Shown: positions 1 to 64,000 of the stretch, one piece after another
How the letters are laid out: the number at the start of each line of letters is the position of its first letter
How positions within the stretch are numbered: position 1 is the first letter of the stretch
NCBI RefSeq assembly: GCF_003751265.1
Contig: NZ_RJKN01000002.1
Span: 248,001 to 312,000 of the forward strand
Length of the DNA: 64,000 nt
Source of the DNA: Pseudokineococcus lusitanus
GTDB lineage: Bacteria; Actinomycetota; Actinomycetes; Actinomycetales; Quadrisphaeraceae
Direction: 5' to 3'
Notes under the pieces: model-generated
What the model was told of the DNA's origin: nothing
Seen by the model: only the letters and a program-made list of their open reading frames with translations
The model's database searches: none
Position numbers and translations under genes: made by a program

Positions 1-33
1 GAGCTGCTCGCCGCCGCCCGCGCGCAGGGCTGA
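1..33 (+). CDS. C-terminal end of an unidentified protein (partial)
   Basis: The first 33 bases read as an open frame, ELLAAARAQG, followed by a TGA stop at 31-33. This could be the tail of a rightward gene that starts outside the window. It would converge on, and overlap, the histidine kinase frame on the other strand, which is also open to the edge. Only one of the two may really use these bases. No function can be assigned. Confidence 0.3.
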   Translation, partial: ELLAAARAQG

Positions 34-1558
34 CGGCGACCTCCGCCGGCGCCGCGGGCGGTACCGCCGCGGCGCCGGGCAGCACCACGCGGAAGGCCGT
101 GCGCCCGGGCCGTGACGCGACCCCGACGGTCCCGCCGTGCGCCTCGACGACGGCCCGCGCGATCGCGAGCCCGAGCCCCGTGCTGCCGGCCGCCCGCGAG
201 CGCGAGGTGTCGGCCCGGGCGAAGCGCTCGAACACCGTGGGCAGCACGGCCGGGTCCACGCCGGGCCCGTCGTCCTCGACGACGACCTCGGCCCCGCCGT
301 CCACCGCGCGCAGCCGCGTCGTCACCGTCGTGCCGGGCGGCGTGTGGGTCCGCGCGTTGGCCAGCAGCCCCGCGAGCACCTGGTGCAGCCGGGCCGCGTC
401 GCCCGGGACGACGAGCGCCTCGCCGTCGTCCTCGTCGTCCCCGCCCTCGGGCAGGTCGAGCACCCAGCGGTGGTCGGGCCCCGTCACCTGCGCGTCGCTG
501 ACGGCCTCGACGACGAGCAGCGGCAGCTCGACCTCCTCGCGCTCGAGCGGCCGCCCGGCGTCCAGCCGGGCGAGGAGCAGGAGGTCCTCGACGAGCCCGG
601 TCATCCGGGTGGCCTGCGACTCGACGCGCTCGACGGCGTGCGCCACCTCGGGCGGGAGGTCGTCGCGCCGGCGCAGCGCCAGCTCGGCGTACCCGCGCAC
701 CGACGCGAGCGGCGTCCTCAGCTCGTGGCTCGCGTCGGCGACGAACTGGCGCACCTGCGTCTCGCTGCGGTGCCGCGCGTCGAGCGCGGAGCCGACGTGG
801 ACGATGAGCCGGTCCAGCGCGGCGCCGACCTGCCCCACCTCGGTGGACGGGTCGGTGTCCCGCGGCGGCACCCGCACCGGGAGGTCCACCGCGCCGCGGT
901 CGAGGGGCAGGCGCGAGACCGCCGTCGCCGTCGCGGCGACGCGGCGCAGCGGCCGGAGGCCCCGGGCGAGGACGGCGTTGGTCGCCAGGACCGCGGCGAG
1001 GATGCCGAGCGCGGCGAGCAGCAGGACGGCCACCGCGAGCTCGCGCACGACGGTGGTCGTCGGCTCCAGCGGCTGCCCGACGAGCACGCTGCCCGCGTCC
1101 GTGGCCGTCGCCGCCACGCGGTACTCGCCGAGCCCGGGGACGTCCACGGTGACCGGCTCGTCGAGGGGGACGGCCGCGAGCGGGGCGGCCTGGTCGGCGT
1201 CGAGGTACTGCTGCTGCGGAGGCCCCGCGCGGTTCCCGACGAGCGTCGCGGCGACGATCTGCCCGTCCTCGACGCGCGCGCCGAGGGACCCGACCCCGAG
1301 CCCACGCAGCAGGAAGTCCGGCTGGTCCTGATCCCGAGCCGGACCGCCCGGTCCCGGGGGCCCGTCGCCGACCCCCGCCTGCGCCACCTCCGACCGCACC
1401 TGCTGGTCGACCTGCCCGACGAGCACCCGGTCGACGACGAGCAGCGTGACGCCGCCCGTCAGCAGGAGGACGCCCACGAGGACGGCGCTCAGCCCGGCGA
1501 GGAGGCGCGCGCGCAGCGTCCACGGCCGCCGGCCGGCCCGGCGCCCGCGGCGGCTCAT
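1..1558 (-). CDS. Two-component sensor histidine kinase (C-terminus cut by the window edge)
   Basis: Membrane sensor kinase that would phosphorylate the response regulator encoded just upstream. The frame reads 519 residues from ATG 1558 without a stop. A first membrane segment (about residues 16-38) is followed by an extracytoplasmic region, a second membrane segment near 165-190, then a HAMP linker. The HisKA box SHELRTPL has its phospho-acceptor His at residue 278. The ATPase domain shows an N box (ANARTH, about 400), EDDGPGVD, and a G2 box (GSTGLGLA). Essentially all catalytic motifs are present, so little is missing. Its ATG overlaps the stop of the regulator as ATGA, indicating translational coupling. 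The stimulus is unknown. Confidence 0.9.
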   Translation of the reverse strand, partial: MSRRGRRAGRRPWTLRARLLAGLSAVLVGVLLLTGGVTLLVVDRVLVGQVDQQVRSEVAQAGVGDGPPGPGGPARDQDQPDFLLRGLGVGSLGARVEDGQIVAATLVGNRAGPPQQQYLDADQAAPLAAVPLDEPVTVDVPGLGEYRVAATATDAGSVLVGQPLEPTTTVVRELAVAVLLLAALGILAAVLATNAVLARGLRPLRRVAATATAVSRLPLDRGAVDLPVRVPPRDTDPSTEVGQVGAALDRLIVHVGSALDARHRSETQVRQFVADASHELRTPLASVRGYAELALRRRDDLPPEVAHAVERVESQATRMTGLVEDLLLLARLDAGRPLEREEVELPLLVVEAVSDAQVTGPDHRWVLDLPEGGDDEDDGEALVVPGDAARLHQVLAGLLANARTHTPPGTTVTTRLRAVDGGAEVVVEDDGPGVDPAVLPTVFERFARADTSRSRAAGSTGLGLAIARAVVEAHGGTVGVASRPGRTAFRVVLPGAAAVPPAAPAEVAVSPARGRRRAA

Positions 1559-2310
1559 GCGCCGTCGTCGGGGGCGGCCCCCGGCTTGATGACGTAGCCC
1601 GCCCCCCGGAGCGTGTGGATCATCGGCGCCCGGCCCTTGTCGACCTTGCGGCGCAGGTAGGAGATGTAGAGCTCGACGACGTTGGCCTGGCCGCCGAAGT
1701 CGTAGCTCCAGACGCGGTCGAGGATCTGCGCCTTCGACAGGACACGGCGCGGGTTGCGCATGAGGTAGCGCAGCAGCTCGAACTCCGTGGCGGTGAGCCG
1801 GACCTCCTCGCCGCCGCGGCGCACCTCGTGGCTGTCCTCGTCGAGCTCGAGGTCGCCGACGACGAGGACGCTGTCGGGGGCCGAGCCGGTCGCGCCCGTC
1901 CGGCGCAGGAGGGCACGGACCCGCGCGACGACCTCCTCGAGGCTGAAGGGCTTGGTGACGTAGTCGTCGCCGCCGGCGGTGAGGCCGGCCACCCGGTCCT
2001 CCACCGCGTCGCGCGCGGTGAGGAAGAGCACGGGGACGTCGACGCCGTCGGCCCGCACCCGTCGCAGGACCTCGAGGCCGTCGAGGTCGGGAAGCATGAC
2101 GTCGAGGACGACGGCGTCCGGCCGCCACGTCCGGGTCTCGCGGACGGCGCTGCCGCCGTCGGGCGCCGTCCGGACGTCCCAGCCCTCGTAGCGCAGCGCC
2201 ATCTGCAGCAGGTCCCGCAGGTTGGCCTCGTCGTCGACGACGAGGACCCGCAGGGGGCTGCCGTCGCGGCGCACGAGGCCGCTGCGCGCGGACGCGGTGG
2301 GGGTCGTCAT
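1555..2310 (-). CDS. OmpR-family response regulator
   Basis: Cytoplasmic DNA-binding regulator of 251 residues paired with the adjacent kinase. The receiver domain (about 20-135) has the acidic pair VVDDE, the phospho-acceptor Asp70 in VVLDVMLPDLDG, and a conserved Lys in VTKPF. A winged-helix output domain (about 155-250) contains the typical ELLRYLMRNP, VELYISYLRRK and TLRGAGYVI stretches. I chose ATG 2310 (MTTPTASARS) because the 5' extension of the open frame is low-complexity and outside the family pattern; no strong Shine-Dalgarno precedes it. The last four bases overlap the kinase start. Target genes are not evident. Confidence 0.92.
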   Translation of the reverse strand: MTTPTASARSGLVRRDGSPLRVLVVDDEANLRDLLQMALRYEGWDVRTAPDGGSAVRETRTWRPDAVVLDVMLPDLDGLEVLRRVRADGVDVPVLFLTARDAVEDRVAGLTAGGDDYVTKPFSLEEVVARVRALLRRTGATGSAPDSVLVVGDLELDEDSHEVRRGGEEVRLTATEFELLRYLMRNPRRVLSKAQILDRVWSYDFGGQANVVELYISYLRRKVDKGRAPMIHTLRGAGYVIKPGAAPDDGA

Positions 2311-2479
2311 GGCGGCAAGGGTGCCCCCGCCCGCCGTCCGCCGCCCGTGCGTCGGCTGTGCGCCGCCTGTGCGGGTCGTGGGGCGGGTCCGGTGGGAGCG
2401 CCCGCGCCCGGCCGTCGTGGCAGGCTGGCCGCCGCAGCTGCCGCCCCGGGTCCTCCCGGCCGGACCCAGGAGGCCCCTC

Positions 2480-2875
2480 GTGCGTCGCCACGCCGCCACG
2501 CTCGTCACCGCCGTCGTCGGCGGGCTGCTCACCCTCACGGGCATCGCGCTGCTCGTGCTGCCGGGCCCGGGCATGGTGCTCGTGGCCCTCGGCCTCGCGC
2601 TGCTCGCCACGGAGTTCGCCTGGGCGCGCAAGCCGCTCGGCTACGCCCGCAACCGCGCCGAGGCCGGGGTCCGCCAGGTCGGACGCCACCGCACGTCGGC
2701 GCTCATGGCCCTCACGTGCGCGGCCGCCCTCGCCGGCACCGGGGTCGTGCGCCTGTCCGGGGTGTCGGTCCCCTTCGTCTCGGAGCTGACGGCCGTGCTC
2801 CTCGTCGTGAGCGGCATCTTCCTCGTCGGCACCCTGCTGTACGCCCGGAGCGTCGTGCGCCGGGCGCCGGTCTGA
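2480..2875 (+). CDS. Small PGPGW/TIGR02611-type transmembrane protein
   Basis: Membrane protein of 131 residues. The first hydrophobic hairpin contains LPGPGMVLVALGL, the signature of the PGPGW (TIGR02611) family of actinobacterial membrane proteins, whose function is unknown. A second pair of membrane segments follows (about 75-92 and 100-120) and the tail is basic. The start is GTG 2480, supported by AGGAGG at 2468-2473, six bases upstream. The next gene begins 10 bases after the stop, so the two may be co-transcribed. Confidence 0.8.
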   Translation: MRRHAATLVTAVVGGLLTLTGIALLVLPGPGMVLVALGLALLATEFAWARKPLGYARNRAEAGVRQVGRHRTSALMALTCAAALAGTGVVRLSGVSVPFVSELTAVLLVVSGIFLVGTLLYARSVVRRAPV

Positions 2876-2885
2876 GGAGGCGGCG

Positions 2886-3353
2886 ATGACGGGCACCGAC
2901 GCAGGGCTGCAGCGTTTCGTCGACGCGCAGGGGGGCGGTACCTACGAGGGCGCGCTCGCCGAGCTGCGCGCGGGCCGCAAGCGCGGCCACTGGATCTGGT
3001 ACGTCCTGCCGCAGCTCGCCGGGCTCGGCTCCTCCCCGACCTCGCAGCACTACGGCGTCCACGGCCTCGCGGAGGCGCGGGACTACCTCGCCCACCCCGT
3101 CCTCGGTCCGCGGCTGCGGGAGTGCGCGGCCGCCCTCGCCGACCTCCCCGGCCGGGACGGGACGCCGACCGGTCCCGTCGACGCCGTCGCCGCGCTGGGG
3201 TCCGTCGACGCCCTCAAGCTCCGCTCCTCCGTGACGCTCTTCGCGCTCGCCGCCGAGGACGCCGGGGAGAGCTCCCAGGTCTTCCGCACGGTGCTGGACC
3301 GCTGCTGCGACGGCGTCGAGGACCCGCGGACGCTGGCGCTGCTCGGGCGCTGA
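2886..3353 (+). CDS. DUF1810 domain protein
   Basis: Soluble protein of 155 residues matching DUF1810: an N-terminal LQRFVDAQ, then KRGHWIWYVLPQLAGLG with the conserved aromatic HWIWYVLPQ core, and EARDYLAHPVLGPRL. The full family length is present. The family has no established biochemical role. ATG 2886 is preceded by GAGGAGG eight bases upstream. It sits just behind the PGPGW gene. A short gap with no clear terminator separates it from the next gene. Confidence 0.85.
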   Translation: MTGTDAGLQRFVDAQGGGTYEGALAELRAGRKRGHWIWYVLPQLAGLGSSPTSQHYGVHGLAEARDYLAHPVLGPRLRECAAALADLPGRDGTPTGPVDAVAALGSVDALKLRSSVTLFALAAEDAGESSQVFRTVLDRCCDGVEDPRTLALLGR

Positions 3354-3424
3354 CCGGGGACCGGCCGGTCGCGCCGCCCCTCCCGTCCCGGTCCGACCAC
3401 TTCTGACGCGGACGCGGCGGAACC

Positions 3425-3460
3425 TTCCGGGACGTCCCTCCTGCCGCGTACGGTGCCCCC
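3425..3460 (+). promoter_or_regulatory. Candidate promoter of a leaderless transcript
   Basis: TTCCGG (3425-3430) and TACGGT (3449-3454) are separated by 18 bases and end six bases before GTG 3461. Transcription would start at or next to the start codon. No Shine-Dalgarno is seen, which fits a leaderless mRNA, common in actinobacteria. Inferred from sequence only. Confidence 0.4.
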
Positions 3461-4123
3461 GTGGACGTCGGGCACGCAGGGGTGCTGCAGCAGCTGCGTG
3501 CTGCCGTCCTCGGCTCCCTCGTGCTCGCGCTCGCCGCAGGGGCGCACGTCCTCGGCGGCGGCGCCCTGCCCGCGCCGGCCCTCCTCCTCCTCGTCGCCGT
3601 CCTCGTGACGGCCGCCTCCGCGGCGCTGGCCCGGGCGCGGCCCGCCGCCCGCGGGCGGCTGCGCCACCGCGAGGTCGTCCCCGTGCTCGCCGTCGGCCAG
3701 GCGGCGCTCCACGGCCTCCTCACCGGGCTGAGCGCGCCGGTCGCCACGGCGTCCGCCGCCCCGCTGGCCCCCGGCGGCCACGTCCACGGCCTGCTGCCCC
3801 GGATGCCGCGCCCCGGCGGCGCCGCGGCGGAGGGCCCGCTCGCGGCGGTGCTGGACCAGGCGACGTCGCCGATGCTCCTCGCCCACGTCGTCGCCACGCT
3901 CGTCACCTCGGCGGCCGTCGTGGCCGCGGACCGGGCCTGGGCGTCCGCCGTCGCGTGGGCGACCCGGGTGCTGCCGGCCCTCCTCGTGCTGCTGCGCGGC
4001 CCCCTCGCCGGCCCGACGCCGCGGGTGCGGCCCGGTCCGGCCCGGCGCCGCACGGTGCCGACGGGCGTCGTCGTCGCCGCGCTGCCCCACCGCGGGCCGC
4101 CGCGGGTGCTCGCGGCCGTCTGA
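3461..4123 (+). CDS. Unknown multi-pass membrane protein next to copper genes
   Basis: Protein of 220 residues with about four or five hydrophobic segments (roughly 10-32, 36-58, 68-90, 128-150, 155-178). His residues lie in or beside them (AGAHVLGGG, QAALHGLLT, LLAHVVATL), a pattern that could bind metal. The tail is Arg- and Pro-rich and probably cytoplasmic. I do not recognise a named domain. Its position just before a PepSY protein and CopC suggests a role in copper handling at the membrane, by association only. Start GTG 3461 is chosen from the promoter spacing. A strong hairpin follows the stop. Confidence 0.65.
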   Translation: MDVGHAGVLQQLRAAVLGSLVLALAAGAHVLGGGALPAPALLLLVAVLVTAASAALARARPAARGRLRHREVVPVLAVGQAALHGLLTGLSAPVATASAAPLAPGGHVHGLLPRMPRPGGAAAEGPLAAVLDQATSPMLLAHVVATLVTSAAVVAADRAWASAVAWATRVLPALLVLLRGPLAGPTPRVRPGPARRRTVPTGVVVAALPHRGPPRVLAAV

Positions 4124-4143
4124 CGGCGCCCCTCCCTCCCCAC

Positions 4144-4170
4144 CCGTCCGGGACCCGTGGTCCCGGACGG
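4144..4170. terminator. Hairpin after the unknown membrane protein gene
   Basis: Perfect 12-bp stem (4144-4155 with 4159-4170) and a 3-base loop, 20 bases after the stop at 4123. No U tract follows, as is usual at this GC content. It would separate the membrane protein gene from the PepSY gene. Confidence 0.6.
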
Positions 4171-4303
4171 CACCGCCGACGTCTCTCCGGACGTGCGGTC
4201 GTGCCGCCGTGGGCCGGGACGGGTCCCGCGGGTCCGGCCGCCGACGCCGACCACCCGCCCCCCGGGGCGGCGCACCGTCGCGCCGCCCGTGGAAGGACCC
4301 GCC

Positions 4304-5935
4304 ATGACCACCACCACGCCCCCGCGCCCCGCCCCGCCCGCCGACCCCGCCGACCGGCCCGAGCCGGCCCCGCGCGGACGCACGGCCGACCTGCTGCGCC
4401 CCCTGCTCCTGCGCCTGCACTTCCTCGCGGGGCTCTTCGTCGCCCCCTTCGTCCTCGTCGCCGCGGTCAGCGGTGGCCTCTACGCCCTCACGCCCGTCAT
4501 CGAGCGGCCGATCTACGCCGACCTCCTCACCGTCGACCCCGTGACGGCCCCCCTCCCGCTCGCCGACCAGGTGCTCGCGGCCACCGCGGCCGCCGCCGAC
4601 GGCACCGTGCCGGGCGTCGACGCCGACGCCCCCGGCATGGGCGGCGACGTCGTCGCCGTGCGGCCCGCGCCGGACGTCGAGGGCACGACCCGCGTCATGC
4701 TCGACGACGGCACGCTGCCGGAGTCCACGACGCGGGCCGTCTTCGTCCACCCCGGCACCGGCGTCGTCCTCGGCAGCGAGTACGTCTACGGCACGAGCGG
4801 CGCCATGCCGGTGCACACGTGGGTCGGGCTCCTCCACCGCCAGCTGCACCTCGGCGAGGCGGGCCGCCTCTACAGCGAGCTCGCGGCGTCCTGGCTGTGG
4901 GTCGTCGCCCTCGGCGGCCTGGCGCTGTGGGTCGGGCGGGCGCGGCGCAGGCGCAGTGCGAAGGCGCTCGTCGTCCCGCAGACGTCGGGCCCGCGCCGCG
5001 CGCGGCTGCGCTCGTGGCACGGCGTGGTCGGCCTCGGGCTGGTGCTCGGGATGCTCATGCTCTCCGCGACCGGCCTCACCTGGTCGCGCTTCGCCGGCAC
5101 GAACATCACCGACCTGCGCGCCGCCGCGGGCTGGTCCAACCCCGCGCTCGAGACGGGCCTCACGGCCGGCGCCGGCGCCGAGGTCGTCCCGGAGGACAGC
5201 CCGGACGCCGCGTCCGGCGCGGCCGACGAGCACGCCGACCACGGCGGCGCGGGCGAGGACATGACGGCGGACGAGCACGCGGCGCACTCCGACGAGGAGC
5301 ACGCGGCGATCACCGGCGAGGACGACGGCCACGCGGGCCACGGCAGCGCCCTGCCGACGACGACGGCCGACTGGTCCGGTGTGGACGACGTCCTCGCCTC
5401 CGCCCGCGGCGCCGACATCACGGCCGGCAAGCTGGAGATCAAGCCGCCGGCCGACGTCGACGAGGCGTGGGCCGTCACCGAGATCGACCGCGGGTTCCCC
5501 ACGCAGGTCGACGCGGTCGCCGTCGACGGCAGCACCGGGGAGGTCGTCTCCGACACCCGCTTCGCCGACTACCCCTTCATGGCGAAGATGGCCCGCTGGG
5601 GCGTCGACGTCCACATGGGCTCGATGTTCGGCCTCGTCAACCAGGTCGCCCTCGCGCTCCTGGCCGCCGGCGTCGCCGCGGTGACGGTGCTCGGCTACCG
5701 CATGTGGTGGTCGCGCCGTCCCCCGCGCGGCCCGTGGTGGCGGCTGCCCGCCGCCCCGGCGCGCGGCGGCCTGCGCCGCCTCCCGCTGCCGGTGCTCGTG
5801 CCGCTGGTCCTCGTGGTCGTCGCCGTGGGCTACGCGCTGCCGATGCTGGCGGCGTCGCTCGTCGTCTTCCTCGTGGCCGACGCCGCGGTGGGCGTCGTCC
5901 GGCGCCGGCGGCCGCAGGCACCGGCGACCACGTGA
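4304..5935 (+). CDS. PepSY-associated transmembrane protein with His-rich insert
   Basis: Membrane protein of 543 residues in the PepSY_TM (COG3182) family. Relatives are linked to iron or copper uptake and to membrane reductases. Segments: TM1 about 33-58 (LRLHFLAGLFVAPFVLVAAV, with a family His), a PepSY-like extracellular part, paired segments near 190-210 and 240-262, a second extracellular part to about 430, then segments near 445-465 and 500-535. Residues about 307-347 form an acidic, His-rich insert (HADHGG, DEHAAHSDEEHAA, GHAGHG; seven His) that looks metal-binding. Start ATG 4304 follows GGAAGGA. CopC lies 71 bases downstream, which supports a copper role, though iron is possible. 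Confidence 0.82.
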   Translation: MTTTTPPRPAPPADPADRPEPAPRGRTADLLRPLLLRLHFLAGLFVAPFVLVAAVSGGLYALTPVIERPIYADLLTVDPVTAPLPLADQVLAATAAAADGTVPGVDADAPGMGGDVVAVRPAPDVEGTTRVMLDDGTLPESTTRAVFVHPGTGVVLGSEYVYGTSGAMPVHTWVGLLHRQLHLGEAGRLYSELAASWLWVVALGGLALWVGRARRRRSAKALVVPQTSGPRRARLRSWHGVVGLGLVLGMLMLSATGLTWSRFAGTNITDLRAAAGWSNPALETGLTAGAGAEVVPEDSPDAASGAADEHADHGGAGEDMTADEHAAHSDEEHAAITGEDDGHAGHGSALPTTTADWSGVDDVLASARGADITAGKLEIKPPADVDEAWAVTEIDRGFPTQVDAVAVDGSTGEVVSDTRFADYPFMAKMARWGVDVHMGSMFGLVNQVALALLAAGVAAVTVLGYRMWWSRRPPRGPWWRLPAAPARGGLRRLPLPVLVPLVLVVVAVGYALPMLAASLVVFLVADAAVGVVRRRRPQAPATT

Positions 5936-6006
5936 CGGGCGCGGACGTCCCGTCCTGCGCCCCCGCGCTCCCGGGGCACGCGGGGGTGGGTCACCCTGGA
6001 GGCACC

Positions 6007-6699
6007 ATGCGCAGCGCACAGAGCACCCGGACCGCCACCCGCCACGCCGCCCGCGCCCGGGCCGCCGCCCGTGTCGGCGCCGTCCCGGCGCGGCGGGCGG
6101 CGGCCGCCGTCGGCGCGCTCGGCCTGTCGGCGGGGCTCCTGCTCGTCGGCGCGCCGGGCGCGGCCGCCCACGACCGGCTCGTCTCCTCCACCCCCGCGGC
6201 GGACGAGACGCTCGACGCCGTCCCCGCCGAGGTCGTGCTGACCTTCTCGGCGGAGGTGCAGGAGCTCGGGACGGTGGCCGAGCTGCACGAGGGCGGCGAC
6301 GCCGTCGTCGCGGCGGACGCCTCGCGGGTCGACGGCCGCGACGTCGTCCTCGACCTCCCCGACGACCTCCCGGCCGGCGCGTACGACGTCGTCTACCGCG
6401 TGACGTCGTCCGACGGGCACCCCATCAGCGGCGAGATCCCCTTCACCCTCGACGTCGCCGCGGCGCCCACGACGGCCGCGCCGACGCCGTCCGCGAGCCC
6501 GGCGCCGTCGCCCACCAGCGCGGCGCCGACGACGTCCGAGCCCGACGTCGCGCCGAGCCCGACCGCCGACGCGACGGAGCCCGCGGCCGGCACCGACGGC
6601 GGCGTCCCGTGGGCGCCCGTCGTCGCGGTCCTCGTCGTCGTGGCGCTGGGCGCGGCGGCGGCCGTGGTCCTCGGCCGGAGGCGCCGCCCCACCCGCTGA
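6007..6699 (+). CDS. copC: CopC-domain copper-binding protein
   Basis: Exported protein of 230 residues. A long Arg-rich signal peptide ends at about residue 54 (GAPGAAA), so the mature protein would begin with His55 of HDRLVSSTP, the N-terminal His that binds Cu(II) in CopC. The CopC beta-sandwich covers about 55-155 and includes VVLTFSAEVQ and the conserved SSDGHPISGEIPFTL near its end. A Pro/Thr/Ser-rich spacer (160-205) leads to one C-terminal membrane anchor (about 203-224) and a short basic tail. No CopD domain is fused. GGAGG precedes ATG 6007. It probably buffers or delivers copper at the outer face of the membrane. Confidence 0.9.
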   Translation: MRSAQSTRTATRHAARARAAARVGAVPARRAAAAVGALGLSAGLLLVGAPGAAAHDRLVSSTPAADETLDAVPAEVVLTFSAEVQELGTVAELHEGGDAVVAADASRVDGRDVVLDLPDDLPAGAYDVVYRVTSSDGHPISGEIPFTLDVAAAPTTAAPTPSASPAPSPTSAAPTTSEPDVAPSPTADATEPAAGTDGGVPWAPVVAVLVVVALGAAAAVVLGRRRRPTR

Positions 6700-6712
6700 C
6701 CCGCACCACCAC

Positions 6713-6852
6713 GAGCAGGCGCCTGTTCGCGCTCCGAGGGCCTTCCCCGGTGACGAACAGGCGCCTGTTCGTGCGCGGACGGCGTCTCACGGCACGAACG
6801 GGCGCCTGCTCGCGCTCCGGAGGCCTGCCCGACGACGAAGAGGCGCCTGCTC
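6713..6852. repeat. Palindrome array A: four GGCGCC-centred units, 41-42 bp apart
   Basis: Four 16-base units begin at 6713 (GAGCAGGCGCCTGTTC), 6755 (GAACAGGCGCCTGTTC), 6796 (GAACGGGCGCCTGCTC) and 6837 (GAAGAGGCGCCTGCTC), with spacings of 42, 41 and 41. The second extends to a perfect 20-bp palindrome, ACGAACAGGCGCCTGTTCGT (6753-6772). Spacer sequences are only partly conserved; units 1 and 3 share CGCGCTCCG after the core. The array lies between the convergent copC and nrdB genes, before their shared hairpin. Function unknown. Confidence 0.85.
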
Positions 6853-6880
6853 GCGACGTCCGCGGGTGGGACCACGCACG

Positions 6881-6916
6881 ACGACGCCCCCCACCCGAGC
6901 GGGTGGGGGGCGTCGT
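6881..6916. terminator. Bidirectional terminator hairpin between copC and nrdB
   Basis: Perfect 16-bp stem (6881-6896 with 6901-6916) with loop GAGC, lying between two convergent genes and 26 bases from the nrdB stop. It can serve both strands. Confidence 0.75.
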
Positions 6917-6941
6917 CGTCAGCGAGGCCGTGCCGGGACGG

Positions 6942-8132
6942 TCAGTCCCAGGTGAGGCCGCCGCCGGTCTGGTACTCGATGACCCGGGTCTCGAAGAAGT
7001 TCTTCTCCTTGCCGAGGTCCATCACCTCGCTCATCCACGGGAAGGGGTTCTCCGCGGGCGGGTACACCGGCGCCAGGCCGAGCTGGCCGCAGCGACGGTT
7101 GGTGATGAAGTGCATGTACTCCTCGCACAGCTCGGCGTTGAGGCCGAGCAGGCCGCGGGGCATCGTGGAGCGCCCGTAGGCCACCTCGAGCTCGCACGCC
7201 TGGCGGAGCATGCCGCGGACCTCCTCCTGGAAGTCCTCGCTCCACAGGTGCGGGTTCTCCGCCTTGATCTGGTTGATCGTGTCGATGCCGAAGTTCAGGT
7301 GGATCGACTCGTCGCGGAGGATGTACTGGTACTGCTCGGCGATGCCGACCATCTTGTTGCGGCGGCCCAGCGACAGGATCTGCGCGAAGCCCGTGTAGAA
7401 CCACATGCCCTCGAAGATCACGTAGAAGGCGATGAGGTCGCGCAGGAACTGCGTGTCCGTCTCCGGCGTGCCGGTGCGGAACTCCGGGTCCTCGAGCGCC
7501 TGGGTGTACTGCAGCGCCCAGGCGTCCTTCTCCGTGATGGACGGCACCTCGCGGTACATGTTGAAGAGCTCGCCCTCGTCCAGGCCGAGGCTCTCGCAGA
7601 TGTACTGGAAGGTGTGCGTGTGCACGGCCTCCTCGAAGGCCTGGCGCAGCAGGTACTGGCGGCACTCGGGGTTGGTGAGGTGCCGGTACACCGCGAGCAC
7701 GATGTTGTTGGCGACGAGCGACTCGGCCGTGGCGAAGAAGCCGAGGTTGCGCTTGAGCATGAGGCGCTCGTCGTCGGTGAGGCCGCCCGGGGAGTTCCAC
7801 AGGGCGATGTCCGCCTGCATGGAGACCTCGGTCGGCATCCAGTGGTTGCCGCAGCCGGAGAGGTACTTGTCCCACGCCCACGTGTACTTCATGGGCAGGA
7901 GCTGGTTGACGTCGGCGCGGCCGTTGATCATCCGCTTCTCGCTGACGTCGACCCGGCCGGCCCCGGCCTCGACGCTGCCGAGGCCGGTGGCCGTGCCCGC
8001 CGAGTCGAGCTCGGCGGCGTGGGGGTCCACGCCGGTCCCCGCGTCGGGGGCCGTCTCGGAGAAGGGGCGGCGTGCGCCGGGGACACCGGCGGTGGGCTGG
8101 GGGGCGGGAGCGTCGTCCCAGTCGAGAGTCAC
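6942..8132 (-). CDS. nrdB: Class Ic ribonucleotide reductase small subunit (Phe at the radical-Tyr site)
   Basis: Small (R2) subunit that supplies the radical initiator to NrdA for making deoxyribonucleotides; 396 residues. Metal-ligand motifs: Glu137 in [10 protein letters not shown], Glu168 and His171 in [10 protein letters not shown], Glu in [10 protein letters not shown], and Glu/His in RDESIHLNF. Four residues after His171, where class Ia enzymes have the radical Tyr, is Phe175. The motif matches the Chlamydia trachomatis class Ic protein, which uses a Mn(IV)/Fe(III) centre. First-ligand Glu instead of Asp also fits class Ic. Start GTG 8132 overlaps the nrdA stop as GTGA; an in-frame ATG at 8147 is an alternative. 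Confidence 0.93.
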
Positions 8133-11100
8133 TGGCAGGCCTCGCATTCCGGGTCCTCGATGGCGCACGCCTGCGGCGCGCGGTAGACGTCCGGCACCAC
8201 CGGGGCGATGCCCGCGGCGATGACGGGGGTGGTGCGCACCTGGGCGGCGGGTGCCGCCTGCGGCGCGACGGCCACCGGCGCGGGCGCCGGGGCGGGAGCA
8301 GCGGCCGGCTGGACCGCGACGGCGTTGAGACGGCCGTCGGTGCCCTGCAGCGTGGACTTCTCCACGTGCGTGCGGCTGGAGCTGCGCAGGTAGTAGGTCG
8401 TCTTGAGGCCGTGGCGCCACGCGGACCGGTAGAGGCGGTCGAGCGTCCGGCCGTTGGGCTCCATGACGTACAGGTTGAGCGACTGGGCCTGGTCGATCCA
8501 CACCTGGCGGCGCGAGCCGGCCTTCACCAGCCACTCCGGGTCCACCTCGAAGGCGGTCGCGTAGAGCGCCTTGAGGTCGGCGGGCACCCGGTCGATCTCG
8601 CCGAGGCTGCCGTCGTAGTACTTGAGGTCGCTGACCATGACGTCGTCCCAGAGCCCGCGCTCCTTCAGGGCGCGCACGAGCGAGGTCGAGACGACCGTGA
8701 AGTCACCGCTCATGTTCGCCTTGACGTACAGGTTGCGGTACTGCGGCTCGATCGACTGGCTGACGCCGACGATGTTGCTGATCGTCGCCGTCGGCGCGAT
8801 GGCCATGATGTTGCTGTTGCGGACGCCGACCTTCATGACGCGCTCGCGCAGCGAGCTCCAGTCGAGGCGCTCGACGACCGGCTGCTCGAGGTCGCCGTCG
8901 CGGGCGGCGGCGACGCGGGCCACGGAGTCGTGGGGCAGGACGCCCTGGCTCCACAGCGAGCCCGGGAACGACGCATAGGCGCCGCGCTCCTCGGCCAGGT
9001 CGGCCGACGCGCTGATGGCCGCGTGGCTGATGGCCTCCATGCTCGTGTCGGCGAAGTCGACCGCCGCCTCGCTGGCGTAGGGCAGGCCCAGCGTGAACAG
9101 CGCGTCCTGGAAGCCCATGAGGCCCAGGCCGACCGGACGGTGCTTGCGGTTGGAGTTCTCCGCCTGCGGGATCGTGTAGAGGTTGATGTCGATGACGTCG
9201 TCGAGCATCCGCACCGCGGTGCGGACGGTCCGACGCAGCTTCTCGACGTCGAGGCCGTCGGCCGTGACGTGCTGCGCGAGGTTGATCGAGGCGAGGTTGC
9301 AGACCGCGACCTCGTCCTTGCTCGTGTTGAGCGTGATCTCCGTGCAGAGGTTCGAGGAGTGCACGACGCCGGCGTGCTGCTGCGGCGACCGGAGGTTGCA
9401 GGCGTCCTTGAAGGTGATCCAGGGGTGCCCGGTCTCGAAGAGCATCGTCAGCATGCGGCGCCAGAGGTCGACCGCGCGGACCGTGCGGAAGACGCTGATG
9501 CGCCCGGCGGCGGCCTCGGCCTCGTAGTGCTCGTAGCGCTCCTTGAACGCGGTGCCGTAGAGGTCGTGGAGGTCCGGCACCTCGTTCGGGGAGAACAGCG
9601 TCCACTGCCCGTCGGCCTCGACCCGCTGGAGGAAGAGGTCCGGCACCCAGTTGGCCGTGTTCATGTCGTGCGTGCGGCGGCGGTCGTCGCCGGTGTTCTT
9701 GCGCAGGTCGAGGAACTGCTCGACGTCGATGTGCCACGTCTCGAGGTACGCGCAGACGGCGCCCTTGCGCTTGCCGCCCTGGTTGACGGCGATGGCCGTG
9801 TCGTTGGCGACCTTGAGGAACGGGACGATGCCGGACGACGAGCCGTTGGTGCCCTTGATGTAGGAGCCCGTGCCGCGCACCGGCGTCCAGTCGTTGCCGA
9901 GGCCGCCGGAGAACTTGGCGAGCAGCGCGTTGTCGCGGATGCCGGAGTAGATGGCGTCGAGGTCGTCGTCGACGGTCGTGAGGAAGCAGGAGCTGAGCTG
10001 CGGCCGCACGGTGCCGGCGTTGAAGAGCGTCGGCGTCGACGTCATGACGTCGAAGCTGGACAGCGCCTCGTAGAACTGGATGGCCCGCGCCTCGCGGTCG
10101 TCCTCCTCGAGCGCGAGGCCCATGGCCACGCGGAGGAAGAAGGCCTGCGGCATCTCGAAGCGCACGTTCTTCGTGTGCAGGAAGTACCGGTCGTACAGCG
10201 TCTGCAACCCGAGGTACGTGAAGTCGAGGTCCCGCTCGGGGTGGATCGCCGCACCGAGCCGCTCGAGGTCGAACTCGAGCAGGCGCGGGTCGAGCCGCTC
10301 GTCGGCGACGCCGTGACGCACGTAGTCGGCGAAGTACGCGGGGTAGCGGACGGCCATCTCGGCCTGGCTGGCCTGCTGCGGCTCGCCGGCGAGGAGGGTG
10401 AGGACCTCGGCGCGCAGGACGTCGAGGAGCAGCCGGGCGCTGACCTGGCTGTAGTCGGGCTCGGTCTCGACCATGGAGCGGGCCGCGAGGACGGGAGCCT
10501 GGGCCAGCTCGGCGGCGGTGATGCCGTCGTAGAGGCTGCGGGCCGTCTCGGCGAGCACGGCGGAGGCGTCCACCGCGGCGTCGAGCCCGGCGGCGGCCTC
10601 GCCGACGACGAGGCGGAGGCGGTCGACGTCGAGCGGGGCGCGCGAGCCGTCGGGCGCCGTGACCGAGAAGGCGGCGACGCGGGCGGCGCCGGGCAGCTCG
10701 GGGAGCTCGACGAGGCCGGAGGCGGCCGCGGCCCGCTCGGCCGGCGTGGCGCTCTCCCGGGCGTCCGGGTCCTCGAGGGTGGCGGCCGCGGCGCGCAGCC
10801 GGGCGTGCTCCTCGCGGTAGAGGACGTAGGAGCGGGCCACGCGGTGCTCGCCGGAGCGCATGAGCGCCAGCTCGACCTGGTCCTGGATCTCCTCGACGTC
10901 GACGGACCGCCCGGCGCCGTAGCGGCGCTCGAGGGCGGTGACGACCTGCTGCGTGAGGCCGTCGACGAGGTCGCGCACGCGGCTGCTGCCGCCCGCGCCC
11001 TGGCCCTCGACGGCGAGGAAGGCGGCGCGCATGGCCGCGCCGATCTTGGCGGGCTCGAACGGCGCGACGCCGCCGTCCCGCTTGAGCACGGCGATGCGGG

Positions 11101-11170
11101 CACGGGCCGGCGACGTGCCGCCCGACCCGTCCGTCGTGGCCGCTGACGGCCTCTCTGCGGTCTGGGTCAT
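8129..11170 (-). CDS. nrdA: Ribonucleoside-diphosphate reductase large subunit with ATP cone
   Basis: Catalytic (R1) subunit of 1013 residues. An ATP cone (about 25-115, starting [19 protein letters not shown]) gives allosteric control. A second cone-like stretch (about 150-245) makes the N-terminus long, as in chlamydial NrdA. Catalytic barrel motifs: [13 protein letters not shown] (first redox Cys), [10 protein letters not shown], and [10 protein letters not shown] with the radical Cys. [19 protein letters not shown] is also present. The C-terminal tail ends in PECEACQ, the CxxC pair that re-reduces the active site. ATG 11170 follows GAAGAGGG. nrdB starts inside its stop codon, so the subunits are coupled. 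Confidence 0.95.
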
Positions 11171-11499
11171 CGAGCCCTCTTCCCTCGTGCTTCGTCTGCG
11201 TCAGGCTTCGTGCGACGTCCTGGTCGGCGGTCGGCGTGGTCAGCGCCCCGCGTCACCACGACACTACATCTGGGGGCCGACATCGGCACAAGGCCCTGCA
11301 TGTCGTGGTCGGCGTGTCGCGCCGCCGTCCACAGGCGGTCCCCCGTCGTGCACCCGCCGTCCCCCGCTCGTCCCCCGTCGGTCCACCGCTCGTCCCCAGG
11401 CGAGGGGCCGGCGAGGCCTCACGACGAGTGTGGCGAGGGGGTCCGACACCGGGCCGTCGCCGGCCGCCGGGGCGGGCCGGGACGGCTCGCCCCCGGGCG
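11171..11499. promoter_or_regulatory. nrdA upstream region between nrdA and copA
   Basis: This 329-base gap lies upstream of nrdA and downstream of copA. It contains a possible NrdR-box-like sequence, ACACTACATCTGGGGG (11261-11276), which matches ACACWATATATWGTGT at 11 of 16 positions. It also holds the 11-bp iteron array listed separately. No ORF with coding character is seen. The promoter itself could not be placed confidently. Confidence 0.5.
11327..11402 (+). repeat. Seven GTCC iterons with 11-bp period upstream of nrdA
   Basis: GTCC (once GTGC) recurs at 11327, 11338, 11348, 11359, 11370, 11381 and 11392, that is, steps of 11, 10, 11, 11, 11, 11. Units read GTCCACAGGCG, GTCCCCCGTC, GTGCACCCGCC, GTCCCCCGCTC, GTCCCCCGTCG, GTCCACCGCTC and GTCCCCAGGCG. 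The period equals one helical turn, so all units face the same side. The first resembles a DnaA box (TTGTCCACA), but the match is weak. Confidence 0.75.
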
Positions 11500-13758
11500 T
11501 CAGGCGGTCGCGCGGAACCGCCGCAGCCGCAGGCTGTTGGTGACGACGAAGACCGACGACAGGGCCATCGCCGCGCCGGCGACCATGGGCGTCAGCAGCC
11601 CCGCCATCGCCAGCGGGATCGCGGCGACGTTGTAGGCGAAGGCCCACACGAGGTTGCCGCGGATGGTCCGCAGCGTCGCCCGCGAGAGCCGGACCGCGTC
11701 CGCCGCCGACCGCAGGTCCGCCCGCACGAGGGTGAGGTCCGAGGCCTCGACGGCCACGTCCGTGCCCGTCCCCATCGCGATGCCGAGGTCGGCCTGCGCC
11801 AGCGCGGCGGCGTCGTTGACGCCGTCGCCGACGACCGCGACGACGTGCCCCTCCGCCTGCAGCCGCCGGACGACGTCGAGCTTGCCGGCGGGCAGCACGC
11901 CCGCGACGACCTCCTCGACACCGACCTCCGCGGCGACGGCGCGGGCCGCCGCCTCGTGGTCGCCCGTGACGAGGACCGGTCGCAGCCCGAGCGCGCGCAG
12001 CCGCCGCACCGCCTCCGCCGACGTCGGGCGGACGGTGTCGGAGACGACGAGCAGCCCCCGCGCCGCGCCGTCCCAGCCGACCGCGACGACGGTGCGCCCG
12101 TCCGCCCCGGCGGTCGCCAGGGCGTCCTCGAGGGCGGGCGTGAGCGCCAGCCCGCGCCCGGCGAGCAGGCGCGGGCGCCCGACGACGACCCGCCGCCCCT
12201 CGACGTCGCCCTCCACGCCGAGGCCGTCGAGCGACGCGAAGCCCGTCACGTCCGGCAGCCGCCCCCGGTCGGCGGCGGCCGCGGCGACGGCGCGGGCCAC
12301 GGGGTGGTCCGAGGCCGCCTCCAGCGCCCCCGCCGTCCGCAGCACCGCGGCGGCGTCCTCGCCGGCGGCGGGCACGACGTCGCGCAGGGACATCCGCCCG
12401 GTCGTCACCGTGCCGGTCTTGTCGAGCACGACGACGTCGGCCCGCCGCGTCTGCTCGAGCACCTCGGGCCCGCGCACGACGACGCCCATCCGGGCGCCCC
12501 GGCCGGTGCCGACCATGAGCGCGGTCGGCGTCGCGAGCCCCAGCGCGCAGGGGCAGGCGATGATGAGGACGGCCACGGCGGCCGTGGCGGCGGTGGCCCA
12601 CCCGGCGCCGGCGCCGAGCCAGAAGCCGAGCGTCGCGACGGCGAGCGCGACGACGACCGGGACGAAGACGGCGGAGACGCGGTCGGCCAGCCGCTGGACC
12701 GACGCCTTGCCCTCCTGCGCCCGCTCGACGAGCGCGGCGACCTGCGCCACCTGCGTGTCGGCGCCCACTCGGTCCGCGCGCACCACGAGGCGCCCGCCGG
12801 CGTTGACGCCGCCGCCCATGACGACGTCGCCCGGACCCACCTCGGCGGGCACCGGCTCGCCCGTGAGCGCCGCGACGTCGACGGCCGAGGCGCCCTCGAG
12901 GACGAGGCCGTCGGCGGCGACCTTCTCGCCGGGCCGGACGACGAAGACGTCGCCGACGGCGAGGTCGGCCACGGGCACGCGCACCTCCACGGTGCCGTCG
13001 CCGTCGGGCGCGGGACGGCGGACCGCGACGTCCTTGGCACCGCTCTCCAGCAGGGCCCGGAGGGCGTCGCCGGCCCGCCGCTTCGAGCGCCCCTCGAGGT
13101 AGCGCCCGGCGAGGACGAAGGTCGTGACGCCGGCCGCCGCCTCGAGGTAGACGGACCCCAGGCCGTCGGCCTCTCCGGCGAGCCACGTGAAGTCGTGGGT
13201 CATGCCGATCTCGCCCGCCGTCCCGAGGACCAGGGCGTACAGCGACCACACGAGGGCGGCGAGGGTGCCGACCGAGACGAGCGTGTCCATCGTCGCCGCG
13301 CCGTGCCGGAGGTTCGTCCAGGCAGCGCGGTGGAAGGGCCACCCGCCCCAGGCGACGACGGGCAGCGCGAGGGCGAGGGACAGCCACTGCCACCCGGGGA
13401 GCTGCCACGCCGGGACCATCGCGAGCACGACGACCGGCACCGAGAGCAGCGCCGACACGACGACACGGCGCCGGAGCCGGAGCCGGCGGAGCGCCTCCTC
13501 GGCCGCGCCGTCGGACGCCGCGGCGGCCTCGTGCTCGCGGGCGGTGTACCCCGCGGACTCGACGGCGGCGACGAGCACGTCGGTCGACGTCCCGGCCGGC
13601 GCCGTCACCCGCGCGCGCTCGGTGGCGTAGTTGACCGTGGCGCTCACGCCGTCGAGCTTCCCCAGCTTCCGCTCCACCCGGGCCGCGCACGAGGCGCACG
13701 TCATGCCGCCGACCTCGAGGTCGACGCTGCGGACGGCGATGCTGCCGGGGCGGTCCAT
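11500..13758 (-). CDS. copA: Copper-exporting P1B-type ATPase
   Basis: Inner-membrane pump of 752 residues that exports Cu(I) at the cost of ATP. One N-terminal metal-binding domain (about 10-75) carries GMTCASCAARVE. Eight membrane segments follow, with the metal site CPC in IIACPCALGLATPTAL (about 402). The actuator loop has LTGEPVP, the phosphorylation site is DKTGTVTTG (about 446), the nucleotide domain has SDHPVARAVA, and the hinge has VGDGVNDAAALAQAD. ATG 13758 is preceded by GGAGG. It is the last gene of the csoR-copZ-small ORF-copA operon and is probably induced by Cu(I). Confidence 0.95.
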   Translation of the reverse strand: MDRPGSIAVRSVDLEVGGMTCASCAARVERKLGKLDGVSATVNYATERARVTAPAGTSTDVLVAAVESAGYTAREHEAAAASDGAAEEALRRLRLRRRVVVSALLSVPVVVLAMVPAWQLPGWQWLSLALALPVVAWGGWPFHRAAWTNLRHGAATMDTLVSVGTLAALVWSLYALVLGTAGEIGMTHDFTWLAGEADGLGSVYLEAAAGVTTFVLAGRYLEGRSKRRAGDALRALLESGAKDVAVRRPAPDGDGTVEVRVPVADLAVGDVFVVRPGEKVAADGLVLEGASAVDVAALTGEPVPAEVGPGDVVMGGGVNAGGRLVVRADRVGADTQVAQVAALVERAQEGKASVQRLADRVSAVFVPVVVALAVATLGFWLGAGAGWATAATAAVAVLIIACPCALGLATPTALMVGTGRGARMGVVVRGPEVLEQTRRADVVVLDKTGTVTTGRMSLRDVVPAAGEDAAAVLRTAGALEAASDHPVARAVAAAAADRGRLPDVTGFASLDGLGVEGDVEGRRVVVGRPRLLAGRGLALTPALEDALATAGADGRTVVAVGWDGAARGLLVVSDTVRPTSAEAVRRLRALGLRPVLVTGDHEAAARAVAAEVGVEEVVAGVLPAGKLDVVRRLQAEGHVVAVVGDGVNDAAALAQADLGIAMGTGTDVAVEASDLTLVRADLRSAADAVRLSRATLRTIRGNLVWAFAYNVAAIPLAMAGLLTPMVAGAAMALSSVFVVTNSLRLRRFRATA

Positions 13759-13805
13759 GGGTGCCTCCGAGAGGTGCGGGGTGGGGCGGGCGGTGCGGGG
13801 CGGCG

Positions 13806-14009
13806 TCAGCCGTGGTCGGGCGCCGGGTGGTCGCCGTCGTGGGCCGCGGGGGCGGCGGGCGCGCCCGGCGGCGTCACCGGGCCGACGAGCGCGCCGACGC
13901 CCAGGCCCGCGCCGAGGACGGCGACGAGGAGGAGCCCGAAGGCCCCTAGCCGGCGGGCCGGGCGGTCGGGCGCGTCGGCGGCCGCGCCGCGGACCTCGAG
14001 GGCGCTCAC
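13806..14009 (-). CDS. Small membrane protein in the copper operon, His-rich tail
   Basis: Hypothetical protein of 67 residues. A basic N-terminal part is followed by one membrane segment (about 22-43, LGAFGLLLVAVLGAGLGVGA) and an Ala/Pro-rich tail ending HDGDHPAPDHG, with three His and several Asp that could bind metal. Start GTG 14009 overlaps the copZ stop as GTGA, and copA begins 47 bases on, so it is embedded in the operon. It resembles no named family I can recall. A membrane-tethered copper chaperone is a guess. Confidence 0.65.
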   Translation of the reverse strand: MSALEVRGAAADAPDRPARRLGAFGLLLVAVLGAGLGVGALVGPVTPPGAPAAPAAHDGDHPAPDHG

Positions 14010-14224
14010 GCCGGGGCGAGCGCGTAGCCCGCCTCGGCGACGGCCGCGGCGACGGCGGCGTCGTCCACGGGGCCGGCGCCCTCGGCCGGGGTGACGACGA
14101 GGCGGCCCGACGCGAGGTCGACGTCGACGCCGGCCACGCCCGGCACCTCGCCGACCTCCTCGGTGACGGACCGGACGCAGTGCTCGCAGGTCATGCCGGT
14201 GACGACGTAGGTGCTCGAGCTCAC
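14006..14224 (-). CDS. copZ: Copper chaperone, heavy-metal-associated domain
   Basis: Cytosolic Cu(I) chaperone of 72 residues, a single ferredoxin-like HMA domain. The metal site is GMTCEHC near residues 10-16; the C-terminal part AAVAEAGYALAPA matches the family fold end. It would carry Cu(I) to CopA or to CsoR. GTG 14224 follows AGGAGG. It is 32 bases downstream of csoR and overlaps the next small gene by four bases. Confidence 0.93.
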   Translation of the reverse strand: MSSSTYVVTGMTCEHCVRSVTEEVGEVPGVAGVDVDLASGRLVVTPAEGAGPVDDAAVAAAVAEAGYALAPA

Positions 14225-14256
14225 GGGGTGCCTCCTGGCGGTGGTCGTGGGGTGCT

Positions 14257-14592
14257 TCAGCTGCGGACGAGGCGGGCGATGGCCTCGGACGCCTCGCGGA
14301 CCTTGGCGTCCGCCTCGGGGCCGCCCGTCGCGACGGCGTCGGCGACGCAGTGCGCGAGGTGCTCCTCGACGAGGCCGAGCGCGACGTTCTGCAGCGCCCG
14401 GGTCGTCGCGGAGACCTGCGTGAGGATGTCGATGCAGTACGCCTCCTCCTCGACCATGCGCTGCAGCCCGCGGGCCTGCCCCTCGATGCGCCGCAGCCGT
14501 CGGAGGTAGTCGTCCTTGCGCTGCATGTAGCCGACGTGGGCGCCGGCGCCGTGCCCGCCGTCGTCCGCCGCGGCGTCCTCGGTGGTCGTCAT
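14257..14592 (-). CDS. csoR: Copper-sensing repressor CsoR
   Basis: Cu(I)-responsive DNA-binding repressor of 111 residues, first gene of the copper operon. Residues 22-105 form the all-helical CsoR/RcnR fold (RLRRIEGQARGLQRMVEEE). The Cu(I) ligands are in the correct spacing: Cys53 (AYCIDIL), His78 and Cys82 (EEHLAHC). Binding of Cu(I) should release it from DNA. ATG 14592 was chosen because the longer open frame crosses the promoter and operator; GAGAGGGG lies upstream. The operator sits in its own promoter, so the operon is autoregulated. Confidence 0.94.
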   Translation of the reverse strand: MTTTEDAAADDGGHGAGAHVGYMQRKDDYLRRLRRIEGQARGLQRMVEEEAYCIDILTQVSATTRALQNVALGLVEEHLAHCVADAVATGGPEADAKVREASEAIARLVRS

Positions 14593-14614
14593 GCGTCCCC
14601 TCTCGTCGACCGAC

Positions 14615-14642
14615 ACCCTACCCCCGTGGGGTATCGGCACAA
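14615..14642 (-). promoter_or_regulatory. csoR operon promoter with CsoR operator in the spacer
   Basis: On the minus strand, TTGTGC (14642-14637) and TAGGGT (14620-14615) are 16 bases apart. Between and partly over them lies TACCCCCGTGGGGTA (14619-14633), the GC-rich inverted repeat flanked by TA that typifies CsoR sites. Bound CsoR would block RNA polymerase directly. Confidence 0.75.
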
Positions 14643-14672
14643 CGTCCGGCGACCTCAGGGGCTTCCCGGGGG

Positions 14673-14727
14673 CCGCACGACGACGGCCCGCCCCGGCGCG
14701 CTGCCGGGACGGGCCGTCGTCGTGCGG
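14673..14727. terminator. Terminator hairpin after xylB
   Basis: An 18-bp perfect stem (14673-14690 with 14710-14727), with further inner pairing, begins 5 bases after the xylB stop. It also insulates the csoR promoter from read-through. Confidence 0.75.
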
Positions 14728-14732
14728 GGCGG

Positions 14733-16199
14733 TCAGGCGTCGGTGAGGTCGCGCACCTGCGCGTAGCGCGCGCGGACGGCGCGGCCGGGCGCCGGGTCCT
14801 CCGGCGCGTCGTAGGTGACGCTCTCGCCGTCCAGGGCCTCGTCGCCCCACTCGGGCGCCTCGGCGGCCCCCGTCGCGGCCCACGCGGCCTGGCGGGCGGC
14901 GCCGTCGGCGACGGACTCCCCCGGCGGCGGCACGACGACGGGACGGCCCAGGACGACCGGCGCCACGCGCCGCACGGCCTCGGAGCGGGCGCCGCCGCCG
15001 ACGAGGACGACGCGGTCCACGCGGGTGCCCTGCTCGACGAGCGCGTCGATGCCGTCGGCGAGCCCGCAGAGCAGGCCCTCGACGGCGGCGCGCGCCAGGT
15101 GGGCCGGCGTCGACGTCGAGAGGGTCAGCCCGTGCACGGCACCGGTGGCGCCGGGGCGGTCCGGCGTCCGCTCGCCCTCGAGGTAGGGCACGAGCACGAG
15201 ACCGCCCGCACCGGACGGCCCCTCGAGCGCGAGGTCGGAGAGGCGGCCGACGTCGACGCCGAGCAGGTCGGCCGTGGCCGTGAGGACGCGCGCCGCGTTG
15301 AGCGTGCAGACGAGCGGGAGCTGGCGGCCGGTGGCGTCGGCGAAGCCCGCGACGATGCCGGTCGGGTCGACCGGCGCGGTGTCCGAGGGCCCCGAGACGA
15401 CCCCCGAGGTGCCCACGGAGACGACGACGTCGCCGGGCCGCGCCTGGACGCCGAGCGCCGCGGCGGCGTTGTCACCCGTGCCCGCGCCGAGCAGCACGCC
15501 CGGGGCCGGGCCGTCGGCGCTGCCGCGGCCGGCGCTCTCGGCCGGGCCGAGCACGCGCGGCAGGTGCGGCAGCTCCTCGTCCGGGCCGCGGCGCAGCGCG
15601 CGGCGCAGGACCTCGGGGAGGTAGGAGTTCGTGCGGGCGTTGAAGTAGCCGGTGCCGCTGGCGTCGCCGCGGTCGGTGGCCAGCGCCTCGAGGCCGGCGG
15701 CCGGCCCGCCCGCGAGCATCCACGTCAGCCAGTCGTGCGGGAGCGCGACGGCCGCGGTGCGCGCGGCGTTCTCGGGCTCGGCGTCGGCGAGCCAGCGCAG
15801 CTTGGTGACCGTGAAGGAGGCCACGGGGACGACGCCGACCTGCTCGGCCCACGCCTGCCGCCCGGCGGCCTCGTCGCCGTCGCCGAGCTCGCGGATGAGG
15901 TCGGCGGCGGCCTGCGCGGAGCGGGTGTCGTTCCACAGCAGGGCGGGTCGCACGACCCGGCCGTCCGCGTCGAGGCAGACCATGCCGTGCTGCTGCGCGC
16001 CGACGGACACCGCCTCGACGTCGTCGAGACCGCCGGCGTCGGTGACGGCCTCCTGGAGGGCCGCCCACCAGGCGGCCGGGTCGACCTCGGTGCCTGCCGG
16101 GTGCGCGGCGCGGCCGGAGCGCACGAGCGCCCCGGTGGCGGCGTCGCGGACGACGACCTTGCAGGACTGGGTCGACGAGTCGATGCCGGCGACGAGCAT
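14733..16199 (-). CDS. xylB: Xylulokinase (FGGY family)
   Basis: Phosphorylates D-xylulose to xylulose 5-phosphate; 488 residues. The N-terminal FGGY domain begins [17 protein letters not shown] (phosphate-binding loop), followed by [13 protein letters not shown], the xylulose-contact segment, and LLWNDTRSA. The C-terminal domain has [21 protein letters not shown] and [17 protein letters not shown] 16199 follows AGGAGG by nine bases; the longer open frame lacks family sequence. No xylose isomerase, transporter or regulator gene is adjacent, so the pathway partners must lie elsewhere. It may accept another ketose. Confidence 0.9.
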
Positions 16200-16280
16200 G
16201 CGGGGGTGCCTCCTGGGCGGGTCTCCGGCGCGGCTGCGCGTCCGGGGCGCCGGCGGCAGCGCCACGTCCCAGCCTGCCAC

Positions 16281-16316
16281 GACCGCCTCCCTCCCCGGGC
16301 GGGGAGGGAGGCGGTC
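16281..16316. terminator. Terminator hairpin after the M14 peptidase gene
   Basis: Perfect 16-bp stem (16281-16296 with 16301-16316) and loop GGGC, 23 bases past the stop of the leftward peptidase gene and upstream of xylB. Confidence 0.75.
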
Positions 16317-16338
16317 GCGGGACGGCGGGCGGTGCCGG

Positions 16339-17619
16339 TCAGTCGATCTCGACCGGGTCGGCGGCGAGGGCGGTGGCGCGGCCCTCCGGCGTCGCCGTGA
16401 TGCTGCCGGGCAGGCTGTCGTAGGTCGACGGGTCGATCCGGTCGACGGCGCCCGTGGCGGCGTCGCGCAGCATCTGCTGGACCCCGGCCACCGTCGCCCG
16501 GGTGAAGCGCTCCCGGCCGCGCTGGCCGAGGGTCTGCGTCTGGCCGCGGATCTCGAAGAGGACCGTGCTCGTGCCGTTGAGCGCGAAGGCCGACCGGGCC
16601 TGGCCGGGCAGGTCGCGCTCGGGCGCGTGGCCGTAGCGGACGCCGAGGTAGCCCGCCGCCTCGATGCCGTTGAACGCCGAGATGGCCAGCTGCCGCGACG
16701 GGTCCTGGGCGTTCTCGTAGGGCGCGTACTTGCCGCCCTCCTCGAACTCCCAGTCGGGCAGCGGCGGGTAGTCGACGGCGACGTCGATGAGCTCGCCGGT
16801 GTCGTCGCGGGCCACGCAGGCGCCCTGGTGGTGGATGTCGAGGAAGCCGTCGACGCCGTCGAACTGCTCGTCGAGCTCGACGTAGAGGTCGCGCAGCGCC
16901 TGCGACTCCGGGCTGATGAAGAAGCCGAACTGCGAGCCGTCGCCGGGGAGGTCGGCCGGGTCGGGCACGTAGTCGAGGTCCGCGTGGAAGTCGCGGTTGA
17001 GGTCGAAGCCGGGGCGGCTCGTGTAGTCGTCGCCCTGCTGGACGCGGGTGATGTAGTTCCACGCCGGCGCCGCGGTGGCGAGCTGCGGGAAGTCCTCGAC
17101 GACCTCGGCCCAGGTGCGGTCGTTCCCGCGACGGTCCAGCTCGGCGCCGTCCGCGTTGAGCTTGGGGACGGCGACGACGGTCACGCGGTCGCGGATCAGC
17201 TGGGCCTCGCGGCTCGAGGACGTCCCGAGCCACTCGAGCACCCGCAGCAGCGCGTCCGGGCCGACCTTCTCGTTGCCGTGGATCTCGGCGTTGAGCAGCA
17301 TCACCTGGTCACCGGTGCCGACGGTGGCGGCCCAGATCTCCCGGTCCCGGTTGCTGCGCCCGACCTCGCGGTAGGTGACCCGCCCCTCGCTGACCCGCAC
17401 GAGCCGGTCGAGCTCGCGGCCGAGCTCGGCGTGGTCGGTGAACTGGGTGATGGGGTTGTCACGGACCTGCGTCACGCAGGGCGGCGACGACGACGCCGCC
17501 GCGGTGGCCGCGGGGGCGGTCGCCCCGACGGCGACGACGGTCCCGAGGACGAGCGGCAGCCCCGCGAGTGCGTCGGTGGCGCGACGACGGGCGGGACGGG
17601 GGCGGGCGGCGTGGCGCAC
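16339..17619 (-). CDS. Secreted M14-family zinc carboxypeptidase
   Basis: Exported metallopeptidase of 426 residues. The signal peptide runs to about residue 42 ([11 protein letters not shown]). The M14 core has the HxxE zinc motif in [10 protein letters not shown], an Arg-containing [12 protein letters not shown], and the third His ligand in FLDIHHQGA. The likely catalytic Glu is in [10 protein letters not shown]. It resembles the bacterial M14 group that acts on peptides or peptidoglycan fragments; the substrate is unknown. The start is GTG 17619 with a weak GGAG upstream. It is a single-gene unit, with a good promoter 70 bases upstream and a terminator behind. Confidence 0.87.
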
Positions 17620-17690
17620 GGCGGCTCCAGGGCTCGGGGCACGGCGCCGCCCCCGGGCCGGTCCCGGGCGTCTGCGCCATGTGTCCGCTT

Positions 17691-17756
17691 TGTCTAAACC
17701 CTTGGTCCAGTCGCGGTCAACGGCCCTCGGGCACTTCGGGGCACATCGGGGCAGAA
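17691..17756 (-). promoter_or_regulatory. Promoter of the M14 peptidase gene with three upstream 10-bp repeats
   Basis: On the minus strand, TTGACC (17720-17715) and TAGACA (17696-17691) are 18 bases apart, a good sigma-70-type match, about 72 bases from the start codon. Immediately upstream, CGGGCACTT, CGGGGCACAT and CGGGGCAGAA (plus strand, about 17728-17756) repeat with an exact 10-base step. This is the position for an activator site. Confidence 0.6.
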
Positions 17757-17794
17757 GTGGCCGACCTCACACGGGAGGCGGCGTCGCCTCACGC

Positions 17795-17832
17795 GCCGAC
17801 GGGCGGGACGCCGCGGCGTCCCGCCCGTCGGC
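17795..17832. terminator. Terminator hairpin after the cold-shock-domain gene
   Basis: Perfect 18-bp stem with a 2-base loop, 38 bases beyond the stop of the leftward gene. Confidence 0.75.
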
Positions 17833-17870
17833 GGCGGTCGTGGGCGGCGGAGCAGCGCCCGCCCGGGTGG

Positions 17871-18863
17871 TCAGAGCAGCTCGACCCGGTCCGCCTGCGG
17901 CCCGCGGTCGCTCTGCCGCACGCCGAAGCGCACGTGGTCGCCCTCGGCGAGCGCGACGACGCCGCGCAGCACCGAGACGTGGACGAAGAGGTCGTCCCCG
18001 CCGGCGTCGGGCCGGATGAAGCCGAAGCCGCGCTCGGCGTCGAAGCGGGCGACGACGCCCTCCCCGCCGCGGACGGGGGCACCGCCCCGCGAGGAGCTGC
18101 CACGCGCCGGCGCTCCGCCCCGGCCCTCACCGCGAGGACCGGCGTCGCGCGGCGCCCGGTCGCGACCGGCCGGGGCACGGCGCGGCTCGCCGCCGACGAG
18201 ACGCACGTCCTGCGCCGCGGGGCCGCGGTCGCCCTGGACGACGTCGAAGGCGATGCGGTCGCCCTCGGCGAGCGACGTCAGCCCGCCCGTGAGAGCCCGG
18301 GCGTGGACGAAGACGTCGCCGCGGCCGGAGTCGGGGGCGACGAAGCCGAAGCCCTTCTCCTCGTCGAAGAACTGGACGGTGCCGTCGGCGCCGTCCGCGG
18401 CCGCGGCGGCCGGGCCCGCGGTGCCCTCGCCGTCGGCGAGCGGCAGCACGTGCTCGGCCTGCGGGCCCTTCTCCCCCTCGCCGACGAGGAAGGCGACGCG
18501 CTGGCCCTCGGCGAGCACCGCGCCGCCGAGGACGGCGGAGCCGTGGACGAAGACCTGGGGACCCCCGCCGTCGAGGATGAGGAACCCGTAGCCCTTGGTC
18601 GGCTCGAACCAGGCGACGGTGCCGAGCACGCCGAGGGCGACGTCGGGCGCGGTGTCGCCCGTGACGCGGACGCGGAGGGCCACGGGGCCCCGGGGGCCCT
18701 CGCCCTCCTCGAAGTCGACGACCTGGCCCTCGCGGAGGGTGCGCTCGCCGTCGCCGCCGAGCACGTCGGAGGCGTGGACGAAGACGTCGTCGGAGCCGTC
18801 CTCCGGGGCCAGGAAGCCGAAGCCCCGGTCGACGTCGAACCAGCGGACGGTGGCGGCGGGCAC
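17871..18863 (-). CDS. Protein with four cold-shock domains
   Basis: Nucleic-acid-binding protein of 330 residues made of four cold-shock domains at about 1-68, 78-142, 158-222 and 268-330. Each keeps RNP1 (RGFGFLAP, KGYGFLIL, KGFGFVAP, RGFGFIRP) and RNP2 (DVFVHA, QVFVHG, DVFVHA, DLFVHV). Domains 3 and 4 are joined by an Arg/Gly-rich linker of about 45 residues (GRGGAPARGSSSRGG), itself a likely RNA-binding segment. Ordinary bacterial Csp proteins have one domain of about 67 residues. GTG 18863 follows GGAG; the much longer open frame upstream crosses a tRNA gene. Probable RNA chaperone. Confidence 0.87.
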   Translation of the reverse strand: MPAATVRWFDVDRGFGFLAPEDGSDDVFVHASDVLGGDGERTLREGQVVDFEEGEGPRGPVALRVRVTGDTAPDVALGVLGTVAWFEPTKGYGFLILDGGGPQVFVHGSAVLGGAVLAEGQRVAFLVGEGEKGPQAEHVLPLADGEGTAGPAAAAADGADGTVQFFDEEKGFGFVAPDSGRGDVFVHARALTGGLTSLAEGDRIAFDVVQGDRGPAAQDVRLVGGEPRRAPAGRDRAPRDAGPRGEGRGGAPARGSSSRGGAPVRGGEGVVARFDAERGFGFIRPDAGGDDLFVHVSVLRGVVALAEGDHVRFGVRQSDRGPQADRVELL

Positions 18864-18988
18864 GAGCGGCTCCAGGGCAGGGCGGTGGGTGGGGGTCCAG
18901 TGTCGCGGACGCGGACGGGTCCGCCCGACCGCGCCCGGGGGCCGCGGGGGGCCGCGGGGGCCCGTGGCACCGCCCCCGGCGGGGTGCG

Positions 18989-19075
18989 CGGAGGGCGTGG
19001 GATTCGAACCCACGGGACGGTCGCCCGCCCAGCAGTTTTCAAGACTGCCGCCTTCGGCCGCTCGGCCAGCCCTCC
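18989..19075 (-). tRNA. tRNA-Ser (UGA)
   Basis: Complete class II tRNA. The acceptor GGAGGGC pairs with GCCCTCC, the anticodon loop is CTTGAAA (anticodon TGA) on stem GCAGT/ACTGC, there is a long variable arm, and the T arm is GTGGG-TTCGAAT-CCCAC. The discriminator is G. CCA is not encoded. Confidence 0.96.
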
Positions 19076-19140
19076 TCGCGCCCCCTCGGGAGCGCCCCGC
19101 CATCCTGCCGGACCCGGCCCGGGGCCACGGCCGGGACGAC

Positions 19141-19178
19141 GGAGGGGCGCCTCCCGCGCGTGCGGGAGGCGCCCCTCC
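19141..19178. terminator. Terminator hairpin after the MFS gene
   Basis: Perfect 17-bp stem with a 4-base loop, starting 24 bases beyond the MFS stop and pointing toward the tRNA-Ser gene. Confidence 0.75.
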
Positions 19179-19201
19179 GTGCCGGGCCGGGGTCGGTCGG
19201 G

Positions 19202-20599
19202 TCAGGCGTGCGCGCGGGCCTCGGCGGCCACGAGCGCGCGCGGCTGCACCACGAGCGAGAGCAGGACCAGGGCCACGACCGCCGCGGCGACCATGACGGT
19301 GGCCATGCCGAGCGCGCCGCCGCCGATGAGGCCGACGACCGGCGCCGCGAGGGCGCCGACGCCGAACTGCGCGCAGCCGAGCAGCGCCGCCGCGGTGCCG
19401 GCGGAGCGGCCGTGGCGGGTGAGGGCCAGCGCGGGGCCGTTCGGCAGGACGAAGCCGACCGCGCCGAGCGTCAGCCACACGGGCACGAGGAGGCCGACGA
19501 CGCCGCCGGTGCCCGTGGCCACGAGCACCAGCAGGGCGGCGGTGAAGACGACGGCGGCGACGAGGGCGACCTGCATGACGCGGGCCGGGTGGACGCGCTC
19601 GACGAGCCACGGGTTGACCTGCGTCGCGCCGATGAGCGAGACCGCCCCGGCGCCGAAGGCCAGCGCGTACTGCTGCTGGCTCAGCCCGAACTCCTGCTGG
19701 AGGACGAACGAGGAGCCGGAGACGTAGGAGAAGAGGATGGAGAAGGCGAAGCCGGCCACGAGCACGAGGCCGACGAAGCGCCGGTCGCGCAGGAGGCCGC
19801 CGTAGGTGCGGGCCACCTCGAGCGCGCCGCCCCGACGACGCCGCTCGACGGGCAGCGTCTCCGGCAGCATCGTCGCGGCGACGACGACGAGGACGACCGC
19901 GAGGCCGGCGAGGACGACGAACACGCCGCGCCAGCTCGTGTGGACGAGGAGGAAGCCGCCGAGGGCCGGTGCGATGATCGGCGCCGCGCCCATGACGAGC
20001 GTGAGCCGGGACAGCGTGCGGGCCGCGGCCACGCCGCTGAAGAGGTCGCGGACGACGGCGAGCGCCACGACGGCGCTGGCCGCGGCCGCGGCGCCCTGCA
20101 GCACGCGGGCGGCGGTGAGCAGCTCGATCGACGGCGCCAGGGCGCACAGCACCGACGCGAGGCCGTGGACGGCGACGCCCGTGATGAGGACGGGGCGGCG
20201 TCCGAGGCGGTCGGTCAGCGGGCCGAGCACCAGCTGCCCCAGCGCGAGACCCGCGAGGAGCCCGGTGAGGGTGAGCTGGACCTGCGCCTCGGTGGCGAGC
20301 AGCTGCTCGGAGATGGCCGGCAGCGCGGGGAGGTAGAGGTCGATCGTCAGCGGGCCGAGGGCCACGAGGACGCCGAGCACGACGACGAGCCGGACGCGCT
20401 GCGCCGTCGACCACGACGCGCCGGCGTCGGGGAGGACCTCGTCGGCGTGGCCGTCGACCTCGGCGGGGACACCGGTCGGCACGCCCTCGGGCACGCCCGC
20501 CGGGTCGGTGGCGACGTCACCCGGCCGGGAGGGGCCGGGCGGGGCGGTGCGGGCGCTGGGCACGTGGGGCGGTGCGGACTGGCGGGGGGTGGCGGTCAC
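19202..20599 (-). CDS. Bcr/CflA-type MFS multidrug efflux transporter
   Basis: Drug/proton antiporter of about 465 residues with 12 predicted membrane segments. The first segment contains TIDLYLPALPAI, typical of the Bcr/CflA subfamily of DHA1 transporters, and the loop after segment 2 is GPLTDRLGRRPVL (MFS motif A). Motif C is present as APIIAPALGGFL. The N-terminal 55 residues are Pro/Ala-rich and not part of the fold. GTG 20599 is a plausible start; a later GTG would also keep the transporter intact. The substrate cannot be deduced. Confidence 0.85.
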   Translation of the reverse strand: MTATPRQSAPPHVPSARTAPPGPSRPGDVATDPAGVPEGVPTGVPAEVDGHADEVLPDAGASWSTAQRVRLVVVLGVLVALGPLTIDLYLPALPAISEQLLATEAQVQLTLTGLLAGLALGQLVLGPLTDRLGRRPVLITGVAVHGLASVLCALAPSIELLTAARVLQGAAAAASAVVALAVVRDLFSGVAAARTLSRLTLVMGAAPIIAPALGGFLLVHTSWRGVFVVLAGLAVVLVVVAATMLPETLPVERRRRGGALEVARTYGGLLRDRRFVGLVLVAGFAFSILFSYVSGSSFVLQQEFGLSQQQYALAFGAGAVSLIGATQVNPWLVERVHPARVMQVALVAAVVFTAALLVLVATGTGGVVGLLVPVWLTLGAVGFVLPNGPALALTRHGRSAGTAAALLGCAQFGVGALAAPVVGLIGGGALGMATVMVAAAVVALVLLSLVVQPRALVAAEARAHA

Positions 20600-20927
20600 G
20601 TCTCGGCTCTCGGTCGGGGCGTGCGAGCACACACCCGGGATGGCAGGTCCTGGTGTGGTGGCGTCGCTGCGCACCTGTGAGGCGGCAAGCAGGTGCCCTC
20701 GGCATCTGTTCCCGTCCCGCCGGAAGGGTCGCATCGTGGACGGGGGTCGGTCACGTCCGTTCTGCGTGCTGCGGGAGCGCCGCGGCTGCGCGCGCCGACG
20801 GCCGACGGCGGGTGACAGCCGTCAGGCGACAGGCGTTGCTCGCCCCTGCTCGGGAGCGCGACCCCGTGACCTGCGACGACGCCGGAGCGCCCCGACCATC
20901 ACCTGTCGCACGACGGCGGCAGCCGCC
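20600..20927. other. Intergenic region between dcd and the MFS gene, nothing recognised
   Basis: These 328 bases lie downstream of dcd and upstream of the MFS gene, both leftward. I see no convincing gene, RNA or hairpin. The MFS promoter must lie here, but no clear -35/-10 pair was found. Confidence 0.5.
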
Positions 20928-21503
20928 TCAGACCGAGGTGCGGTGGAAGTTCAGCGAGGAGCGGCTGGCCGTCGGGCCGCGCTGGCCCTGGTACCGCGAG
21001 CCGTGGACGCCCGAGCCGTACGGGTTCTCGGCCGCCGACGAGAGCCGGAAGAAGCAGAGCTGCCCGATCTTCATGCCCGGCCACAGCGTGATGGGGAGGG
21101 TCGCGACGTTGGAGAGCTCGAGCGTCACGTGCCCGGAGAAGCCCGGGTCGATGAAGCCGGCGGTCGAGTGCGTCAGCAGGCCGAGGCGGCCGAGGCTGGA
21201 CTTGCCCTCGAGGCGGGCGGCGACGTCGTCGGGCAGCGTGACGACCTCGTACGTCGACGCGAGGACGAACTCGCCGGGGTGCAGGACGAAGGCCTCGTCG
21301 GGGTCGACCTCGACGAGCCGGGTGAGGTCGGGCTGCTCCTCGGACGGGTCGATGACCGCGTACTTGTGGTTGTCGAAGAGCCGGAAGAAGCGGTCGAGCC
21401 GCACGTCGACGCTGGACGGCTGCACCATCGCCTCGTCCAGCGGCTCCAGCACCACGCGGCCGGCGGCGAGCTCGGCGCGGATGTCCCGGTCGGAGAGCAG
21501 CAC
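20928..21503 (-). CDS. dcd: dCTP deaminase (probably bifunctional, dUMP-forming)
   Basis: Converts dCTP toward dUTP/dUMP for thymidylate synthesis; 191 residues, the family length. Key segments: [12 protein letters not shown] start, [36 protein letters not shown] (catalytic Glu/Ser region and the dUTPase-like motif), and a C-terminal [13 protein letters not shown] lid. Actinobacterial members often hydrolyse the triphosphate in the same active site. GTG 21503 was chosen because it gives the family N-terminus; the longer open frame starts with an unrelated Arg/Ala stretch. No strong ribosome-binding site is seen. Confidence 0.93.
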
Positions 21504-21621
21504 CGGCGCACCGTAGCGGTCGGCCGCGGGCGGGTCGCCCGTGCGGGAGGCGGCACGGGCGCCGCGCACGTCCGGGTATGCTCGCCGCGCTCCCCGGGAT
21601 CTCGCCGTCCCGGAGGGCGCT

Positions 21622-21695
21622 GCGGGTGTAGTTCAGTGGCAGAACTTCAGCTTCCCAAGCTGATAGCGCGGGTTCGATTCCCGTCACCCGCTCCA
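21622..21695 (+). tRNA. tRNA-Gly (CCC)
   Basis: Cloverleaf with acceptor GCGGGTG/CACCCGC, anticodon loop TTCCCAA (anticodon CCC) on stem TCAGC/GCTGA, and T arm CGGGTTCGATTCCCG. The 3' CCA is encoded at 21693-21695, unlike the tRNA-Ser gene above. Confidence 0.96.
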
Positions 21696-21697
21696 CG

Positions 21698-21733
21698 ACG
21701 AGAGCCCGGGCCCGGCAGGGTCCGGGCTCTCGT
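21698..21733. terminator. Terminator hairpin between tRNA-Gly and the phosphatase gene
   Basis: A 12-bp stem (21698-21709 with 21722-21733) directly follows the tRNA 3' end and lies 22 bases from the stop of the convergent phosphatase gene. Confidence 0.7.
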
Positions 21734-21754
21734 GCGTCCGGGGCCGGCCGGGCG

Positions 21755-22906
21755 TTAGGCCGCGGGTGAGGCCGTCACCCGGGCGGCCAGCACCGCGACG
21801 TCGTCGGTGTGCTCGTCGCCGACCATCCGAGCCAGCACCTCGTCGACGAGGGCGTCCGTGGTCGGGACGGCCGCGGCCACCTCGCCGAGCGTGCGGGCCA
21901 GGAGGTCGAGGCCCTCCGCCAGCGGCCGGTCGCGCCGCTCGGTGAGCCCGTCGCTCGACATCAGGAGAGTCCCGCCCGCGGGGAGGACGGTCGTGTGGTC
22001 GCTGCGCCGGGTCTCCGGGAAGACGCCCAGCAGCAGCTCGCCCTTCGCCTGCAGCCGCTCGACCGCAGGGGCACCGGCGGCGTCGGTCCTCACGAGCATC
22101 GGCGGCGGGTGGCCGGCGCTCGACCACACGAGGCTGCGCTCCCCCGCCGGCCCGGCGCCCCGCTCGACCCGCACGACGACGACCGTCGCCAGCACGTCGA
22201 GCCCCAAGCCGGCCAGCGACTCGTCGACCCGCGCGAGCAGCCGCGCCGGACCCTGGCCGCCCTCGACGGCGTAGGCGCGCAGCAGCCCCCGGACCTGCCC
22301 CATGTCCGCGGCCGCGCGGACGTCGTGCCCGACGACGTCGCCGAGCACGAGCACCGTCGCGCCGTCCGCGGCGACGACGGCGTCGTACCAGTCGCCGCCC
22401 ACCTGGTCGCCCGCGCTGGCCGGCAGGTAGCGGCTGACGAGCTCCAGCCCCTCGGTCGCGGGGAGGTGGGTGAGCAGGGCCGCCTGGAGGGTGCGCGCGG
22501 CCTGGCGCCGGTCCTGCAGCTGCGCGAGCTGGCGGGTCCGGGCGGCGGCGACCGTGCCCGCCACCCCGGCGCCCACGGCGACGACGGCGGTCTGGACGAG
22601 CCAGGAGCCCGTCGGGAGGCCGTCGGCGAGCCCCAGCCCCAGGGCGAGCAGCGTCGCGACGGCCCCGACGAAGGCCACCTGGCGCGGCGACCCGCCGATG
22701 CCCGTGAGGGCCGGGGCGAGCGCGAAGGCGCCGGAGAGGTTGGCCGCCACCGTGGCCTCCGTGGCCGCCCCGCCACCCACGTCGAGCACGGTGAGCAGCA
22801 GCGAGGTCAGCAGCCCCAGCCACACCCAGCGCCGGCTCCGGCGCACGCCCGCGTGGACGGGGACGTCGCGCTCGTGCGGGGACAGGGGCGCCACCCCCCG
22901 CATCAT
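21755..22906 (-). CDS. Membrane-bound SpoIIE-type PP2C serine phosphatase
   Basis: Protein of 383 residues. The N-terminal part has about four membrane segments (about 20-40, 45-62, 70-90 and 98-120). A short coiled linker (RTRQLAQLQDRRQAARTLQ) leads to a SpoIIE/RsbU phosphatase domain (about 145-380). Metal-binding Asp residues lie in AGDQVGGDWYDAVV, LVLGDVVGHD, LMSSDGLTER and DEHTDDVAVL. Such enzymes dephosphorylate anti-anti-sigma factors in partner-switching pathways; no such partner gene is adjacent. Tandem ATGs at 22906 and 22903 are the likely start, though no clear Shine-Dalgarno precedes them. Confidence 0.82.
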   Translation of the reverse strand: MMRGVAPLSPHERDVPVHAGVRRSRRWVWLGLLTSLLLTVLDVGGGAATEATVAANLSGAFALAPALTGIGGSPRQVAFVGAVATLLALGLGLADGLPTGSWLVQTAVVAVGAGVAGTVAAARTRQLAQLQDRRQAARTLQAALLTHLPATEGLELVSRYLPASAGDQVGGDWYDAVVAADGATVLVLGDVVGHDVRAAADMGQVRGLLRAYAVEGGQGPARLLARVDESLAGLGLDVLATVVVVRVERGAGPAGERSLVWSSAGHPPPMLVRTDAAGAPAVERLQAKGELLLGVFPETRRSDHTTVLPAGGTLLMSSDGLTERRDRPLAEGLDLLARTLGEVAAAVPTTDALVDEVLARMVGDEHTDDVAVLAARVTASPAA

Positions 22907-23216
22907 GCCGGGGCCGACGCCCGCGCGCGGGCCGTCGGGCAGGACGTCCTCGGCGGCAGGCGGACCCGACGTGGCCACGCGTCGCGGTCCGCGTCCGGCC
23001 GAAGACCCCGACACGGCCACACGTCGGGGCTCCGGGGCTGGGCACGCCCGACGAGGTCACACGTCGGAGGGTGGGAGGGCCGACGTCGCGCGTCCGTGCC
23101 GACGGCCCCCGGGGCGGCGGGTGCTGGACCGCCGGGCCCGGGTGTCGGCGGTCTCTCCTAGCCTGCGCAGGGCCGCTGGCGGACGACGTCGGCGACGGGG
23201 GCGGAGGGGGACGCGC
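22907..23216. other. Divergent intergenic region (phosphatase / recC)
   Basis: This 310-base region lies between the leftward phosphatase gene and rightward recC, so promoters for both are expected. It contains palindrome array B (22966-23097). CTCTCCTAGCCTGCG (about 23153-23167) includes TAGCCT, a possible -10 element for recC. Nothing else is recognised. Confidence 0.45.
22966..23097. repeat. Palindrome array B: GACGTGGCCAC-type units about 41 bp apart
   Basis: Units are centred on GGCC at 22974/22975 (CCGACGTGGCCACGCGTCGC), 23016/23017 (CGACACGGCCACACGTCGGG) and 23056/23057 (CCGACGAGGTCACACGTCGG, core GGTC). A degenerate fourth, CCGACGTCGCGCGTCCG, lies at about 23080-23096. Steps are 42 and 40 bases, then about 31. 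Unit 2 contains ACACGGCCACACGTCG, which recurs exactly in array C. Confidence 0.75.
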
Positions 23217-26200
23217 GTGCTCGTGGTGCACCGCAGCGAGAGCGCCGAGGCGCTCGTGCGGGGGCTGGCGGCGGTGCTCGCCGTGCCGCCGGAGGACCCC
23301 TTCGCGCGCGACGTCGTCGCCGTGCCCGCGCAGGGCGTCGAGCGGTGGATCGCCCAGCGCCTGTCCCACGAGCTCGGGGCGTCGGGGGGCGGGGCGCCCG
23401 ACGGCGTCTGCGCGCGCGTCGACATGCCGCGGCCCGGGCGGGTGCTCGACGACGCCGTGTCGGCCGTGTCCGAGGAGCACGCCGTGGCGGTCGAGGCGTG
23501 GTCCGCCGGCCGGTCCGCGTGGCCGCTGCTGGAGGTGCTCGAGGAGGGCGGCACGCCCCTGGACCGGGCGCTCGCCGAGGACGGCCGACGGATGGCCGCC
23601 GTCCAGCAGCTCGCCCGCCGCCTCGCGGGCTACGGGCGCGCCCGCCCGGGGATGCTCGTCGACTGGGCCGCCGGCGGGTGGTCCGACGGCGACGACGGCA
23701 CCGTCCCCGAGGACCTCCGGTGGCAGATCGACGTCTGGCGGCGGCTGCGCGCCCGGCTCGGCCCGTCGCCCGCCGAGCTCCTCGAGGACGCCTGCACCCG
23801 GCTGCGCCTCGCGCCCGAGCAGGTCGACCTGCCCGCGCGGCTGTCGGTCTACGGACCCACCCGCCTGTCGCCCGCGCGCCTCGCCGTCCTCGGCGCCCTG
23901 GCCGCGCACCGCGAGGTGCACCTGTGGCTCCACCACGCCAGCCCGGCGCTGTGGGCGGCCGCCGCCGCCGCGCCCGCCCCGCGCCGTCGTCGGGACGACG
24001 CCGTGCGGCGTGCCCTGCGCGAGCCCCTGCTCGGCTCCCTCGGCCGCGACCTCCTCGAGCTGCAGCAGCTGCTGCGCCTCACGGGGCTGGTCGGCGAGGG
24101 CGCCTCCGCGGGCTCCCACGACGAGCACCTGCCCGGTGGCGCCCCGGCGGCGGTCACGGCGGGCACGCCTCTGCTGCAGCGGCTCCAGCACGCCCTCGCC
24201 CGGGACGAGGTGCCGACCGACCCGCCGCCCCCGCCGCCCGGCGACACGAGCGTGCGGCTGCACTCCTGCCACGGCCGGGTCCGGCAGGTCGAGGTGCTGC
24301 GCGAGGCGGTGCTGGGCCTGCTCGCCGACGACCCCACGCTCGAGCCGCGCGACGTCCTCGTGCTGTGCCCCGACGTCGAGGCCTTCGCCCCGCTCGTCGC
24401 CGCGGCCTTCGGCGCGGGGGCCGTGGACGTCCTCGACGGGGACGGGTCGGCCGGTGCGCCGGGCGGGCCCGACCACCCCGTCCGGCACCTGCGCGTGCGC
24501 GTGGCCGACCGCGCGCCGCGCCGCGAGAACCCGCTGCTGCAGGTCCTCGCCCAGGTCCTCGACCTCGCGGGGTCCCGGGTGCCGGCCACCGCGGTGCTCG
24601 ACCTCGCGGGCCACCCGGCCGTGCGGCGGCGGTTCCGCCTCGACGACGACGCGCTCGAGCGGCTCCGCGGCTGGGTCGTCGCCGCGGGCGTGCGCTGGGG
24701 CCTCGACGAGGACCACCGCGGCGCCTGGGGCCTCGGCGGCCTGACGCAGGGCACGTGGCGCGCGGGGCTCGACCGCCTGCTGCTGGGCGCCGCCGTCGAG
24801 GGGCTGCCGACCGCGGCCGACCCCGCCGCGACCGACCCCGACGGCCCGGGCGGGGCGGGGCTCCTGCTCGGCGGCGTCGTGCCGCTGGACGACGTCGACA
24901 GCTCCGACGTCACGCTCGCCGGCCACCTCGCCGAGCTCGTGGACCGGCTCGACGCCGCGGCGGCCCACCTGGCCGGGCGGCGGGACGCCGCCGCGTGGGC
25001 GGCGGGGCTCGAGGACGTCGTCCTCGGCCTCGCGGCGCCCGAGCCCGACGGGCCGTGGCAGACCGCCCAGCTGCACCGCGAGCTCGCGGCCGCGGCGGAG
25101 GGCGCCTCGGGGGCGCTCCTCGGCGTCGCCGACGTGCGGGTCCTCCTCGCGGACCTGCTCGTGGGCCGCCCGACCCGTGCCGGCTTCCGCACCGGCGCCC
25201 TCACCGTCTGCACCCTCGTGCCCATGCGCTCGGTGCCCAGCCGGGTCGTGTGCCTCCTCGGCCTCGACGACGGCGCCTTCCCGCGCCGCAGCGCCGTCGA
25301 CGGCGACGACCTCCTCACCCGCGACCCGTGGACGGGCGAGCACGACCCGCGCAGCGAGGACCGCCAGCTGCTCCTCGACGCCGTCGCCGCCGCGGGCGAG
25401 CACCTCCTCGTCGTCGTCACCGGCGCCGACGAGCGCACCGGCGCGCCCGTGCCCCCCGCCGTCCCGGTGGACGAGCTGCTCGACGCCCTCGACCGGACCG
25501 CCACGGTGCCGGGCGGGCGGGTCCGGGACGTCGTCACGACGTCGCACCCGCTCCAGCCCTTCGACCCGCGCGCGTTCCGCCGCCCGCCGACCGGCGAGGG
25601 CACGGCGGCGAGCGGGGGACGGCCCTTCAGCTTCGACGGCGGTGCCCTCGCGGCGGCGCGGGCGGCCGCGGGCGAACGGCACCTGCCCGCCCCGCTGCTC
25701 GACGGCCCCCTGCCGCCGCGCCCGCCCGCGGCGGAGGTCTCGCTCTCGGACCTGCGGGCCTTCCTCCTCCACCCGGTCCGCGCCTTCTGGCGCCAGCGGC
25801 TCGAGGTCTCCGTCGTCCGTCCCGACGAGGAGCCGGACGACGCCCTGCCGCTCGACCCCGACGGCCTGGAGCGGTGGGCGCTGGCGCAGCGGCTGCTCGA
25901 CCGGCGGGTGGCCGGCGACGACGTCGCCGGGCTGCTCGAGGTGGAGCTCCACCGCGGCGACCTGCCGCCCGGACCGCTCGGCGAGCGCTACCTGCGGGGC
26001 GTGGGCCGCGAGGTGGAGGACGTCGTCCGCGCCTCCGAGGCCGAGCGGGCGCTCCCGCCGGGGGCGGTCGACGTCGACGCCGACCTCGGCGTGCTGCCCG
26101 GCGGCGGCCCGCCCGTCCGCCTCGTCGGGACGGTCGGCGGCGTGCGCGGGGACGTCGCGCTGCAGCTCACCGCGTCCCGCCTCGGCCCGAAGCACCGGCT

Positions 26201-26720
26201 GCTCGCGTGGCTCGACCTCCTGGCGCTCTCCGCGGGCGCCCCGACGGGGACGGACGGCACGGCGGCGTGGCGCGCGGTCGCCGTCGGCCGGGCCGGCGGC
26301 GACGGCGGGGCGGCGCGCTGCGTCCTCGGCCCGCTGGCCCCCGACGACGCACGGACCGCGCTCGCCGAGCTGGTCGCCCTGCACCGGGCGGGACTCGACG
26401 AGCCGCTCCCCCTGGCGCTCAAGGCGTCCGAGGCCTACGCCGCCCGCCGGCGGGGCGGCGGCAGCGTGCTCGCCGCGCAGGACGCCGCGACGCGGAGGTG
26501 GGAGAGCGACCGCTTCCCCGGCGAGGCGGCCGACCGCGAGCACGTGCTGCTCCACGGGCGCGAGCTGCCGGCGGCCGGGCTGTGGGCGGCCCCCCGCACC
26601 GCGGCCGAGCAGGGCCCGGGCTGGGCGCCCGACGAGACGACCCGCTTCGGGGCGCTGGCCCGGCGGGTGTGGGACCGGCTCCTCGACGTGGAGGCCGGCG
26701 GGACGGGAGGGGCGGCGTGA
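23217..26720 (+). CDS. recC: Exodeoxyribonuclease V gamma subunit RecC
   Basis: Subunit of the RecBCD helicase-nuclease that processes double-strand ends and recognises Chi; 1167 residues. The start region LVVHRSESAEALVRGLAAVL and RDVVAVPAQGVERWIAQRLS match the family N-terminus. Further conserved stretches are CARVDMPRPGRVL, VRLHSCHGRVRQVEVLREAVL, LEPRDVLVLCPDVEAFAPLV, VRFxLxD-type RRRFRLDDDALERL, and MRSVPSRVVCLLGLDDGAFPR. The inactive helicase folds lack Walker motifs, as usual for RecC. GTG 23217 follows GGAGGGGG. The stop overlaps recB as GTGA. Confidence 0.93.
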   Translation: MLVVHRSESAEALVRGLAAVLAVPPEDPFARDVVAVPAQGVERWIAQRLSHELGASGGGAPDGVCARVDMPRPGRVLDDAVSAVSEEHAVAVEAWSAGRSAWPLLEVLEEGGTPLDRALAEDGRRMAAVQQLARRLAGYGRARPGMLVDWAAGGWSDGDDGTVPEDLRWQIDVWRRLRARLGPSPAELLEDACTRLRLAPEQVDLPARLSVYGPTRLSPARLAVLGALAAHREVHLWLHHASPALWAAAAAAPAPRRRRDDAVRRALREPLLGSLGRDLLELQQLLRLTGLVGEGASAGSHDEHLPGGAPAAVTAGTPLLQRLQHALARDEVPTDPPPPPPGDTSVRLHSCHGRVRQVEVLREAVLGLLADDPTLEPRDVLVLCPDVEAFAPLVAAAFGAGAVDVLDGDGSAGAPGGPDHPVRHLRVRVADRAPRRENPLLQVLAQVLDLAGSRVPATAVLDLAGHPAVRRRFRLDDDALERLRGWVVAAGVRWGLDEDHRGAWGLGGLTQGTWRAGLDRLLLGAAVEGLPTAADPAATDPDGPGGAGLLLGGVVPLDDVDSSDVTLAGHLAELVDRLDAAAAHLAGRRDAAAWAAGLEDVVLGLAAPEPDGPWQTAQLHRELAAAAEGASGALLGVADVRVLLADLLVGRPTRAGFRTGALTVCTLVPMRSVPSRVVCLLGLDDGAFPRRSAVDGDDLLTRDPWTGEHDPRSEDRQLLLDAVAAAGEHLLVVVTGADERTGAPVPPAVPVDELLDALDRTATVPGGRVRDVVTTSHPLQPFDPRAFRRPPTGEGTAASGGRPFSFDGGALAAARAAAGERHLPAPLLDGPLPPRPPAAEVSLSDLRAFLLHPVRAFWRQRLEVSVVRPDEEPDDALPLDPDGLERWALAQRLLDRRVAGDDVAGLLEVELHRGDLPPGPLGERYLRGVGREVEDVVRASEAERALPPGAVDVDADLGVLPGGGPPVRLVGTVGGVRGDVALQLTASRLGPKHRLLAWLDLLALSAGAPTGTDGTAAWRAVAVGRAGGDGGAARCVLGPLAPDDARTALAELVALHRAGLDEPLPLALKASEAYAARRRGGGSVLAAQDAATRRWESDRFPGEAADREHVLLHGRELPAAGLWAAPRTAAEQGPGWAPDETTRFGALARRVWDRLLDVEAGGTGGAA

Positions 26721-29700
26721 GCGACGCGACCACGACGGGGACGCCGCCGGCGGAGGACCCGGGCGCGCCCCTGCCCTTCCGGCTGGCCGACCCCCTGCCG
26801 CGCGGCACGACCCTCCTCGAGGCGAGCGCCGGGACCGGCAAGACGTGGACGATCGCCGCGCTCGTCGCCCGCTACGTCGCCGAGGCCGGCCTGCCCGTGG
26901 ACCGGCTGCTCGTCATGACCTTCAGCCGCGAGTCGACCCGCGAGCTGCGCGAGCGCGTCCGGGCCCGCCTCGTCGAGGCGCGGGACGTCCTCGCGCACGA
27001 CCTCGGCGGCACCGCCGCGACGGCCCGCCCGGCCCCGGAGGACGACCCCGACGAGCTGCTGCGGATGCTGCGGGTCGGGGGACCCGACGCCGTCGCCCTG
27101 CGCCACCGGCGGCTCGCCGACGCGCTGGCGTCCTTCGACGCCGCCACGGTGACGACGACGCACGGCTTCTGCCAGCGCGTGCTCCTCACCCTGGGCGCCG
27201 GGGCCGACCACGACCCGCGGACCGAGCTCGTCGAGGACGTCCGCGACGTCGTCGACGAGGTGGCGCACGACTTCTACCTGCGGCGCTGGGGCGTGCCGGG
27301 CGCTGACGAGCCCGCCCTCACCCCCGAGGCCTTCCGCGACCTCGCCGTCGTCGCGGCGTCCGACCCGGCGACCGAGCTGCTCCCCCGCGAGGACGAGGCG
27401 GACGTGCCCGCCCTCCCGGCGCTGCGGGCGCGGGTGGGCCGCGCGGTGCGCGCCGAGGTCCAGCGGCGGCTGCGGGCGGCCGGGCAGATGGGCTACGACG
27501 ACCTGCTGCTGCGGCTCGCGCAGGTGCTCGAGGACCCGGACGGCGGGCCCCGTGCGCGGGCCCGGCTGCGGGCGCAGCACCGCGTCGTCCTCGTCGACGA
27601 GTTCCAGGACACCGACCCCGTGCAGTGGCGGGTCCTGCGCGCGGCCTTCCACGACGCGGACTCCGCCGCCGCGCCCGAGACCGGGGTGGCCCGCGCCCTC
27701 GTCCTCGTCGGCGACCCCAAGCAGGCGGTGTACGGCTTCCGCGGCGCCGACGTGCGCGCCTACCTCGAGGCGCGCGACGCGGCGGGCGACCTCCGGACGC
27801 TGGCCACCAACCAGCGCAGCGACGAGCCGGTCCTGCGCGGCCTCGACGCCGTCCTCGCCGGCGCGGCGCTCGGGGACGCGCGCATCCGGGTCCGGCCGCT
27901 GGCCGCCCGCCTCGTCGGGCGGCGCCTGCACGGCGTCCCGCCGGTGCGCCTACGGGTGGTCCCCCGCGACGCGCTGCCGCTGACGCGCGACGGGCTCGCA
28001 CGCGTCCCGGGCATGCGGCAGCGGGTCGTGGCGGACGTCGCCGCCCAGGTCGTGGAACTCGTGGGTGGCGAGGTGACGACGACGATGCCGGAGCGCCGGC
28101 GCCGCGCCGACCACCCGTCGTCCGCCCCGGACGGCCCGCCTCCCCCCACCGAGGTCGGGCAGCGTCCGCTCGCGCCGGGGGACGTCGCCGTGCTCGTCCG
28201 CACCAACGCGCAGGCGCAGATGGTCCGCGAGGCGCTCGAGCGGGTCCGGGTGCCGGTCGTCGTCGGGGGCCGCACGAGCGTCTTCACCACCCCGGCCGCC
28301 CACGACTGGGCGGTCCTCCTCGAGGCGCTCGAGCAGCCGCAGCGGGGCGCCCGCGTGCGGCTGCTCGCGCTCGGCGCCTTCGGCGGCCACGACGCGGCGT
28401 CGCTCGACGCGGGGGGCGACGCGCTCGTCGACGACCTCGGGCTGCGGGTGCGCGCGTGGGCGCGGCTCCTCGACGGCCGCGGCGTCGGCGCGCTGCTCGA
28501 GGCGGTCCAGCGGCCGCGGCCGGACCGGCCGGCGGGCCTCGCCGAGCGGCTGCTGGGGCAGGTCGGCGGCGAACGGCGGCTCACCGACCTCCGCCACGTC
28601 GGGCAGGTGCTCCACGAGACGGCGGTGCGCGACGGCCTCGGCGTCTCCGCGCTCCTCGCGTGGCTGCGCGAGCAGGTGGAGGAGGCCGGCCGCGACGGGG
28701 TCGTCGAGCGCAGCAGGCGCCTGGAGTCCGACGCCGCCGCCGTCCAGGTCCTCACCGTCCACTCGAGCAAGGGGCTCGAGTTCCCCGCCGTCCTCGTGCC
28801 CTTCGCGTGGGACATGTGGCAGAACAGCAAGCCGTCGACGGCCCTCGTGCACGACGCCGACGGGCGGCGCTGCCGCGACGTCGGTGGCGTCGGTGGCCCG
28901 CGCTGGGCCGAGCACGTCCGTGAGCACCACCGGGCGGAGTCCGACGAGGAGCTGCGGCTGGCCTACGTGGCCCTCACCCGGGCCGCGGGGCACCTCACCG
29001 CCTGGTGGGCCGGCACGACGAACACCGGGAGGGGACCGCTGCACCGGCTGCTGCTGCACCGCCCCCCGGGCACGTCCGCCGTCCTGCCCGGCGCGCCCGG
29101 CGACGACGGGGTCCCGCCGACCGTGGTGCCCGTGCCGTCCGACGACGACGTCCTCGCCGCGCTCGGGGCCCGCGCCGCCGCGGGCGACGGCTCCCTCGTC
29201 GTCGAGCGGGTCGCCGGCCCGCCGGCGCGCACGCCCTGGGTGCCGCCCGAGCGCGCCACCGCCGGGCTGTCCGCCGCGACGTGGCGCCGCGACCTCGACA
29301 CGTCCTGGCGGCGGACCTCCTACAGCGCGCTGACGGCGGCGGCCCACGACGCCGGCCCGGCGGGGCCCGTGCCGACCGGGAGCACGGCGCTCGGGGAGCC
29401 CGAGGGCGCTGTCGAGGACGACGAGCGGCTGCCCGCCGGCCCCGGCACGCCCGGGACGGGGGCGCCGGGCGACGAGGTCCCCGCCGTCCCGTCCGCGTGG
29501 GACGCGCTCGCGGGCAGCGCGCGCTTCGGCGTCCTCGTGCACGCGGTCCTCGAGGAGCTGGACCCCTCGACCCTGCCGCCGGCCGACGGGACGGGGCCCG
29601 ACCGCGCCCTGCGGGACCTCGTGGCCGAGCACACGGCGGCGCAGGGGCTCGTGCTCGACGTCGACGTGCTGACGTCGGGCCTCGACCTCGCCCTGCGGAC

Positions 29701-30385
29701 CCCGCTCGGGCCGCTCGCCGGCGGCCGGTGCCTCGTCGACGTGCCGGCGCGGGACCGGTTGCCCGAGTTGGACTTCGAGCTGCCGCTCGCGGGCGGCGAC
29801 GACCCCGGCACCGCGGCGGGGCGCCCGACGCTGGCCGGGCTCGTCCCGCTGTGGCGCCGGCACTGCCCCGACGGCCCCCTGGCCGGGTACGCCGACGCCC
29901 TGGCCGACCTCACGGCCGGGGGCCCCGGCGGTCACGGGACGGGCGGCGACGGCACCGACCTGCGCGGCTACCTCACCGGCAGCGTGGACGCCGTCCTCCG
30001 GCTGCCCGTGGAGGACGGCGACGGCGAGCGCTACGTCGTCGTCGACTACAAGACCAACCGGCTCGGCACGCCCGAGCAGCCGCTCACGGCGCGGGACTAC
30101 CGCCCGACGGCGATGGAGGACGCGATGGTCGCCGCGCACTACCCGTTGCAGGCGCTGCTGTACCAGGTGGCGCTGCACCGCTTCCTCCGCTGGCGCCTGC
30201 CCGGGTACGACCCGGGCCGGCACCTCGGCGGGGCGCTGTACCTCTTCGTCCGCGGGATGGTCGGGCCGGACGTGACGCCCGCCGCGGACGGCACGGTCCC
30301 CGGCGTCATGGCGTGGGCGACGCCGCCGGCGCTCGTCGTCGCGGCCTCCGACCACCTCGCCGGTCGGTCGGGGGGCACCCCGTGA
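26717..30385 (+). CDS. recB: Exodeoxyribonuclease V beta subunit RecB
   Basis: 3'-5' helicase and the only nuclease of RecBCD; 1222 residues. UvrD-like helicase motifs: Walker A EASAGTGKTWTI (about 36-47), MTFSRESTRELRERV, VLVDEFQDTDPVQW (Walker B), VGDPKQAVYGFRGAD, VLTVHSSKGLEFP, and LRLAYVALTRA. The C-terminal nuclease domain keeps YVVVDYKTN with the catalytic Asp and Lys, plus VHAVLEEL and YPLQALLYQVAL. GTG 26717 overlaps the recC stop, and the recB stop overlaps recD, so the three subunits are coupled. No terminator interrupts them. Confidence 0.95.
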   Translation: MSDATTTGTPPAEDPGAPLPFRLADPLPRGTTLLEASAGTGKTWTIAALVARYVAEAGLPVDRLLVMTFSRESTRELRERVRARLVEARDVLAHDLGGTAATARPAPEDDPDELLRMLRVGGPDAVALRHRRLADALASFDAATVTTTHGFCQRVLLTLGAGADHDPRTELVEDVRDVVDEVAHDFYLRRWGVPGADEPALTPEAFRDLAVVAASDPATELLPREDEADVPALPALRARVGRAVRAEVQRRLRAAGQMGYDDLLLRLAQVLEDPDGGPRARARLRAQHRVVLVDEFQDTDPVQWRVLRAAFHDADSAAAPETGVARALVLVGDPKQAVYGFRGADVRAYLEARDAAGDLRTLATNQRSDEPVLRGLDAVLAGAALGDARIRVRPLAARLVGRRLHGVPPVRLRVVPRDALPLTRDGLARVPGMRQRVVADVAAQVVELVGGEVTTTMPERRRRADHPSSAPDGPPPPTEVGQRPLAPGDVAVLVRTNAQAQMVREALERVRVPVVVGGRTSVFTTPAAHDWAVLLEALEQPQRGARVRLLALGAFGGHDAASLDAGGDALVDDLGLRVRAWARLLDGRGVGALLEAVQRPRPDRPAGLAERLLGQVGGERRLTDLRHVGQVLHETAVRDGLGVSALLAWLREQVEEAGRDGVVERSRRLESDAAAVQVLTVHSSKGLEFPAVLVPFAWDMWQNSKPSTALVHDADGRRCRDVGGVGGPRWAEHVREHHRAESDEELRLAYVALTRAAGHLTAWWAGTTNTGRGPLHRLLLHRPPGTSAVLPGAPGDDGVPPTVVPVPSDDDVLAALGARAAAGDGSLVVERVAGPPARTPWVPPERATAGLSAATWRRDLDTSWRRTSYSALTAAAHDAGPAGPVPTGSTALGEPEGAVEDDERLPAGPGTPGTGAPGDEVPAVPSAWDALAGSARFGVLVHAVLEELDPSTLPPADGTGPDRALRDLVAEHTAAQGLVLDVDVLTSGLDLALRTPLGPLAGGRCLVDVPARDRLPELDFELPLAGGDDPGTAAGRPTLAGLVPLWRRHCPDGPLAGYADALADLTAGGPGGHGTGGDGTDLRGYLTGSVDAVLRLPVEDGDGERYVVVDYKTNRLGTPEQPLTARDYRPTAMEDAMVAAHYPLQALLYQVALHRFLRWRLPGYDPGRHLGGALYLFVRGMVGPDVTPAADGTVPGVMAWATPPALVVAASDHLAGRSGGTP

Positions 30386-32298
30386 CGGGCGACCCGCGGG
30401 CGGGCGACGTGGCGCTGCGGGCGACGGGCCTGCTCCGCGACTTCAACCGCGCGGGGCTCCTCCAGGCCGCCGACGTCCACGTCGCGCAGCGCCTCGGCGT
30501 GCTCGGGGGCGAGGACGACGAGGCCGTGCTGCTCGCCGCGGCCCTCGTCGTCCGCTCGACCCGGCAGGGGTCGGTCGTCGTCGACCTGCGGACGGCGCAG
30601 GAGACGACCGCCGCCGACGACGTCGACGAGGACGACGCCCCCGACGCCGGGGCCGGCACCGACGTCCCCGACGACGGCCCCGCCTGGCCGGGCGCGGACT
30701 GGGCGGCCCGCGTGGCCGCCAGCCCGCTGGCGGGCGGGCCGCTGCGCGTGGAGGGCAGCCGCGTGTGGCTCGGGCGCTACCGCGACCAGGAGGAGCTCGT
30801 CGCGCGGGAGCTCGCCGCCCGGGCCGCCGACGTCCCGGACGACCTCGACCCGGCCGTGCTCGGGCGGGCGCTCGACCGTCTGTTCGCGCCGCAGGACGCC
30901 GACCAGCGCGAGGCGGCCGCCGGCTGCGCGCTCGCCCGCGTGTCCGTGCTCGCCGGCGGGCCCGGCACCGGCAAGACGACGACGGTCTCCAAGGTCGTCG
31001 CCCTGCTGCGCGAGCAGCACCCGACGTGGCGGGTGGCCCTCGCCGCCCCCACCGGGCGGGCGGCCGCACGCCTGGCCGAGGCCGTCCGCGACTCGACGGC
31101 GCGGCTGCCCGAGGAGGACCGCGAGCGGCTGGGGGAGCTGCCCGCGACGACGCTGCACCGGCTGCTCGGCTGGCGGCCCGGCGCGCGCCACCGCTTCCGG
31201 CACGACCGCTCGGACCGCCTGGCGCTCGAGGTCCTCGTCGTCGACGAGAGCTCGATGGTCTCCCTCACGCTCATGGCCCGGCTGCTCGAGGCGTTGCGCC
31301 CGCAGACCCGGCTCGTGCTCGTCGGCGACCCCGACCAGCTGGCCTCCGTCGAGGCGGGGACCGTGCTCGGCGACCTCGTGGACGCCGACGCCGGGCCGCA
31401 GGACCGTCACCCGCGGCTGGCGGACGCCCTCGCCCGCGCCGGCGCGCTGCCCGTGGGGCAGACCTCCGGCCGCCCCGACGCCGCGCACCGCCCCGTCACG
31501 GTCCGCGACGGCGTGGGCGTGCTGCGGACGACCCGCCGCTTCGGCGGCGTCGTGGGCTCGCTCGCCGCCGCCGTCCGCGAGGGTCGCGGCGAGGAGGCCC
31601 TCGCCGTGCTGACGGCCGGCGAGCCGGGGGCGACCCTGGTCCTCACGACGGCGGACGCCGTGCCGGAGAGCGCCCTCGACGCGGTGCGCGACGACGTCGT
31701 CGCCTCGGCCACCGCGCTCGGGGCGGCGGCGAGGGCGGGCGACGGCGGGGCCGCCCTCGCCGCGCTCGACCGCCACCGCCTGCTCACCGCCCACCGCGCC
31801 GGGCCCCGCGGCCTGCGTCGCTGGGGCGAGCTGGCCGAGCGCTGGACCCGCGCCGCCGAGGTCGCCGCCGGGCTGCCCCGCGTCCGCCGGGCCGACGGCC
31901 ACCACGTCGGCGAGCCGCTCATCGTCACGGTCAACGACCCGGCCACGGGCCTCGCCAACGGGGACGTCGCGGTGCTCGTCGACGACGGCGAGGGCGGTCT
32001 CGCCGCCGCCGTCGGCGTGGGGGGCGCACCCCGGCTCCTCCCGCTGGGCCGGCTGCCGAGCACCCGCCCCCTGCACGCCATGACGGTCCACCGCAGCCAG
32101 GGGAGCCAGTTCGACGCCGTGACCCTCGTCCTCCCGCCCGCGGGCTCGCCCCTGCTGACGCGGGAGACCCTCTACACGGCCCTGACCCGCGCCCGGGAGC
32201 GCGTGCGCGTCGTCGGTGACGCCGAGGCGCTGCTCGCCGCCGTGGCGCGCCCGGCCGCCCGGGCGTCCGGCCTGCGGGAACGCCTCAGGGGCGGCTGA
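30382..32298 (+). CDS. recD: Exodeoxyribonuclease V alpha subunit RecD
   Basis: 5'-3' helicase of RecBCD; 638 residues. An N-terminal interaction domain (about 1-180) precedes helicase domains with Walker A VLAGGPGTGKTTTVSKV (about 192-205), APTGRAAARLAEAV, TLHRLLGWRP, VLVVDESSMVSL (Walker B), and LVLVGDPDQLASVEAGTVLGD. Near the end are AMTVHRSQGSQFDAV and ETLYTALTRARERV. GTG 30382 forms GTGA with the recB stop. The order recC-recB-recD matches other actinobacteria that carry RecBCD. Confidence 0.95.
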   Translation: MTGDPRAGDVALRATGLLRDFNRAGLLQAADVHVAQRLGVLGGEDDEAVLLAAALVVRSTRQGSVVVDLRTAQETTAADDVDEDDAPDAGAGTDVPDDGPAWPGADWAARVAASPLAGGPLRVEGSRVWLGRYRDQEELVARELAARAADVPDDLDPAVLGRALDRLFAPQDADQREAAAGCALARVSVLAGGPGTGKTTTVSKVVALLREQHPTWRVALAAPTGRAAARLAEAVRDSTARLPEEDRERLGELPATTLHRLLGWRPGARHRFRHDRSDRLALEVLVVDESSMVSLTLMARLLEALRPQTRLVLVGDPDQLASVEAGTVLGDLVDADAGPQDRHPRLADALARAGALPVGQTSGRPDAAHRPVTVRDGVGVLRTTRRFGGVVGSLAAAVREGRGEEALAVLTAGEPGATLVLTTADAVPESALDAVRDDVVASATALGAAARAGDGGAALAALDRHRLLTAHRAGPRGLRRWGELAERWTRAAEVAAGLPRVRRADGHHVGEPLIVTVNDPATGLANGDVAVLVDDGEGGLAAAVGVGGAPRLLPLGRLPSTRPLHAMTVHRSQGSQFDAVTLVLPPAGSPLLTRETLYTALTRARERVRVVGDAEALLAAVARPAARASGLRERLRGG

Positions 32299-32393
32299 CG
32301 GGCGGCCCGACCACCGGGGATGCCATGACGGCCCTACTGTCACCCACGAGGGCCGTGCTCGGTCGCCACGTACCGACGCCCGGGTGAGGACGT

Positions 32394-33116
32394 ATGGAGT
32401 CCTACCGCTCGCGGCAGATCCTCCACCGCCTCCTCGACGAGGAGGTCACCTCGCCGACGCCCTCGGCCGACCGCCTCGTCGCCTGGTGCGCCCGCTCCCT
32501 GCCCGTCACGGGCGCGGCCGTCCTGCTCATGGCGCGGGGCCAGCCGGCCGGCACGGTCGCCGCCTCGGACGAGGTGGCGACGGGGCTCGAGGAGCTGCAG
32601 TTCACCCTCGGCGAGGGGCCGTGCGTCGAGAGCAGCGCGACGGGGCGGGCCGTGCTCGTGCCGGACCTCGCAGAGGCCGGGCGCCGGCGCTGGCCGACCT
32701 TCGCGGGGCGGGCCATGGCCCTGGGCGCGTGCGCCGTCTTCGCCCTGCCGCTGCGCGTCGGCGAGATCCGGCTGGGCGTGCTCGACCTGTACCGCGACGC
32801 CCCCGGCCCGCTCGTCGACGGCGACCTCGCGGAGTCGCTCGCCTTCGCCGACGCCGCCACCGCCCTCCTCCTGCACCTCCAGGACCAGGCCACGGCGGGC
32901 GTCGCACCCGGTGACGCACCCACGGCGCTCGGCCTCGAACACGGCCGGGCCGTCGTGCACCAGGCGACGGGCGTCCTGGCCGTCCAGACCGGCCTCGGGC
33001 TGCAGTCGGCGCTCGTCCTCCTGAGGGCCCGCGCGCACACCCTCGGCGTGCCCGTCGCCGACGTCGCCCGCGGTGTCGTCGACGGCACGCTCGACGTCCG
33101 GGACCCCTTCCCGTGA
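32394..33116 (+). CDS. GAF-ANTAR regulator 1
   Basis: Putative RNA-binding antiterminator of 240 residues. A GAF sensor domain (about 10-160; LGEGPCVESSATG, FALPLRVGEIRLGVLDLYRD) is followed by a C-terminal ANTAR domain (about 180-235; VVHQATGVLAVQTGLGLQSALVLLRARA). ANTAR domains bind paired hairpins in nascent mRNA and prevent termination. The ligand sensed by the GAF domain is unknown. ATG 32394 follows GAGGAC. A second GAF-ANTAR gene follows closely, so the two may act together. Confidence 0.87.
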   Translation: MESYRSRQILHRLLDEEVTSPTPSADRLVAWCARSLPVTGAAVLLMARGQPAGTVAASDEVATGLEELQFTLGEGPCVESSATGRAVLVPDLAEAGRRRWPTFAGRAMALGACAVFALPLRVGEIRLGVLDLYRDAPGPLVDGDLAESLAFADAATALLLHLQDQATAGVAPGDAPTALGLEHGRAVVHQATGVLAVQTGLGLQSALVLLRARAHTLGVPVADVARGVVDGTLDVRDPFP

Positions 33117-33166
33117 CCGCCACGGACGAGACCGGACCTCCCGACCACGACCGCAAGGGGACGACG

Positions 33167-33934
33167 ATGAACGCGCAGCAGCGCCTGGCCGAGGTCTTCG
33201 TCGAGCTGGCGGACACCCTCGTCGACGACTTCGACGTGACGGACTTCCTCACCACCCTCACCGAGCGGTGCGTCGAGCTGCTCGGGGCCGACGCCGCCGG
33301 TCTCATGCTCGCGGACGAGCGCGGCAGCCTCCAGCTCGTCGCCTCGACGACCGAGCGGGCGCGCCTCCTCGAGGTGTTCGAGCTCCAGACGGACGAGGGG
33401 CCCTGCCTCGACTGCTTCGCCAGCGGCGAGGCGCTGACGAACGTCGACCTCGAGGAGTCGGCGCGGCGCTGGCCGCGCTTCACCGAGGCCGCGGAGGCCA
33501 CGGGCTTCGGCAACACCCACGCCCTGCCGCTGCGCCTGCGAGGACGGGTCATCGGGGCGCTCAACCTCTTCACCGACCGCCGTCGGCCCCTCGACGACCA
33601 CGACGTCGTCGTCGGCCAGGCCATGGCGGACGTCGCGACCATCGGTCTTCTCCAGGAGCGCTCGCTCCGGGAGCAGACCGTGCTGTCGGAGCAGCTGCAG
33701 GCCGCCCTCCACAGCCGGATCGCCGTCGAGCAGGCCAAGGGCGTCCTCGCCGCCCGTTCCGGCGTCTCGGTCGGCGACGCCTTCACCGCCATGAGGCGCT
33801 ACGCCCGCGGCCACGGGCTCGCGCTGGCCGCGGTGTCCGCCGACGTCATCGACGGCACGCTCGCGGCCGACGTCGTCATGGCCCCCGCCGCCCCCGCCGC
33901 CCCCGGCGCCCGGGCTGCCGACCGGCGGCGCTGA
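33167..33934 (+). CDS. GAF-ANTAR regulator 2
   Basis: A paralogue of the preceding protein in layout, 255 residues. The GAF domain spans about 20-165 (QTDEGPCLDCFASGEALTNVDL, ALPLRLRGRVIGALNLF). The ANTAR domain spans about 175-235 (LHSRIAVEQAKGVLAARSGVSVGDAFTAMRRYA), the canonical family form. ATG 33167 has AAGGGG seven bases upstream and is preferred. A GTG at 33113, overlapping the previous stop as GTGA, would add 18 residues without homology. RNA targets are not evident in the window. Confidence 0.88.
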   Translation: MNAQQRLAEVFVELADTLVDDFDVTDFLTTLTERCVELLGADAAGLMLADERGSLQLVASTTERARLLEVFELQTDEGPCLDCFASGEALTNVDLEESARRWPRFTEAAEATGFGNTHALPLRLRGRVIGALNLFTDRRRPLDDHDVVVGQAMADVATIGLLQERSLREQTVLSEQLQAALHSRIAVEQAKGVLAARSGVSVGDAFTAMRRYARGHGLALAAVSADVIDGTLAADVVMAPAAPAAPGARAADRRR

Positions 33935-34046
33935 GCGGCCGCACGCCCGCCCGGCTGGCCCCCTCGCCGGGAGACCGCCAGGCTGAGGACGACATCCCGC
34001 CGCCCCGGACCCGGCTGCGCCTCCACCTCACGCCCAGGGGTCCGCC

Positions 34047-35153
34047 ATGAGCGACGTCGTCCACCTCCTCCCGGCCGCGGCCACCGCCGCGCCGCCACGC
34101 CCCGCGGGCCGGGCCCGCGCGCACCGCCAGACCAGTTCCTACACCGAGCTCGCCCGCGAGGTCCGCGCCGCAGGGCTGCTCGCCCGGCGGCGCGGCTGGT
34201 ACCTGGGCCGCATGGGTGCCGCCGTCGGTGCCCTCGCCGTCGTCGTCGCCGCCGCGGTGCTGCTGCGGGACAGCTGGCTCGTGCTCCTGCCGGCCGCCGC
34301 GCTGGCGCTCGTGCTCACGCAGTGCGCCTTCCTCGGCCACGACGGCGCGCACCGTCAGATGTTCACCTCGGCCCGGGCCAACGAGTGGGCCGGCCGGACC
34401 TTCGCGAGCCTGTGCTGCGGGCTCAGCCACGGCTGGTGGCTCGGCAAGCACACGCGCCACCACCAGGGGCCGAACCAGCGCGGCCTCGACGGCGACGTCG
34501 AGTCGAAGGTGCTGTCGTTCACGCCGGAGGCGGCGCGCGACCGCCGCGGCGCCCTCGCCTGGCTGACCCGCCGCCAGGGCTACGCCTTCTTCCCGCTCCT
34601 GCTGCTGCAGGGCCTGAACCTCCACGTCGACAGCACGAGCCGCCTCCTCGACCGGGCGCCGCTGCGCCGTCGCCCCCTGGACGCCGCACTCGTCGCCACC
34701 CACTGGGTCGTCTACCTCGCCCTGCTGCTCCTGCTCCTCGGACCCGGCCGGGGCGCCGCCTTCCTCGGCGTGCACCTCGCCGTCTTCGGCGTCTGCATGG
34801 GCCTCGCCTTCGCCCCCAACCACGTGGGGATGCCCGTCGTCCCGCGCGGCGGCGACGTCGACTTCCTGCGCCGGCAGGTCCTCGTGTCCCGCGACGTGCG
34901 CGGGGGCGCGCTCGTCGACCTCGTCATGGGCGGTCTGAACTTCCAGGCCGAGCACCACCTGTTCCCGAGCATGCCCCGCCCGCACCTGCGGCGGGCCCAG
35001 GAGCTCGTGCGCGCCCACTGCGCCCGGGAGCAGGTGCCCTACACGGAGACGTCCTTCCTCGGCGCCTACCGCGCGGTCGTCGGCCACCTCCACGAGGTGG
35101 GCCTGCAGGCCCGGCCGACCTTCTCCTGCCCCGTGGCCGCCGGGCTCCGGTAG
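34047..35153 (+). CDS. Fatty acid desaturase
   Basis: Membrane-bound di-iron desaturase of 368 residues that would insert a double bond into lipid acyl chains. The three His boxes are present: HDGAH (about 98-102), HTRHH (about 135-139) and QAEHHLFP (about 299-304). Paired hydrophobic segments lie around 55-92 and 215-260. It resembles the linoleoyl-CoA/delta-type desaturase group (COG3239), which may take acyl-lipid substrates. ATG 34047 follows AGGGG. No ferredoxin or reductase gene is adjacent. Confidence 0.9.
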   Translation: MSDVVHLLPAAATAAPPRPAGRARAHRQTSSYTELAREVRAAGLLARRRGWYLGRMGAAVGALAVVVAAAVLLRDSWLVLLPAAALALVLTQCAFLGHDGAHRQMFTSARANEWAGRTFASLCCGLSHGWWLGKHTRHHQGPNQRGLDGDVESKVLSFTPEAARDRRGALAWLTRRQGYAFFPLLLLQGLNLHVDSTSRLLDRAPLRRRPLDAALVATHWVVYLALLLLLLGPGRGAAFLGVHLAVFGVCMGLAFAPNHVGMPVVPRGGDVDFLRRQVLVSRDVRGGALVDLVMGGLNFQAEHHLFPSMPRPHLRRAQELVRAHCAREQVPYTETSFLGAYRAVVGHLHEVGLQARPTFSCPVAAGLR

Positions 35154-35165
35154 GCCGCGGCCGCA

Positions 35166-35209
35166 CGCGCCGACGCCCCGACGCCCGAGGGCGGCGGGGC
35201 GTCGGCGCG
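35166..35209. terminator. Bidirectional terminator between the desaturase and DUF6458 genes
   Basis: Perfect 15-bp stem (35166-35180 with 35195-35209) between convergent genes, 12 bases after the desaturase stop. Confidence 0.75.
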
Positions 35210-35226
35210 GAGGTGCCGGCGTGCGG

Positions 35227-35457
35227 TCAGCGACGCGGCGGCGGGAGGTCGCCGCGGCGGTCCTCCACGTACTCGACGCGGTCGACCCGGCGCTGCCGCT
35301 GGGCACCCTGGACGGCGCCCAGGACGATCGCGAGCACGCCGGCCGCGAGGCAGACGTAGCCGACGACGGTGAGGTCGACGGCGTCGATCGAGTCGCGGAC
35401 GGCGAAGGCGAGGACGCCGCCGACGACGAGGAGGAAGATCCCGAGCCCGAAGCGCAT
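35227..35457 (-). CDS. DUF6458 small membrane protein
   Basis: Protein of 76 residues with two membrane segments (about 3-20 and 28-50): MRFGLGIFLLVVGGVLAF, then AVDLTVVGYVCLAAGVLAIVLG, and a basic tail ending PPPRR. This matches the small actinobacterial DUF6458 family (GLGIFLLVVGAILAFAV type), of unknown function. ATG 35457 follows GGAG. The longer open frame upstream is low-complexity and overlaps a gene on the other strand, so it was not used. Confidence 0.8.
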   Translation of the reverse strand: MRFGLGIFLLVVGGVLAFAVRDSIDAVDLTVVGYVCLAAGVLAIVLGAVQGAQRQRRVDRVEYVEDRRGDLPPPRR

Positions 35458-35704
35458 GTGGAGCTCCGTCCTGCCGCCGGGTCGGCGACCGGTGGAGGCA
35501 CCGCCCTGGCGGCGGCACCGGTGGGCGCGATGGTCGCGCCGACGACGCCCGGGCGCCATCCGGGACGGGGCCGGGAGGGTCGTCCCGGCCCCACGGCCTC
35601 CCCACAGCGACCGCACAGCGCCGCGGTCGACGGTCGTCGTCGACGGGGCGGAGCAGCCGTCCCGCCGGGCCGCGGGAGCGCGGCGTCGACGACGGGACGA
35701 GGAC

Positions 35705-36229
35705 ATGGACGAGACCAGGCGCAGCACGCCCGCGACGGGCACCGGCCCGGCGGACGGCAGGACGGACGTCCCCCCGCCGCCGGCGCCCCCTGCCGCCGCC
35801 GCGGCGACCGGCCGGGCCCGTCGACGACGCCCCGGTGCCACGACCGTGGTGACGGCGGCCGGCGCACTGGTCGTCGGCCTCCTGGGCGGCGCGGGCATCG
35901 GGGCCGCCGTGGCCGCGCCCGCGCCCGTGACGTCGGTCCCGGCGGGCGCGACCACCGGCACCGTCGGCGAGCTGCCGCCCCCGCCACCGGGGGACGACGG
36001 GTCGCTCCCCCCGGGCGGCCCGGCCGTGCCCGGCACGGACGCGGGGACCGCCGACGGCGCGACCGGCCTCCCCGACGACGCCGGGACCCCGGCCGCCGAG
36101 GACGTCACGTACACCGTCGGGTGGCGGGCGACCGACGGGTCCCCCGCCGAGCTCCCCCCGCCGCCGGCCACGACGGCCGACGACGAGGTGGCCGTCCTCA
36201 CGACACGCGACGACCTCGTCACCGCCTGA
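35705..36229 (+). CDS. Hypothetical Pro-rich single-pass membrane protein
   Basis: Protein of 174 residues with no recognised domain. A Pro/Ala-rich N-terminal cytoplasmic part (1-50, ending RARRRRPG) precedes one membrane segment (about 51-75, TTVVTAAGALVVGLLGGAGI). An extracytoplasmic Pro/Gly/Asp-rich region (ELPPPPPGDDGS, AELPPPPATT) reaches the C-terminus. ATG 35705 lies just behind GACGAGGAC. The opposite strand is also open here, so the call rests on the membrane segment and basic stop-transfer pattern. Confidence 0.55.
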   Translation: MDETRRSTPATGTGPADGRTDVPPPPAPPAAAAATGRARRRRPGATTVVTAAGALVVGLLGGAGIGAAVAAPAPVTSVPAGATTGTVGELPPPPPGDDGSLPPGGPAVPGTDAGTADGATGLPDDAGTPAAEDVTYTVGWRATDGSPAELPPPPATTADDEVAVLTTRDDLVTA

Positions 36230-36267
36230 CGTCGCTCCTGCGCGCGACGGGCGGGCGGCGCGGCGGG

Positions 36268-38013
36268 TCAGCGCACCCAGGCCGAGCAGTCGGGAGCCAG
36301 CACCCCGCGGCCCTGCGCCACGGCGGCCGGGTCGAGGTCCGTGTCGCTCGCGAGGAGCAGCTCGCCCACCGGCAGCGGCACGGCCGCCCCGGAGAGGTTG
36401 GTGATGCTGCGCCACCCGCCCGGCCGGACGAGGTGCAGCACGCCGGGGGCGTCGTCGACCCACTCCAGCCCGTCGTCGACCGTCGTGAGCACCCGCCGCA
36501 CGCGCAGGGCGGACCGGTAGAGCTCGAGGGTCGAGCCGGCGACGCCGTCCTGCGCCGCCACGGAGACGGGGCCGAACCACGCCGGCTGCCGCATCCCCGG
36601 CAGCGCGCCGCCCTCGGGACCGAAGCCGAAGGTCGTGCCGTCGGGCGTCCACGGCAGGGCGACCCGGCAGCCGTCGCGGCCCTTCTCGCCCCCGCCGGAG
36701 CGCACGGCGATCGGGTCCTCGACGGCGTCCCAGGGGATGTCGGCGACCTCGTGCAGCCCCAGCTCCTCGCCCTGGTACAGGTAGACGGCGCCGGGCAGCG
36801 CGAGCTCGAGGAGCAGGGCCGCGCGGGCCCGGCGGAGCCCGAGGTCGAGGTCGACCGGGTCGCGGCCGTCCGTCGTCACCCACGCCTTGGCGGCCTCCTG
36901 CGAGCCCACGCCGGACCGCCGCGGCACGCCGAACCGGGTCGTGTGCCGCACGGAGTCGTGGTTGGACAGCGTCCACGTCGCCGAGGAGCCGGCCGCCATC
37001 TGGGCCAGCCCGCCGGCGATCGCCGTCCGCATCTCCCCGGCGTCCCACGCGCAGGCGAAGAGGTCGAAGTTGAAGGCCTGGCCGAGGCCGAGGGGGTCGG
37101 CGTAGCGCGCCCGGCGGTGCGGGTGCACCGACGCCTCGGCGACGGCCGAGCGGGGCGGGTCGTAGGCGTCGAGGACGTCGCGGCGCCACTGCGCGTAGAC
37201 GTCCTGCACCTCGTCGCGGTCCCAGAGCGGGTGGTTGCCGCCCTCCCGGCCCGTGTCGAGGATCTCGACGTGGACGTCGAGGTGGCCGTCGACGTCCTTG
37301 ACGAGCCCGTGCGCGACGTCGACCCGGAAGCCGTCCACGCCCCGGTCGGCCCAGAAGCGCAGCGTCTCGAGCATGTCCTCGCGCACCTCCTCGTCCGACC
37401 AGTCGAGGTCCGGCTGCTCCGGCGCGAAGATGTGGAGGAACCACTGCCCCGGCGTGCCGTCGGGCTCGGTGACGCGCTGCCAGGCCGACCCGCCGAAGAT
37501 CGACCGCCACGAGCTGGGCGGCTCGTGGCCGCCGGGCCCGCGCCCGTCGCGGAAGACGTAGCGGCCGCGGGCCCGCGAGCCCGGCGGGGAGGCGAGCGCC
37601 TCGCGGAACCACGCGTGCCGGTCCGAGGTGTGGTTGGGCACGACGTCGACGACGACGCGGATGCCCGCGGCGTGCAGGGCCCGGACCATCTCGTCGAAGT
37701 CCTCGAGCGTGCCGAGGCGGGGGTCGACGGCACGGTGGTCGTCCACGTCGTAGCCGCCGTCGGCGAGCGCCGACGGGTAGAAGGGGCTGAGCCACACGGC
37801 GTCCACGCCGAGCGAGGCGAGGTGGCCGACGCGCGAGGTGATGCCCCGCAGGTCGCCGAGGCCGTCGCCGTCCGCGTCGGCGAAGCTGCGCGGGTACACC
37901 TGGTAGACGACGGCGCGCCGCCACCAGTCGCGGGCCTCGGGGGCGGCGGGCGTGGGGGCGGCCACCGGGGCGCTCGCGGGGACGCGGCGGGCCGGGGTGG
38001 TCGTGCTGGTCAC
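36268..38013 (-). CDS. GH13 alpha-glucosidase
   Basis: Cytoplasmic exo-acting glucosidase of 581 residues, last gene of the maltodextrin operon. The (beta/alpha)8 domain starts WWRRAVVYQVYPRSFADADGDG. Catalytic residues are Asp in GFRVDVAHGL (nucleophile), Glu in SAVAEASVHPH (acid/base) and Asp in LSNHDSVRHTTRFG. VVPNHTSDRHAWF is conserved region I. The sequence belongs with oligo-alpha-glucosidases that release glucose from short malto- or isomalto-oligosaccharides; linkage preference cannot be read directly. GTG 38013 follows AGGAG by six bases. It is 56 bases downstream of the second GH13 gene. Confidence 0.9.
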   Translation of the reverse strand: MTSTTTPARRVPASAPVAAPTPAAPEARDWWRRAVVYQVYPRSFADADGDGLGDLRGITSRVGHLASLGVDAVWLSPFYPSALADGGYDVDDHRAVDPRLGTLEDFDEMVRALHAAGIRVVVDVVPNHTSDRHAWFREALASPPGSRARGRYVFRDGRGPGGHEPPSSWRSIFGGSAWQRVTEPDGTPGQWFLHIFAPEQPDLDWSDEEVREDMLETLRFWADRGVDGFRVDVAHGLVKDVDGHLDVHVEILDTGREGGNHPLWDRDEVQDVYAQWRRDVLDAYDPPRSAVAEASVHPHRRARYADPLGLGQAFNFDLFACAWDAGEMRTAIAGGLAQMAAGSSATWTLSNHDSVRHTTRFGVPRRSGVGSQEAAKAWVTTDGRDPVDLDLGLRRARAALLLELALPGAVYLYQGEELGLHEVADIPWDAVEDPIAVRSGGGEKGRDGCRVALPWTPDGTTFGFGPEGGALPGMRQPAWFGPVSVAAQDGVAGSTLELYRSALRVRRVLTTVDDGLEWVDDAPGVLHLVRPGGWRSITNLSGAAVPLPVGELLLASDTDLDPAAVAQGRGVLAPDCSAWVR

Positions 38014-38069
38014 GGGATCTCCTGGGTGGTGGGTGGAGCAGGGAGCGGAGGTGCGGCCGGGCCGGGGCG

Positions 38070-39980
38070 TCAGCCCTCGAGCGCCCAGGCCGAGGCGGCG
38101 GGGCCGTCGCCCGGCAGGACGACCGTGCCGTCGCCGCCGTCCGTCGCGCCGCCGCCGACGAGCGGCACGAGCTGGGACGCCGACCGCAGGCCGAGGGCCG
38201 CGAGGGGCAGCCGGACGGGCTCGTGGTCGGCCCGGGCGACGTGGACGAGGACGCGCTGCTCGGCGTGCTCGCGCAGGTGCACGAGGACGTCGTCGCGGGC
38301 CGTGACCCAGCGCAGGCCGCCCCGCCGCAGCGCGACCGAGCCGCGCCGCAGCCGGCCCCAGGTGCGGACGGCGTCGAGCGTCGGGGCGTCCCACGCCTCG
38401 GGGCGGTCCCACGGCATGGGGGTCCGGGAGTGCTCGCCGTCGAGGCCGGTGAGCCCGACCTCGTCGCCCGCGAAGAGCGTCGGGACGCCGGGCAGCGTCA
38501 TCTGCAGGGCGAGGCCGGCGACGTACCGGTCGCGGCCGCGGCCCGTCAGGTCGGCGAGGCCGCTGCGCCCGCCCCCGGTCACGGTGCGGAAGCGGGGCGT
38601 GTCGTGGGTGTCGAGGTGCGACGTCGACGCCGCCCACGAGCGCCACGGCATCGCCGCGTGGACCGCGCGCATGGTCGCGACGACGTCGCCGCCCGGCTGC
38701 ACGGGCACGGGCACCGGCCAGCCGAGGAAGCGCAGGCCGTGCTCCTCCCCCGGACCACCGGGGTAGCCGCCGTTGAGCCACGCCCAGACCGGCCGGGTGA
38801 AGCCCGCGTAGTCCATCGCCCCGTGCCAGCCGTCGCCCACGAGGTCCGCGGCGGCGTCGTGGCAGTGCTCGGCGAGCATCCAGGCGCCGGGGCTGACGGC
38901 GTGCGCCGTCGCCCGGGCCAGGCGGGCCACCTCGACCGCGAGGTCGTCGGGGCCGAGGCGGCCGGTCATGTTGGCGACGTCGATCCGCCACCCGTCGAGC
39001 CCGCGCCGCAGGTGCTCGGCGACGACGGAGCCGGGCCCGTCGACGAACCGCCGCCGGAGGGCGGCCGACGAGTGGTCCAGCTTGGGCAGCGTGTCGACAC
39101 CGAGCCACGTCTCGTAGCCGATCGGGTCGTCCTCGAGGAAGCGGTAGTAGCCCGCCTCCTCGGAGGTGCGGTCGGCGACGGCCGCGCGGAACCACGGGTG
39201 CTCGACGCCGGTGTGGTTGGTCGTGAGGTCGCCCATGACCCGCAGGCCCCGCGCGTGCGCGGCGTCGACGAGCCGGCGCATGGCCTCGTCGCCGCCGAGC
39301 ACCGGGTCCACGCGGTCGAAGGTCACCGCGTCGTACCGGTGGTTGGAGCGGGCCTCGAAGAAGGGCGTGAGGTACAGCAGCGAGGCGCCGAGGGACTCGA
39401 CGTGGTCGAGGTGGGCGGCGATCCCGTCGAGGTCGCCGCCGAACCACTGCCGCCCGACGCCGGGCCCGCGGTGCACCACCGCGTCGTCCCAGGCGGCGCG
39501 GTCGGCCCACGACGGCGTCTCCCGCTCGGCGCCGGAGCGGGCGAAGCGGTCGGGGAAGACCTGGTAGGCCACCTGGTCGGCCACCCAGTCCGCCGGCCCC
39601 TCGGAGGCGAGGAGCCGGAAGTCGGCGGCGTCGGTGACGTCGCGGGCCGTCGTCCCCTCGCCGGTGAGCCAGCGGTGCGCCGGCCGGCCGGCGCCGTCCC
39701 GGCCGGACAGGAGGAAGCGGTAGGACGTGACGGGGTTGCGGGCCTCGACCTCGACGGCGAACCACGTGCCCCCGGGGTCGCGACCGTCCGGCTCGGCGGC
39801 CCGCAGCAGCGGCTCGCCGTCCCGGAGCTGGCGGAGGTGCACCTCCCCGCCCCACGCGGAGCCGTCCGCCGCGTCGGGGACGAGCACCCGGACGGGCACG
39901 CGCTCGCCGAGGGCGGGCGACGACGTGCCGACGCAGCGGGCGGAGCCGTCGTGGTGCGGGGCGGAGAGCTCGTGGGTCAC
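38070..39980 (-). CDS. GH13 neopullulanase/maltodextrin glucosidase-like enzyme
   Basis: Cytoplasmic glycoside hydrolase of 636 residues. An N-terminal beta-sandwich (about 1-130) like that of cyclomaltodextrinases precedes the barrel (VAYQVFPDRFARSG). Catalytic residues are Asp in GWRIDVANMTG, Glu in WMLAEHCHDAA and Asp in LDTHDTPRF. DLTTNHTGVEHPWF is region I. No secretion signal is present, so it would act on imported maltodextrins or cyclodextrins. GTG 39980 overlaps the malG stop as GTGA, placing it firmly in the transport operon. Confidence 0.88.
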   Translation of the reverse strand: MTHELSAPHHDGSARCVGTSSPALGERVPVRVLVPDAADGSAWGGEVHLRQLRDGEPLLRAAEPDGRDPGGTWFAVEVEARNPVTSYRFLLSGRDGAGRPAHRWLTGEGTTARDVTDAADFRLLASEGPADWVADQVAYQVFPDRFARSGAERETPSWADRAAWDDAVVHRGPGVGRQWFGGDLDGIAAHLDHVESLGASLLYLTPFFEARSNHRYDAVTFDRVDPVLGGDEAMRRLVDAAHARGLRVMGDLTTNHTGVEHPWFRAAVADRTSEEAGYYRFLEDDPIGYETWLGVDTLPKLDHSSAALRRRFVDGPGSVVAEHLRRGLDGWRIDVANMTGRLGPDDLAVEVARLARATAHAVSPGAWMLAEHCHDAAADLVGDGWHGAMDYAGFTRPVWAWLNGGYPGGPGEEHGLRFLGWPVPVPVQPGGDVVATMRAVHAAMPWRSWAASTSHLDTHDTPRFRTVTGGGRSGLADLTGRGRDRYVAGLALQMTLPGVPTLFAGDEVGLTGLDGEHSRTPMPWDRPEAWDAPTLDAVRTWGRLRRGSVALRRGGLRWVTARDDVLVHLREHAEQRVLVHVARADHEPVRLPLAALGLRSASQLVPLVGGGATDGGDGTVVLPGDGPAASAWALEG

Positions 39981-40939
39981 CCCTTGACCCCGCCCGCCGT
40001 GATGCCGCCGACGATGAAGCGCTGCAGGTACTGGAAGAGCAGCACGACGGGGATGGCCGTGAGCAGCGCGCCCGCGGCGAAGAGCCCGAGGTTGTTCGAG
40101 CGGTCGTTCTCGATGACGGACCACAGGCCGACGGCGACCGTCCGGACGCCTGCCTCGCGCAGGAAGATCGAGGCGATGAGGAACTCGCTGATGACGCCGA
40201 CGAAGGCGAGCAGGCCGGTGACGGCGAGGATCGGCTGCAGCAGCGGCAGGAGGATGCGGAAGAAGATCGTCGCGTGCCCGGCGCCGTCGACCGTGGCGGC
40301 CTCGTCGAGGGACTGCGGGATCGAGTCGAAGAAGCCCTTGATGAGCCACACCTGCGCGAAGGCGTTGCCGCACATGACGAGGATGTAGCCGAGCAGGGTG
40401 TTGAGGCCGATGGCGGGGACGACCGTGCCCAGCTCGGTGAAGAGCAGGAACAGCGCGATCGTCGCGAGGATCTGCGGGAACATCTGGATGAGCAGCAGGG
40501 CGAGCAGCCCGCCGCGCCGCCCGCGGAACCGGAAGCGGCTGAAGGCGTACGCCGCCAGCGCGCTGCACGAGACCTGGATGACCGTCACCGCGGTGCACAC
40601 CGCGAGCGTGTTGAGCATCCACCGGCCGAAGGGCCGCGAGGGGTCGGAGAACAGCGCCTGGAAGTTGACGAGGCTCAGCTCGCGCGGGATGAGGTTCGTC
40701 GAGACGACGCTGCCGAGCGGGTTGAAGGCCGCCGAGACGATGTAGAGGATCGGGAAGACGGCGAAGGCGACCGCCGCGAGCCCGACGACGTGCCGCCAGC
40801 CGACCTCGCGCCACCAGCGGCCGCGGCTCATGCGGTGGGCGACGGGCGGTGCAGTCGGCGACGAGGGGCCGCCGCCGGCCGGGTCGGCGAGCCGGGCGGG
40901 CGGGACGGGGGCGCCGGTCTGCAGGTCCGGGGTGGTCAT
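39977..40939 (-). CDS. malG: Maltose/maltodextrin ABC transporter permease MalG
   Basis: Inner-membrane permease of 320 residues with six membrane segments after an N-terminal cytoplasmic extension of about 45 residues. The ATPase-contact EAA loop is SLDEAATVDGAGHATIFFRI. The C-terminus RFIVGGITAGGVKG is typical of MalG proteins. ATG 40939 begins one base after the malF stop. No ATP-binding gene lies in this operon, so a shared ATPase encoded elsewhere (MsiK type, common in actinobacteria) is likely. Confidence 0.93.
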   Translation of the reverse strand: MTTPDLQTGAPVPPARLADPAGGGPSSPTAPPVAHRMSRGRWWREVGWRHVVGLAAVAFAVFPILYIVSAAFNPLGSVVSTNLIPRELSLVNFQALFSDPSRPFGRWMLNTLAVCTAVTVIQVSCSALAAYAFSRFRFRGRRGGLLALLLIQMFPQILATIALFLLFTELGTVVPAIGLNTLLGYILVMCGNAFAQVWLIKGFFDSIPQSLDEAATVDGAGHATIFFRILLPLLQPILAVTGLLAFVGVISEFLIASIFLREAGVRTVAVGLWSVIENDRSNNLGLFAAGALLTAIPVVLLFQYLQRFIVGGITAGGVKG

Positions 40940-40940
40940 C

Positions 40941-42536
40941 TCAGAGCACGTCCTCGAGTCGACGGGTCAGGCGGAACTGCAGGGCGGCGACGACGCCCGT
41001 GATGACGAAGAGCAGCACCGCGATGGCGGACGCGAAGCCGAACTGGGCGCCGCTGGCGCCGAAGGCGAGGCGGATCGTGTAGCTGATGAGGAGGTCGGTC
41101 CCGCCGGCCGTCGGGTTCTCCGGCGTGAAGGGCCCCCCGCCGGTGAGCAGGAAGATCGTGTTGAAGTTGTTGAAGTTGAAGGCGAAGGACGCGACGAGCA
41201 GCGGGGCCGTGGGGATGAGCAGCAGCGGGAAGGTGATCTTCCGGAAGCCCATGAACCCGCTGGCGCCGTCGATGCCGGCGGCCTCCTTGAGGTCCTCGGG
41301 GATCGCCTGCAGCGCGCCGGTGACGACGAGGAACATGTAGGGGAAGCCCAGCCAGAGGTTGGTGAGGATGACGGCGACCTTCGCCGTCGTCGCCCCGCCG
41401 AACCAGTTGACGGACAGCCCGGTCAGGTCGTTGATGAGCCCGAAGTCGGTGTTCCAGAAGCCCGACCACAGCAGCAGCGAGATGAAGCTCGGGATGGCGT
41501 AGGGCAGCAGCAGCACCGAGCGGTAGACCTTCTGGCCCCGGACGCGCCGGTCGTTGAGGACGATGGCCAGCACCGTCCCGAGCGCGAAGGTCGTCGCCAC
41601 CGACAGCGTCGCGAAGACGAGCGTCCAGCCGAAGATGCCGAGGAAGTCGGACAGGATGCGCCCGTCGGTGAAGGCCCGGACGTAGTTGGCGAAGCCGACG
41701 TCGGCGGCCCAGGACTGGTCCGACAGCCGCTGGCCGTCCGCGCTGACGAAGTACTCGCGGTCCCCCTGCAGCGTCGGCGTGTAGGAGACGCCCGTCGAGG
41801 TGTTGGTGATCGTCTCGGAGTCCTCGTCGTAGACGAGGGGCGTCGAGCCCTCGAAGGCCTGCCGGATGCCGAGCTGGCGGATCGCCCCGCCCTCGGTGGG
41901 GACGGTGACCTCGGCGAGCGCGGCGCTGGCGGCGTTGACCTCGGCCGGCGTCAGGAGCGTGTAGCCGTCGGCCGCGGTGACGAAGCCCTCGGTGACCGTG
42001 GCGTCGTCGAGCGGCTCGAGGCCGTCCTCCGTGCCGACGGACGCCTCCCCCGTCGCCGGGTCGACGAGGAGGAAGGCGAAGGGGCCGTCGGTCGCGGAGC
42101 CGGTGGTGCCGACCGTGAGGTTGTAGCGGGGCGCGTCGGGCGTCTGGACGACCGAGGCGCCGAGGATCTGCGTGACCGCCTGCTCCTGCGTGGACCGCGT
42201 GCCGTCGCCGAGGTTCGTCAGCGACACCTGGAACGTCGAGATGACGGGGTAGACGACGAAGCTGAAGAGCAGGATCGACCCGGGCAGCAGGTACTTGAGC
42301 GGGATGGCGCGTCGCGTCGCGTAGACGGCGACGACGAGCAGCACCAGCGCCCAGAAGAAGACGAGGAAGCCCCAGCGCTCGGCGGCGACGAGCGCCGGCG
42401 TCAGGGAGATGACGGTGCTGAGGACCACCGCCAGCAGCAGGATCTTCAGCAGGAGGACCGGCGTCGAGCGCGAGCCGCGGGGCGGCGGGTGCGCCGCCGG
42501 GCTCTCGGTGGGGGCGGTGCTGAGCTGCTGGACCAC
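40941..42536 (-). CDS. malF: Maltose/maltodextrin ABC transporter permease MalF
   Basis: Inner-membrane permease of 531 residues. N-terminal membrane segments (about 27-48, 55-75 and 82-103) are followed by a large extracytoplasmic P2-like domain (about 105-285), the hallmark of MalF, which contacts the binding protein. The core permease segments follow, with EAA loop DLKEAAGIDGASGFMGFRKI and FNFNNFNTIFLLTGGGP. GTG 42536 follows AGGAGG. Malonyl-style gaps are absent: malG starts directly behind. It would import maltodextrins with MalE. Confidence 0.93.
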   Translation of the reverse strand: MVQQLSTAPTESPAAHPPPRGSRSTPVLLLKILLLAVVLSTVISLTPALVAAERWGFLVFFWALVLLVVAVYATRRAIPLKYLLPGSILLFSFVVYPVISTFQVSLTNLGDGTRSTQEQAVTQILGASVVQTPDAPRYNLTVGTTGSATDGPFAFLLVDPATGEASVGTEDGLEPLDDATVTEGFVTAADGYTLLTPAEVNAASAALAEVTVPTEGGAIRQLGIRQAFEGSTPLVYDEDSETITNTSTGVSYTPTLQGDREYFVSADGQRLSDQSWAADVGFANYVRAFTDGRILSDFLGIFGWTLVFATLSVATTFALGTVLAIVLNDRRVRGQKVYRSVLLLPYAIPSFISLLLWSGFWNTDFGLINDLTGLSVNWFGGATTAKVAVILTNLWLGFPYMFLVVTGALQAIPEDLKEAAGIDGASGFMGFRKITFPLLLIPTAPLLVASFAFNFNNFNTIFLLTGGGPFTPENPTAGGTDLLISYTIRLAFGASGAQFGFASAIAVLLFVITGVVAALQFRLTRRLEDVL

Positions 42537-42734
42537 GGCGCCTCCTGGGGCGTGGTGGGGCGGCCGGCGCCGGGCGCGGCGGTGCGGGCGCGCCTGCGGG
42601 GGCCGGTGACGGCACGGGCTGGGGCCGGGGCGGAGGACCCCGGGGGCGGCGGCCGGGAGGCCGGCGGGACGGGGCGGCCCCGGCGTCGACGGTGACGCGG
42701 GTCCGGCCCTCGAGGGCTGGGTGGGTTCCTGCTG

Positions 42735-42768
42735 CCGGTGCGGGGCGGCGGTCGCCGCCCCGCACCGG
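42735..42768. terminator. Strong hairpin between malE and malF
   Basis: Perfect 16-bp stem (42735-42750 with 42753-42768), 6 bases beyond the malE stop. In an operon this position usually gives partial termination or protects the malE message, so the binding protein is made in excess over the permeases. Confidence 0.75.
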
Positions 42769-42773
42769 CCGGG

Positions 42774-44078
42774 TCACTCCGCGATGGCGGTGCGGATGGT
42801 GTCGCCGGTGGCGACCATCGTCTCGGCGCCGTCGGCGCCGCCGATGATCGCCGAGTAGGCCTGGCCGAGCGGCTCGAAGACGGCGCCCATCTGCGGGATC
42901 GACGGCATCGGCTCGCCCGCGTTCGCCGCGTCGAGGTAGGCCTGCAGCTGCGGGTCGGCGGCCACCTCGGACTCCTGGAGCGTGGTGAGGCTCGGCGGGA
43001 TGTTCGCGCCGTCGTACATGACCTTCATGGCCTCCTCGGTGTTCATCGTGGTGCCGACGAACTCCTGGGCGAAGGCCTTGTTGGCGCCGGCCGAGGCCAC
43101 GTAGAAGGCCTGGATGCCGGTGAAGGGCTGCGCCGGGCCGGCGCCCTCGAAGCCGGGGACGGCCTGGACGTCCCAGCCGAAGCCCGCGGCCTCGACGTCC
43201 GCCCGGGCCCACGGGCCGGAGAGGAGGAACGGCGCCTGGCCGTCGGCGAAGAGGGCGATCGAGTTGTCACCGCTGACGGAGCGCGTGAGGGCGCCGGAGC
43301 CGCCCTCGCCGAGCTCGGCGATGCGCGCGCCGGCGGCCTGGGAGGCCTCGTCGCCGACGCCGAGGTCGGAGGCGTCGTAGCCGCCGTCCGCGCCGCGGCC
43401 GAAGACGTACCCGCCGAGCGAGGTGTACAGCGGCTGCATGTGGTACGCGTCGCCGAGCTCGCCCACGGGCAGGTTGAAGGCCGACTGGACGGTGCCGGCC
43501 GCCTTGAGCTCGAGGCCCGTGGCGAAGGCCTCGTCGAGGGTCGCGGGCGCCTCCGGCACGAGGTCGGTGTTGCGGTAGAGCACGAGGGCCTCGACGCCGT
43601 AGGGCAGGCCGTAGAGCTGCTCGTCGTAGGTGACGGCGTCCACCGCGACCGGCGAGTACTGGCTCACCTGGTCGGCCGTGATCTGCAGCGGGTCGATGGC
43701 GCCGTTCTGCACCATGTTGCCGATCCAGTCGTGGGCGCCGACGACGACGTCGGGGCCGTTGCTCGCCGCGTTGGCGGTGATGAAGTTCGACTGCAGGTCG
43801 GTGACGGCCTGGACGGCGACGGTGATGCCGTTGTCCTCGCCGAAGTCCTCGGCGATCTCCGTGATGGGGCCGATCTTGAGCTCGTCGGTCCAGATGACGA
43901 GGTCGGCGTCGCCGCGCTGGGGGGCGCCGGTGGTCTCGGCCGCGGTGTCGCCGCCCGTCGTCGGGGTGGAGCCGGCGTCCGGCGTGGTCGGGGTGTCCCC
44001 ACCCCCGCCGCAGCCGGTCGTGACGGCCAGGGCGGCGATGCCGGCGGCGGCGACGACGGCCCTCAGGGACATGCGCAT
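42774..44078 (-). CDS. malE: Maltose/maltodextrin-binding lipoprotein MalE
   Basis: Extracytoplasmic solute-binding lipoprotein of 434 residues. The lipobox is AVTTGC (Cys about 23), followed by a Gly/Thr-rich tether. Family features are VIWTDELKIGPITEIAEDF, GPDVVVGAHDWIGNMVQNG, LYGLPYGVEALVLYRNTDLV, GIQAFYVASAGANKAFAQEF and PMPSIPQMGAVFEPLGQAY. ATG 44078 follows GAGGAG; a second ATG two codons on is possible. It is the first gene of a leftward operon, with the divergent lacI and operators just upstream. Confidence 0.93.
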   Translation of the reverse strand: MRMSLRAVVAAAGIAALAVTTGCGGGGDTPTTPDAGSTPTTGGDTAAETTGAPQRGDADLVIWTDELKIGPITEIAEDFGEDNGITVAVQAVTDLQSNFITANAASNGPDVVVGAHDWIGNMVQNGAIDPLQITADQVSQYSPVAVDAVTYDEQLYGLPYGVEALVLYRNTDLVPEAPATLDEAFATGLELKAAGTVQSAFNLPVGELGDAYHMQPLYTSLGGYVFGRGADGGYDASDLGVGDEASQAAGARIAELGEGGSGALTRSVSGDNSIALFADGQAPFLLSGPWARADVEAAGFGWDVQAVPGFEGAGPAQPFTGIQAFYVASAGANKAFAQEFVGTTMNTEEAMKVMYDGANIPPSLTTLQESEVAADPQLQAYLDAANAGEPMPSIPQMGAVFEPLGQAYSAIIGGADGAETMVATGDTIRTAIAE

Positions 44079-44233
44079 GGGTGCTCCTCGGTGCTCGGGT
44101 GCAGGGGTGTGCCGGGACGTACGGGTGGTGCAGGTCGGTGCAGCGGGCCGGGGCCCGTCGCAGCGGCCGGGGCGTCGGTGCCCGGGCGGACGACGGGTGC
44201 GGGGTCGTCCGGTGCGCTGCGCTGCGTGGCGGG

Positions 44234-44317
44234 ACCGTAGCAAGGATCTTGCAAGGTGCGTAAGACGCTTGCGCGAATCGTTACGCAGACCACGTCCGGC
44301 GCCCTAGAGTTCCCGGC
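44234..44317. promoter_or_regulatory. Divergent malE/lacI control region with LacI-type half-sites
   Basis: Rightward, TTACGC (44281-44286) and TAGAGT (44305-44310), 18 bases apart, end seven bases before GTG 44318, so lacI would be leaderless. Leftward, a possible malE promoter lies among the operators (TACGGT near 44239-44234). Half-sites include GCAAGGATCTTGC (about 44240-44252), TTGCAAGG and CTTGCGCGA (44268-44276). The last is identical to each arm of the palindrome downstream of lacI. Confidence 0.6.
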
Positions 44318-45379
44318 GTGAAGGTGAGGCTCGCGGACGTCGCCGTCCGCGCCGGGGTCAGCGAGGCGACGGTCAGCCGCGTCCTCAACGACAAGCCCGG
44401 GGTGTCGCAGGCGACCCGGGACAAGGTCCGCTCGGTCCTCGACGTGCTCGGCTACGACGACCGCTTCCTGCCGCCCGCGGCGGCAGGGCTCGTCGGCGTC
44501 GTCGTGCCGGAGCTGTCCAACCCCGTCTTCGCGGCGCTGTCGCTCGTCGTGCAGACCCACCTGGCGCGCGCGGGCTACACGCCCGTCGTCTGCAGCCTCG
44601 TGCCCGGCGGGGTGCACGAGGCGGACTTCGTGCGGGTCCTCGTGCAGCAGAAGGCGGCCGGCGTCGTCTTCCTGTCCGGCGTGCACGCCAACACGGAGGC
44701 GGACGCCAAGCCCTACGTCGACATGCTCCGCCGGGGGCTGCCGGCCGTCTTCGTCAACGGGCGGATGGACGGGGTCGACGCCCCCTTCGTCTCCACCGAC
44801 GACGCCGTGGCCGTGGACCTGGCCGTCGAGCACCTCGTCGGGCTGGGCCACGAGCGGATCGGCCTGGCCATGGGCCCGCCGCGGTACGTGCCGTCGCTGC
44901 GCAAGACGGCCGCCTTCCACGACGCCGTCCGGCGGCACCTCGCCGGGGTCGTGCCGGCGGGCGAGGTCGACTCGCTCGTCATGTACACGCAGTTCCGCGT
45001 GGACGGGGGCGAGAGCGCCGCGCGGGCGCTGCTCGACCGGGGCGCCACCGCGATCGTCTGCGGCTCGGACCTCATGGCCCTCGGGGCCGTGGGCGCCGCC
45101 CGCGCCCGGGGGCTGCGGGTGCCCGAGGACGTGTCGGTCGTCGGGTGCGACGACAGCCCGCTGCTCGACTTCACCGACCCGCCGCTGACGACCGTGCACC
45201 AGGACGTCGAGGCCGTCGGCACCGCCGCGGCCCGCGCGCTGCTCGCCGAGCTGAAGGGCGAGCACCCGCTGCGCGGCGAGCTCCTCGTCCGTCCGCACCT
45301 CGTCGTGCGGGGGTCGACGGCCGCCGCACCGGCACCGCGGGCGCCGGTCGCCCGCCCGCGCCGCGCCCGCACGCGCTGA
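44318..45379 (+). CDS. LacI-family regulator of the maltodextrin operon
   Basis: Repressor of 353 residues, divergent from malE. The helix-turn-helix is VRLADVAVRAGVSEATVSRVLNDKPGVSQATRDKV (about 3-37), with hinge VLDVLGYDDRFL. The periplasmic-binding-like effector domain (about 58-330) includes VGVVVPELSNPVFAAL, LVGLGHERIGLAMGPP, VVCGSDLMALGAVGAARARG-type and VSVVGCDDSPLL. The effector is probably maltose or a maltodextrin, by gene context. Start GTG 44318 coincides with the predicted transcription start. Function as the operon repressor is inferred from position and matching operator half-sites. Confidence 0.88.
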   Translation: MKVRLADVAVRAGVSEATVSRVLNDKPGVSQATRDKVRSVLDVLGYDDRFLPPAAAGLVGVVVPELSNPVFAALSLVVQTHLARAGYTPVVCSLVPGGVHEADFVRVLVQQKAAGVVFLSGVHANTEADAKPYVDMLRRGLPAVFVNGRMDGVDAPFVSTDDAVAVDLAVEHLVGLGHERIGLAMGPPRYVPSLRKTAAFHDAVRRHLAGVVPAGEVDSLVMYTQFRVDGGESAARALLDRGATAIVCGSDLMALGAVGAARARGLRVPEDVSVVGCDDSPLLDFTDPPLTTVHQDVEAVGTAAARALLAELKGEHPLRGELLVRPHLVVRGSTAAAPAPRAPVARPRRARTR

Positions 45380-45416
45380 CGGGCGCCCCCGGACGTCACT
45401 CGTGTGACGCAGGCCA

Positions 45417-45434
45417 CTTGCGCGATCGCGCAAG
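45417..45434. promoter_or_regulatory. Perfect LacI-type operator palindrome downstream of lacI
   Basis: CTTGCGCGATCGCGCAAG is a perfect 18-bp palindrome, 37 bases after the lacI stop. Its half-site CTTGCGCGA also occurs in the malE/lacI control region. A further partial site, AGTTGCGCAC, follows at about 45436-45445. No promoter of a following gene is here, since the next gene converges. It may be an auxiliary operator. Confidence 0.65.
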
Positions 45435-45464
45435 AAGTTGCGCACTCAGGCACCGGGGACGGCA

Positions 45465-45496
45465 GAGCCCCCGCAGCCGGTCGGCTGCGGGGGCTC
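45465..45496. terminator. Bidirectional terminator between lacI and the nuclease gene
   Basis: Perfect 14-bp stem (45465-45478 with 45483-45496) with loop GGTC, between convergent genes and 17 bases from the nuclease stop. Confidence 0.75.
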
Positions 45497-45513
45497 CGTC
45501 GTGCGGGGGCGCC

Positions 45514-48500
45514 TCAGCGGGCGACCACCGTGATCTCCACGGTCGCCTCGAGCCCGGAGACGACGCCGCGGGCGACGCCCGGGTACGTGCCGGCCGGGGC
45601 CTTCGGCACCCGCACCGTCGTCGACCCGGCGCCCTCGGCGTCGGTGCGGACGCGGCCGACCTGCTCGCCGCCGACGGTGAGGACGACGGCCTCGCGGGCC
45701 GCGAAGCCGGTCACCTCGACGGCGACGCGGTCGCCGGTGCGGACCGTGGTCGCCGCGGGGACGACGGTCGGCCCCTCGGCCGGCGCCTCCCCGACGGTCA
45801 CGCGGTCCGTGTAGTCCTCGGGGGACAGGGGGCTGTTCTCCCGCAGGAAGGCCTCGAAGGAGTCGAAGTCGATGAGGCCGGTCAGCTCCGTCGTGCCCTC
45901 GGCGAAGGCGGTGAAGTTGTCGCCGCCGGAGGCCAGGAAGCTGTTCGTCGCCACGCGGTAGGTGGCGGACGGGTCGAGCGGCTCGCCCGAGACCCGGACG
46001 CTGCTCGCGATGATCCGGCTGCCCGCGGGGGCCGCCGGGTCGTAGGACCAGGTGAGCTCCTCGGACGTGCCGAGCGCGAGGAAGGGCCGCGAGGCCCCCG
46101 CCGGCTGCCACTGCTGCTCGAGCACGCGCAGCAGCTGCTCGCCCGTCACCGTGACGACGACGAGGTCGTTGGCGAAGGGCGTGACCGCGTTGGCCTCCGC
46201 GAGGGTGATCTGCCCGTCCTCCCCGTAGAGGAGGTCGGCGCGCAGACCGCCGGGGTTGACGAGGCCGAGGTCGGCCGGCTCGCCCGGGGCCAGCTCGGAG
46301 CCGTACACGTACGTGTCGGCCACGAGCCCGCCGAGCGCGGAGTAGCTGCCGCGGTCCTCGCGGCCCTCGGCCGTGAAGGCGCGGGTGATGTCGGCGGTGA
46401 CGGAGCCGATCACCTCGCCGCCGACCTCCTCGGCGTAGTCCTCGGCCGCCGCGACGGTCTCGGCCACCGCCGCGACCACCGGGTAGGTGGCGACGAGGTC
46501 GGCCTCGGGGGTCTCCGTCAGCGGCAGCAGGGCCGCCGTCGTCGCGACGACGTCGCCGCTCGCGCGGTCGACCTCGATCTCGACGCTCGCCAGCGCGGCG
46601 CCGTAGGACCCGGCCTGGACGACCGGGCGCGTGCCCTCGCCGCCCGGGACGGGCACCTGGACGGCGTACTCCTGGTGCGTGTGCCCATTGAGGATGACGT
46701 CGACCGCGGGGTCGGTCTCCTCGACGATCCGCTGGAACGCCGTGCCCTCGGGCACCTCGCCCTCGGACACGGCGGCGCCGTCGGGGGCGCCCTCGTGGGC
46801 GGAGAGGACGAGGACGTCGGCCTCGTCGCCCTCGCCGTCGGTGAGCTCGGCGGCGACGCGGTTCGCGGCCTCCACCGGGTCGCCGAAGGTGAGGCCCTCG
46901 ATGCCGGACGGGGAGACGAGCGACGCCGTCTCCTGCGTCACGACACCGATGACGCCGACGGTCACGCCGTCGACCTCGTGGAGCGAGTACTCCGGCAGTG
47001 CGGGCTCGCCCGCGGCGTCGTAGACGTTGGCGCCGAGGTACGGGAAGGCGGCCAGGCCGCTCTCGCCGTCGACGCCCACCCGGCCGGTGAGGTCGTCGAA
47101 GCCGCGGTCGAACTCGTGGTTGCCGACCGCGCTCGTGTCGAGGCCGAGCTCGTCGAGCACCTCGAGCGTGGGCGCGTCCTGCTGCACCGACGAGACGAAG
47201 GGCGAGGCGCCGATGTTGTCGCCGGCGGACACGAGCAGCGTGCCGTCGACGTCCTCGCGGGCGCGCTGCTCCTCCACCGTGCCGGCCAGCGCCACGCCCG
47301 CCTCGGCGATGCGGCCGTGGAAGTCGTTGAAGCCCAGCAGGTTGATGGTGCTGGTGCCCGAAGGCTCCTCCGCACCGGCGAGGCCGAGCCCGACGACGAC
47401 CGGGTCGTGGTCGGAGGCGCGGTACGGGTCGGCGGCGTACCAGGGGCGGTAGCCGTCGTACTGGTAGCCGTAGCTCTCGACCGCGTTGATGTTCCAGACG
47501 TCCGCGCCGGTCACCTTCGCCGCCGCCGAGGGCGAGGCGAAGACGTGGTCGAGGCTGCCGGTGCGGCCGGAGAAGACGTACGTGTCGCCGGCGTCGAAGG
47601 CGCTGCCGAGGTCGGTCCAGCCGGCCGCGGCGAGGACCGCGAGCGGGTCCTCCTGCGTGTAGGAGTTGAAGTCGCCGAGCAGGAGCACGTCCTCGGGGGC
47701 GTCCTCGATGCCGTCGACGAACTCGAGCAGGCGCTCGGCCTCCGCGACCCGCGTCGCGTTGCCGTTGCCCTGGCCGTCGCCGGAGTCCTCGTCGCCGGGG
47801 CGGGCCGGCGAGGGCACCGAGCCCTTCGACTTGAAGTGGTTGACGACCGCCATGACCTCGTCGCCGTCCGGCGTCACGAAGGTCTGCGCGAGGGGCTGGC
47901 GGGCGCGGCCCACCCACTCCTCGTCGACGTCGACGACGGACTCGCCGACGGGCTCCACCGCACCGACGCGGTAGATGAGGGCGTTGCGGATGACGTCCTG
48001 GTCCTCCACCGGGGGCAGCACCGAGGGCGAGGGCACGTAGGCCCAGGTCTCCTCGCCCGTGGCCTCGTTGAGCGCGGCCGTGAGCGTGGCCAGCGCCTCG
48101 TCGCGGTCCTCGCCCAGGGCGGCGCCGTTCTCGATCTCCTGGATGCCGACGACGTCCGCACCGAGCGCGTTGATCGCCGCGACGATCTTCGCCTCCTGGC
48201 GCACGAGCCCGGCCGCGTCGCTCGCGCCGCGGGCCTCGCCGCCGAAGGTCGTGAAGTAGTTGAGGACGTTGAAGGAGGAGACGACGAGGTCCCCGCCCAC
48301 CTCCTCGGGCGCCGCGGTGCGCGGGTTGGCGTCGTCGAAGGTGGCGCCCGCGACGTCCGGCGTCACGACGGTGGTGGGCTGGAGGCGCCACGCGTCGAAG
48401 CGGTAGTCGAGGACGTAGTCGACGTCGCCGAAGCCGCTGACGCGGTCGCCGACGCGGACCGGGTCGTCCGCCGCGCCGTAGGCGGGGGCGGCACCGGCGT

Positions 48501-49695
48501 TCGCGAGGTTGGTGCTGCTGCCGTCGTCGAGGAGCACCTGGCGGTCGCGCTGGGCGGCCTCGAAGGCGCGGGCCTCGTCGCCGGGGGCGACGACGTCGGT
48601 CGCCTGGCGCAGGACCTCGTCGCCCGCGGCGAGGGCGACCTCGCCGAAGCGGTTGAGGTTGTAGACCTCGGTGACCGTGTAGGTGCCGGTCGGGCGGACG
48701 AGCATGCTCTCGAGCTGCTCGCGCTCGGCGTCGGTCGCGCTGAGGCGGTCGACGACGACGGCCTCGGGCAGGTCGACGCCCGTGGCGCAGACGGCGACGG
48801 CGTCGACCGAGACCTGGGTCTGGCCCTGGTACTCGTCCACCTCGCCGGCGACCTGGACGAGGTCGCCGACGGCGAGGCCGGCGAGCGCGGTCGCCCCGGT
48901 GGAGCCCTGCGGGGCGAAGGCGACGACAGCGGTCGACGCGGCGCCCGGCGCGGCGTCGGGGTCCTGGACGAAGACGCTGCCGAGGCCGGAGGCGTCCTTC
49001 GTGACGACACCCTGGACGACGACGTCCGTGCCCTCGAGCGGGCTCGTGGGGCCCGTCCCCTGGACGGCGGTGATGGCGGTGAGGCCGTCGGTGACGCACT
49101 CGGCGGCCGGCGGCGGGGGCGTGACCACCTCCTCGCCGTTGCGGACGCCGAAGCTGTTGGTGCTCGGGCTGACGCGCCACGTGCCGTCGTCGCCCCGCTG
49201 CAGCGAGCCGTCGGCGGTGCCCGTGGCGCCGTCCTCCTGGACGCCGATGTCGGTGGAGGTGACGGTGGCCCCGCCGAGGGAGGCGCTGAAGACGCCCTCG
49301 TAGGAGAGGAACTCGACGAGGGCGCCGCTCGCGTCGAGCAGCGCCAGGCCGTCGGGGGCACCGTTCTGGAGGCCGGGGAAGTCCACGACGACGACGCCGG
49401 ACTCCCCGACGACACCGCTCAGGGCCTTCGGCGAGTAGGTCGCGCCGCCGTTGCCGTTGACGCCGACGAGCGTCCAGCCGGTGAGGTCGGTGCCCGGGTC
49501 GGCCTGGACCTCGACGCGCTCGTTCGCGTCCGTGCCCGGGTTGTCGTAGTGGATCTCGCTGATGAAGGGGCTGCCGGGCGGGGCCGGGACGGCGGCCGCG
49601 GGGGCGGCCAGCAGTGCGCCGCCCAGCAGGGCGGCGGTGGCGGCGGCGGCAGCTCGCGCTGCGGGGCGCGCTGCCGGGTGGGGTGCTCGTGGCAC
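45514..49695 (-). CDS. Secreted nuclease/5'-nucleotidase fusion (ExeM/NucH-like)
   Basis: Exported protein of 1393 residues. Order: signal peptide (1-37); lamin-tail domain (about 40-150, SEIHYDNPGTDANERVEV); OB-fold-like region (about 200-330); endonuclease/exonuclease/phosphatase domain (about 465-770; SFNVLNYF, GIQEIENG, LLLGDFNSY, ASDHDPVVV); metallophosphatase domain (about 780-1030; GFNDFHGR, GNHEFDRG, NGHTHQEY); 5'-nucleotidase C-terminal domain (about 1060-1270; VTPFANDLV, TNSFLASGGDNF); and an Ig-like end (about 1300-1393). It would cut extracellular DNA and strip phosphate from the nucleotides. GTG 49695 follows GGAGGA. No sortase motif or anchor is seen, so it is probably released. 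Confidence 0.9.
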   Translation of the reverse strand: MPRAPHPAARPAARAAAAATAALLGGALLAAPAAAVPAPPGSPFISEIHYDNPGTDANERVEVQADPGTDLTGWTLVGVNGNGGATYSPKALSGVVGESGVVVVDFPGLQNGAPDGLALLDASGALVEFLSYEGVFSASLGGATVTSTDIGVQEDGATGTADGSLQRGDDGTWRVSPSTNSFGVRNGEEVVTPPPPAAECVTDGLTAITAVQGTGPTSPLEGTDVVVQGVVTKDASGLGSVFVQDPDAAPGAASTAVVAFAPQGSTGATALAGLAVGDLVQVAGEVDEYQGQTQVSVDAVAVCATGVDLPEAVVVDRLSATDAEREQLESMLVRPTGTYTVTEVYNLNRFGEVALAAGDEVLRQATDVVAPGDEARAFEAAQRDRQVLLDDGSSTNLANAGAAPAYGAADDPVRVGDRVSGFGDVDYVLDYRFDAWRLQPTTVVTPDVAGATFDDANPRTAAPEEVGGDLVVSSFNVLNYFTTFGGEARGASDAAGLVRQEAKIVAAINALGADVVGIQEIENGAALGEDRDEALATLTAALNEATGEETWAYVPSPSVLPPVEDQDVIRNALIYRVGAVEPVGESVVDVDEEWVGRARQPLAQTFVTPDGDEVMAVVNHFKSKGSVPSPARPGDEDSGDGQGNGNATRVAEAERLLEFVDGIEDAPEDVLLLGDFNSYTQEDPLAVLAAAGWTDLGSAFDAGDTYVFSGRTGSLDHVFASPSAAAKVTGADVWNINAVESYGYQYDGYRPWYAADPYRASDHDPVVVGLGLAGAEEPSGTSTINLLGFNDFHGRIAEAGVALAGTVEEQRAREDVDGTLLVSAGDNIGASPFVSSVQQDAPTLEVLDELGLDTSAVGNHEFDRGFDDLTGRVGVDGESGLAAFPYLGANVYDAAGEPALPEYSLHEVDGVTVGVIGVVTQETASLVSPSGIEGLTFGDPVEAANRVAAELTDGEGDEADVLVLSAHEGAPDGAAVSEGEVPEGTAFQRIVEETDPAVDVILNGHTHQEYAVQVPVPGGEGTRPVVQAGSYGAALASVEIEVDRASGDVVATTAALLPLTETPEADLVATYPVVAAVAETVAAAEDYAEEVGGEVIGSVTADITRAFTAEGREDRGSYSALGGLVADTYVYGSELAPGEPADLGLVNPGGLRADLLYGEDGQITLAEANAVTPFANDLVVVTVTGEQLLRVLEQQWQPAGASRPFLALGTSEELTWSYDPAAPAGSRIIASSVRVSGEPLDPSATYRVATNSFLASGGDNFTAFAEGTTELTGLIDFDSFEAFLRENSPLSPEDYTDRVTVGEAPAEGPTVVPAATTVRTGDRVAVEVTGFAAREAVVLTVGGEQVGRVRTDAEGAGSTTVRVPKAPAGTYPGVARGVVSGLEATVEITVVAR

Positions 49696-49986
49696 GGAGG
49701 TCCTCCGGTGTCGACGGTCGTACGCAGGTGGTGCGCCGGGTCCGCCGGTCGGCGGCCCCGGGTCCGGTGGGTGGTGGCAGGGCGGGTCGCCCGCGACACT
49801 GCACCGACCGGGTGAACAGCATGTGTCCGGTCGGCGCAGAACGGGAGGCCTTGTCCCGACCCGATCCGGGTCGTGACGAGCGCCACCCTGTCCTGCGGCA
49901 CCGACGGTGACCGGTGGTGACCGTCGGTCGACGAAGGGCCCGGCCGGACGACGAGGCGCGCCGCCCGGCGGCGCGGAGGAGGACCT
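49696..49986. promoter_or_regulatory. Divergent control region (nuclease fusion / ligD-pol)
   Basis: The 291 bases contain two inverted repeats. CCGACCGG (49804-49811) pairs with CCGGTCGG (49827-49834), and between them, on the minus strand, is GTTCACC (49817-49811), the core unit of an actinobacterial PHO box. CCGACGGTGACC (about 49901) and GGTGACCGTCGG (about 49916-49927) form an imperfect palindrome upstream of ligD-pol. Assignment to PhoP or any regulator is tentative. Confidence 0.4.
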
Positions 49987-51054
49987 GTGGCGAGCAAGAC
50001 CCCGGCGGAGGAGCTCGACGTCGACGGCACCGCCGTGCGGCTCACGAGCCCGGACCGCGTGCTCTTCCCGGCGCTGGGCGCGGACGGCGGGACCAAGCGG
50101 CACCTCGTCGACTACTACCTCGCGGTGTCGACCTCGTCCGCCGACGGAGCGGTGGGCGGGCTCGGCCCGCTGGTGCGGGCGCTGCGGGACCGGCCCACCT
50201 ACCTCCAGCGCTTCCCCGACGGCGTCGAGGGCGAGGAGGTGTACCAGAAGCGGGTGCCGGAGCGGGCGCCCGACTACCTGCGCCGGGTCCGCGTGACCTT
50301 CCCCTCCGGCCGGCACGCGGACGCCCTGCGGGTGGACTCCGCCGCGCCTCTGCTCTGGGCGGTGCAGATGTCGACCGTGACCTTCCACCCCTGGCCCACC
50401 CGCGCCGACCACGTCGAGCTGCCCGACGAGCTGCGCGTCGACCTCGACCCGCAGCCCGGCACCGGCTTCGAGGAGGCCCGCCGGGTCGCGCTCGACGTCC
50501 TGCACCCGCTGCTCGACGAGCTCGGCCTCGTCGGCTACCCCAAGACCTCCGGCGGCCGGGGCGTCCACGTCTACGTGCGGATCGAGCCGCGGTGGGAGAT
50601 CCGCGAGGTCCGCCGCGCCGCCATCGCCCTCGCCCGCGAGGTCGAGCGCCGCGCGCCCGACCTCGTCACCACCGCCTGGTGGAAGGAGCAGCGGACCTCG
50701 GCGATCTTCGTCGACTACAACCAGAACGCCCGCGACCACACCATCGCCAGCGCCTACTCCGCCCGCCGCACCCCCACCGCGACCGTCTCCACCCCCGTCA
50801 CGTGGGCCGAGCTCGCCGACGTCCACCCCGACGACTGCACCATCGCCACCGTCCCCGGCCTGCTCGCCGAGCGCGGCGACCCCATGGCCGGCCTCGACGA
50901 CGTCGCCCACTCCCTCGACGGCCTCCTCCAGATGGCCGACCGCGACGAAGCCGAGGGACAGGGCGAGATGCCCTACCCGCCCAACCACCCGAAGATGCCC
51001 GGCGAGCCGAAGCGCGTGCAGCCCAGCCGCGACCGGGACCGGCCGGACGCCTGA
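49987..51054 (+). CDS. Stand-alone LigD-type primase-polymerase domain
   Basis: Archaeo-eukaryotic-primase-fold polymerase of 355 residues, related to the polymerase module of the end-joining ligase LigD. Motifs: catalytic LRVDLDPQPG (about 147-156), KTSGGRGVHVYVRI (about 180-193), and FVDYNQNARDHTIASAYS (about 240-258). LPDEL and TVTFHPWP precede the core. There is no ligase or phosphoesterase domain and no Ku gene nearby, so it may act in trans with another ligase. GTG 49987 follows GGAGGA. The C-terminal PNHPKMPGEPKRVQPSR tail is disordered. Confidence 0.88.
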   Translation: MASKTPAEELDVDGTAVRLTSPDRVLFPALGADGGTKRHLVDYYLAVSTSSADGAVGGLGPLVRALRDRPTYLQRFPDGVEGEEVYQKRVPERAPDYLRRVRVTFPSGRHADALRVDSAAPLLWAVQMSTVTFHPWPTRADHVELPDELRVDLDPQPGTGFEEARRVALDVLHPLLDELGLVGYPKTSGGRGVHVYVRIEPRWEIREVRRAAIALAREVERRAPDLVTTAWWKEQRTSAIFVDYNQNARDHTIASAYSARRTPTATVSTPVTWAELADVHPDDCTIATVPGLLAERGDPMAGLDDVAHSLDGLLQMADRDEAEGQGEMPYPPNHPKMPGEPKRVQPSRDRDRPDA

Positions 51055-51081
51055 GGCCGTCGACGCCCCCGGCGGGCCGGG

Positions 51082-52725
51082 TCAGCGGGGGCGGACGACG
51101 ACCGCGTCGCCGACGGGCCGCTCGCCCGTGGCGTCGGAGACGCTCGTCACGAGCTCGCCACGGACGACCATCGCCGTCGAGCCCCCGCCGTCGAGGTTGA
51201 CGGCGTCGCGCAGCCCGAGGGCCCGGGCGACGTCGGCCGCCTCGCCCACGGAGAGGCCCAGGGAGTCGAGGCGGCGGCCCGCCACCGTGACGAGCACCGT
51301 CCGCCCCTGCCCGTCGACGCCCGCGAAGGTCCGGGGGTTGCGCTGCAGGGCCCAGCCGTAGGCGAAGGACGGGTCGTCCGGGTGCACCATGCCGTCGCGG
51401 GCCTGCGTCACGTGGGCGCGCCCGTCCCGGACCAGCTCGGGGCCGCCGTTGACGACGGAGACACCCGGGGCGGCGAGCGAGCGGCCGTCCGCGACCGTCG
51501 CGGTGCGGAGCCGCAGGCGGTCACCGGGCCGCGCCGCCGCCACCTCCGCGACCCGGTCCCCCGTGGCCTGGAGCGAGCGCCGGCCCGCCGTCAGGGCGAC
51601 GCCGCGCCGGTCCTGCACCGCGACGACGCGGCCGCTCGCGTCCACGACGACCTCGCGGCCGGGGCCGGCGGGCGTCGAGGCGCCGAAGGCCGTCGTGAAG
51701 GCGACGAGCTCGTCGTCGTCGGTGCACGTGACGTCGTGCCGCGGCAGGTCCGTCGGGGTGTCGCCCGTGCCGCCGCAGTTGCGGACGAGGCCGGGCACCC
51801 GGTCGACGCCGTCGAGGTCGAGCAGCTCCCCCGCCGCTCCCGGGCGGGACGGGCGGGCGGTGAGCGCCGCGGTCCCGCGCCAGGCGGGGCGGGCGACGGC
51901 GGCACGGCCGTCCTCGTGGAGCACGAGCGCCGGACGGTCACCCACCGGCTCGGAGACGACGCGGCCGTCGTAGACGCCCGTGCCGGCGGGGTCGCCGGGC
52001 GCACCGGCGGCCGGGTCGAGGACGAAGAAGCCGCCGTTGACGGCCGCGACGGCTCCCTCCGCCGCCGCGAGCGCGCTCACCGTCTCGCGGCGCTCGAGGT
52101 CCGGGCCGTACGAGGCGCCCAGCTCGCCCTCGAAGGTGGCGGGGTCGACGACGAGGACGTCCATCTCCCACCGGCCGGGGGCCGTGCTGCCGCCGTCCCA
52201 GCCGCTGTACCAGTCGCGGGCCGTGAAGCCCGCCGCCCGCAGCCGGGCCACGGCCGCCTGCGCCGCCGCCCGGTCGGCGAAGCCCTCGACGAGACGCACC
52301 CGCTGCCCGAGGACGGAGGCGGGCAGGTCCGCCGCCGCCGTCTGCCGGACGGGCTGCGCCGCGGCGGGGAAGCCCGCGGCGGCGAGCCGGGCGACGAGGT
52401 CGGCGGCGGACGCGGCGTCCTGGACGCTGCGCGCGGGCGCGTCGGGGTCGGGCCCCGTGGCGCCGGCGGGGATGGAGAGCTCGACGACCCAGGGGACGTC
52501 CGCGTCCACGGCGCCGCGGACGACGCGGGTCCGCGTCACGCCGGCGGCGAGCTGCTCGACCTCCACGGCCTGCGGGAGACCTGCGGGCCCGAGCGGCAGG
52601 TCGGGGACCACGGCGGCGGGCGCCGCGCGGGCCACCGGGCTGGCGGTGACGGGCGCCGTCCCCCCGACGAGCGCCGTGACGGTGGCGGCGACGAGCAGCA
52701 GCGGGGCGCGGCGACGGGTGCTCAC
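51082..52725 (-). CDS. Secreted phosphodiester-glycosidase-like (NAGPA) protein
   Basis: Exported protein of 547 residues. The signal peptide runs to about 35. A middle region (about 100-190) contains two repeats of the form ADLVARLAAAGFPA and AQAAVARLRAAGFTARDW, resembling SPOR-type peptidoglycan-binding units. The C-terminal half is a NAGPA/phosphodiester glycosidase domain: AAVNGGFFVLDP, SVVNGGPELVRDGR, NPRTFAGVDGQGRTVLV, LGLRDAVNLDGGGSTAMVV. In mammals this fold uncovers phosphodiester-linked GlcNAc; bacterial substrates are mostly unknown, possibly cell-wall glycopolymers. Start GTG 52725 lacks a clear Shine-Dalgarno. Confidence 0.82.
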   Translation of the reverse strand: MSTRRRAPLLLVAATVTALVGGTAPVTASPVARAAPAAVVPDLPLGPAGLPQAVEVEQLAAGVTRTRVVRGAVDADVPWVVELSIPAGATGPDPDAPARSVQDAASAADLVARLAAAGFPAAAQPVRQTAAADLPASVLGQRVRLVEGFADRAAAQAAVARLRAAGFTARDWYSGWDGGSTAPGRWEMDVLVVDPATFEGELGASYGPDLERRETVSALAAAEGAVAAVNGGFFVLDPAAGAPGDPAGTGVYDGRVVSEPVGDRPALVLHEDGRAAVARPAWRGTAALTARPSRPGAAGELLDLDGVDRVPGLVRNCGGTGDTPTDLPRHDVTCTDDDELVAFTTAFGASTPAGPGREVVVDASGRVVAVQDRRGVALTAGRRSLQATGDRVAEVAAARPGDRLRLRTATVADGRSLAAPGVSVVNGGPELVRDGRAHVTQARDGMVHPDDPSFAYGWALQRNPRTFAGVDGQGRTVLVTVAGRRLDSLGLSVGEAADVARALGLRDAVNLDGGGSTAMVVRGELVTSVSDATGERPVGDAVVVRPR

Positions 52726-52920
52726 CGGCCGAGTGTCCGCCCGCGCGGGTGACGGCGGGGTGGACGGCGGGCACCGGCTGCCCGTCGGGGAGGCCGCCCT
52801 GACGGGTGACGCGACGCCCCGCCCGGGTGGTGGGGCGCCCCCGACGGGCGCGGGGGCCGCCCTGCCGCTGTGATCACGAGCAGGGCGGCCGCGGGGGCGC
52901 CCACGACCCGAGGGGGAACC

Positions 52921-53214
52921 ATGTCCACCACGTCCGACGTCGGCCTGCGGCCGACGCCCACGAGCGCCGCGTCCACCAACACCAAGGCGATCGTCGCCCT
53001 GCCGCTCGCCCTGGCCCTGCCGCTGGTGGGGCTCGTCTTCGGCGTCCTCGCGCTGCGCGAGATCGGCCGCAACGGGGACGGCGGCAAGGGCCTGGCCCTC
53101 GCCGCGGTGATCATCGGTGCCGTCGTCCTCGTCTTCTACGTCATCGGCTTCGCCACCTTCGCGACGGCCTTCGCCGGCCTGATGTCGCAGATGCAGGGCA
53201 CCACCGGCATGTGA
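52921..53214 (+). CDS. DUF4190 small membrane protein
   Basis: Protein of 97 residues. A polar N-terminus (1-22) precedes two membrane segments (about 23-46 and 58-85) joined by REIGRNGDGGKGLALA, the signature of DUF4190 proteins (LREIxRxGxxGxGLAxAG). The family is common in actinobacteria and has no known function. ATG 52921 follows AGGGGGAACC. It is followed after 42 bases by an SDR gene. Confidence 0.82.
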   Translation: MSTTSDVGLRPTPTSAASTNTKAIVALPLALALPLVGLVFGVLALREIGRNGDGGKGLALAAVIIGAVVLVFYVIGFATFATAFAGLMSQMQGTTGM

Positions 53215-53256
53215 CGCCCGGAGGCGGTGGTCCGCGGCGCGGGCGAGCATCGGGGC

Positions 53257-54030
53257 ATGCGGACCACCACCTCCGACTTCACCGGCAGCGTCGTCCTCGT
53301 CACGGGCGGCGGCTCCGGCATCGGCGCCGCCGTGGCGCGGGCCTTCCTCGCGGCGGGCGCGACCGTCGCCGTCACCGGGCGTCGGCGCGAGCCCCTCGAG
53401 GCGCTCGTCGCCGACGCCCCGGACGGGCGCGGCGTCGCCGTCGTCTGCGACGTGGCCGACGGCGCGCAGGTGCGCGACGCCGTCGAGCGCCTCGTCGCCG
53501 AGCACGGCCGGCTCGACGTCGTCGTCAGCAACGCGGCCGGCTACGAGGGCGGCCAGCTGACCGACCTCGCCGACGACGCGTGGGAGCAGCTGCGCGCCAC
53601 GAACGTCGACGGCTTCTTCCACCTCGCCAAGGCGACGCTCCCCCACCTCGAGACCTCGGGCGGCTCCTTCGTCGCCGTCTCCTCGGTGTCCGGCGACCGC
53701 GGCGACTGGGGCCAGGCCGCCTACAACGCGACGAAGGCGGCGGTGACGAACTTCGTCCGCTCGCTCGCCCTCGACTGGGGCGGCCGCGGGGTCCGCGTCA
53801 ACGCCGTCGCCCCCGCCTTCACCCGGACCCCGCTCACCGAGGGCGTGTGGTCGGACCCCCGCGCCCTCGAGCCCTTCGTCGAGCGCGTCGCGCTCGGCCG
53901 GGTCGGCGAGCCCGAGGACGTCGCCCCCGTCGTCCTCTTCCTCGCGAGCGACGCCGCGGCGTACGTCACGGGCGCCGTCGTCCCCGTCGACGGCGGCACG
54001 AGCGCCTCGACGGGCCAGCCCGCCGGCTGA
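53257..54030 (+). CDS. Short-chain dehydrogenase/reductase
   Basis: NAD(P)-dependent oxidoreductase of 257 residues with a complete classical SDR core. It has the cofactor loop VTGGGSGIG (about 16-24), NAAG (NNAG variant, about 90), the catalytic Ser in VAVSSVSG, and YNATK with Tyr and Lys about 157-161. VNAVAPAFTRTPL follows the active site and VVPVDGGTSAS closes the fold. The residues after the cofactor strand (VTGRRREPLEAL) include an Arg pair, favouring NADP. Substrate unknown. ATG 53257 was preferred over an upstream in-frame GTG because it starts next to the domain. Confidence 0.88.
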   Translation: MRTTTSDFTGSVVLVTGGGSGIGAAVARAFLAAGATVAVTGRRREPLEALVADAPDGRGVAVVCDVADGAQVRDAVERLVAEHGRLDVVVSNAAGYEGGQLTDLADDAWEQLRATNVDGFFHLAKATLPHLETSGGSFVAVSSVSGDRGDWGQAAYNATKAAVTNFVRSLALDWGGRGVRVNAVAPAFTRTPLTEGVWSDPRALEPFVERVALGRVGEPEDVAPVVLFLASDAAAYVTGAVVPVDGGTSASTGQPAG

Positions 54031-54047
54031 CCCGCCCCCTCCACCCC

Positions 54048-54192
54048 CGCGACGTGCGGCCGTGTCGCGCCTCCCCGCCCCGCGGGCCGGCGCACACGGC
54101 CACACGTCGCGGGGAGGAGCGTCGCGCGGGGGCCGACGTGGCCGCACGTCGCGAGGGGGCGGCCGCACGAGCGGGCACATCGCCACGCGGCG
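54048..54192. repeat. Palindrome array C: four GACGTGGCCRCACGTC-type units, 40-42 bp apart
   Basis: Units are centred at 54059/54060 (GCGACGTGCGGCCGTGTCGC), 54099/54100 (ACACGGCCACACGTCG), 54141/54142 (CCGACGTGGCCGCACGTCGC) and 54182/54183 (GGCACATCGCCACGCGGCGC). Steps are 40, 42 and 41 bases. The array fills the gap between the convergent SDR and lacI genes; the last unit lies against the lacI stop. It belongs to the same sequence family as array B. Confidence 0.8.
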
Positions 54193-54195
54193 CGG

Positions 54196-55248
54196 TCAGG
54201 GGGCGGGCGGGGGCGCCGTGCTCGCGCGGACGACGAGGCGCGTCGGGACGAGCGTCGTCCCCGGGGGCGCTGCCCCGTCGGCGACCTGGCGCAGCGCGAG
54301 CTCCACGCAGAGGCGGCCGACCTCGTGGAAGTCCTGGTGCACCGTCGTCAGCGGCGGGGCGTAGTCGCCCGCGTCGGGGAGGTCGTCGAAGCCGACGACG
54401 CTGACGTCCTCCGGCACCCGCCGTCCCGCCTCCCGCAGCGCCCGCATCACCCCCAGCGCCATCTGGTCGTTCGCGGAGAAGACCGCGGTGCAGCGGGTCT
54501 CGCGGGCCAGGCGCCGGCCTGCCTCGTACCCGGACGTCGACGACCAGTCCCCCACGAGCGGCGGCGGCACCTCCCGGCCCGCTGCGCGCAGCGTCTCCGC
54601 CCATGCCCCGGCGCGGGTCCCCGCCGCGAAGGAGTCCTGGGGTCCGGCCACGTGCCAGACGGTCGCGTGGCCGAGGTCGAGCAGGTGGCGGACGGCCTGG
54701 CGGGTGCCGTCGGCCTGGTCGGTGTCGACGACGGGGTAGCGCGAGCCCGCGTCGGAGTCGACGACGACGACCGGCACGCCGGGCGGCAGCAGCACCGTCA
54801 TCGTGTCGAGCAGCTGCACCTCCATGACGACGACGACGGCGTCGACCGCCAGCTCGGTCAGCCGTGAGAAGGCGCCGCTGACCTCCTCCTGCGTGTGCTG
54901 CTGCACCGGGACCACGGTGATGCCGTACCCGGCTGTCGCCGCGGAGGCGAGGATGCCGTCGAGGGTCCGCACGTTGCCCACCGTCGACAGCGTGAACAGC
55001 AGCACGCCGATCGAGCGGAAGCGGCCCGACTTGAGCGCCCGCGCAGCGCTGTTCGGGCGGTAGCCCAGCCGCTGCATGGCCTCGACGACGACCCGCCGCG
55101 TCGGCTCGCCGACCCCGGGGGCGCCGTTGGCGACGCGCGAGACGGTCTGCGCGGAGACGCCGACCTCGCGGGCGACGTCCGACATCCGCACGCCGCGGCG
55201 GGCGGGGGTGCCGGGCGCACCGCCGGGAGCGCCGGTGGCGGCGGTCAT
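54196..55248 (-). CDS. LacI-family regulator of the galactan island
   Basis: Repressor of 350 residues, divergent from the transporter-hydrolase operon. The helix-turn-helix is RMSDVAREVGVSAQTVSRVANGAPGVGEPTRRVV (about 21-54), with hinge LGYRPNSAARALKSGR. The effector domain includes SIGVLLFTLSTVGNVRTLDG, VPVVVVDSD, ARETRCTAVFSANDQMALGVMRALREAG and VVGFDDLPDAG. The inducer is probably a galacto-oligosaccharide, by context. ATG 55248 follows GAGGAGG. Two operators lie about 90-140 bases upstream, between it and the operon, so it probably also controls itself. Confidence 0.9.
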   Translation of the reverse strand: MTAATGAPGGAPGTPARRGVRMSDVAREVGVSAQTVSRVANGAPGVGEPTRRVVVEAMQRLGYRPNSAARALKSGRFRSIGVLLFTLSTVGNVRTLDGILASAATAGYGITVVPVQQHTQEEVSGAFSRLTELAVDAVVVVMEVQLLDTMTVLLPPGVPVVVVDSDAGSRYPVVDTDQADGTRQAVRHLLDLGHATVWHVAGPQDSFAAGTRAGAWAETLRAAGREVPPPLVGDWSSTSGYEAGRRLARETRCTAVFSANDQMALGVMRALREAGRRVPEDVSVVGFDDLPDAGDYAPPLTTVHQDFHEVGRLCVELALRQVADGAAPPGTTLVPTRLVVRASTAPPPAP

Positions 55249-55337
55249 GGGGCCTCCTCGCTGGGTCCGCCGGTCCGGCTGCCGAGCGGCCCGGCCACCT
55301 GCTCGCGGGGGCCGACGACGACGTCCGCCCGGCAGAT

Positions 55338-55390
55338 GGTTGCGCAAACGTAGCGCGGGAGTCCATGCTGTCCGGGCAGTTAACGCAAAC
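55338..55390. promoter_or_regulatory. Two LacI-type operators 41 bp apart
   Basis: GGTTGCGCAAAC (55338-55349) and GTTAACGCAAAC (55379-55390) match the palindrome GTTTGCGCAAAC at 11 and 10 of 12 positions. They sit in the divergent gap between lacI and the permease operon, start to start 41 bases apart and so on the same DNA face, as expected for cooperative repression. Confidence 0.7.
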
Positions 55391-55476
55391 GTCCACCCAG
55401 GTCGACGACGACCGCGGGGCGCCCGCCGCAGCGGGGCCACGCTCCCGTCGCCCGCGAGCACGGAGCGAGGACGCCC

Positions 55477-56412
55477 ATGACGGCCGCCGCCCCTCCCGCC
55501 CCCGCCACGCCGCCCCCGGCCGCGGCCGCACCCCGCCGCGGCGCGGGGACGCGGCGCCGCTGGGCCGGCTGGTGGTTCGTCGGCCCCTTCATGGCCGTCT
55601 TCGCCCTCGTCTTCCTCGCGCCGATCGCCTACTCGGTGTGGCTCAGCCTCTTCCAGGACCGGCTCGTCGGCGGGACGTCCTTCGTCGGCCTCGACAACTA
55701 CGCGGCCGCCCTCGGCGACCAGCGGCTGTGGTCGGGCCTGGCGCGGGTGGCGCTCTTCCTCGTCGTCCAGGTGCCGGTGATGCTCGGCCTCGCGCTCTTC
55801 GCGGCGCTGGCGATCGACTCGGGGCGCCTGCACGGCGCCGCGTTCTTCCGCATCTCGGTCTTCATGCCGTACGCGGTGCCCGCCGTCGTCGCCACGCTCA
55901 TGTGGGGCTTCATGTACGGCACGCGCTTCGGCCTCGTCGGCAACCTCCAGGACGCGCTCGGCGTCACGCTGCCCGCGCCGCTGTCCCCCGACTACGTCCT
56001 CGTCGCCATCGGCAACATCGTCACGTGGTCCTTCGTGGGCTACAACATGCTGATCTTCTACTCGGCGCTGCGCACGGTGCCGCGCAGCCTCTACGAGGCC
56101 GCCGAGATCGACGGCGCCGGCCAGCTGCGGATCATCACGGCCATCAAGCTGCCGGCCATCCGCGGCGCCCTCGTCGTCGCGACGATCTTCTCGGTCATCG
56201 GCAGCTTCCAGCTCTTCAACGAGCCGAGCATCCTCCAGGCGCTGGCGCCCAACGCCATCACGACCGACTTCACGCCCAACCTCTACGCCTACTCGCTGTC
56301 CTTCTCGGGCCAGCAGTACAACTACGCCGCCACGGTCGCGCTGATCATGGGCCTGGTGACCATGGTGGTCGCCTACGTCGTGCAGCTCCGCGGCCTGCGG
56401 CAGGAGAAGTGA
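55477..56412 (+). CDS. Sugar ABC transporter permease (MalF-like, galactan island)
   Basis: Inner-membrane permease of 311 residues with six membrane segments after a Pro/Ala-rich cytoplasmic N-terminus of 30 residues. The EAA loop is SLYEAAEIDGAGQLRIITAI; FMPYAVPAVVATLMW and FSVIGSFQLFNEP are typical of CUT1 permeases for oligosaccharides. It lacks the large P2 domain seen in the MalF of the first island. ATG 55477 follows GAGCGAGGA. First gene of a five-gene rightward operon, and probably partnered with a shared ATPase encoded elsewhere. Confidence 0.92.
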   Translation: MTAAAPPAPATPPPAAAAPRRGAGTRRRWAGWWFVGPFMAVFALVFLAPIAYSVWLSLFQDRLVGGTSFVGLDNYAAALGDQRLWSGLARVALFLVVQVPVMLGLALFAALAIDSGRLHGAAFFRISVFMPYAVPAVVATLMWGFMYGTRFGLVGNLQDALGVTLPAPLSPDYVLVAIGNIVTWSFVGYNMLIFYSALRTVPRSLYEAAEIDGAGQLRIITAIKLPAIRGALVVATIFSVIGSFQLFNEPSILQALAPNAITTDFTPNLYAYSLSFSGQQYNYAATVALIMGLVTMVVAYVVQLRGLRQEK

Positions 56413-56417
56413 CCGCC

Positions 56418-57350
56418 GTGACGACGTCGACCCCCACCGCCCGCCCCACCGCGGCGACGTCGCGCCGTGCCTCGTCGCTGCGCCCGACGCGCAGCCGTCG
56501 CGTCGACCGGCCGCGCCGCTCCGTCCTCCTCACGGTGCTCTGCGCGCTCGTCCTCGTCTACGCGCTGGTGCCGCTCGTGTGGCTCGTCATCAACGCGACG
56601 AAGTCCCAGGGCGACCTCTTCGGCTCCTTCGGGCTGTGGTTCGCGGGCGACGTCAACCTCCTCGACAACATCGTCCGCACGCTCACGTACGACGACGGCG
56701 TCTTCGGCCGGTGGTTCCTCAACACCCTGCTGTACGTCGTCGCCGGCGCCGGCGGCGCGACCGTCCTCGCCGTCCTCGGCGGGTACGGCCTCGCGAAGTT
56801 CGACTTCGTCGGCAAGAAGGCGGTGCTCGCCGTCGTCATCGGCGCGGTGGCCGTCCCGGGCACGGCGCTGGCGGTGCCGACCTTCCTCATGTTCAGCCAG
56901 ATGGGGATCACGAACACCCCGCTGGCGGTCATCGTGCCGTCGCTCATCTCGCCGTTCGGCCTCTACCTCATGTGGACCTTCGCGTCCGAGGCGATCCCCA
57001 CCGAGCTCCTCGAGGCGGCGCGGGTCGACGGCGCCGGCGAGCTGCGCACCTTCGCGCAGGTCTGCCTGCCGCTGCTGGCGCCGGGGACCGTGACGGTCCT
57101 GCTCTTCACCGTCGTCGCGACGTGGAACAACTACTTCCTGCCGCTCATCATGCTGCGCGACCCCGACTGGTACCCGCTCACCCTCGGGCTCAACGCGTGG
57201 AACGCCCAGGCCGCCACCGCGGGCGGCGAGGCGATCTTCGACCTCGTCATCACCGGCTCGCTTCTCACCGTGCTGCCGCTCGTCGTGGCCTTCCTCTTCC
57301 TGCAGCGCTACTGGCAGAGCGGCCTGTCCGCCGGCGGGGTCAAGGAGTGA
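56418..57350 (+). CDS. Sugar ABC transporter permease (MalG-like, galactan island)
   Basis: Inner-membrane permease of 310 residues with six membrane segments (the first about 35-57, LLTVLCALVLVYALVPLVW). The EAA loop is LLEAARVDGAGELRTFAQV and the C-terminus is QSGLSAGGVKE, the CUT1 signature end. GTG 56418 lies 10 bases behind AGGAGA. A GTG at 56409, overlapping the previous stop as GTGA, would be too close to that site but cannot be excluded. It works with the preceding permease and the following binding protein. Confidence 0.92.
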   Translation: MTTSTPTARPTAATSRRASSLRPTRSRRVDRPRRSVLLTVLCALVLVYALVPLVWLVINATKSQGDLFGSFGLWFAGDVNLLDNIVRTLTYDDGVFGRWFLNTLLYVVAGAGGATVLAVLGGYGLAKFDFVGKKAVLAVVIGAVAVPGTALAVPTFLMFSQMGITNTPLAVIVPSLISPFGLYLMWTFASEAIPTELLEAARVDGAGELRTFAQVCLPLLAPGTVTVLLFTVVATWNNYFLPLIMLRDPDWYPLTLGLNAWNAQAATAGGEAIFDLVITGSLLTVLPLVVAFLFLQRYWQSGLSAGGVKE

Positions 57351-57454
57351 CCCCGCCGTCGGACCGGGGCCGCCGCGGCCCCCGCTCCCCCCTGGCCCGC
57401 CCGTCCCGCACCACCCCCTCGACCACCGCAGCCCAGACCTCCCGGAGGACACCG

Positions 57455-58801
57455 ATGTCCAGCCCCACCCCGTCCCGCCGCCTCGCGGCCCGCACCCTGC
57501 GCGGCACGGCGCTCGTCGCCGTGCTCGGCCTCACGCTCGCCGCGTGCGGCGGCGGGGACGGCTCGCCCGAGGACGTCGCCGCCGCCGTCGAGGAGGGCGG
57601 CACGCTCACCGTCTGGGCGTGGGACCCGACGATGGAGCAGGTCGCGGCCGACTTCGAGACCGCCAACCCCGGCGTCACCGTCGAGCTCGCCAACGTCGGC
57701 ACCGGCAACGACCAGTACACGGCCCTGCAGAACGCCATCTCCGCCGGCAGCGGCGGGCCCGACGTCGCCCAGGTCGAGTACTACGCCCTCCCCCAGTTCG
57801 TCCTCGGCGAGGCGCTCGCCGACCTCGGCCCCTTGGGCGCCGACGACCTCGAGGGCACCTACACCCCCGGCCCGTGGAACGCCGTCCAGGCCGCCGGCCA
57901 GGGCGAGGGCATCTACGGCCTCCCGATCGACTCGGGCCCCATGGCGCTCTTCTACAACGCCGCCGTCTTCGAGGAGGCGGGCGTCGAGGTCCCGACGACG
58001 TGGGACGAGTACGTCGAGGCGGGCCGCCAGATCCACGCCGCGCTGCCGGACACCTACATCACCGCCGACACCGGCGACGCCGGCTTCGCGACGTCGCTCA
58101 TCTGGCAGGCCGGCGGCGAGCCCTTCACGGTCGACGGCACCGACGTCGGCATCGACCTGGCGGACGAGGGCTCGGCCCGCTTCGCCGAGATGTGGCAGCC
58201 GATGATCGACGAGGAGCTCCTCGCGCCGATCAACCCCTGGACCGACGAGTGGTTCGCCGCCCTCGGCGGCGGGCAGGTCGCGAGCCTCGTCACCGGTGCC
58301 TGGATGCCCGGCAACCTCGTGAGCGGCGCCGCGGACGCGTCCGGCGACTGGCGTGTGGCCCCCATGCCGCAGTGGGAGGAGGGCGGCGCCGCCACCTCCG
58401 AGAACGGCGGCAGCTCGCTGGCCGTGATGGAGGCGAGCGAGCAGCAGGAGCTCGCCTACGCCTTCCTCGACTTCGCCGCCGCGGGCGACGGCATCGCCTC
58501 CCGCGTGGAGGAGGGTGCCTTCCCCGCCACCGTGGCCGAGCTCGAGTCCGAGGAGTTCCTCGCGCAGGAGCCGGAGTACTTCGGCGGCCAGCGGATCAAC
58601 GAGGTGCTCGCGGAGTCCGCGACCGAGGTCGTCGACGGCTGGCAGTACCTGCCCTTCCAGGTCTACGCGAACAGCGTCTTCAACGACACGGTCGGCCAGG
58701 CGTACGTCGGCGGCACGACGCTCTCCGAGGGCCTGCAGTCCTGGCAGGGCGACCTCACCACCTACGGCGAGCAGCAGGGCTTCGGCACCGCCGCCCGCTG
58801 A
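57455..58801 (+). CDS. Sugar-binding lipoprotein (galactan island)
   Basis: Extracytoplasmic CUT1 solute-binding protein of 448 residues. The lipobox is LTLAAC (Cys about 30). Family features are TLTVWAWDPTMEQVAADFE, QYTALQNAISAGSGGPDVAQVEYYALPQ, GIYGLPIDSGPMALFYN, EEAGVEVPTTWDEYVEAG, and late MPGNLVSGAADASGDWRVAPMP. Aromatic residues expected at the sugar site are present (WAWD, YYAL, WQYLPF). The ligand is probably a galacto-oligosaccharide, from the neighbouring hydrolases. ATG 57455 follows GGAGGA. Placement after the permease genes is unusual but seen elsewhere. Confidence 0.92.
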   Translation: MSSPTPSRRLAARTLRGTALVAVLGLTLAACGGGDGSPEDVAAAVEEGGTLTVWAWDPTMEQVAADFETANPGVTVELANVGTGNDQYTALQNAISAGSGGPDVAQVEYYALPQFVLGEALADLGPLGADDLEGTYTPGPWNAVQAAGQGEGIYGLPIDSGPMALFYNAAVFEEAGVEVPTTWDEYVEAGRQIHAALPDTYITADTGDAGFATSLIWQAGGEPFTVDGTDVGIDLADEGSARFAEMWQPMIDEELLAPINPWTDEWFAALGGGQVASLVTGAWMPGNLVSGAADASGDWRVAPMPQWEEGGAATSENGGSSLAVMEASEQQELAYAFLDFAAAGDGIASRVEEGAFPATVAELESEEFLAQEPEYFGGQRINEVLAESATEVVDGWQYLPFQVYANSVFNDTVGQAYVGGTTLSEGLQSWQGDLTTYGEQQGFGTAAR

Positions 58802-58896
58802 CGTCGCGGGCCGGCCGGGCGGACCACCGCCCGGCCGGCCCCGCACCACCGCCGCACGACCCGCCCTCCCCGCACCCCGCGCAGCCAGGAGCACCC

Positions 58897-60678
58897 ATGC
58901 CCACCTTCGAGATCGGCGCCGAGGACTTCCTCCTCGACGGCCGGCCCCTGCGGCTCGTGTCCGGCGCGCTGCACTACTTCCGCACGCACCCCGACGCGTG
59001 GGCCGACCGGCTGCGCACCGCGCGCCTCATGGGCCTCAACACCGTCGAGACGTACGTGCCGTGGAACTTCCACAGCCCCCGCCGCGGCGAGCTGCGCCTC
59101 GACGGCCCCGCGGACCTCGGGCGGTTCCTCGACCTCGCCGCCGCCGAGGGCCTGCACGCCGTCGTGCGCCCCGGCCCCTTCGTCTGCGCCGAGTGGGACG
59201 GCGGCGGCCTCCCGGCGTGGCTGCTGGCCGAGGCCGGCGTCGGCGTGCGCCGCGCCGAGCCACGCTTCCTGGCGGCCGTCGAGGAGCACTTCTCGGCGCT
59301 GCTGCCCGTCGTCGCGGAGCGGCAGGTCACGCGCGGCGGCAACGTCGTGCTCGTCCAGGTCGAGAACGAGTACGGCGCCTACGACGAGGACGCCGACCCC
59401 GCCGACCGGCAGAAGTACCTCGAGGCCCTCGTCGACGTCGTCCGCGGCGCCGGCATCGACGTCCCGTTGATCACCTGCGACCAGGCCGATGACGCCATGC
59501 TCGAGCGCGGCGGCCTGCCCGGCCTCCACCGGACGGCCACCTTCGGCTCCCGCTCCCGCGAGCGCCTCGAGGTGCTCCGCCGCCACCAGCCCACCGGGCC
59601 GCTCATGTGCACGGAGTTCTGGGCCGGGTGGTTCGACACGTGGGGCGGGCACCACCACGTGCCCCCGGCCGGGACGAGCGCCGGCGACCTCGACGACCTC
59701 CTCGCGGCGGGCGCCTCGGTCAACATCTACATGGCCCACGGCGGCACGAACTTCGGCACGACGAGCGGCGCCAACCACAAGGGCGTCTACGCGCCGACGA
59801 CGACGTCCTACGACTACGGCGCGCCCATCAGCGAGGACGGCACGCCCGGGCCGCTCTTCGACGCCTTCCGGACGGTCATCGCCCGGCACGAGCCCGTGCC
59901 CGCCGAGGTGCCCGCGCCGCGCGCGCCCGCGCCGACGCTCGACGTCGCCCTCGACCACCGGCTCGACGTCGCGGACGCGACGGCGGCCCTCGGGCCGTGG
60001 CGCACGTGGGACCACCTCCCCACCGCCGACGAGGTCGAGCAGTGGACCGGCCTCGTGCTCTACGCCGCCGACGTCACGGCCGCCGACCGCGCCGTCGTCC
60101 TCGGCGAGGTCCGCGACCACGCCGTCGCCCGCCTCGACCGCGACCCCGTGGCCGTCCTCGACCGGGCGCGCGGCGACCGCGTCGTCCCGCTGCCCGCCCG
60201 CGCGGGCGAGCTGCAGCTCCTCGTCGAGGACATGGGCCGCGTCAACTACGGCGAGCGCATCGGCGAGGCGAAGGGCCTGGTGGGCCCGGCCCGCACGGCC
60301 GCCCGCGGGCTGACGGCCTGGCGGACGGCCGCGCTGGACCTCGAGGACGTCACCGCCCTCACCGCGCAGGTGCGGGCGACGCCCGCCACGGCGCCCGACG
60401 CCCCCGTCGTCGGCCCGGCCTTCTGCGCCGGCACCTTCGACGCCGCACCGGGCGCCGACCACTTCTTCTCGGTCGACGGCTGGGGCAAGGGCCTCGTCTG
60501 GGTGAACGGCTGGTGCCTGGGCCGCTACTGGGGCGCCGGACCGGCCCGCACCCTCTACGTGCCCGGGCCCCTCCTGCGCGCCGAGGGCAACGAGCTGCTC
60601 GTCCTCGAGCTGCACGGCGCCGCGGCCGCCTGCGGGCGCCTCGTCGACGCGCCCGACCTGGGGCACACCGAGTTCTGA
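58897..60678 (+). CDS. GH35 beta-galactosidase
   Basis: Beta-galactosidase of 593 residues without a signal peptide, so cytoplasmic and acting on imported oligosaccharides. The GH35 barrel starts LDGRPLRLVSGALHYFRTHPDAW, with MGLNTVETYVPWNFH. The acid/base Glu is in VQVENEYGAYD and the nucleophile Glu in MCTEFWAGWFDTWGG. C-terminal beta domains follow (about 330-593; GWGKGLVWVNGWCLGRYWG is the conserved jelly-roll end). GH35 enzymes remove terminal beta-galactose, including beta-1,3 and beta-1,6 links. ATG 58897 follows AGGAG. It fits between the importer and the secreted endo-enzyme. Confidence 0.93.
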   Translation: MPTFEIGAEDFLLDGRPLRLVSGALHYFRTHPDAWADRLRTARLMGLNTVETYVPWNFHSPRRGELRLDGPADLGRFLDLAAAEGLHAVVRPGPFVCAEWDGGGLPAWLLAEAGVGVRRAEPRFLAAVEEHFSALLPVVAERQVTRGGNVVLVQVENEYGAYDEDADPADRQKYLEALVDVVRGAGIDVPLITCDQADDAMLERGGLPGLHRTATFGSRSRERLEVLRRHQPTGPLMCTEFWAGWFDTWGGHHHVPPAGTSAGDLDDLLAAGASVNIYMAHGGTNFGTTSGANHKGVYAPTTTSYDYGAPISEDGTPGPLFDAFRTVIARHEPVPAEVPAPRAPAPTLDVALDHRLDVADATAALGPWRTWDHLPTADEVEQWTGLVLYAADVTAADRAVVLGEVRDHAVARLDRDPVAVLDRARGDRVVPLPARAGELQLLVEDMGRVNYGERIGEAKGLVGPARTAARGLTAWRTAALDLEDVTALTAQVRATPATAPDAPVVGPAFCAGTFDAAPGADHFFSVDGWGKGLVWVNGWCLGRYWGAGPARTLYVPGPLLRAEGNELLVLELHGAAAACGRLVDAPDLGHTEF

Positions 60679-60771
60679 CCCCGCCGTCGCCGCCCCTCCG
60701 GGCGGCGACGGCCCTCCGACGCACCACCGCACGACCCCGCACGCGACGACGACGACGCGAGAGGCACTCCC

Positions 60772-63771
60772 ATGACGACCGACCACCACGCCCCGACGAC
60801 CCGGGGCCGCACCGGCCGCGGGACGCCCCGGCCGGGACGGCGGGTGCGGCGCTCCGCCGCCGCCGTCGGCCTCGCCGCCGTCCTCGCGGCGACGGCCCTG
60901 CCGGCCGCCGGCGCACCGGCCGCCGCCCCCGACGACGCGGCCGCCCAGGACGTCGCGCAGGTGACCGTCCGGCCCGACCCGTCCTACCGCGGCGAGGCCT
61001 TCGAGGGCTGGGGCACGAGCCTCGTGTGGTTCGCCAACGCCACCGGCGACTACCCCGACGAGGTGCGCGAGCGGCTGGCGGACCTGCTCTTCGGCGAGGA
61101 CGGGCTGCGGCTCAACATCGCCCGCTACAACGTCGGCGGCGGCAACGCCCCCGACGTCCCCGACTACCTGCGCCCGGGCGGCGCCGTCCCCGGCTGGTGG
61201 CAGGCACCGGAGGGCACCACCCGCGAGGACACGGACTGGTGGGACCCGGAGAACCCGGAGCACTGGGACGAGGAGGCGGACGCGGCGCAGCGCTGGTGGG
61301 TCGACCGCATCAAGGGCGACGTCACCCACTGGGAGGCGTTCAGCAACTCCCCGCCGTGGTTCCAGACGGTCAGCGGCTACACGTCCGGCGGCTTCGACTC
61401 GAGCGCGGACCAGATCCGCTCCGACCGGGTCGACGACTTCGCCGCCTACATGACCGGCGTCGTCGACCGGCTCGAGGCCGCGCACGGCATCGACGTCGAC
61501 ACGATCGACCCGCTCAACGAGCCGAACACCCCCTACTGGGGAACGCAGCTCGGCGAGGACGGCAACCCGACCGGCGGCCGTCAGGAGGGCGCCCACGCGG
61601 GTCCCCGCTCGCAGGCCGAGGTCCTCGCGGCGCTCGACCGCGCGCTGGAGACCGCCGGCACCGACGCGGTGATCTCGGCGATGGACGAGACGAACCCGGG
61701 CACCTTCGCCACCAACTGGTACGCCTACCCGGACGAGGTGCGCGACGCCGTCGAGCAGCTCAACGTCCACACGTACGGCACCGGCCAGCGTCCCGTCGTC
61801 CGCGACATCGCCAAGGGCTGGGACAAGCCGCTGTGGCAGAGCGAGGTCGAGGGCTCGTGGGGCTCCGGGCAGGACTTCGAGTCCATGGAGCCCGGTCTTG
61901 GCATGGCCGGCCGCATCGTCGACGACCTCCGCGAGCTCGAGCCGACGGCCTGGGTGTTCTGGCAGCCCGTCGAGGACTACGACAACATGAAGCCGGGCGG
62001 CGAGAGCGCGGCGGGCGCTAACTGGGGCAGCATCCAGCTCCCCTTCGACTGCACGGCCGAGGACACCCTCGAGACCTGCCCGATCTACACCAACACGAAG
62101 TTCGACACGACGCGGAACTTCACCCACTACATCCGCCCCGGCGACCACCTCCTCGGCGTCGACGACACCTCGACCGTCGCGGCGGAGACCCGCCGGGGCG
62201 CCACCGTCGTGCACGTCAACGACACGGCCGCGCCGCGCGAGGTGACGCTCGACCTGTCCGGCTTCCGGCTCGTCCAGCGGGGCGCCACGGTCACGCCCGT
62301 CGTCACCGACGCGGACGGCGCCCTCGTCGGGGGCGAGCCCGTGCCTGTCGCCGACGAGCGCGCGAGCCTCGTCGTGCCCGCGGAGTCCGTGACGACCTTC
62401 CTCGTCCGCGGCGTCCGCGGCGCCGACGCCCGCGAGGCCACGGTGCAGGACGGCCACGTCTACCGCCTCGACGGCGTCCAGAGCGACCGCCTGCTGGCGG
62501 CGGAGGGCGACGGCGCGGTGATCCGCGGCGACGACGTCTCCGCCGTCGAGCAGCTGTGGCGGCTGGAGGCCGTGACCGGCACCGGCAACCAGACGGAGTA
62601 CGCGCTGACCTCGGCCGCCGACGGCCGCGTGCTGCGGGACGGCACCGACGGCCTCGTCCTCGTGGACGGTGACCCCGCGTCCGACCCGGCCGCCCGCTGG
62701 GTCGGCTCGACGACGGGCGACGGGACCTGGACCTTCGTCAACCGCGGCACGACCCGCCTGCTCGACGTCGGCGGCCAGGCGACGGCCGACGGCTCCCCCG
62801 TCGGCACGTGGCAGGCGGGCGGCGGCGCCAACCAGCGCTGGGCGCTCGTCGACGAGACCGTGCTGGGCGGGGCCCCGGTGGAGGTCTTCACGCCCACGGG
62901 CGAGGTCCCGCAGCTGCCGGCCACCGTGCCGACGCGGCTGCGCGGGGGCACGGGCGTCGCGGTGCCCGTCACCTGGCGCCTGCCCGCGCCGCGGGTCTGG
63001 GACAGCCCGGGGACGCGCACCGTGCGCGGCACCGCGACCGATCTCACCGGCCGGACGCACCGCGTCGAGGCGACGGTCGTCGTCGACACGCTGACGACGA
63101 CGGAGCCCGCGGCGGCCGCGACCGTGCCCGGCGAGCTGCCCGTCCTCCCGGCGTCCGTGACGGCGACCGGCTCGCTCGGCGTGCCGGTGCAGCGCCCCGT
63201 CGTCTGGGACGCCGTCGACGTCGCCGACCTCGCCGAGGTGGGTCAGGTCGAGGTGACCGGCACGGTCGACGCCGGGGCCGGACGCACGCTGCCCGCCGTG
63301 GCCGTCGTCGACGTCACGCCCGGGGTGCCGGGCAACGTCGCCCTGGACGCCGGCGTCTCCTACGCCGCGTCCTTCAGCGAGCCGGGGTACGGCCCGGCCG
63401 GACTGCGGGACGGGCGGACCACCGACAAGGCGTGGTCGACGTGGACGCCGGACCAGTCGCGCGGCGCCGAGACGCTGACGGCCACGCTGCCCGCACCGCG
63501 CACGGTGACCGGCCTGCGGCTGCACGTGCTGCCGGAGGGCGAGGGCACCGCCCCCGTGGACGCCCGGGTCCAGGTGCGGGCGGCGGACGGCACGTGGGTC
63601 GACGCCGGGTCCGTCACCGGCCCCGCCACGGCGACCGTCGTCGACGTCCCGCTCACGACGCCGACCCGCTCGGACGCCGTCCGGGTGGTGCTGACGCCGG
63701 CGGCGGGCCGGTACCTCGTGGCCTCGGAGCTCGAGGTGCTGGCGCTCGTCCCCGGGACGCCCGCCGGCTGA
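60772..63771 (+). CDS. Secreted GH30 endo-beta-1,6-galactanase-like enzyme
   Basis: Exported modular hydrolase of 999 residues. The signal peptide runs to about 55. The GH30 catalytic domain (about 65-545) has FEGWGTSLVWFANATG and LRLNIARYNVGGGN, acid/base Glu in DPLNEPNTPYWG, nucleophile Glu in LWQSEVEGSWG, and AWVFWQPVEDYDN. This pattern fits GH30 subfamily 5 endo-beta-1,6-galactanases. Then come a ricin-like carbohydrate-binding domain (about 560-700, ending GGGANQRWALV), two Ig-like bacterial domains (about 710-850), and an F5/8-type-C/CBM32-like domain (about 860-999). It would cut arabinogalactan side chains outside the cell. Last gene of the operon. Confidence 0.88.
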   Translation: MTTDHHAPTTRGRTGRGTPRPGRRVRRSAAAVGLAAVLAATALPAAGAPAAAPDDAAAQDVAQVTVRPDPSYRGEAFEGWGTSLVWFANATGDYPDEVRERLADLLFGEDGLRLNIARYNVGGGNAPDVPDYLRPGGAVPGWWQAPEGTTREDTDWWDPENPEHWDEEADAAQRWWVDRIKGDVTHWEAFSNSPPWFQTVSGYTSGGFDSSADQIRSDRVDDFAAYMTGVVDRLEAAHGIDVDTIDPLNEPNTPYWGTQLGEDGNPTGGRQEGAHAGPRSQAEVLAALDRALETAGTDAVISAMDETNPGTFATNWYAYPDEVRDAVEQLNVHTYGTGQRPVVRDIAKGWDKPLWQSEVEGSWGSGQDFESMEPGLGMAGRIVDDLRELEPTAWVFWQPVEDYDNMKPGGESAAGANWGSIQLPFDCTAEDTLETCPIYTNTKFDTTRNFTHYIRPGDHLLGVDDTSTVAAETRRGATVVHVNDTAAPREVTLDLSGFRLVQRGATVTPVVTDADGALVGGEPVPVADERASLVVPAESVTTFLVRGVRGADAREATVQDGHVYRLDGVQSDRLLAAEGDGAVIRGDDVSAVEQLWRLEAVTGTGNQTEYALTSAADGRVLRDGTDGLVLVDGDPASDPAARWVGSTTGDGTWTFVNRGTTRLLDVGGQATADGSPVGTWQAGGGANQRWALVDETVLGGAPVEVFTPTGEVPQLPATVPTRLRGGTGVAVPVTWRLPAPRVWDSPGTRTVRGTATDLTGRTHRVEATVVVDTLTTTEPAAAATVPGELPVLPASVTATGSLGVPVQRPVVWDAVDVADLAEVGQVEVTGTVDAGAGRTLPAVAVVDVTPGVPGNVALDAGVSYAASFSEPGYGPAGLRDGRTTDKAWSTWTPDQSRGAETLTATLPAPRTVTGLRLHVLPEGEGTAPVDARVQVRAADGTWVDAGSVTGPATATVVDVPLTTPTRSDAVRVVLTPAAGRYLVASELEVLALVPGTPAG

Positions 63772-63784
63772 CCGAGCGCTCCCA

Positions 63785-63820
63785 CCGCAGGCCCGTCCCC
63801 CTCGGGGGGCGGGCCTGCGG
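63785..63820. terminator. Terminator hairpin of the galactan operon
   Basis: An 11-bp outer stem (63785-63795 with 63810-63820), extended inward by C/G pairing, lies 14 bases after the GH30 stop. Confidence 0.75.
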
Positions 63821-63844
63821 CATGTCCGGGCCCGTCCCGGTCCC

Positions 63845-63948
63845 CGAAACATTCGAGACCGATCCGTGACGGGTGGACCTCGGCGAAGTGCTTGACAGGC
63901 CCCACCGGCGGACCGCAGGGTTCAGGCGTCGCGTGAGAGCGCTTCCAC
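63845..63948 (+). promoter_or_regulatory. Promoter and LacI/CebR-like operator of a gene beyond the right edge
   Basis: TTGACA (63892-63897) is a perfect -35 hexamer; CAGGGT (63916-63921) is a possible -10, 18 bases on. GTGAGAGCGCTTCCAC (63933-63948) overlaps the expected start site and resembles the AGCGCT-centred operators of CebR-type LacI repressors. Farther upstream CGAAACATTCG (63845-63855) is a small inverted repeat. No start codon with coding support is visible before the edge. Confidence 0.6.
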
Positions 63949-64000
63949 GGCGTCGTGGACGGCTCGGCGACCGCACCGACCCAGGACGACGGTCGTCCCG

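Follow-up and report, generated by a model that had tools for sequence, protein, structure and literature searches.

Palindromes of differing sequence share a 41-42-bp step in tandem arrays near gene ends of Pseudokineococcus lusitanus and its relatives

Tandem arrays of short palindromes, repeated every 41 or 42 bp and lying mostly near gene ends, recur in the genome of Pseudokineococcus lusitanus and in related genomes, and their pitch is better kept than their sequence. The array examined first lies in the window, the whole stretch of 64 kb that was analysed. We favour the explanation that the arrays are DNA-level sites, about four helical turns apart, for a putative protein, with a probability of roughly 40%. 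Two other accounts, repeats without a host function and hairpins acting in RNA, are weighed along with the evidence.

Results

The array between copC and nrdB

Four near-copies of CGAACAGGCGCCTGTTCG, here called family A, were found between copC and nrdB with steps of 42, 41 and 41 bp. Genes were called with a simple codon-usage finder, whose stops are safer than its starts. The features are:

6007 to 6699, plus strand: copC (Pfam CopC, PF04234), start from a crude gene finder
6712 to 6729, no strand: family-A unit 1, CGAGCAGGCGCCTGTTCG, 18-mer match
6730 to 6835, plus strand by spacer-end polarity: region spanning the three spacers (24, 23 and 23 bp)
6754 to 6771, no strand: family-A unit 2, CGAACAGGCGCCTGTTCG, perfect palindrome, 18-mer match
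6795 to 6812, no strand: family-A unit 3, CGAACGGGCGCCTGCTCG, 18-mer match
6836 to 6853, no strand: family-A unit 4, CGAAGAGGCGCCTGCTCG, 18-mer match
6878 to 6919, no strand: hairpin on the nrdB side, two perfect 20-base arms with 2 bases between, from the sequence
6942 to 8132, minus strand: nrdB, ribonucleotide reductase small chain (PF00268), start called by a simple gene finder

Between the copC stop and the array lie 12 bp, and 88 bp separate the array from the nrdB stop. Regular palindromes had been placed here by the preliminary description and were recovered: allowing up to 3 mismatches, the 18-mer was matched 4 times in the 64-kb window, always in the array, while 100 dinucleotide-preserving shuffles gave a mean of 0.08 matches and at most 1. 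Tandem Repeats Finder (minimum score 45) reported no period-41 row elsewhere in the window. Spacers 1 and 3 show plus polarity (ends CGCTC ... GA(C)GA), and spacer 2 is a tie. The array had no match in phage and plasmid collections, which counts against repeats without a host function.

The preliminary description had also noted a strong separate hairpin behind the array and had judged the array too long and regular to be a single terminator. The hairpin is present, and G001 and G002, two congeners, carry one at the corresponding place after nrdB. A U-tract intrinsic terminator was rejected, as 0 terminator-like sites were found in 6500-7100 of the window, a result that also argues against hairpins acting in RNA. 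The segment 6700-6935, nrdB hairpin included, folds with a z of -8.1, in favour of an RNA role, but an ordinary hairpin of the neighbouring gene already stands beside the arrays in the window and at L154, L160 and L163. An Rfam family was rejected for 6000-7600, where the two matches were both to microRNA models and far below the gathering score.

Family A in the own genome

The genome of the window (3.84 Mb, 19 contigs) contains GARCAGGCGCCTGYTC at up to 1 mismatch in 54 places, compared to 1 for the reversed control. Family A occupies 19 loci, namely 18 when diverged copies are included and one on contig 6 detected with a covariance model. Among the 53 steps in the 18 loci, 47 measured 41 bp, 3 measured 42 bp and 3 measured 40 bp; the contig-6 locus adds three steps, each of 41 bp. 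The preliminary description had suggested a genome-wide search for intergenic clusters with a kept spacing, and had named cores scattered without preferred spacing or location as the outcome against it. This outcome was not seen; what was found is a recurrent intergenic array family with a preferred step of 41 bp. This step modifies the further claim that at about 42 bp, or four turns, all cores face alike: it is right for 42 bp, while 41 bp amounts to 3.9 turns at 10.5 bp per turn.

In the 18 loci, overlap with a called gene never exceeded 60 bp. The median distance to the nearest gene 3' end was 15 bp, and 16 of the 18 loci had one no more than 40 bp away. Where both neighbours were called (17 gaps), 7 gaps were convergent, 10 co-directional and none divergent, compared to 25 divergent among 83 further gaps of 10 bp or more; the 19th locus lies in a convergent gap. 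Both the closeness to 3' ends and the lack of divergent gaps favour an RNA-level role. The first is REP and terminator behaviour as well, and we counted it against DNA-level sites. The adjacent genes share no common theme (tRNA-synthetase-like, GroEL, citrate synthase, FliN, ZnuA and others among 20 genes scanned with Pfam, two of them without a match), as expected for repeats without a host function.

Cores, spacers and folding

Cores had been described as better kept than spacers, and 71 family-A units bear this out. Pairwise mismatch of the core was 0.15 between arrays and 0.11 within an array; for the 12-bp flanks the values were 0.59 and 0.39, respectively. Spacers are more alike within than between arrays, hence units duplicate in tandem. 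This duplication supports an origin as functionless repeats, although the conservation of cores beside randomised spacers does not.

Spacer-end direction (CGCTC ... GACGA) was uniform within the 16 callable family-A arrays, except for one spacer in L031. Relative to the gene, it ran along in 6 and opposed in 3 of nine co-directional arrays, with L031, which borders a contig end, included among the co-directional ones. The preliminary description had offered a protein-binding array, a chromosome-organising site or a mobile palindrome family as readings. A chromosome-orienting role gained no support from the comparison of array polarity with local GC skew (p = 0.72; 30-60 kb per array) and was dropped; the two signs agreed at 20-kb windows in 12 of 16 arrays.

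No excess of arm covariation or pairing over shuffles was found within units, across spacers or between outermost arms. Arms and spacer ends taken together paired in 70.2%, less often than with shuffled partners (73.9%), which argues against hairpins acting in RNA. Kept cores, unkept spacers and absent arm covariation were counted for the DNA-level reading. For folding in RNA speak a slightly better folding of family-A units compared to shuffled-spacer versions (mean z -0.35, s.e.m. 0.13) and a lean of oriented mismatches toward G-U over A-C (28:16 within units, 23:14 across), but most of the lean is due to L025 and L030, two arrays whose units are duplicated. At arm position 4 (GAGCAGG), G was present in 17 of 34 outermost arms, the first left and last right ones of an array, and in 18 of 106 inner arms (Fisher p 4e-4, the copies being non-independent).

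The step is subject to indels, since adjacent spacers were of unequal length in 9 of 36 own pairs and 10 of 32 congener pairs. For this reason an argument for a selected step from the ratio of indels to substitutions was dropped.

Congeners and shared positions

In three congeners the family-A pattern was matched 0, 1 and 0 times. Their arrays are built from a 24-bp asymmetric unit, GGGCGAACAGGCGACGACTCGCCC, conserved at 93% or more in 22 of 24 positions; a model search gave 82 units in 24 of 28 fetched loci. The left half of the unit equals the own-genome half-site CGAACAGGCG. Its 56 steps were 42 bp (42 times), 41 bp (9), 40 bp (4) and 43 bp (1). With up to 2 mismatches in 8 genomes searched, a 22-bp form was matched 55 times in G001, 18 in G002, 40 in G003 and not at all in the own genome and four other family genomes. 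Such lineage-specific families are in line with repeats that serve no host function. The step of 41 bp in the own species and 42 bp in others was counted against DNA-level sites.

All units of a congener cluster have one orientation. Measured against the gene 3' end closest to the cluster, this orientation was evenly split (11 versus 10; n=21), and the 26 clusters comprised 12 co-directional, 8 convergent and 4 divergent cases, with 2 left unassigned. Random direction and divergent clusters are not predicted by a strand-read RNA signal at transcript ends. Congener arrays fold somewhat better than mononucleotide shuffles, with mean z of -2.2 and -1.8 per strand (24 arrays), a point for the RNA account that was counted against the DNA-level one.

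A second palindrome with a 41-bp step is present in loci of G002 and G003 (GAAGCAGACGCCTCCTTC and GCGAAGGTGACGCCCCCTTCAC). In G003, two different repeat families adjoin in one array (L161:2938-3082) with steps of 41, 39 and 42 bp.

When 47 loci of the relatives were compared with the 19 own loci, same-place arrays of the congener type were found at two own loci: L018 corresponds to L144 in G001, and L023 to L149 in G001 and L160 in G003. At orthologous places the number of units varies. At copC-nrdB, G002 keeps both neighbours and the hairpin but lacks an array; G001 has a different sequence after the nrdB hairpin, and the G003 stretch stops at a contig end. Array sites are partly common to the species and partly gained or lost. 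Both the varying unit number and the array-free gap are what repeats without a host function would show.

Several palindromes with one pitch

Other palindromes of the own genome share the step. The second one, CGACTTCGGCAGCGAAGTCG, occurs either way round its GCAG centre, with 2 to 8 units at 41 bp in seven places within 421 kb, mostly intergenic and near stops where neighbours were called. Three further sequences form arrays of near-palindromic units:

CGACTTCGGCAGCGAAGTCG arrays: L206:8543-8684, L206:9763-9905, L204:9759-9901 and L205:7347-7407
CGACTTCGGCAGCGAAGTCG arrays, further: L211:11988-12252, L214:146-451 and L215:19790-19891
GCACATCGGCGCCCATCTGC units, 41 bp with occasional 40 bp, directly behind a TGA stop: L202:13100-13370
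GCACATCGGCGACGAACTGC units, 41 bp: L199:3586-3831
GCAGTTCGTCGCCGAAGTGC units, 41 bp: L212:7447-7690

In L023 the sole family-A copy comes after four copies of CGACTTCGGCAGCGAAGTCG and stays in register, with centres at 2872.5, 2913.5, 2954.5 and 2995.5 and then 3036.5. Elsewhere the step where families meet was 37 bp (L204) or 39 bp (L161), and this imperfect register was counted against DNA-level sites.

The step was also searched for without a given sequence, by scanning for near-palindromic 20-mers repeated at lags of 22 to 79. With family A masked, lag 41 gave 31 clusters, compared to a mean of 0.55 and a maximum of 3 at the other lags that are no multiple of 3. A stretch of 597 kb unselected for family A gave 19 hits at lag 41, compared to a mean of 0.55 and a maximum of 2 at such lags; the 11 lag-41 clusters of the 597-kb scan were counted irrespective of coding or noncoding position. 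Lags divisible by 3 carry a coding background (mean 8.7, maximum 15), and lag 42 gave 11. The second palindrome, the three further families and the lag-41 excess support the DNA-level reading, and several palindromes with one pitch in one genome speak against functionless repeats. Some own-genome families have letters in common and may therefore be related by descent.

Quadrisphaera and wider searches

Quadrisphaera (NCBI family Kineosporiaceae) carries a third array sequence. Palindromes resembling CCGCAACCGGGCGCCCGGTTGCGG were matched 24 to 187 times in six genomes and 1 to 8 times in seven others, and among the matches listed (G007 and part of G008) all 18 of 18 neighbouring pairs had a step of 42 bp. 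These elements are near-perfect long hairpins adjoining stops, as an RNA-level role would have it.

The half-site pair was found in 16 of 396 genomes of the order, repeatedly only in the genus of the window; the 12 genomes outside the genus, with one match each, were taken as chance. A three-copy pattern run GTDB-wide returned 27 stretches, of which by eye only L057 (Quadrisphaera sp. INWT6) shows the architecture. This pattern catches 10 of the 18 own loci and was run against records other than the close ones of the own genome, so sparse arrays elsewhere would escape it. Most other stretches were ordinary tandem repeats or scattered cores; L055 and L064 are among those with steps of 41 or 42 bp but near-identical spacers. 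A more permissive pattern, which in most genomes hardly exceeded its control, was left out of the results.

In viral contigs, paired cores gave one phage hairpin lacking an array, judged chance, and the congener unit gave none. The hairpin, in an IMG/VR phage contig (L078:1021-1082), is long, single and similar to one unit pair. Two repeats of another build were also seen. In G011, behind nrdB, a 182-base direct repeat (L076:1813-2183; 97% identical, step 189) has inverted GACGATCACGC/GCGCATGATCGTC ends, and G010 has a similar palindrome (L120). In G006, a 22-bp tandem repeat, CGAACAGGCGGCTGCTCGGGCA (L119:967-1028), has letters of the half-site CGAACAGGCG and not the pitch.

Discussion

DNA-level sites as the preferred explanation

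The unit is a short inverted repeat, with arms of 7-10 bp round a 4-base centre in families A, B, E and that of Quadrisphaera, and units follow one another head to tail at intervals close to four helical turns (41-42 bp). A candidate dimeric DNA-binding protein could occupy such sites side by side on nearly one helix face. It might be a nucleoid or topology factor that marks or insulates gene ends, and site sequence and protein may drift together at a preserved spacing. Gyrase and IHF act on the BIMEs of Escherichia coli. As in phased arrays, a step constant near whole helical turns is combined with variable spacer sequence. We favour DNA-level sites because the step outlasts sequence replacement, congener direction is random and some arrays lie in divergent gaps. 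Tandem duplication of one ancestral 41-42-bp unit, which could keep the step in the absence of selection, stands against this explanation.

A more specific proposal is a 41-42-bp ruler: a dedicated DNA-binding or DNA-copying machine would build arrays of equal pitch from different inverted repeats, with the site sequence replaced genome-wide between species while pitch and gene-end location stay. We regard it as doubtful.

Alternative explanations

Rather unlikely, in our judgement, is that the arrays have no host function at all. Inverted repeats would then spread and expand by tandem duplication together with some copying process; the step would go back to the ancestral unit or be dictated by the copying, and placement at 3' ends would reflect the least harmful insertion. 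Flank similarity within arrays, turnover of sites and lineage specificity agree with such a process, but the kept cores and the shared pitch do not, and the Y1 transposase (Y1_Tnp, PF01797) was found in 0 of 13 family genomes.

A function at the RNA level appears about equally unlikely. The array would be transcribed from copC, and serial hairpins would either terminate transcription with no U-tract needed or protect the 3' end of the mRNA; between convergent genes they would do so in either direction. Hairpin clusters lacking a U-trail were reported as terminators in 2021, and in the part of that source at hand (PMC8355165) these are, as here, hairpin runs near stop codons. The same part does not describe a repeat family of constant pitch, and our congener arrays also lie in divergent gaps. 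Position and folding agree with RNA hairpins, but pairing statistics and unit direction do not. Finally, a CRISPR array was rejected, since spacers within one array resemble each other instead of being unrelated; cas genes were absent from the Pfam matches of the 20 neighbour genes.

Relation to known repeats

The arrays fit best near the REP/BIME repeats, as a head-to-tail variant lacking a RAYT. Like these, they consist of short palindromes outside genes that occur many times (19 loci and 54 pattern places), are lineage-specific, regularly spaced and near gene 3' ends. Closeness to 3' ends and rarity in divergent gaps hold in the own genome and are weaker in congeners (4 of 26 divergent). 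However, BIME units alternate in orientation, according to the part of PMC2817692 at hand, while the present units run head to tail in one direction, and one step of 41-42 bp serves several different palindromes. Mobilisation by a RAYT, or a GTAG-type REP, was rejected, as the Y1 domain was found in 5 of 14 control genomes but in none of the 13 family genomes.

In stem and loop size the units come close to CGTC-tagged REPs, which have a stem of 8-9 bp, a loop of 4-5 bases and a terminal CGTC-type tag (Di Nocera et al., 2013; PMC3733652, here and below as far as the part at hand goes). These likewise have no known dedicated transposase, and several families may share a genome; convergent REPs lie mostly less than 20 bp from both ORFs. 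They are mainly head-to-head dimers with negligible head-to-tail pairs, whereas our arrays are head to tail, a difference judged on unit order and not on the tag. The words Streptomyces, Kineococcus and actinobacteria are absent from the text of PMC3733652. Evenly spaced tandem units are also known from the REP arrays of Pseudomonas fluorescens SBW25, where, in the available part of PMC3116915, GI and GIII REPs stand 72 and 112 bp apart in few places; our arrays differ from these in using one step across many arrays of differing sequence. The accessible part of the open-licence PMC literature gave no description of such arrays in this bacterial group.

Biological meaning

REP systems are usually defined by their sequence, together with the transposase where one is known. 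Here the step is the constant element, while the array sequence varies from one congeneric species to another and even among arrays within a genome. Selection on the step would imply an architectural or topological factor at gene ends in these high-GC Actinomycetes. A step of mechanical origin would instead point to an undescribed way of making tandem arrays. The species-specific replacement of the sequence makes both ideas testable.
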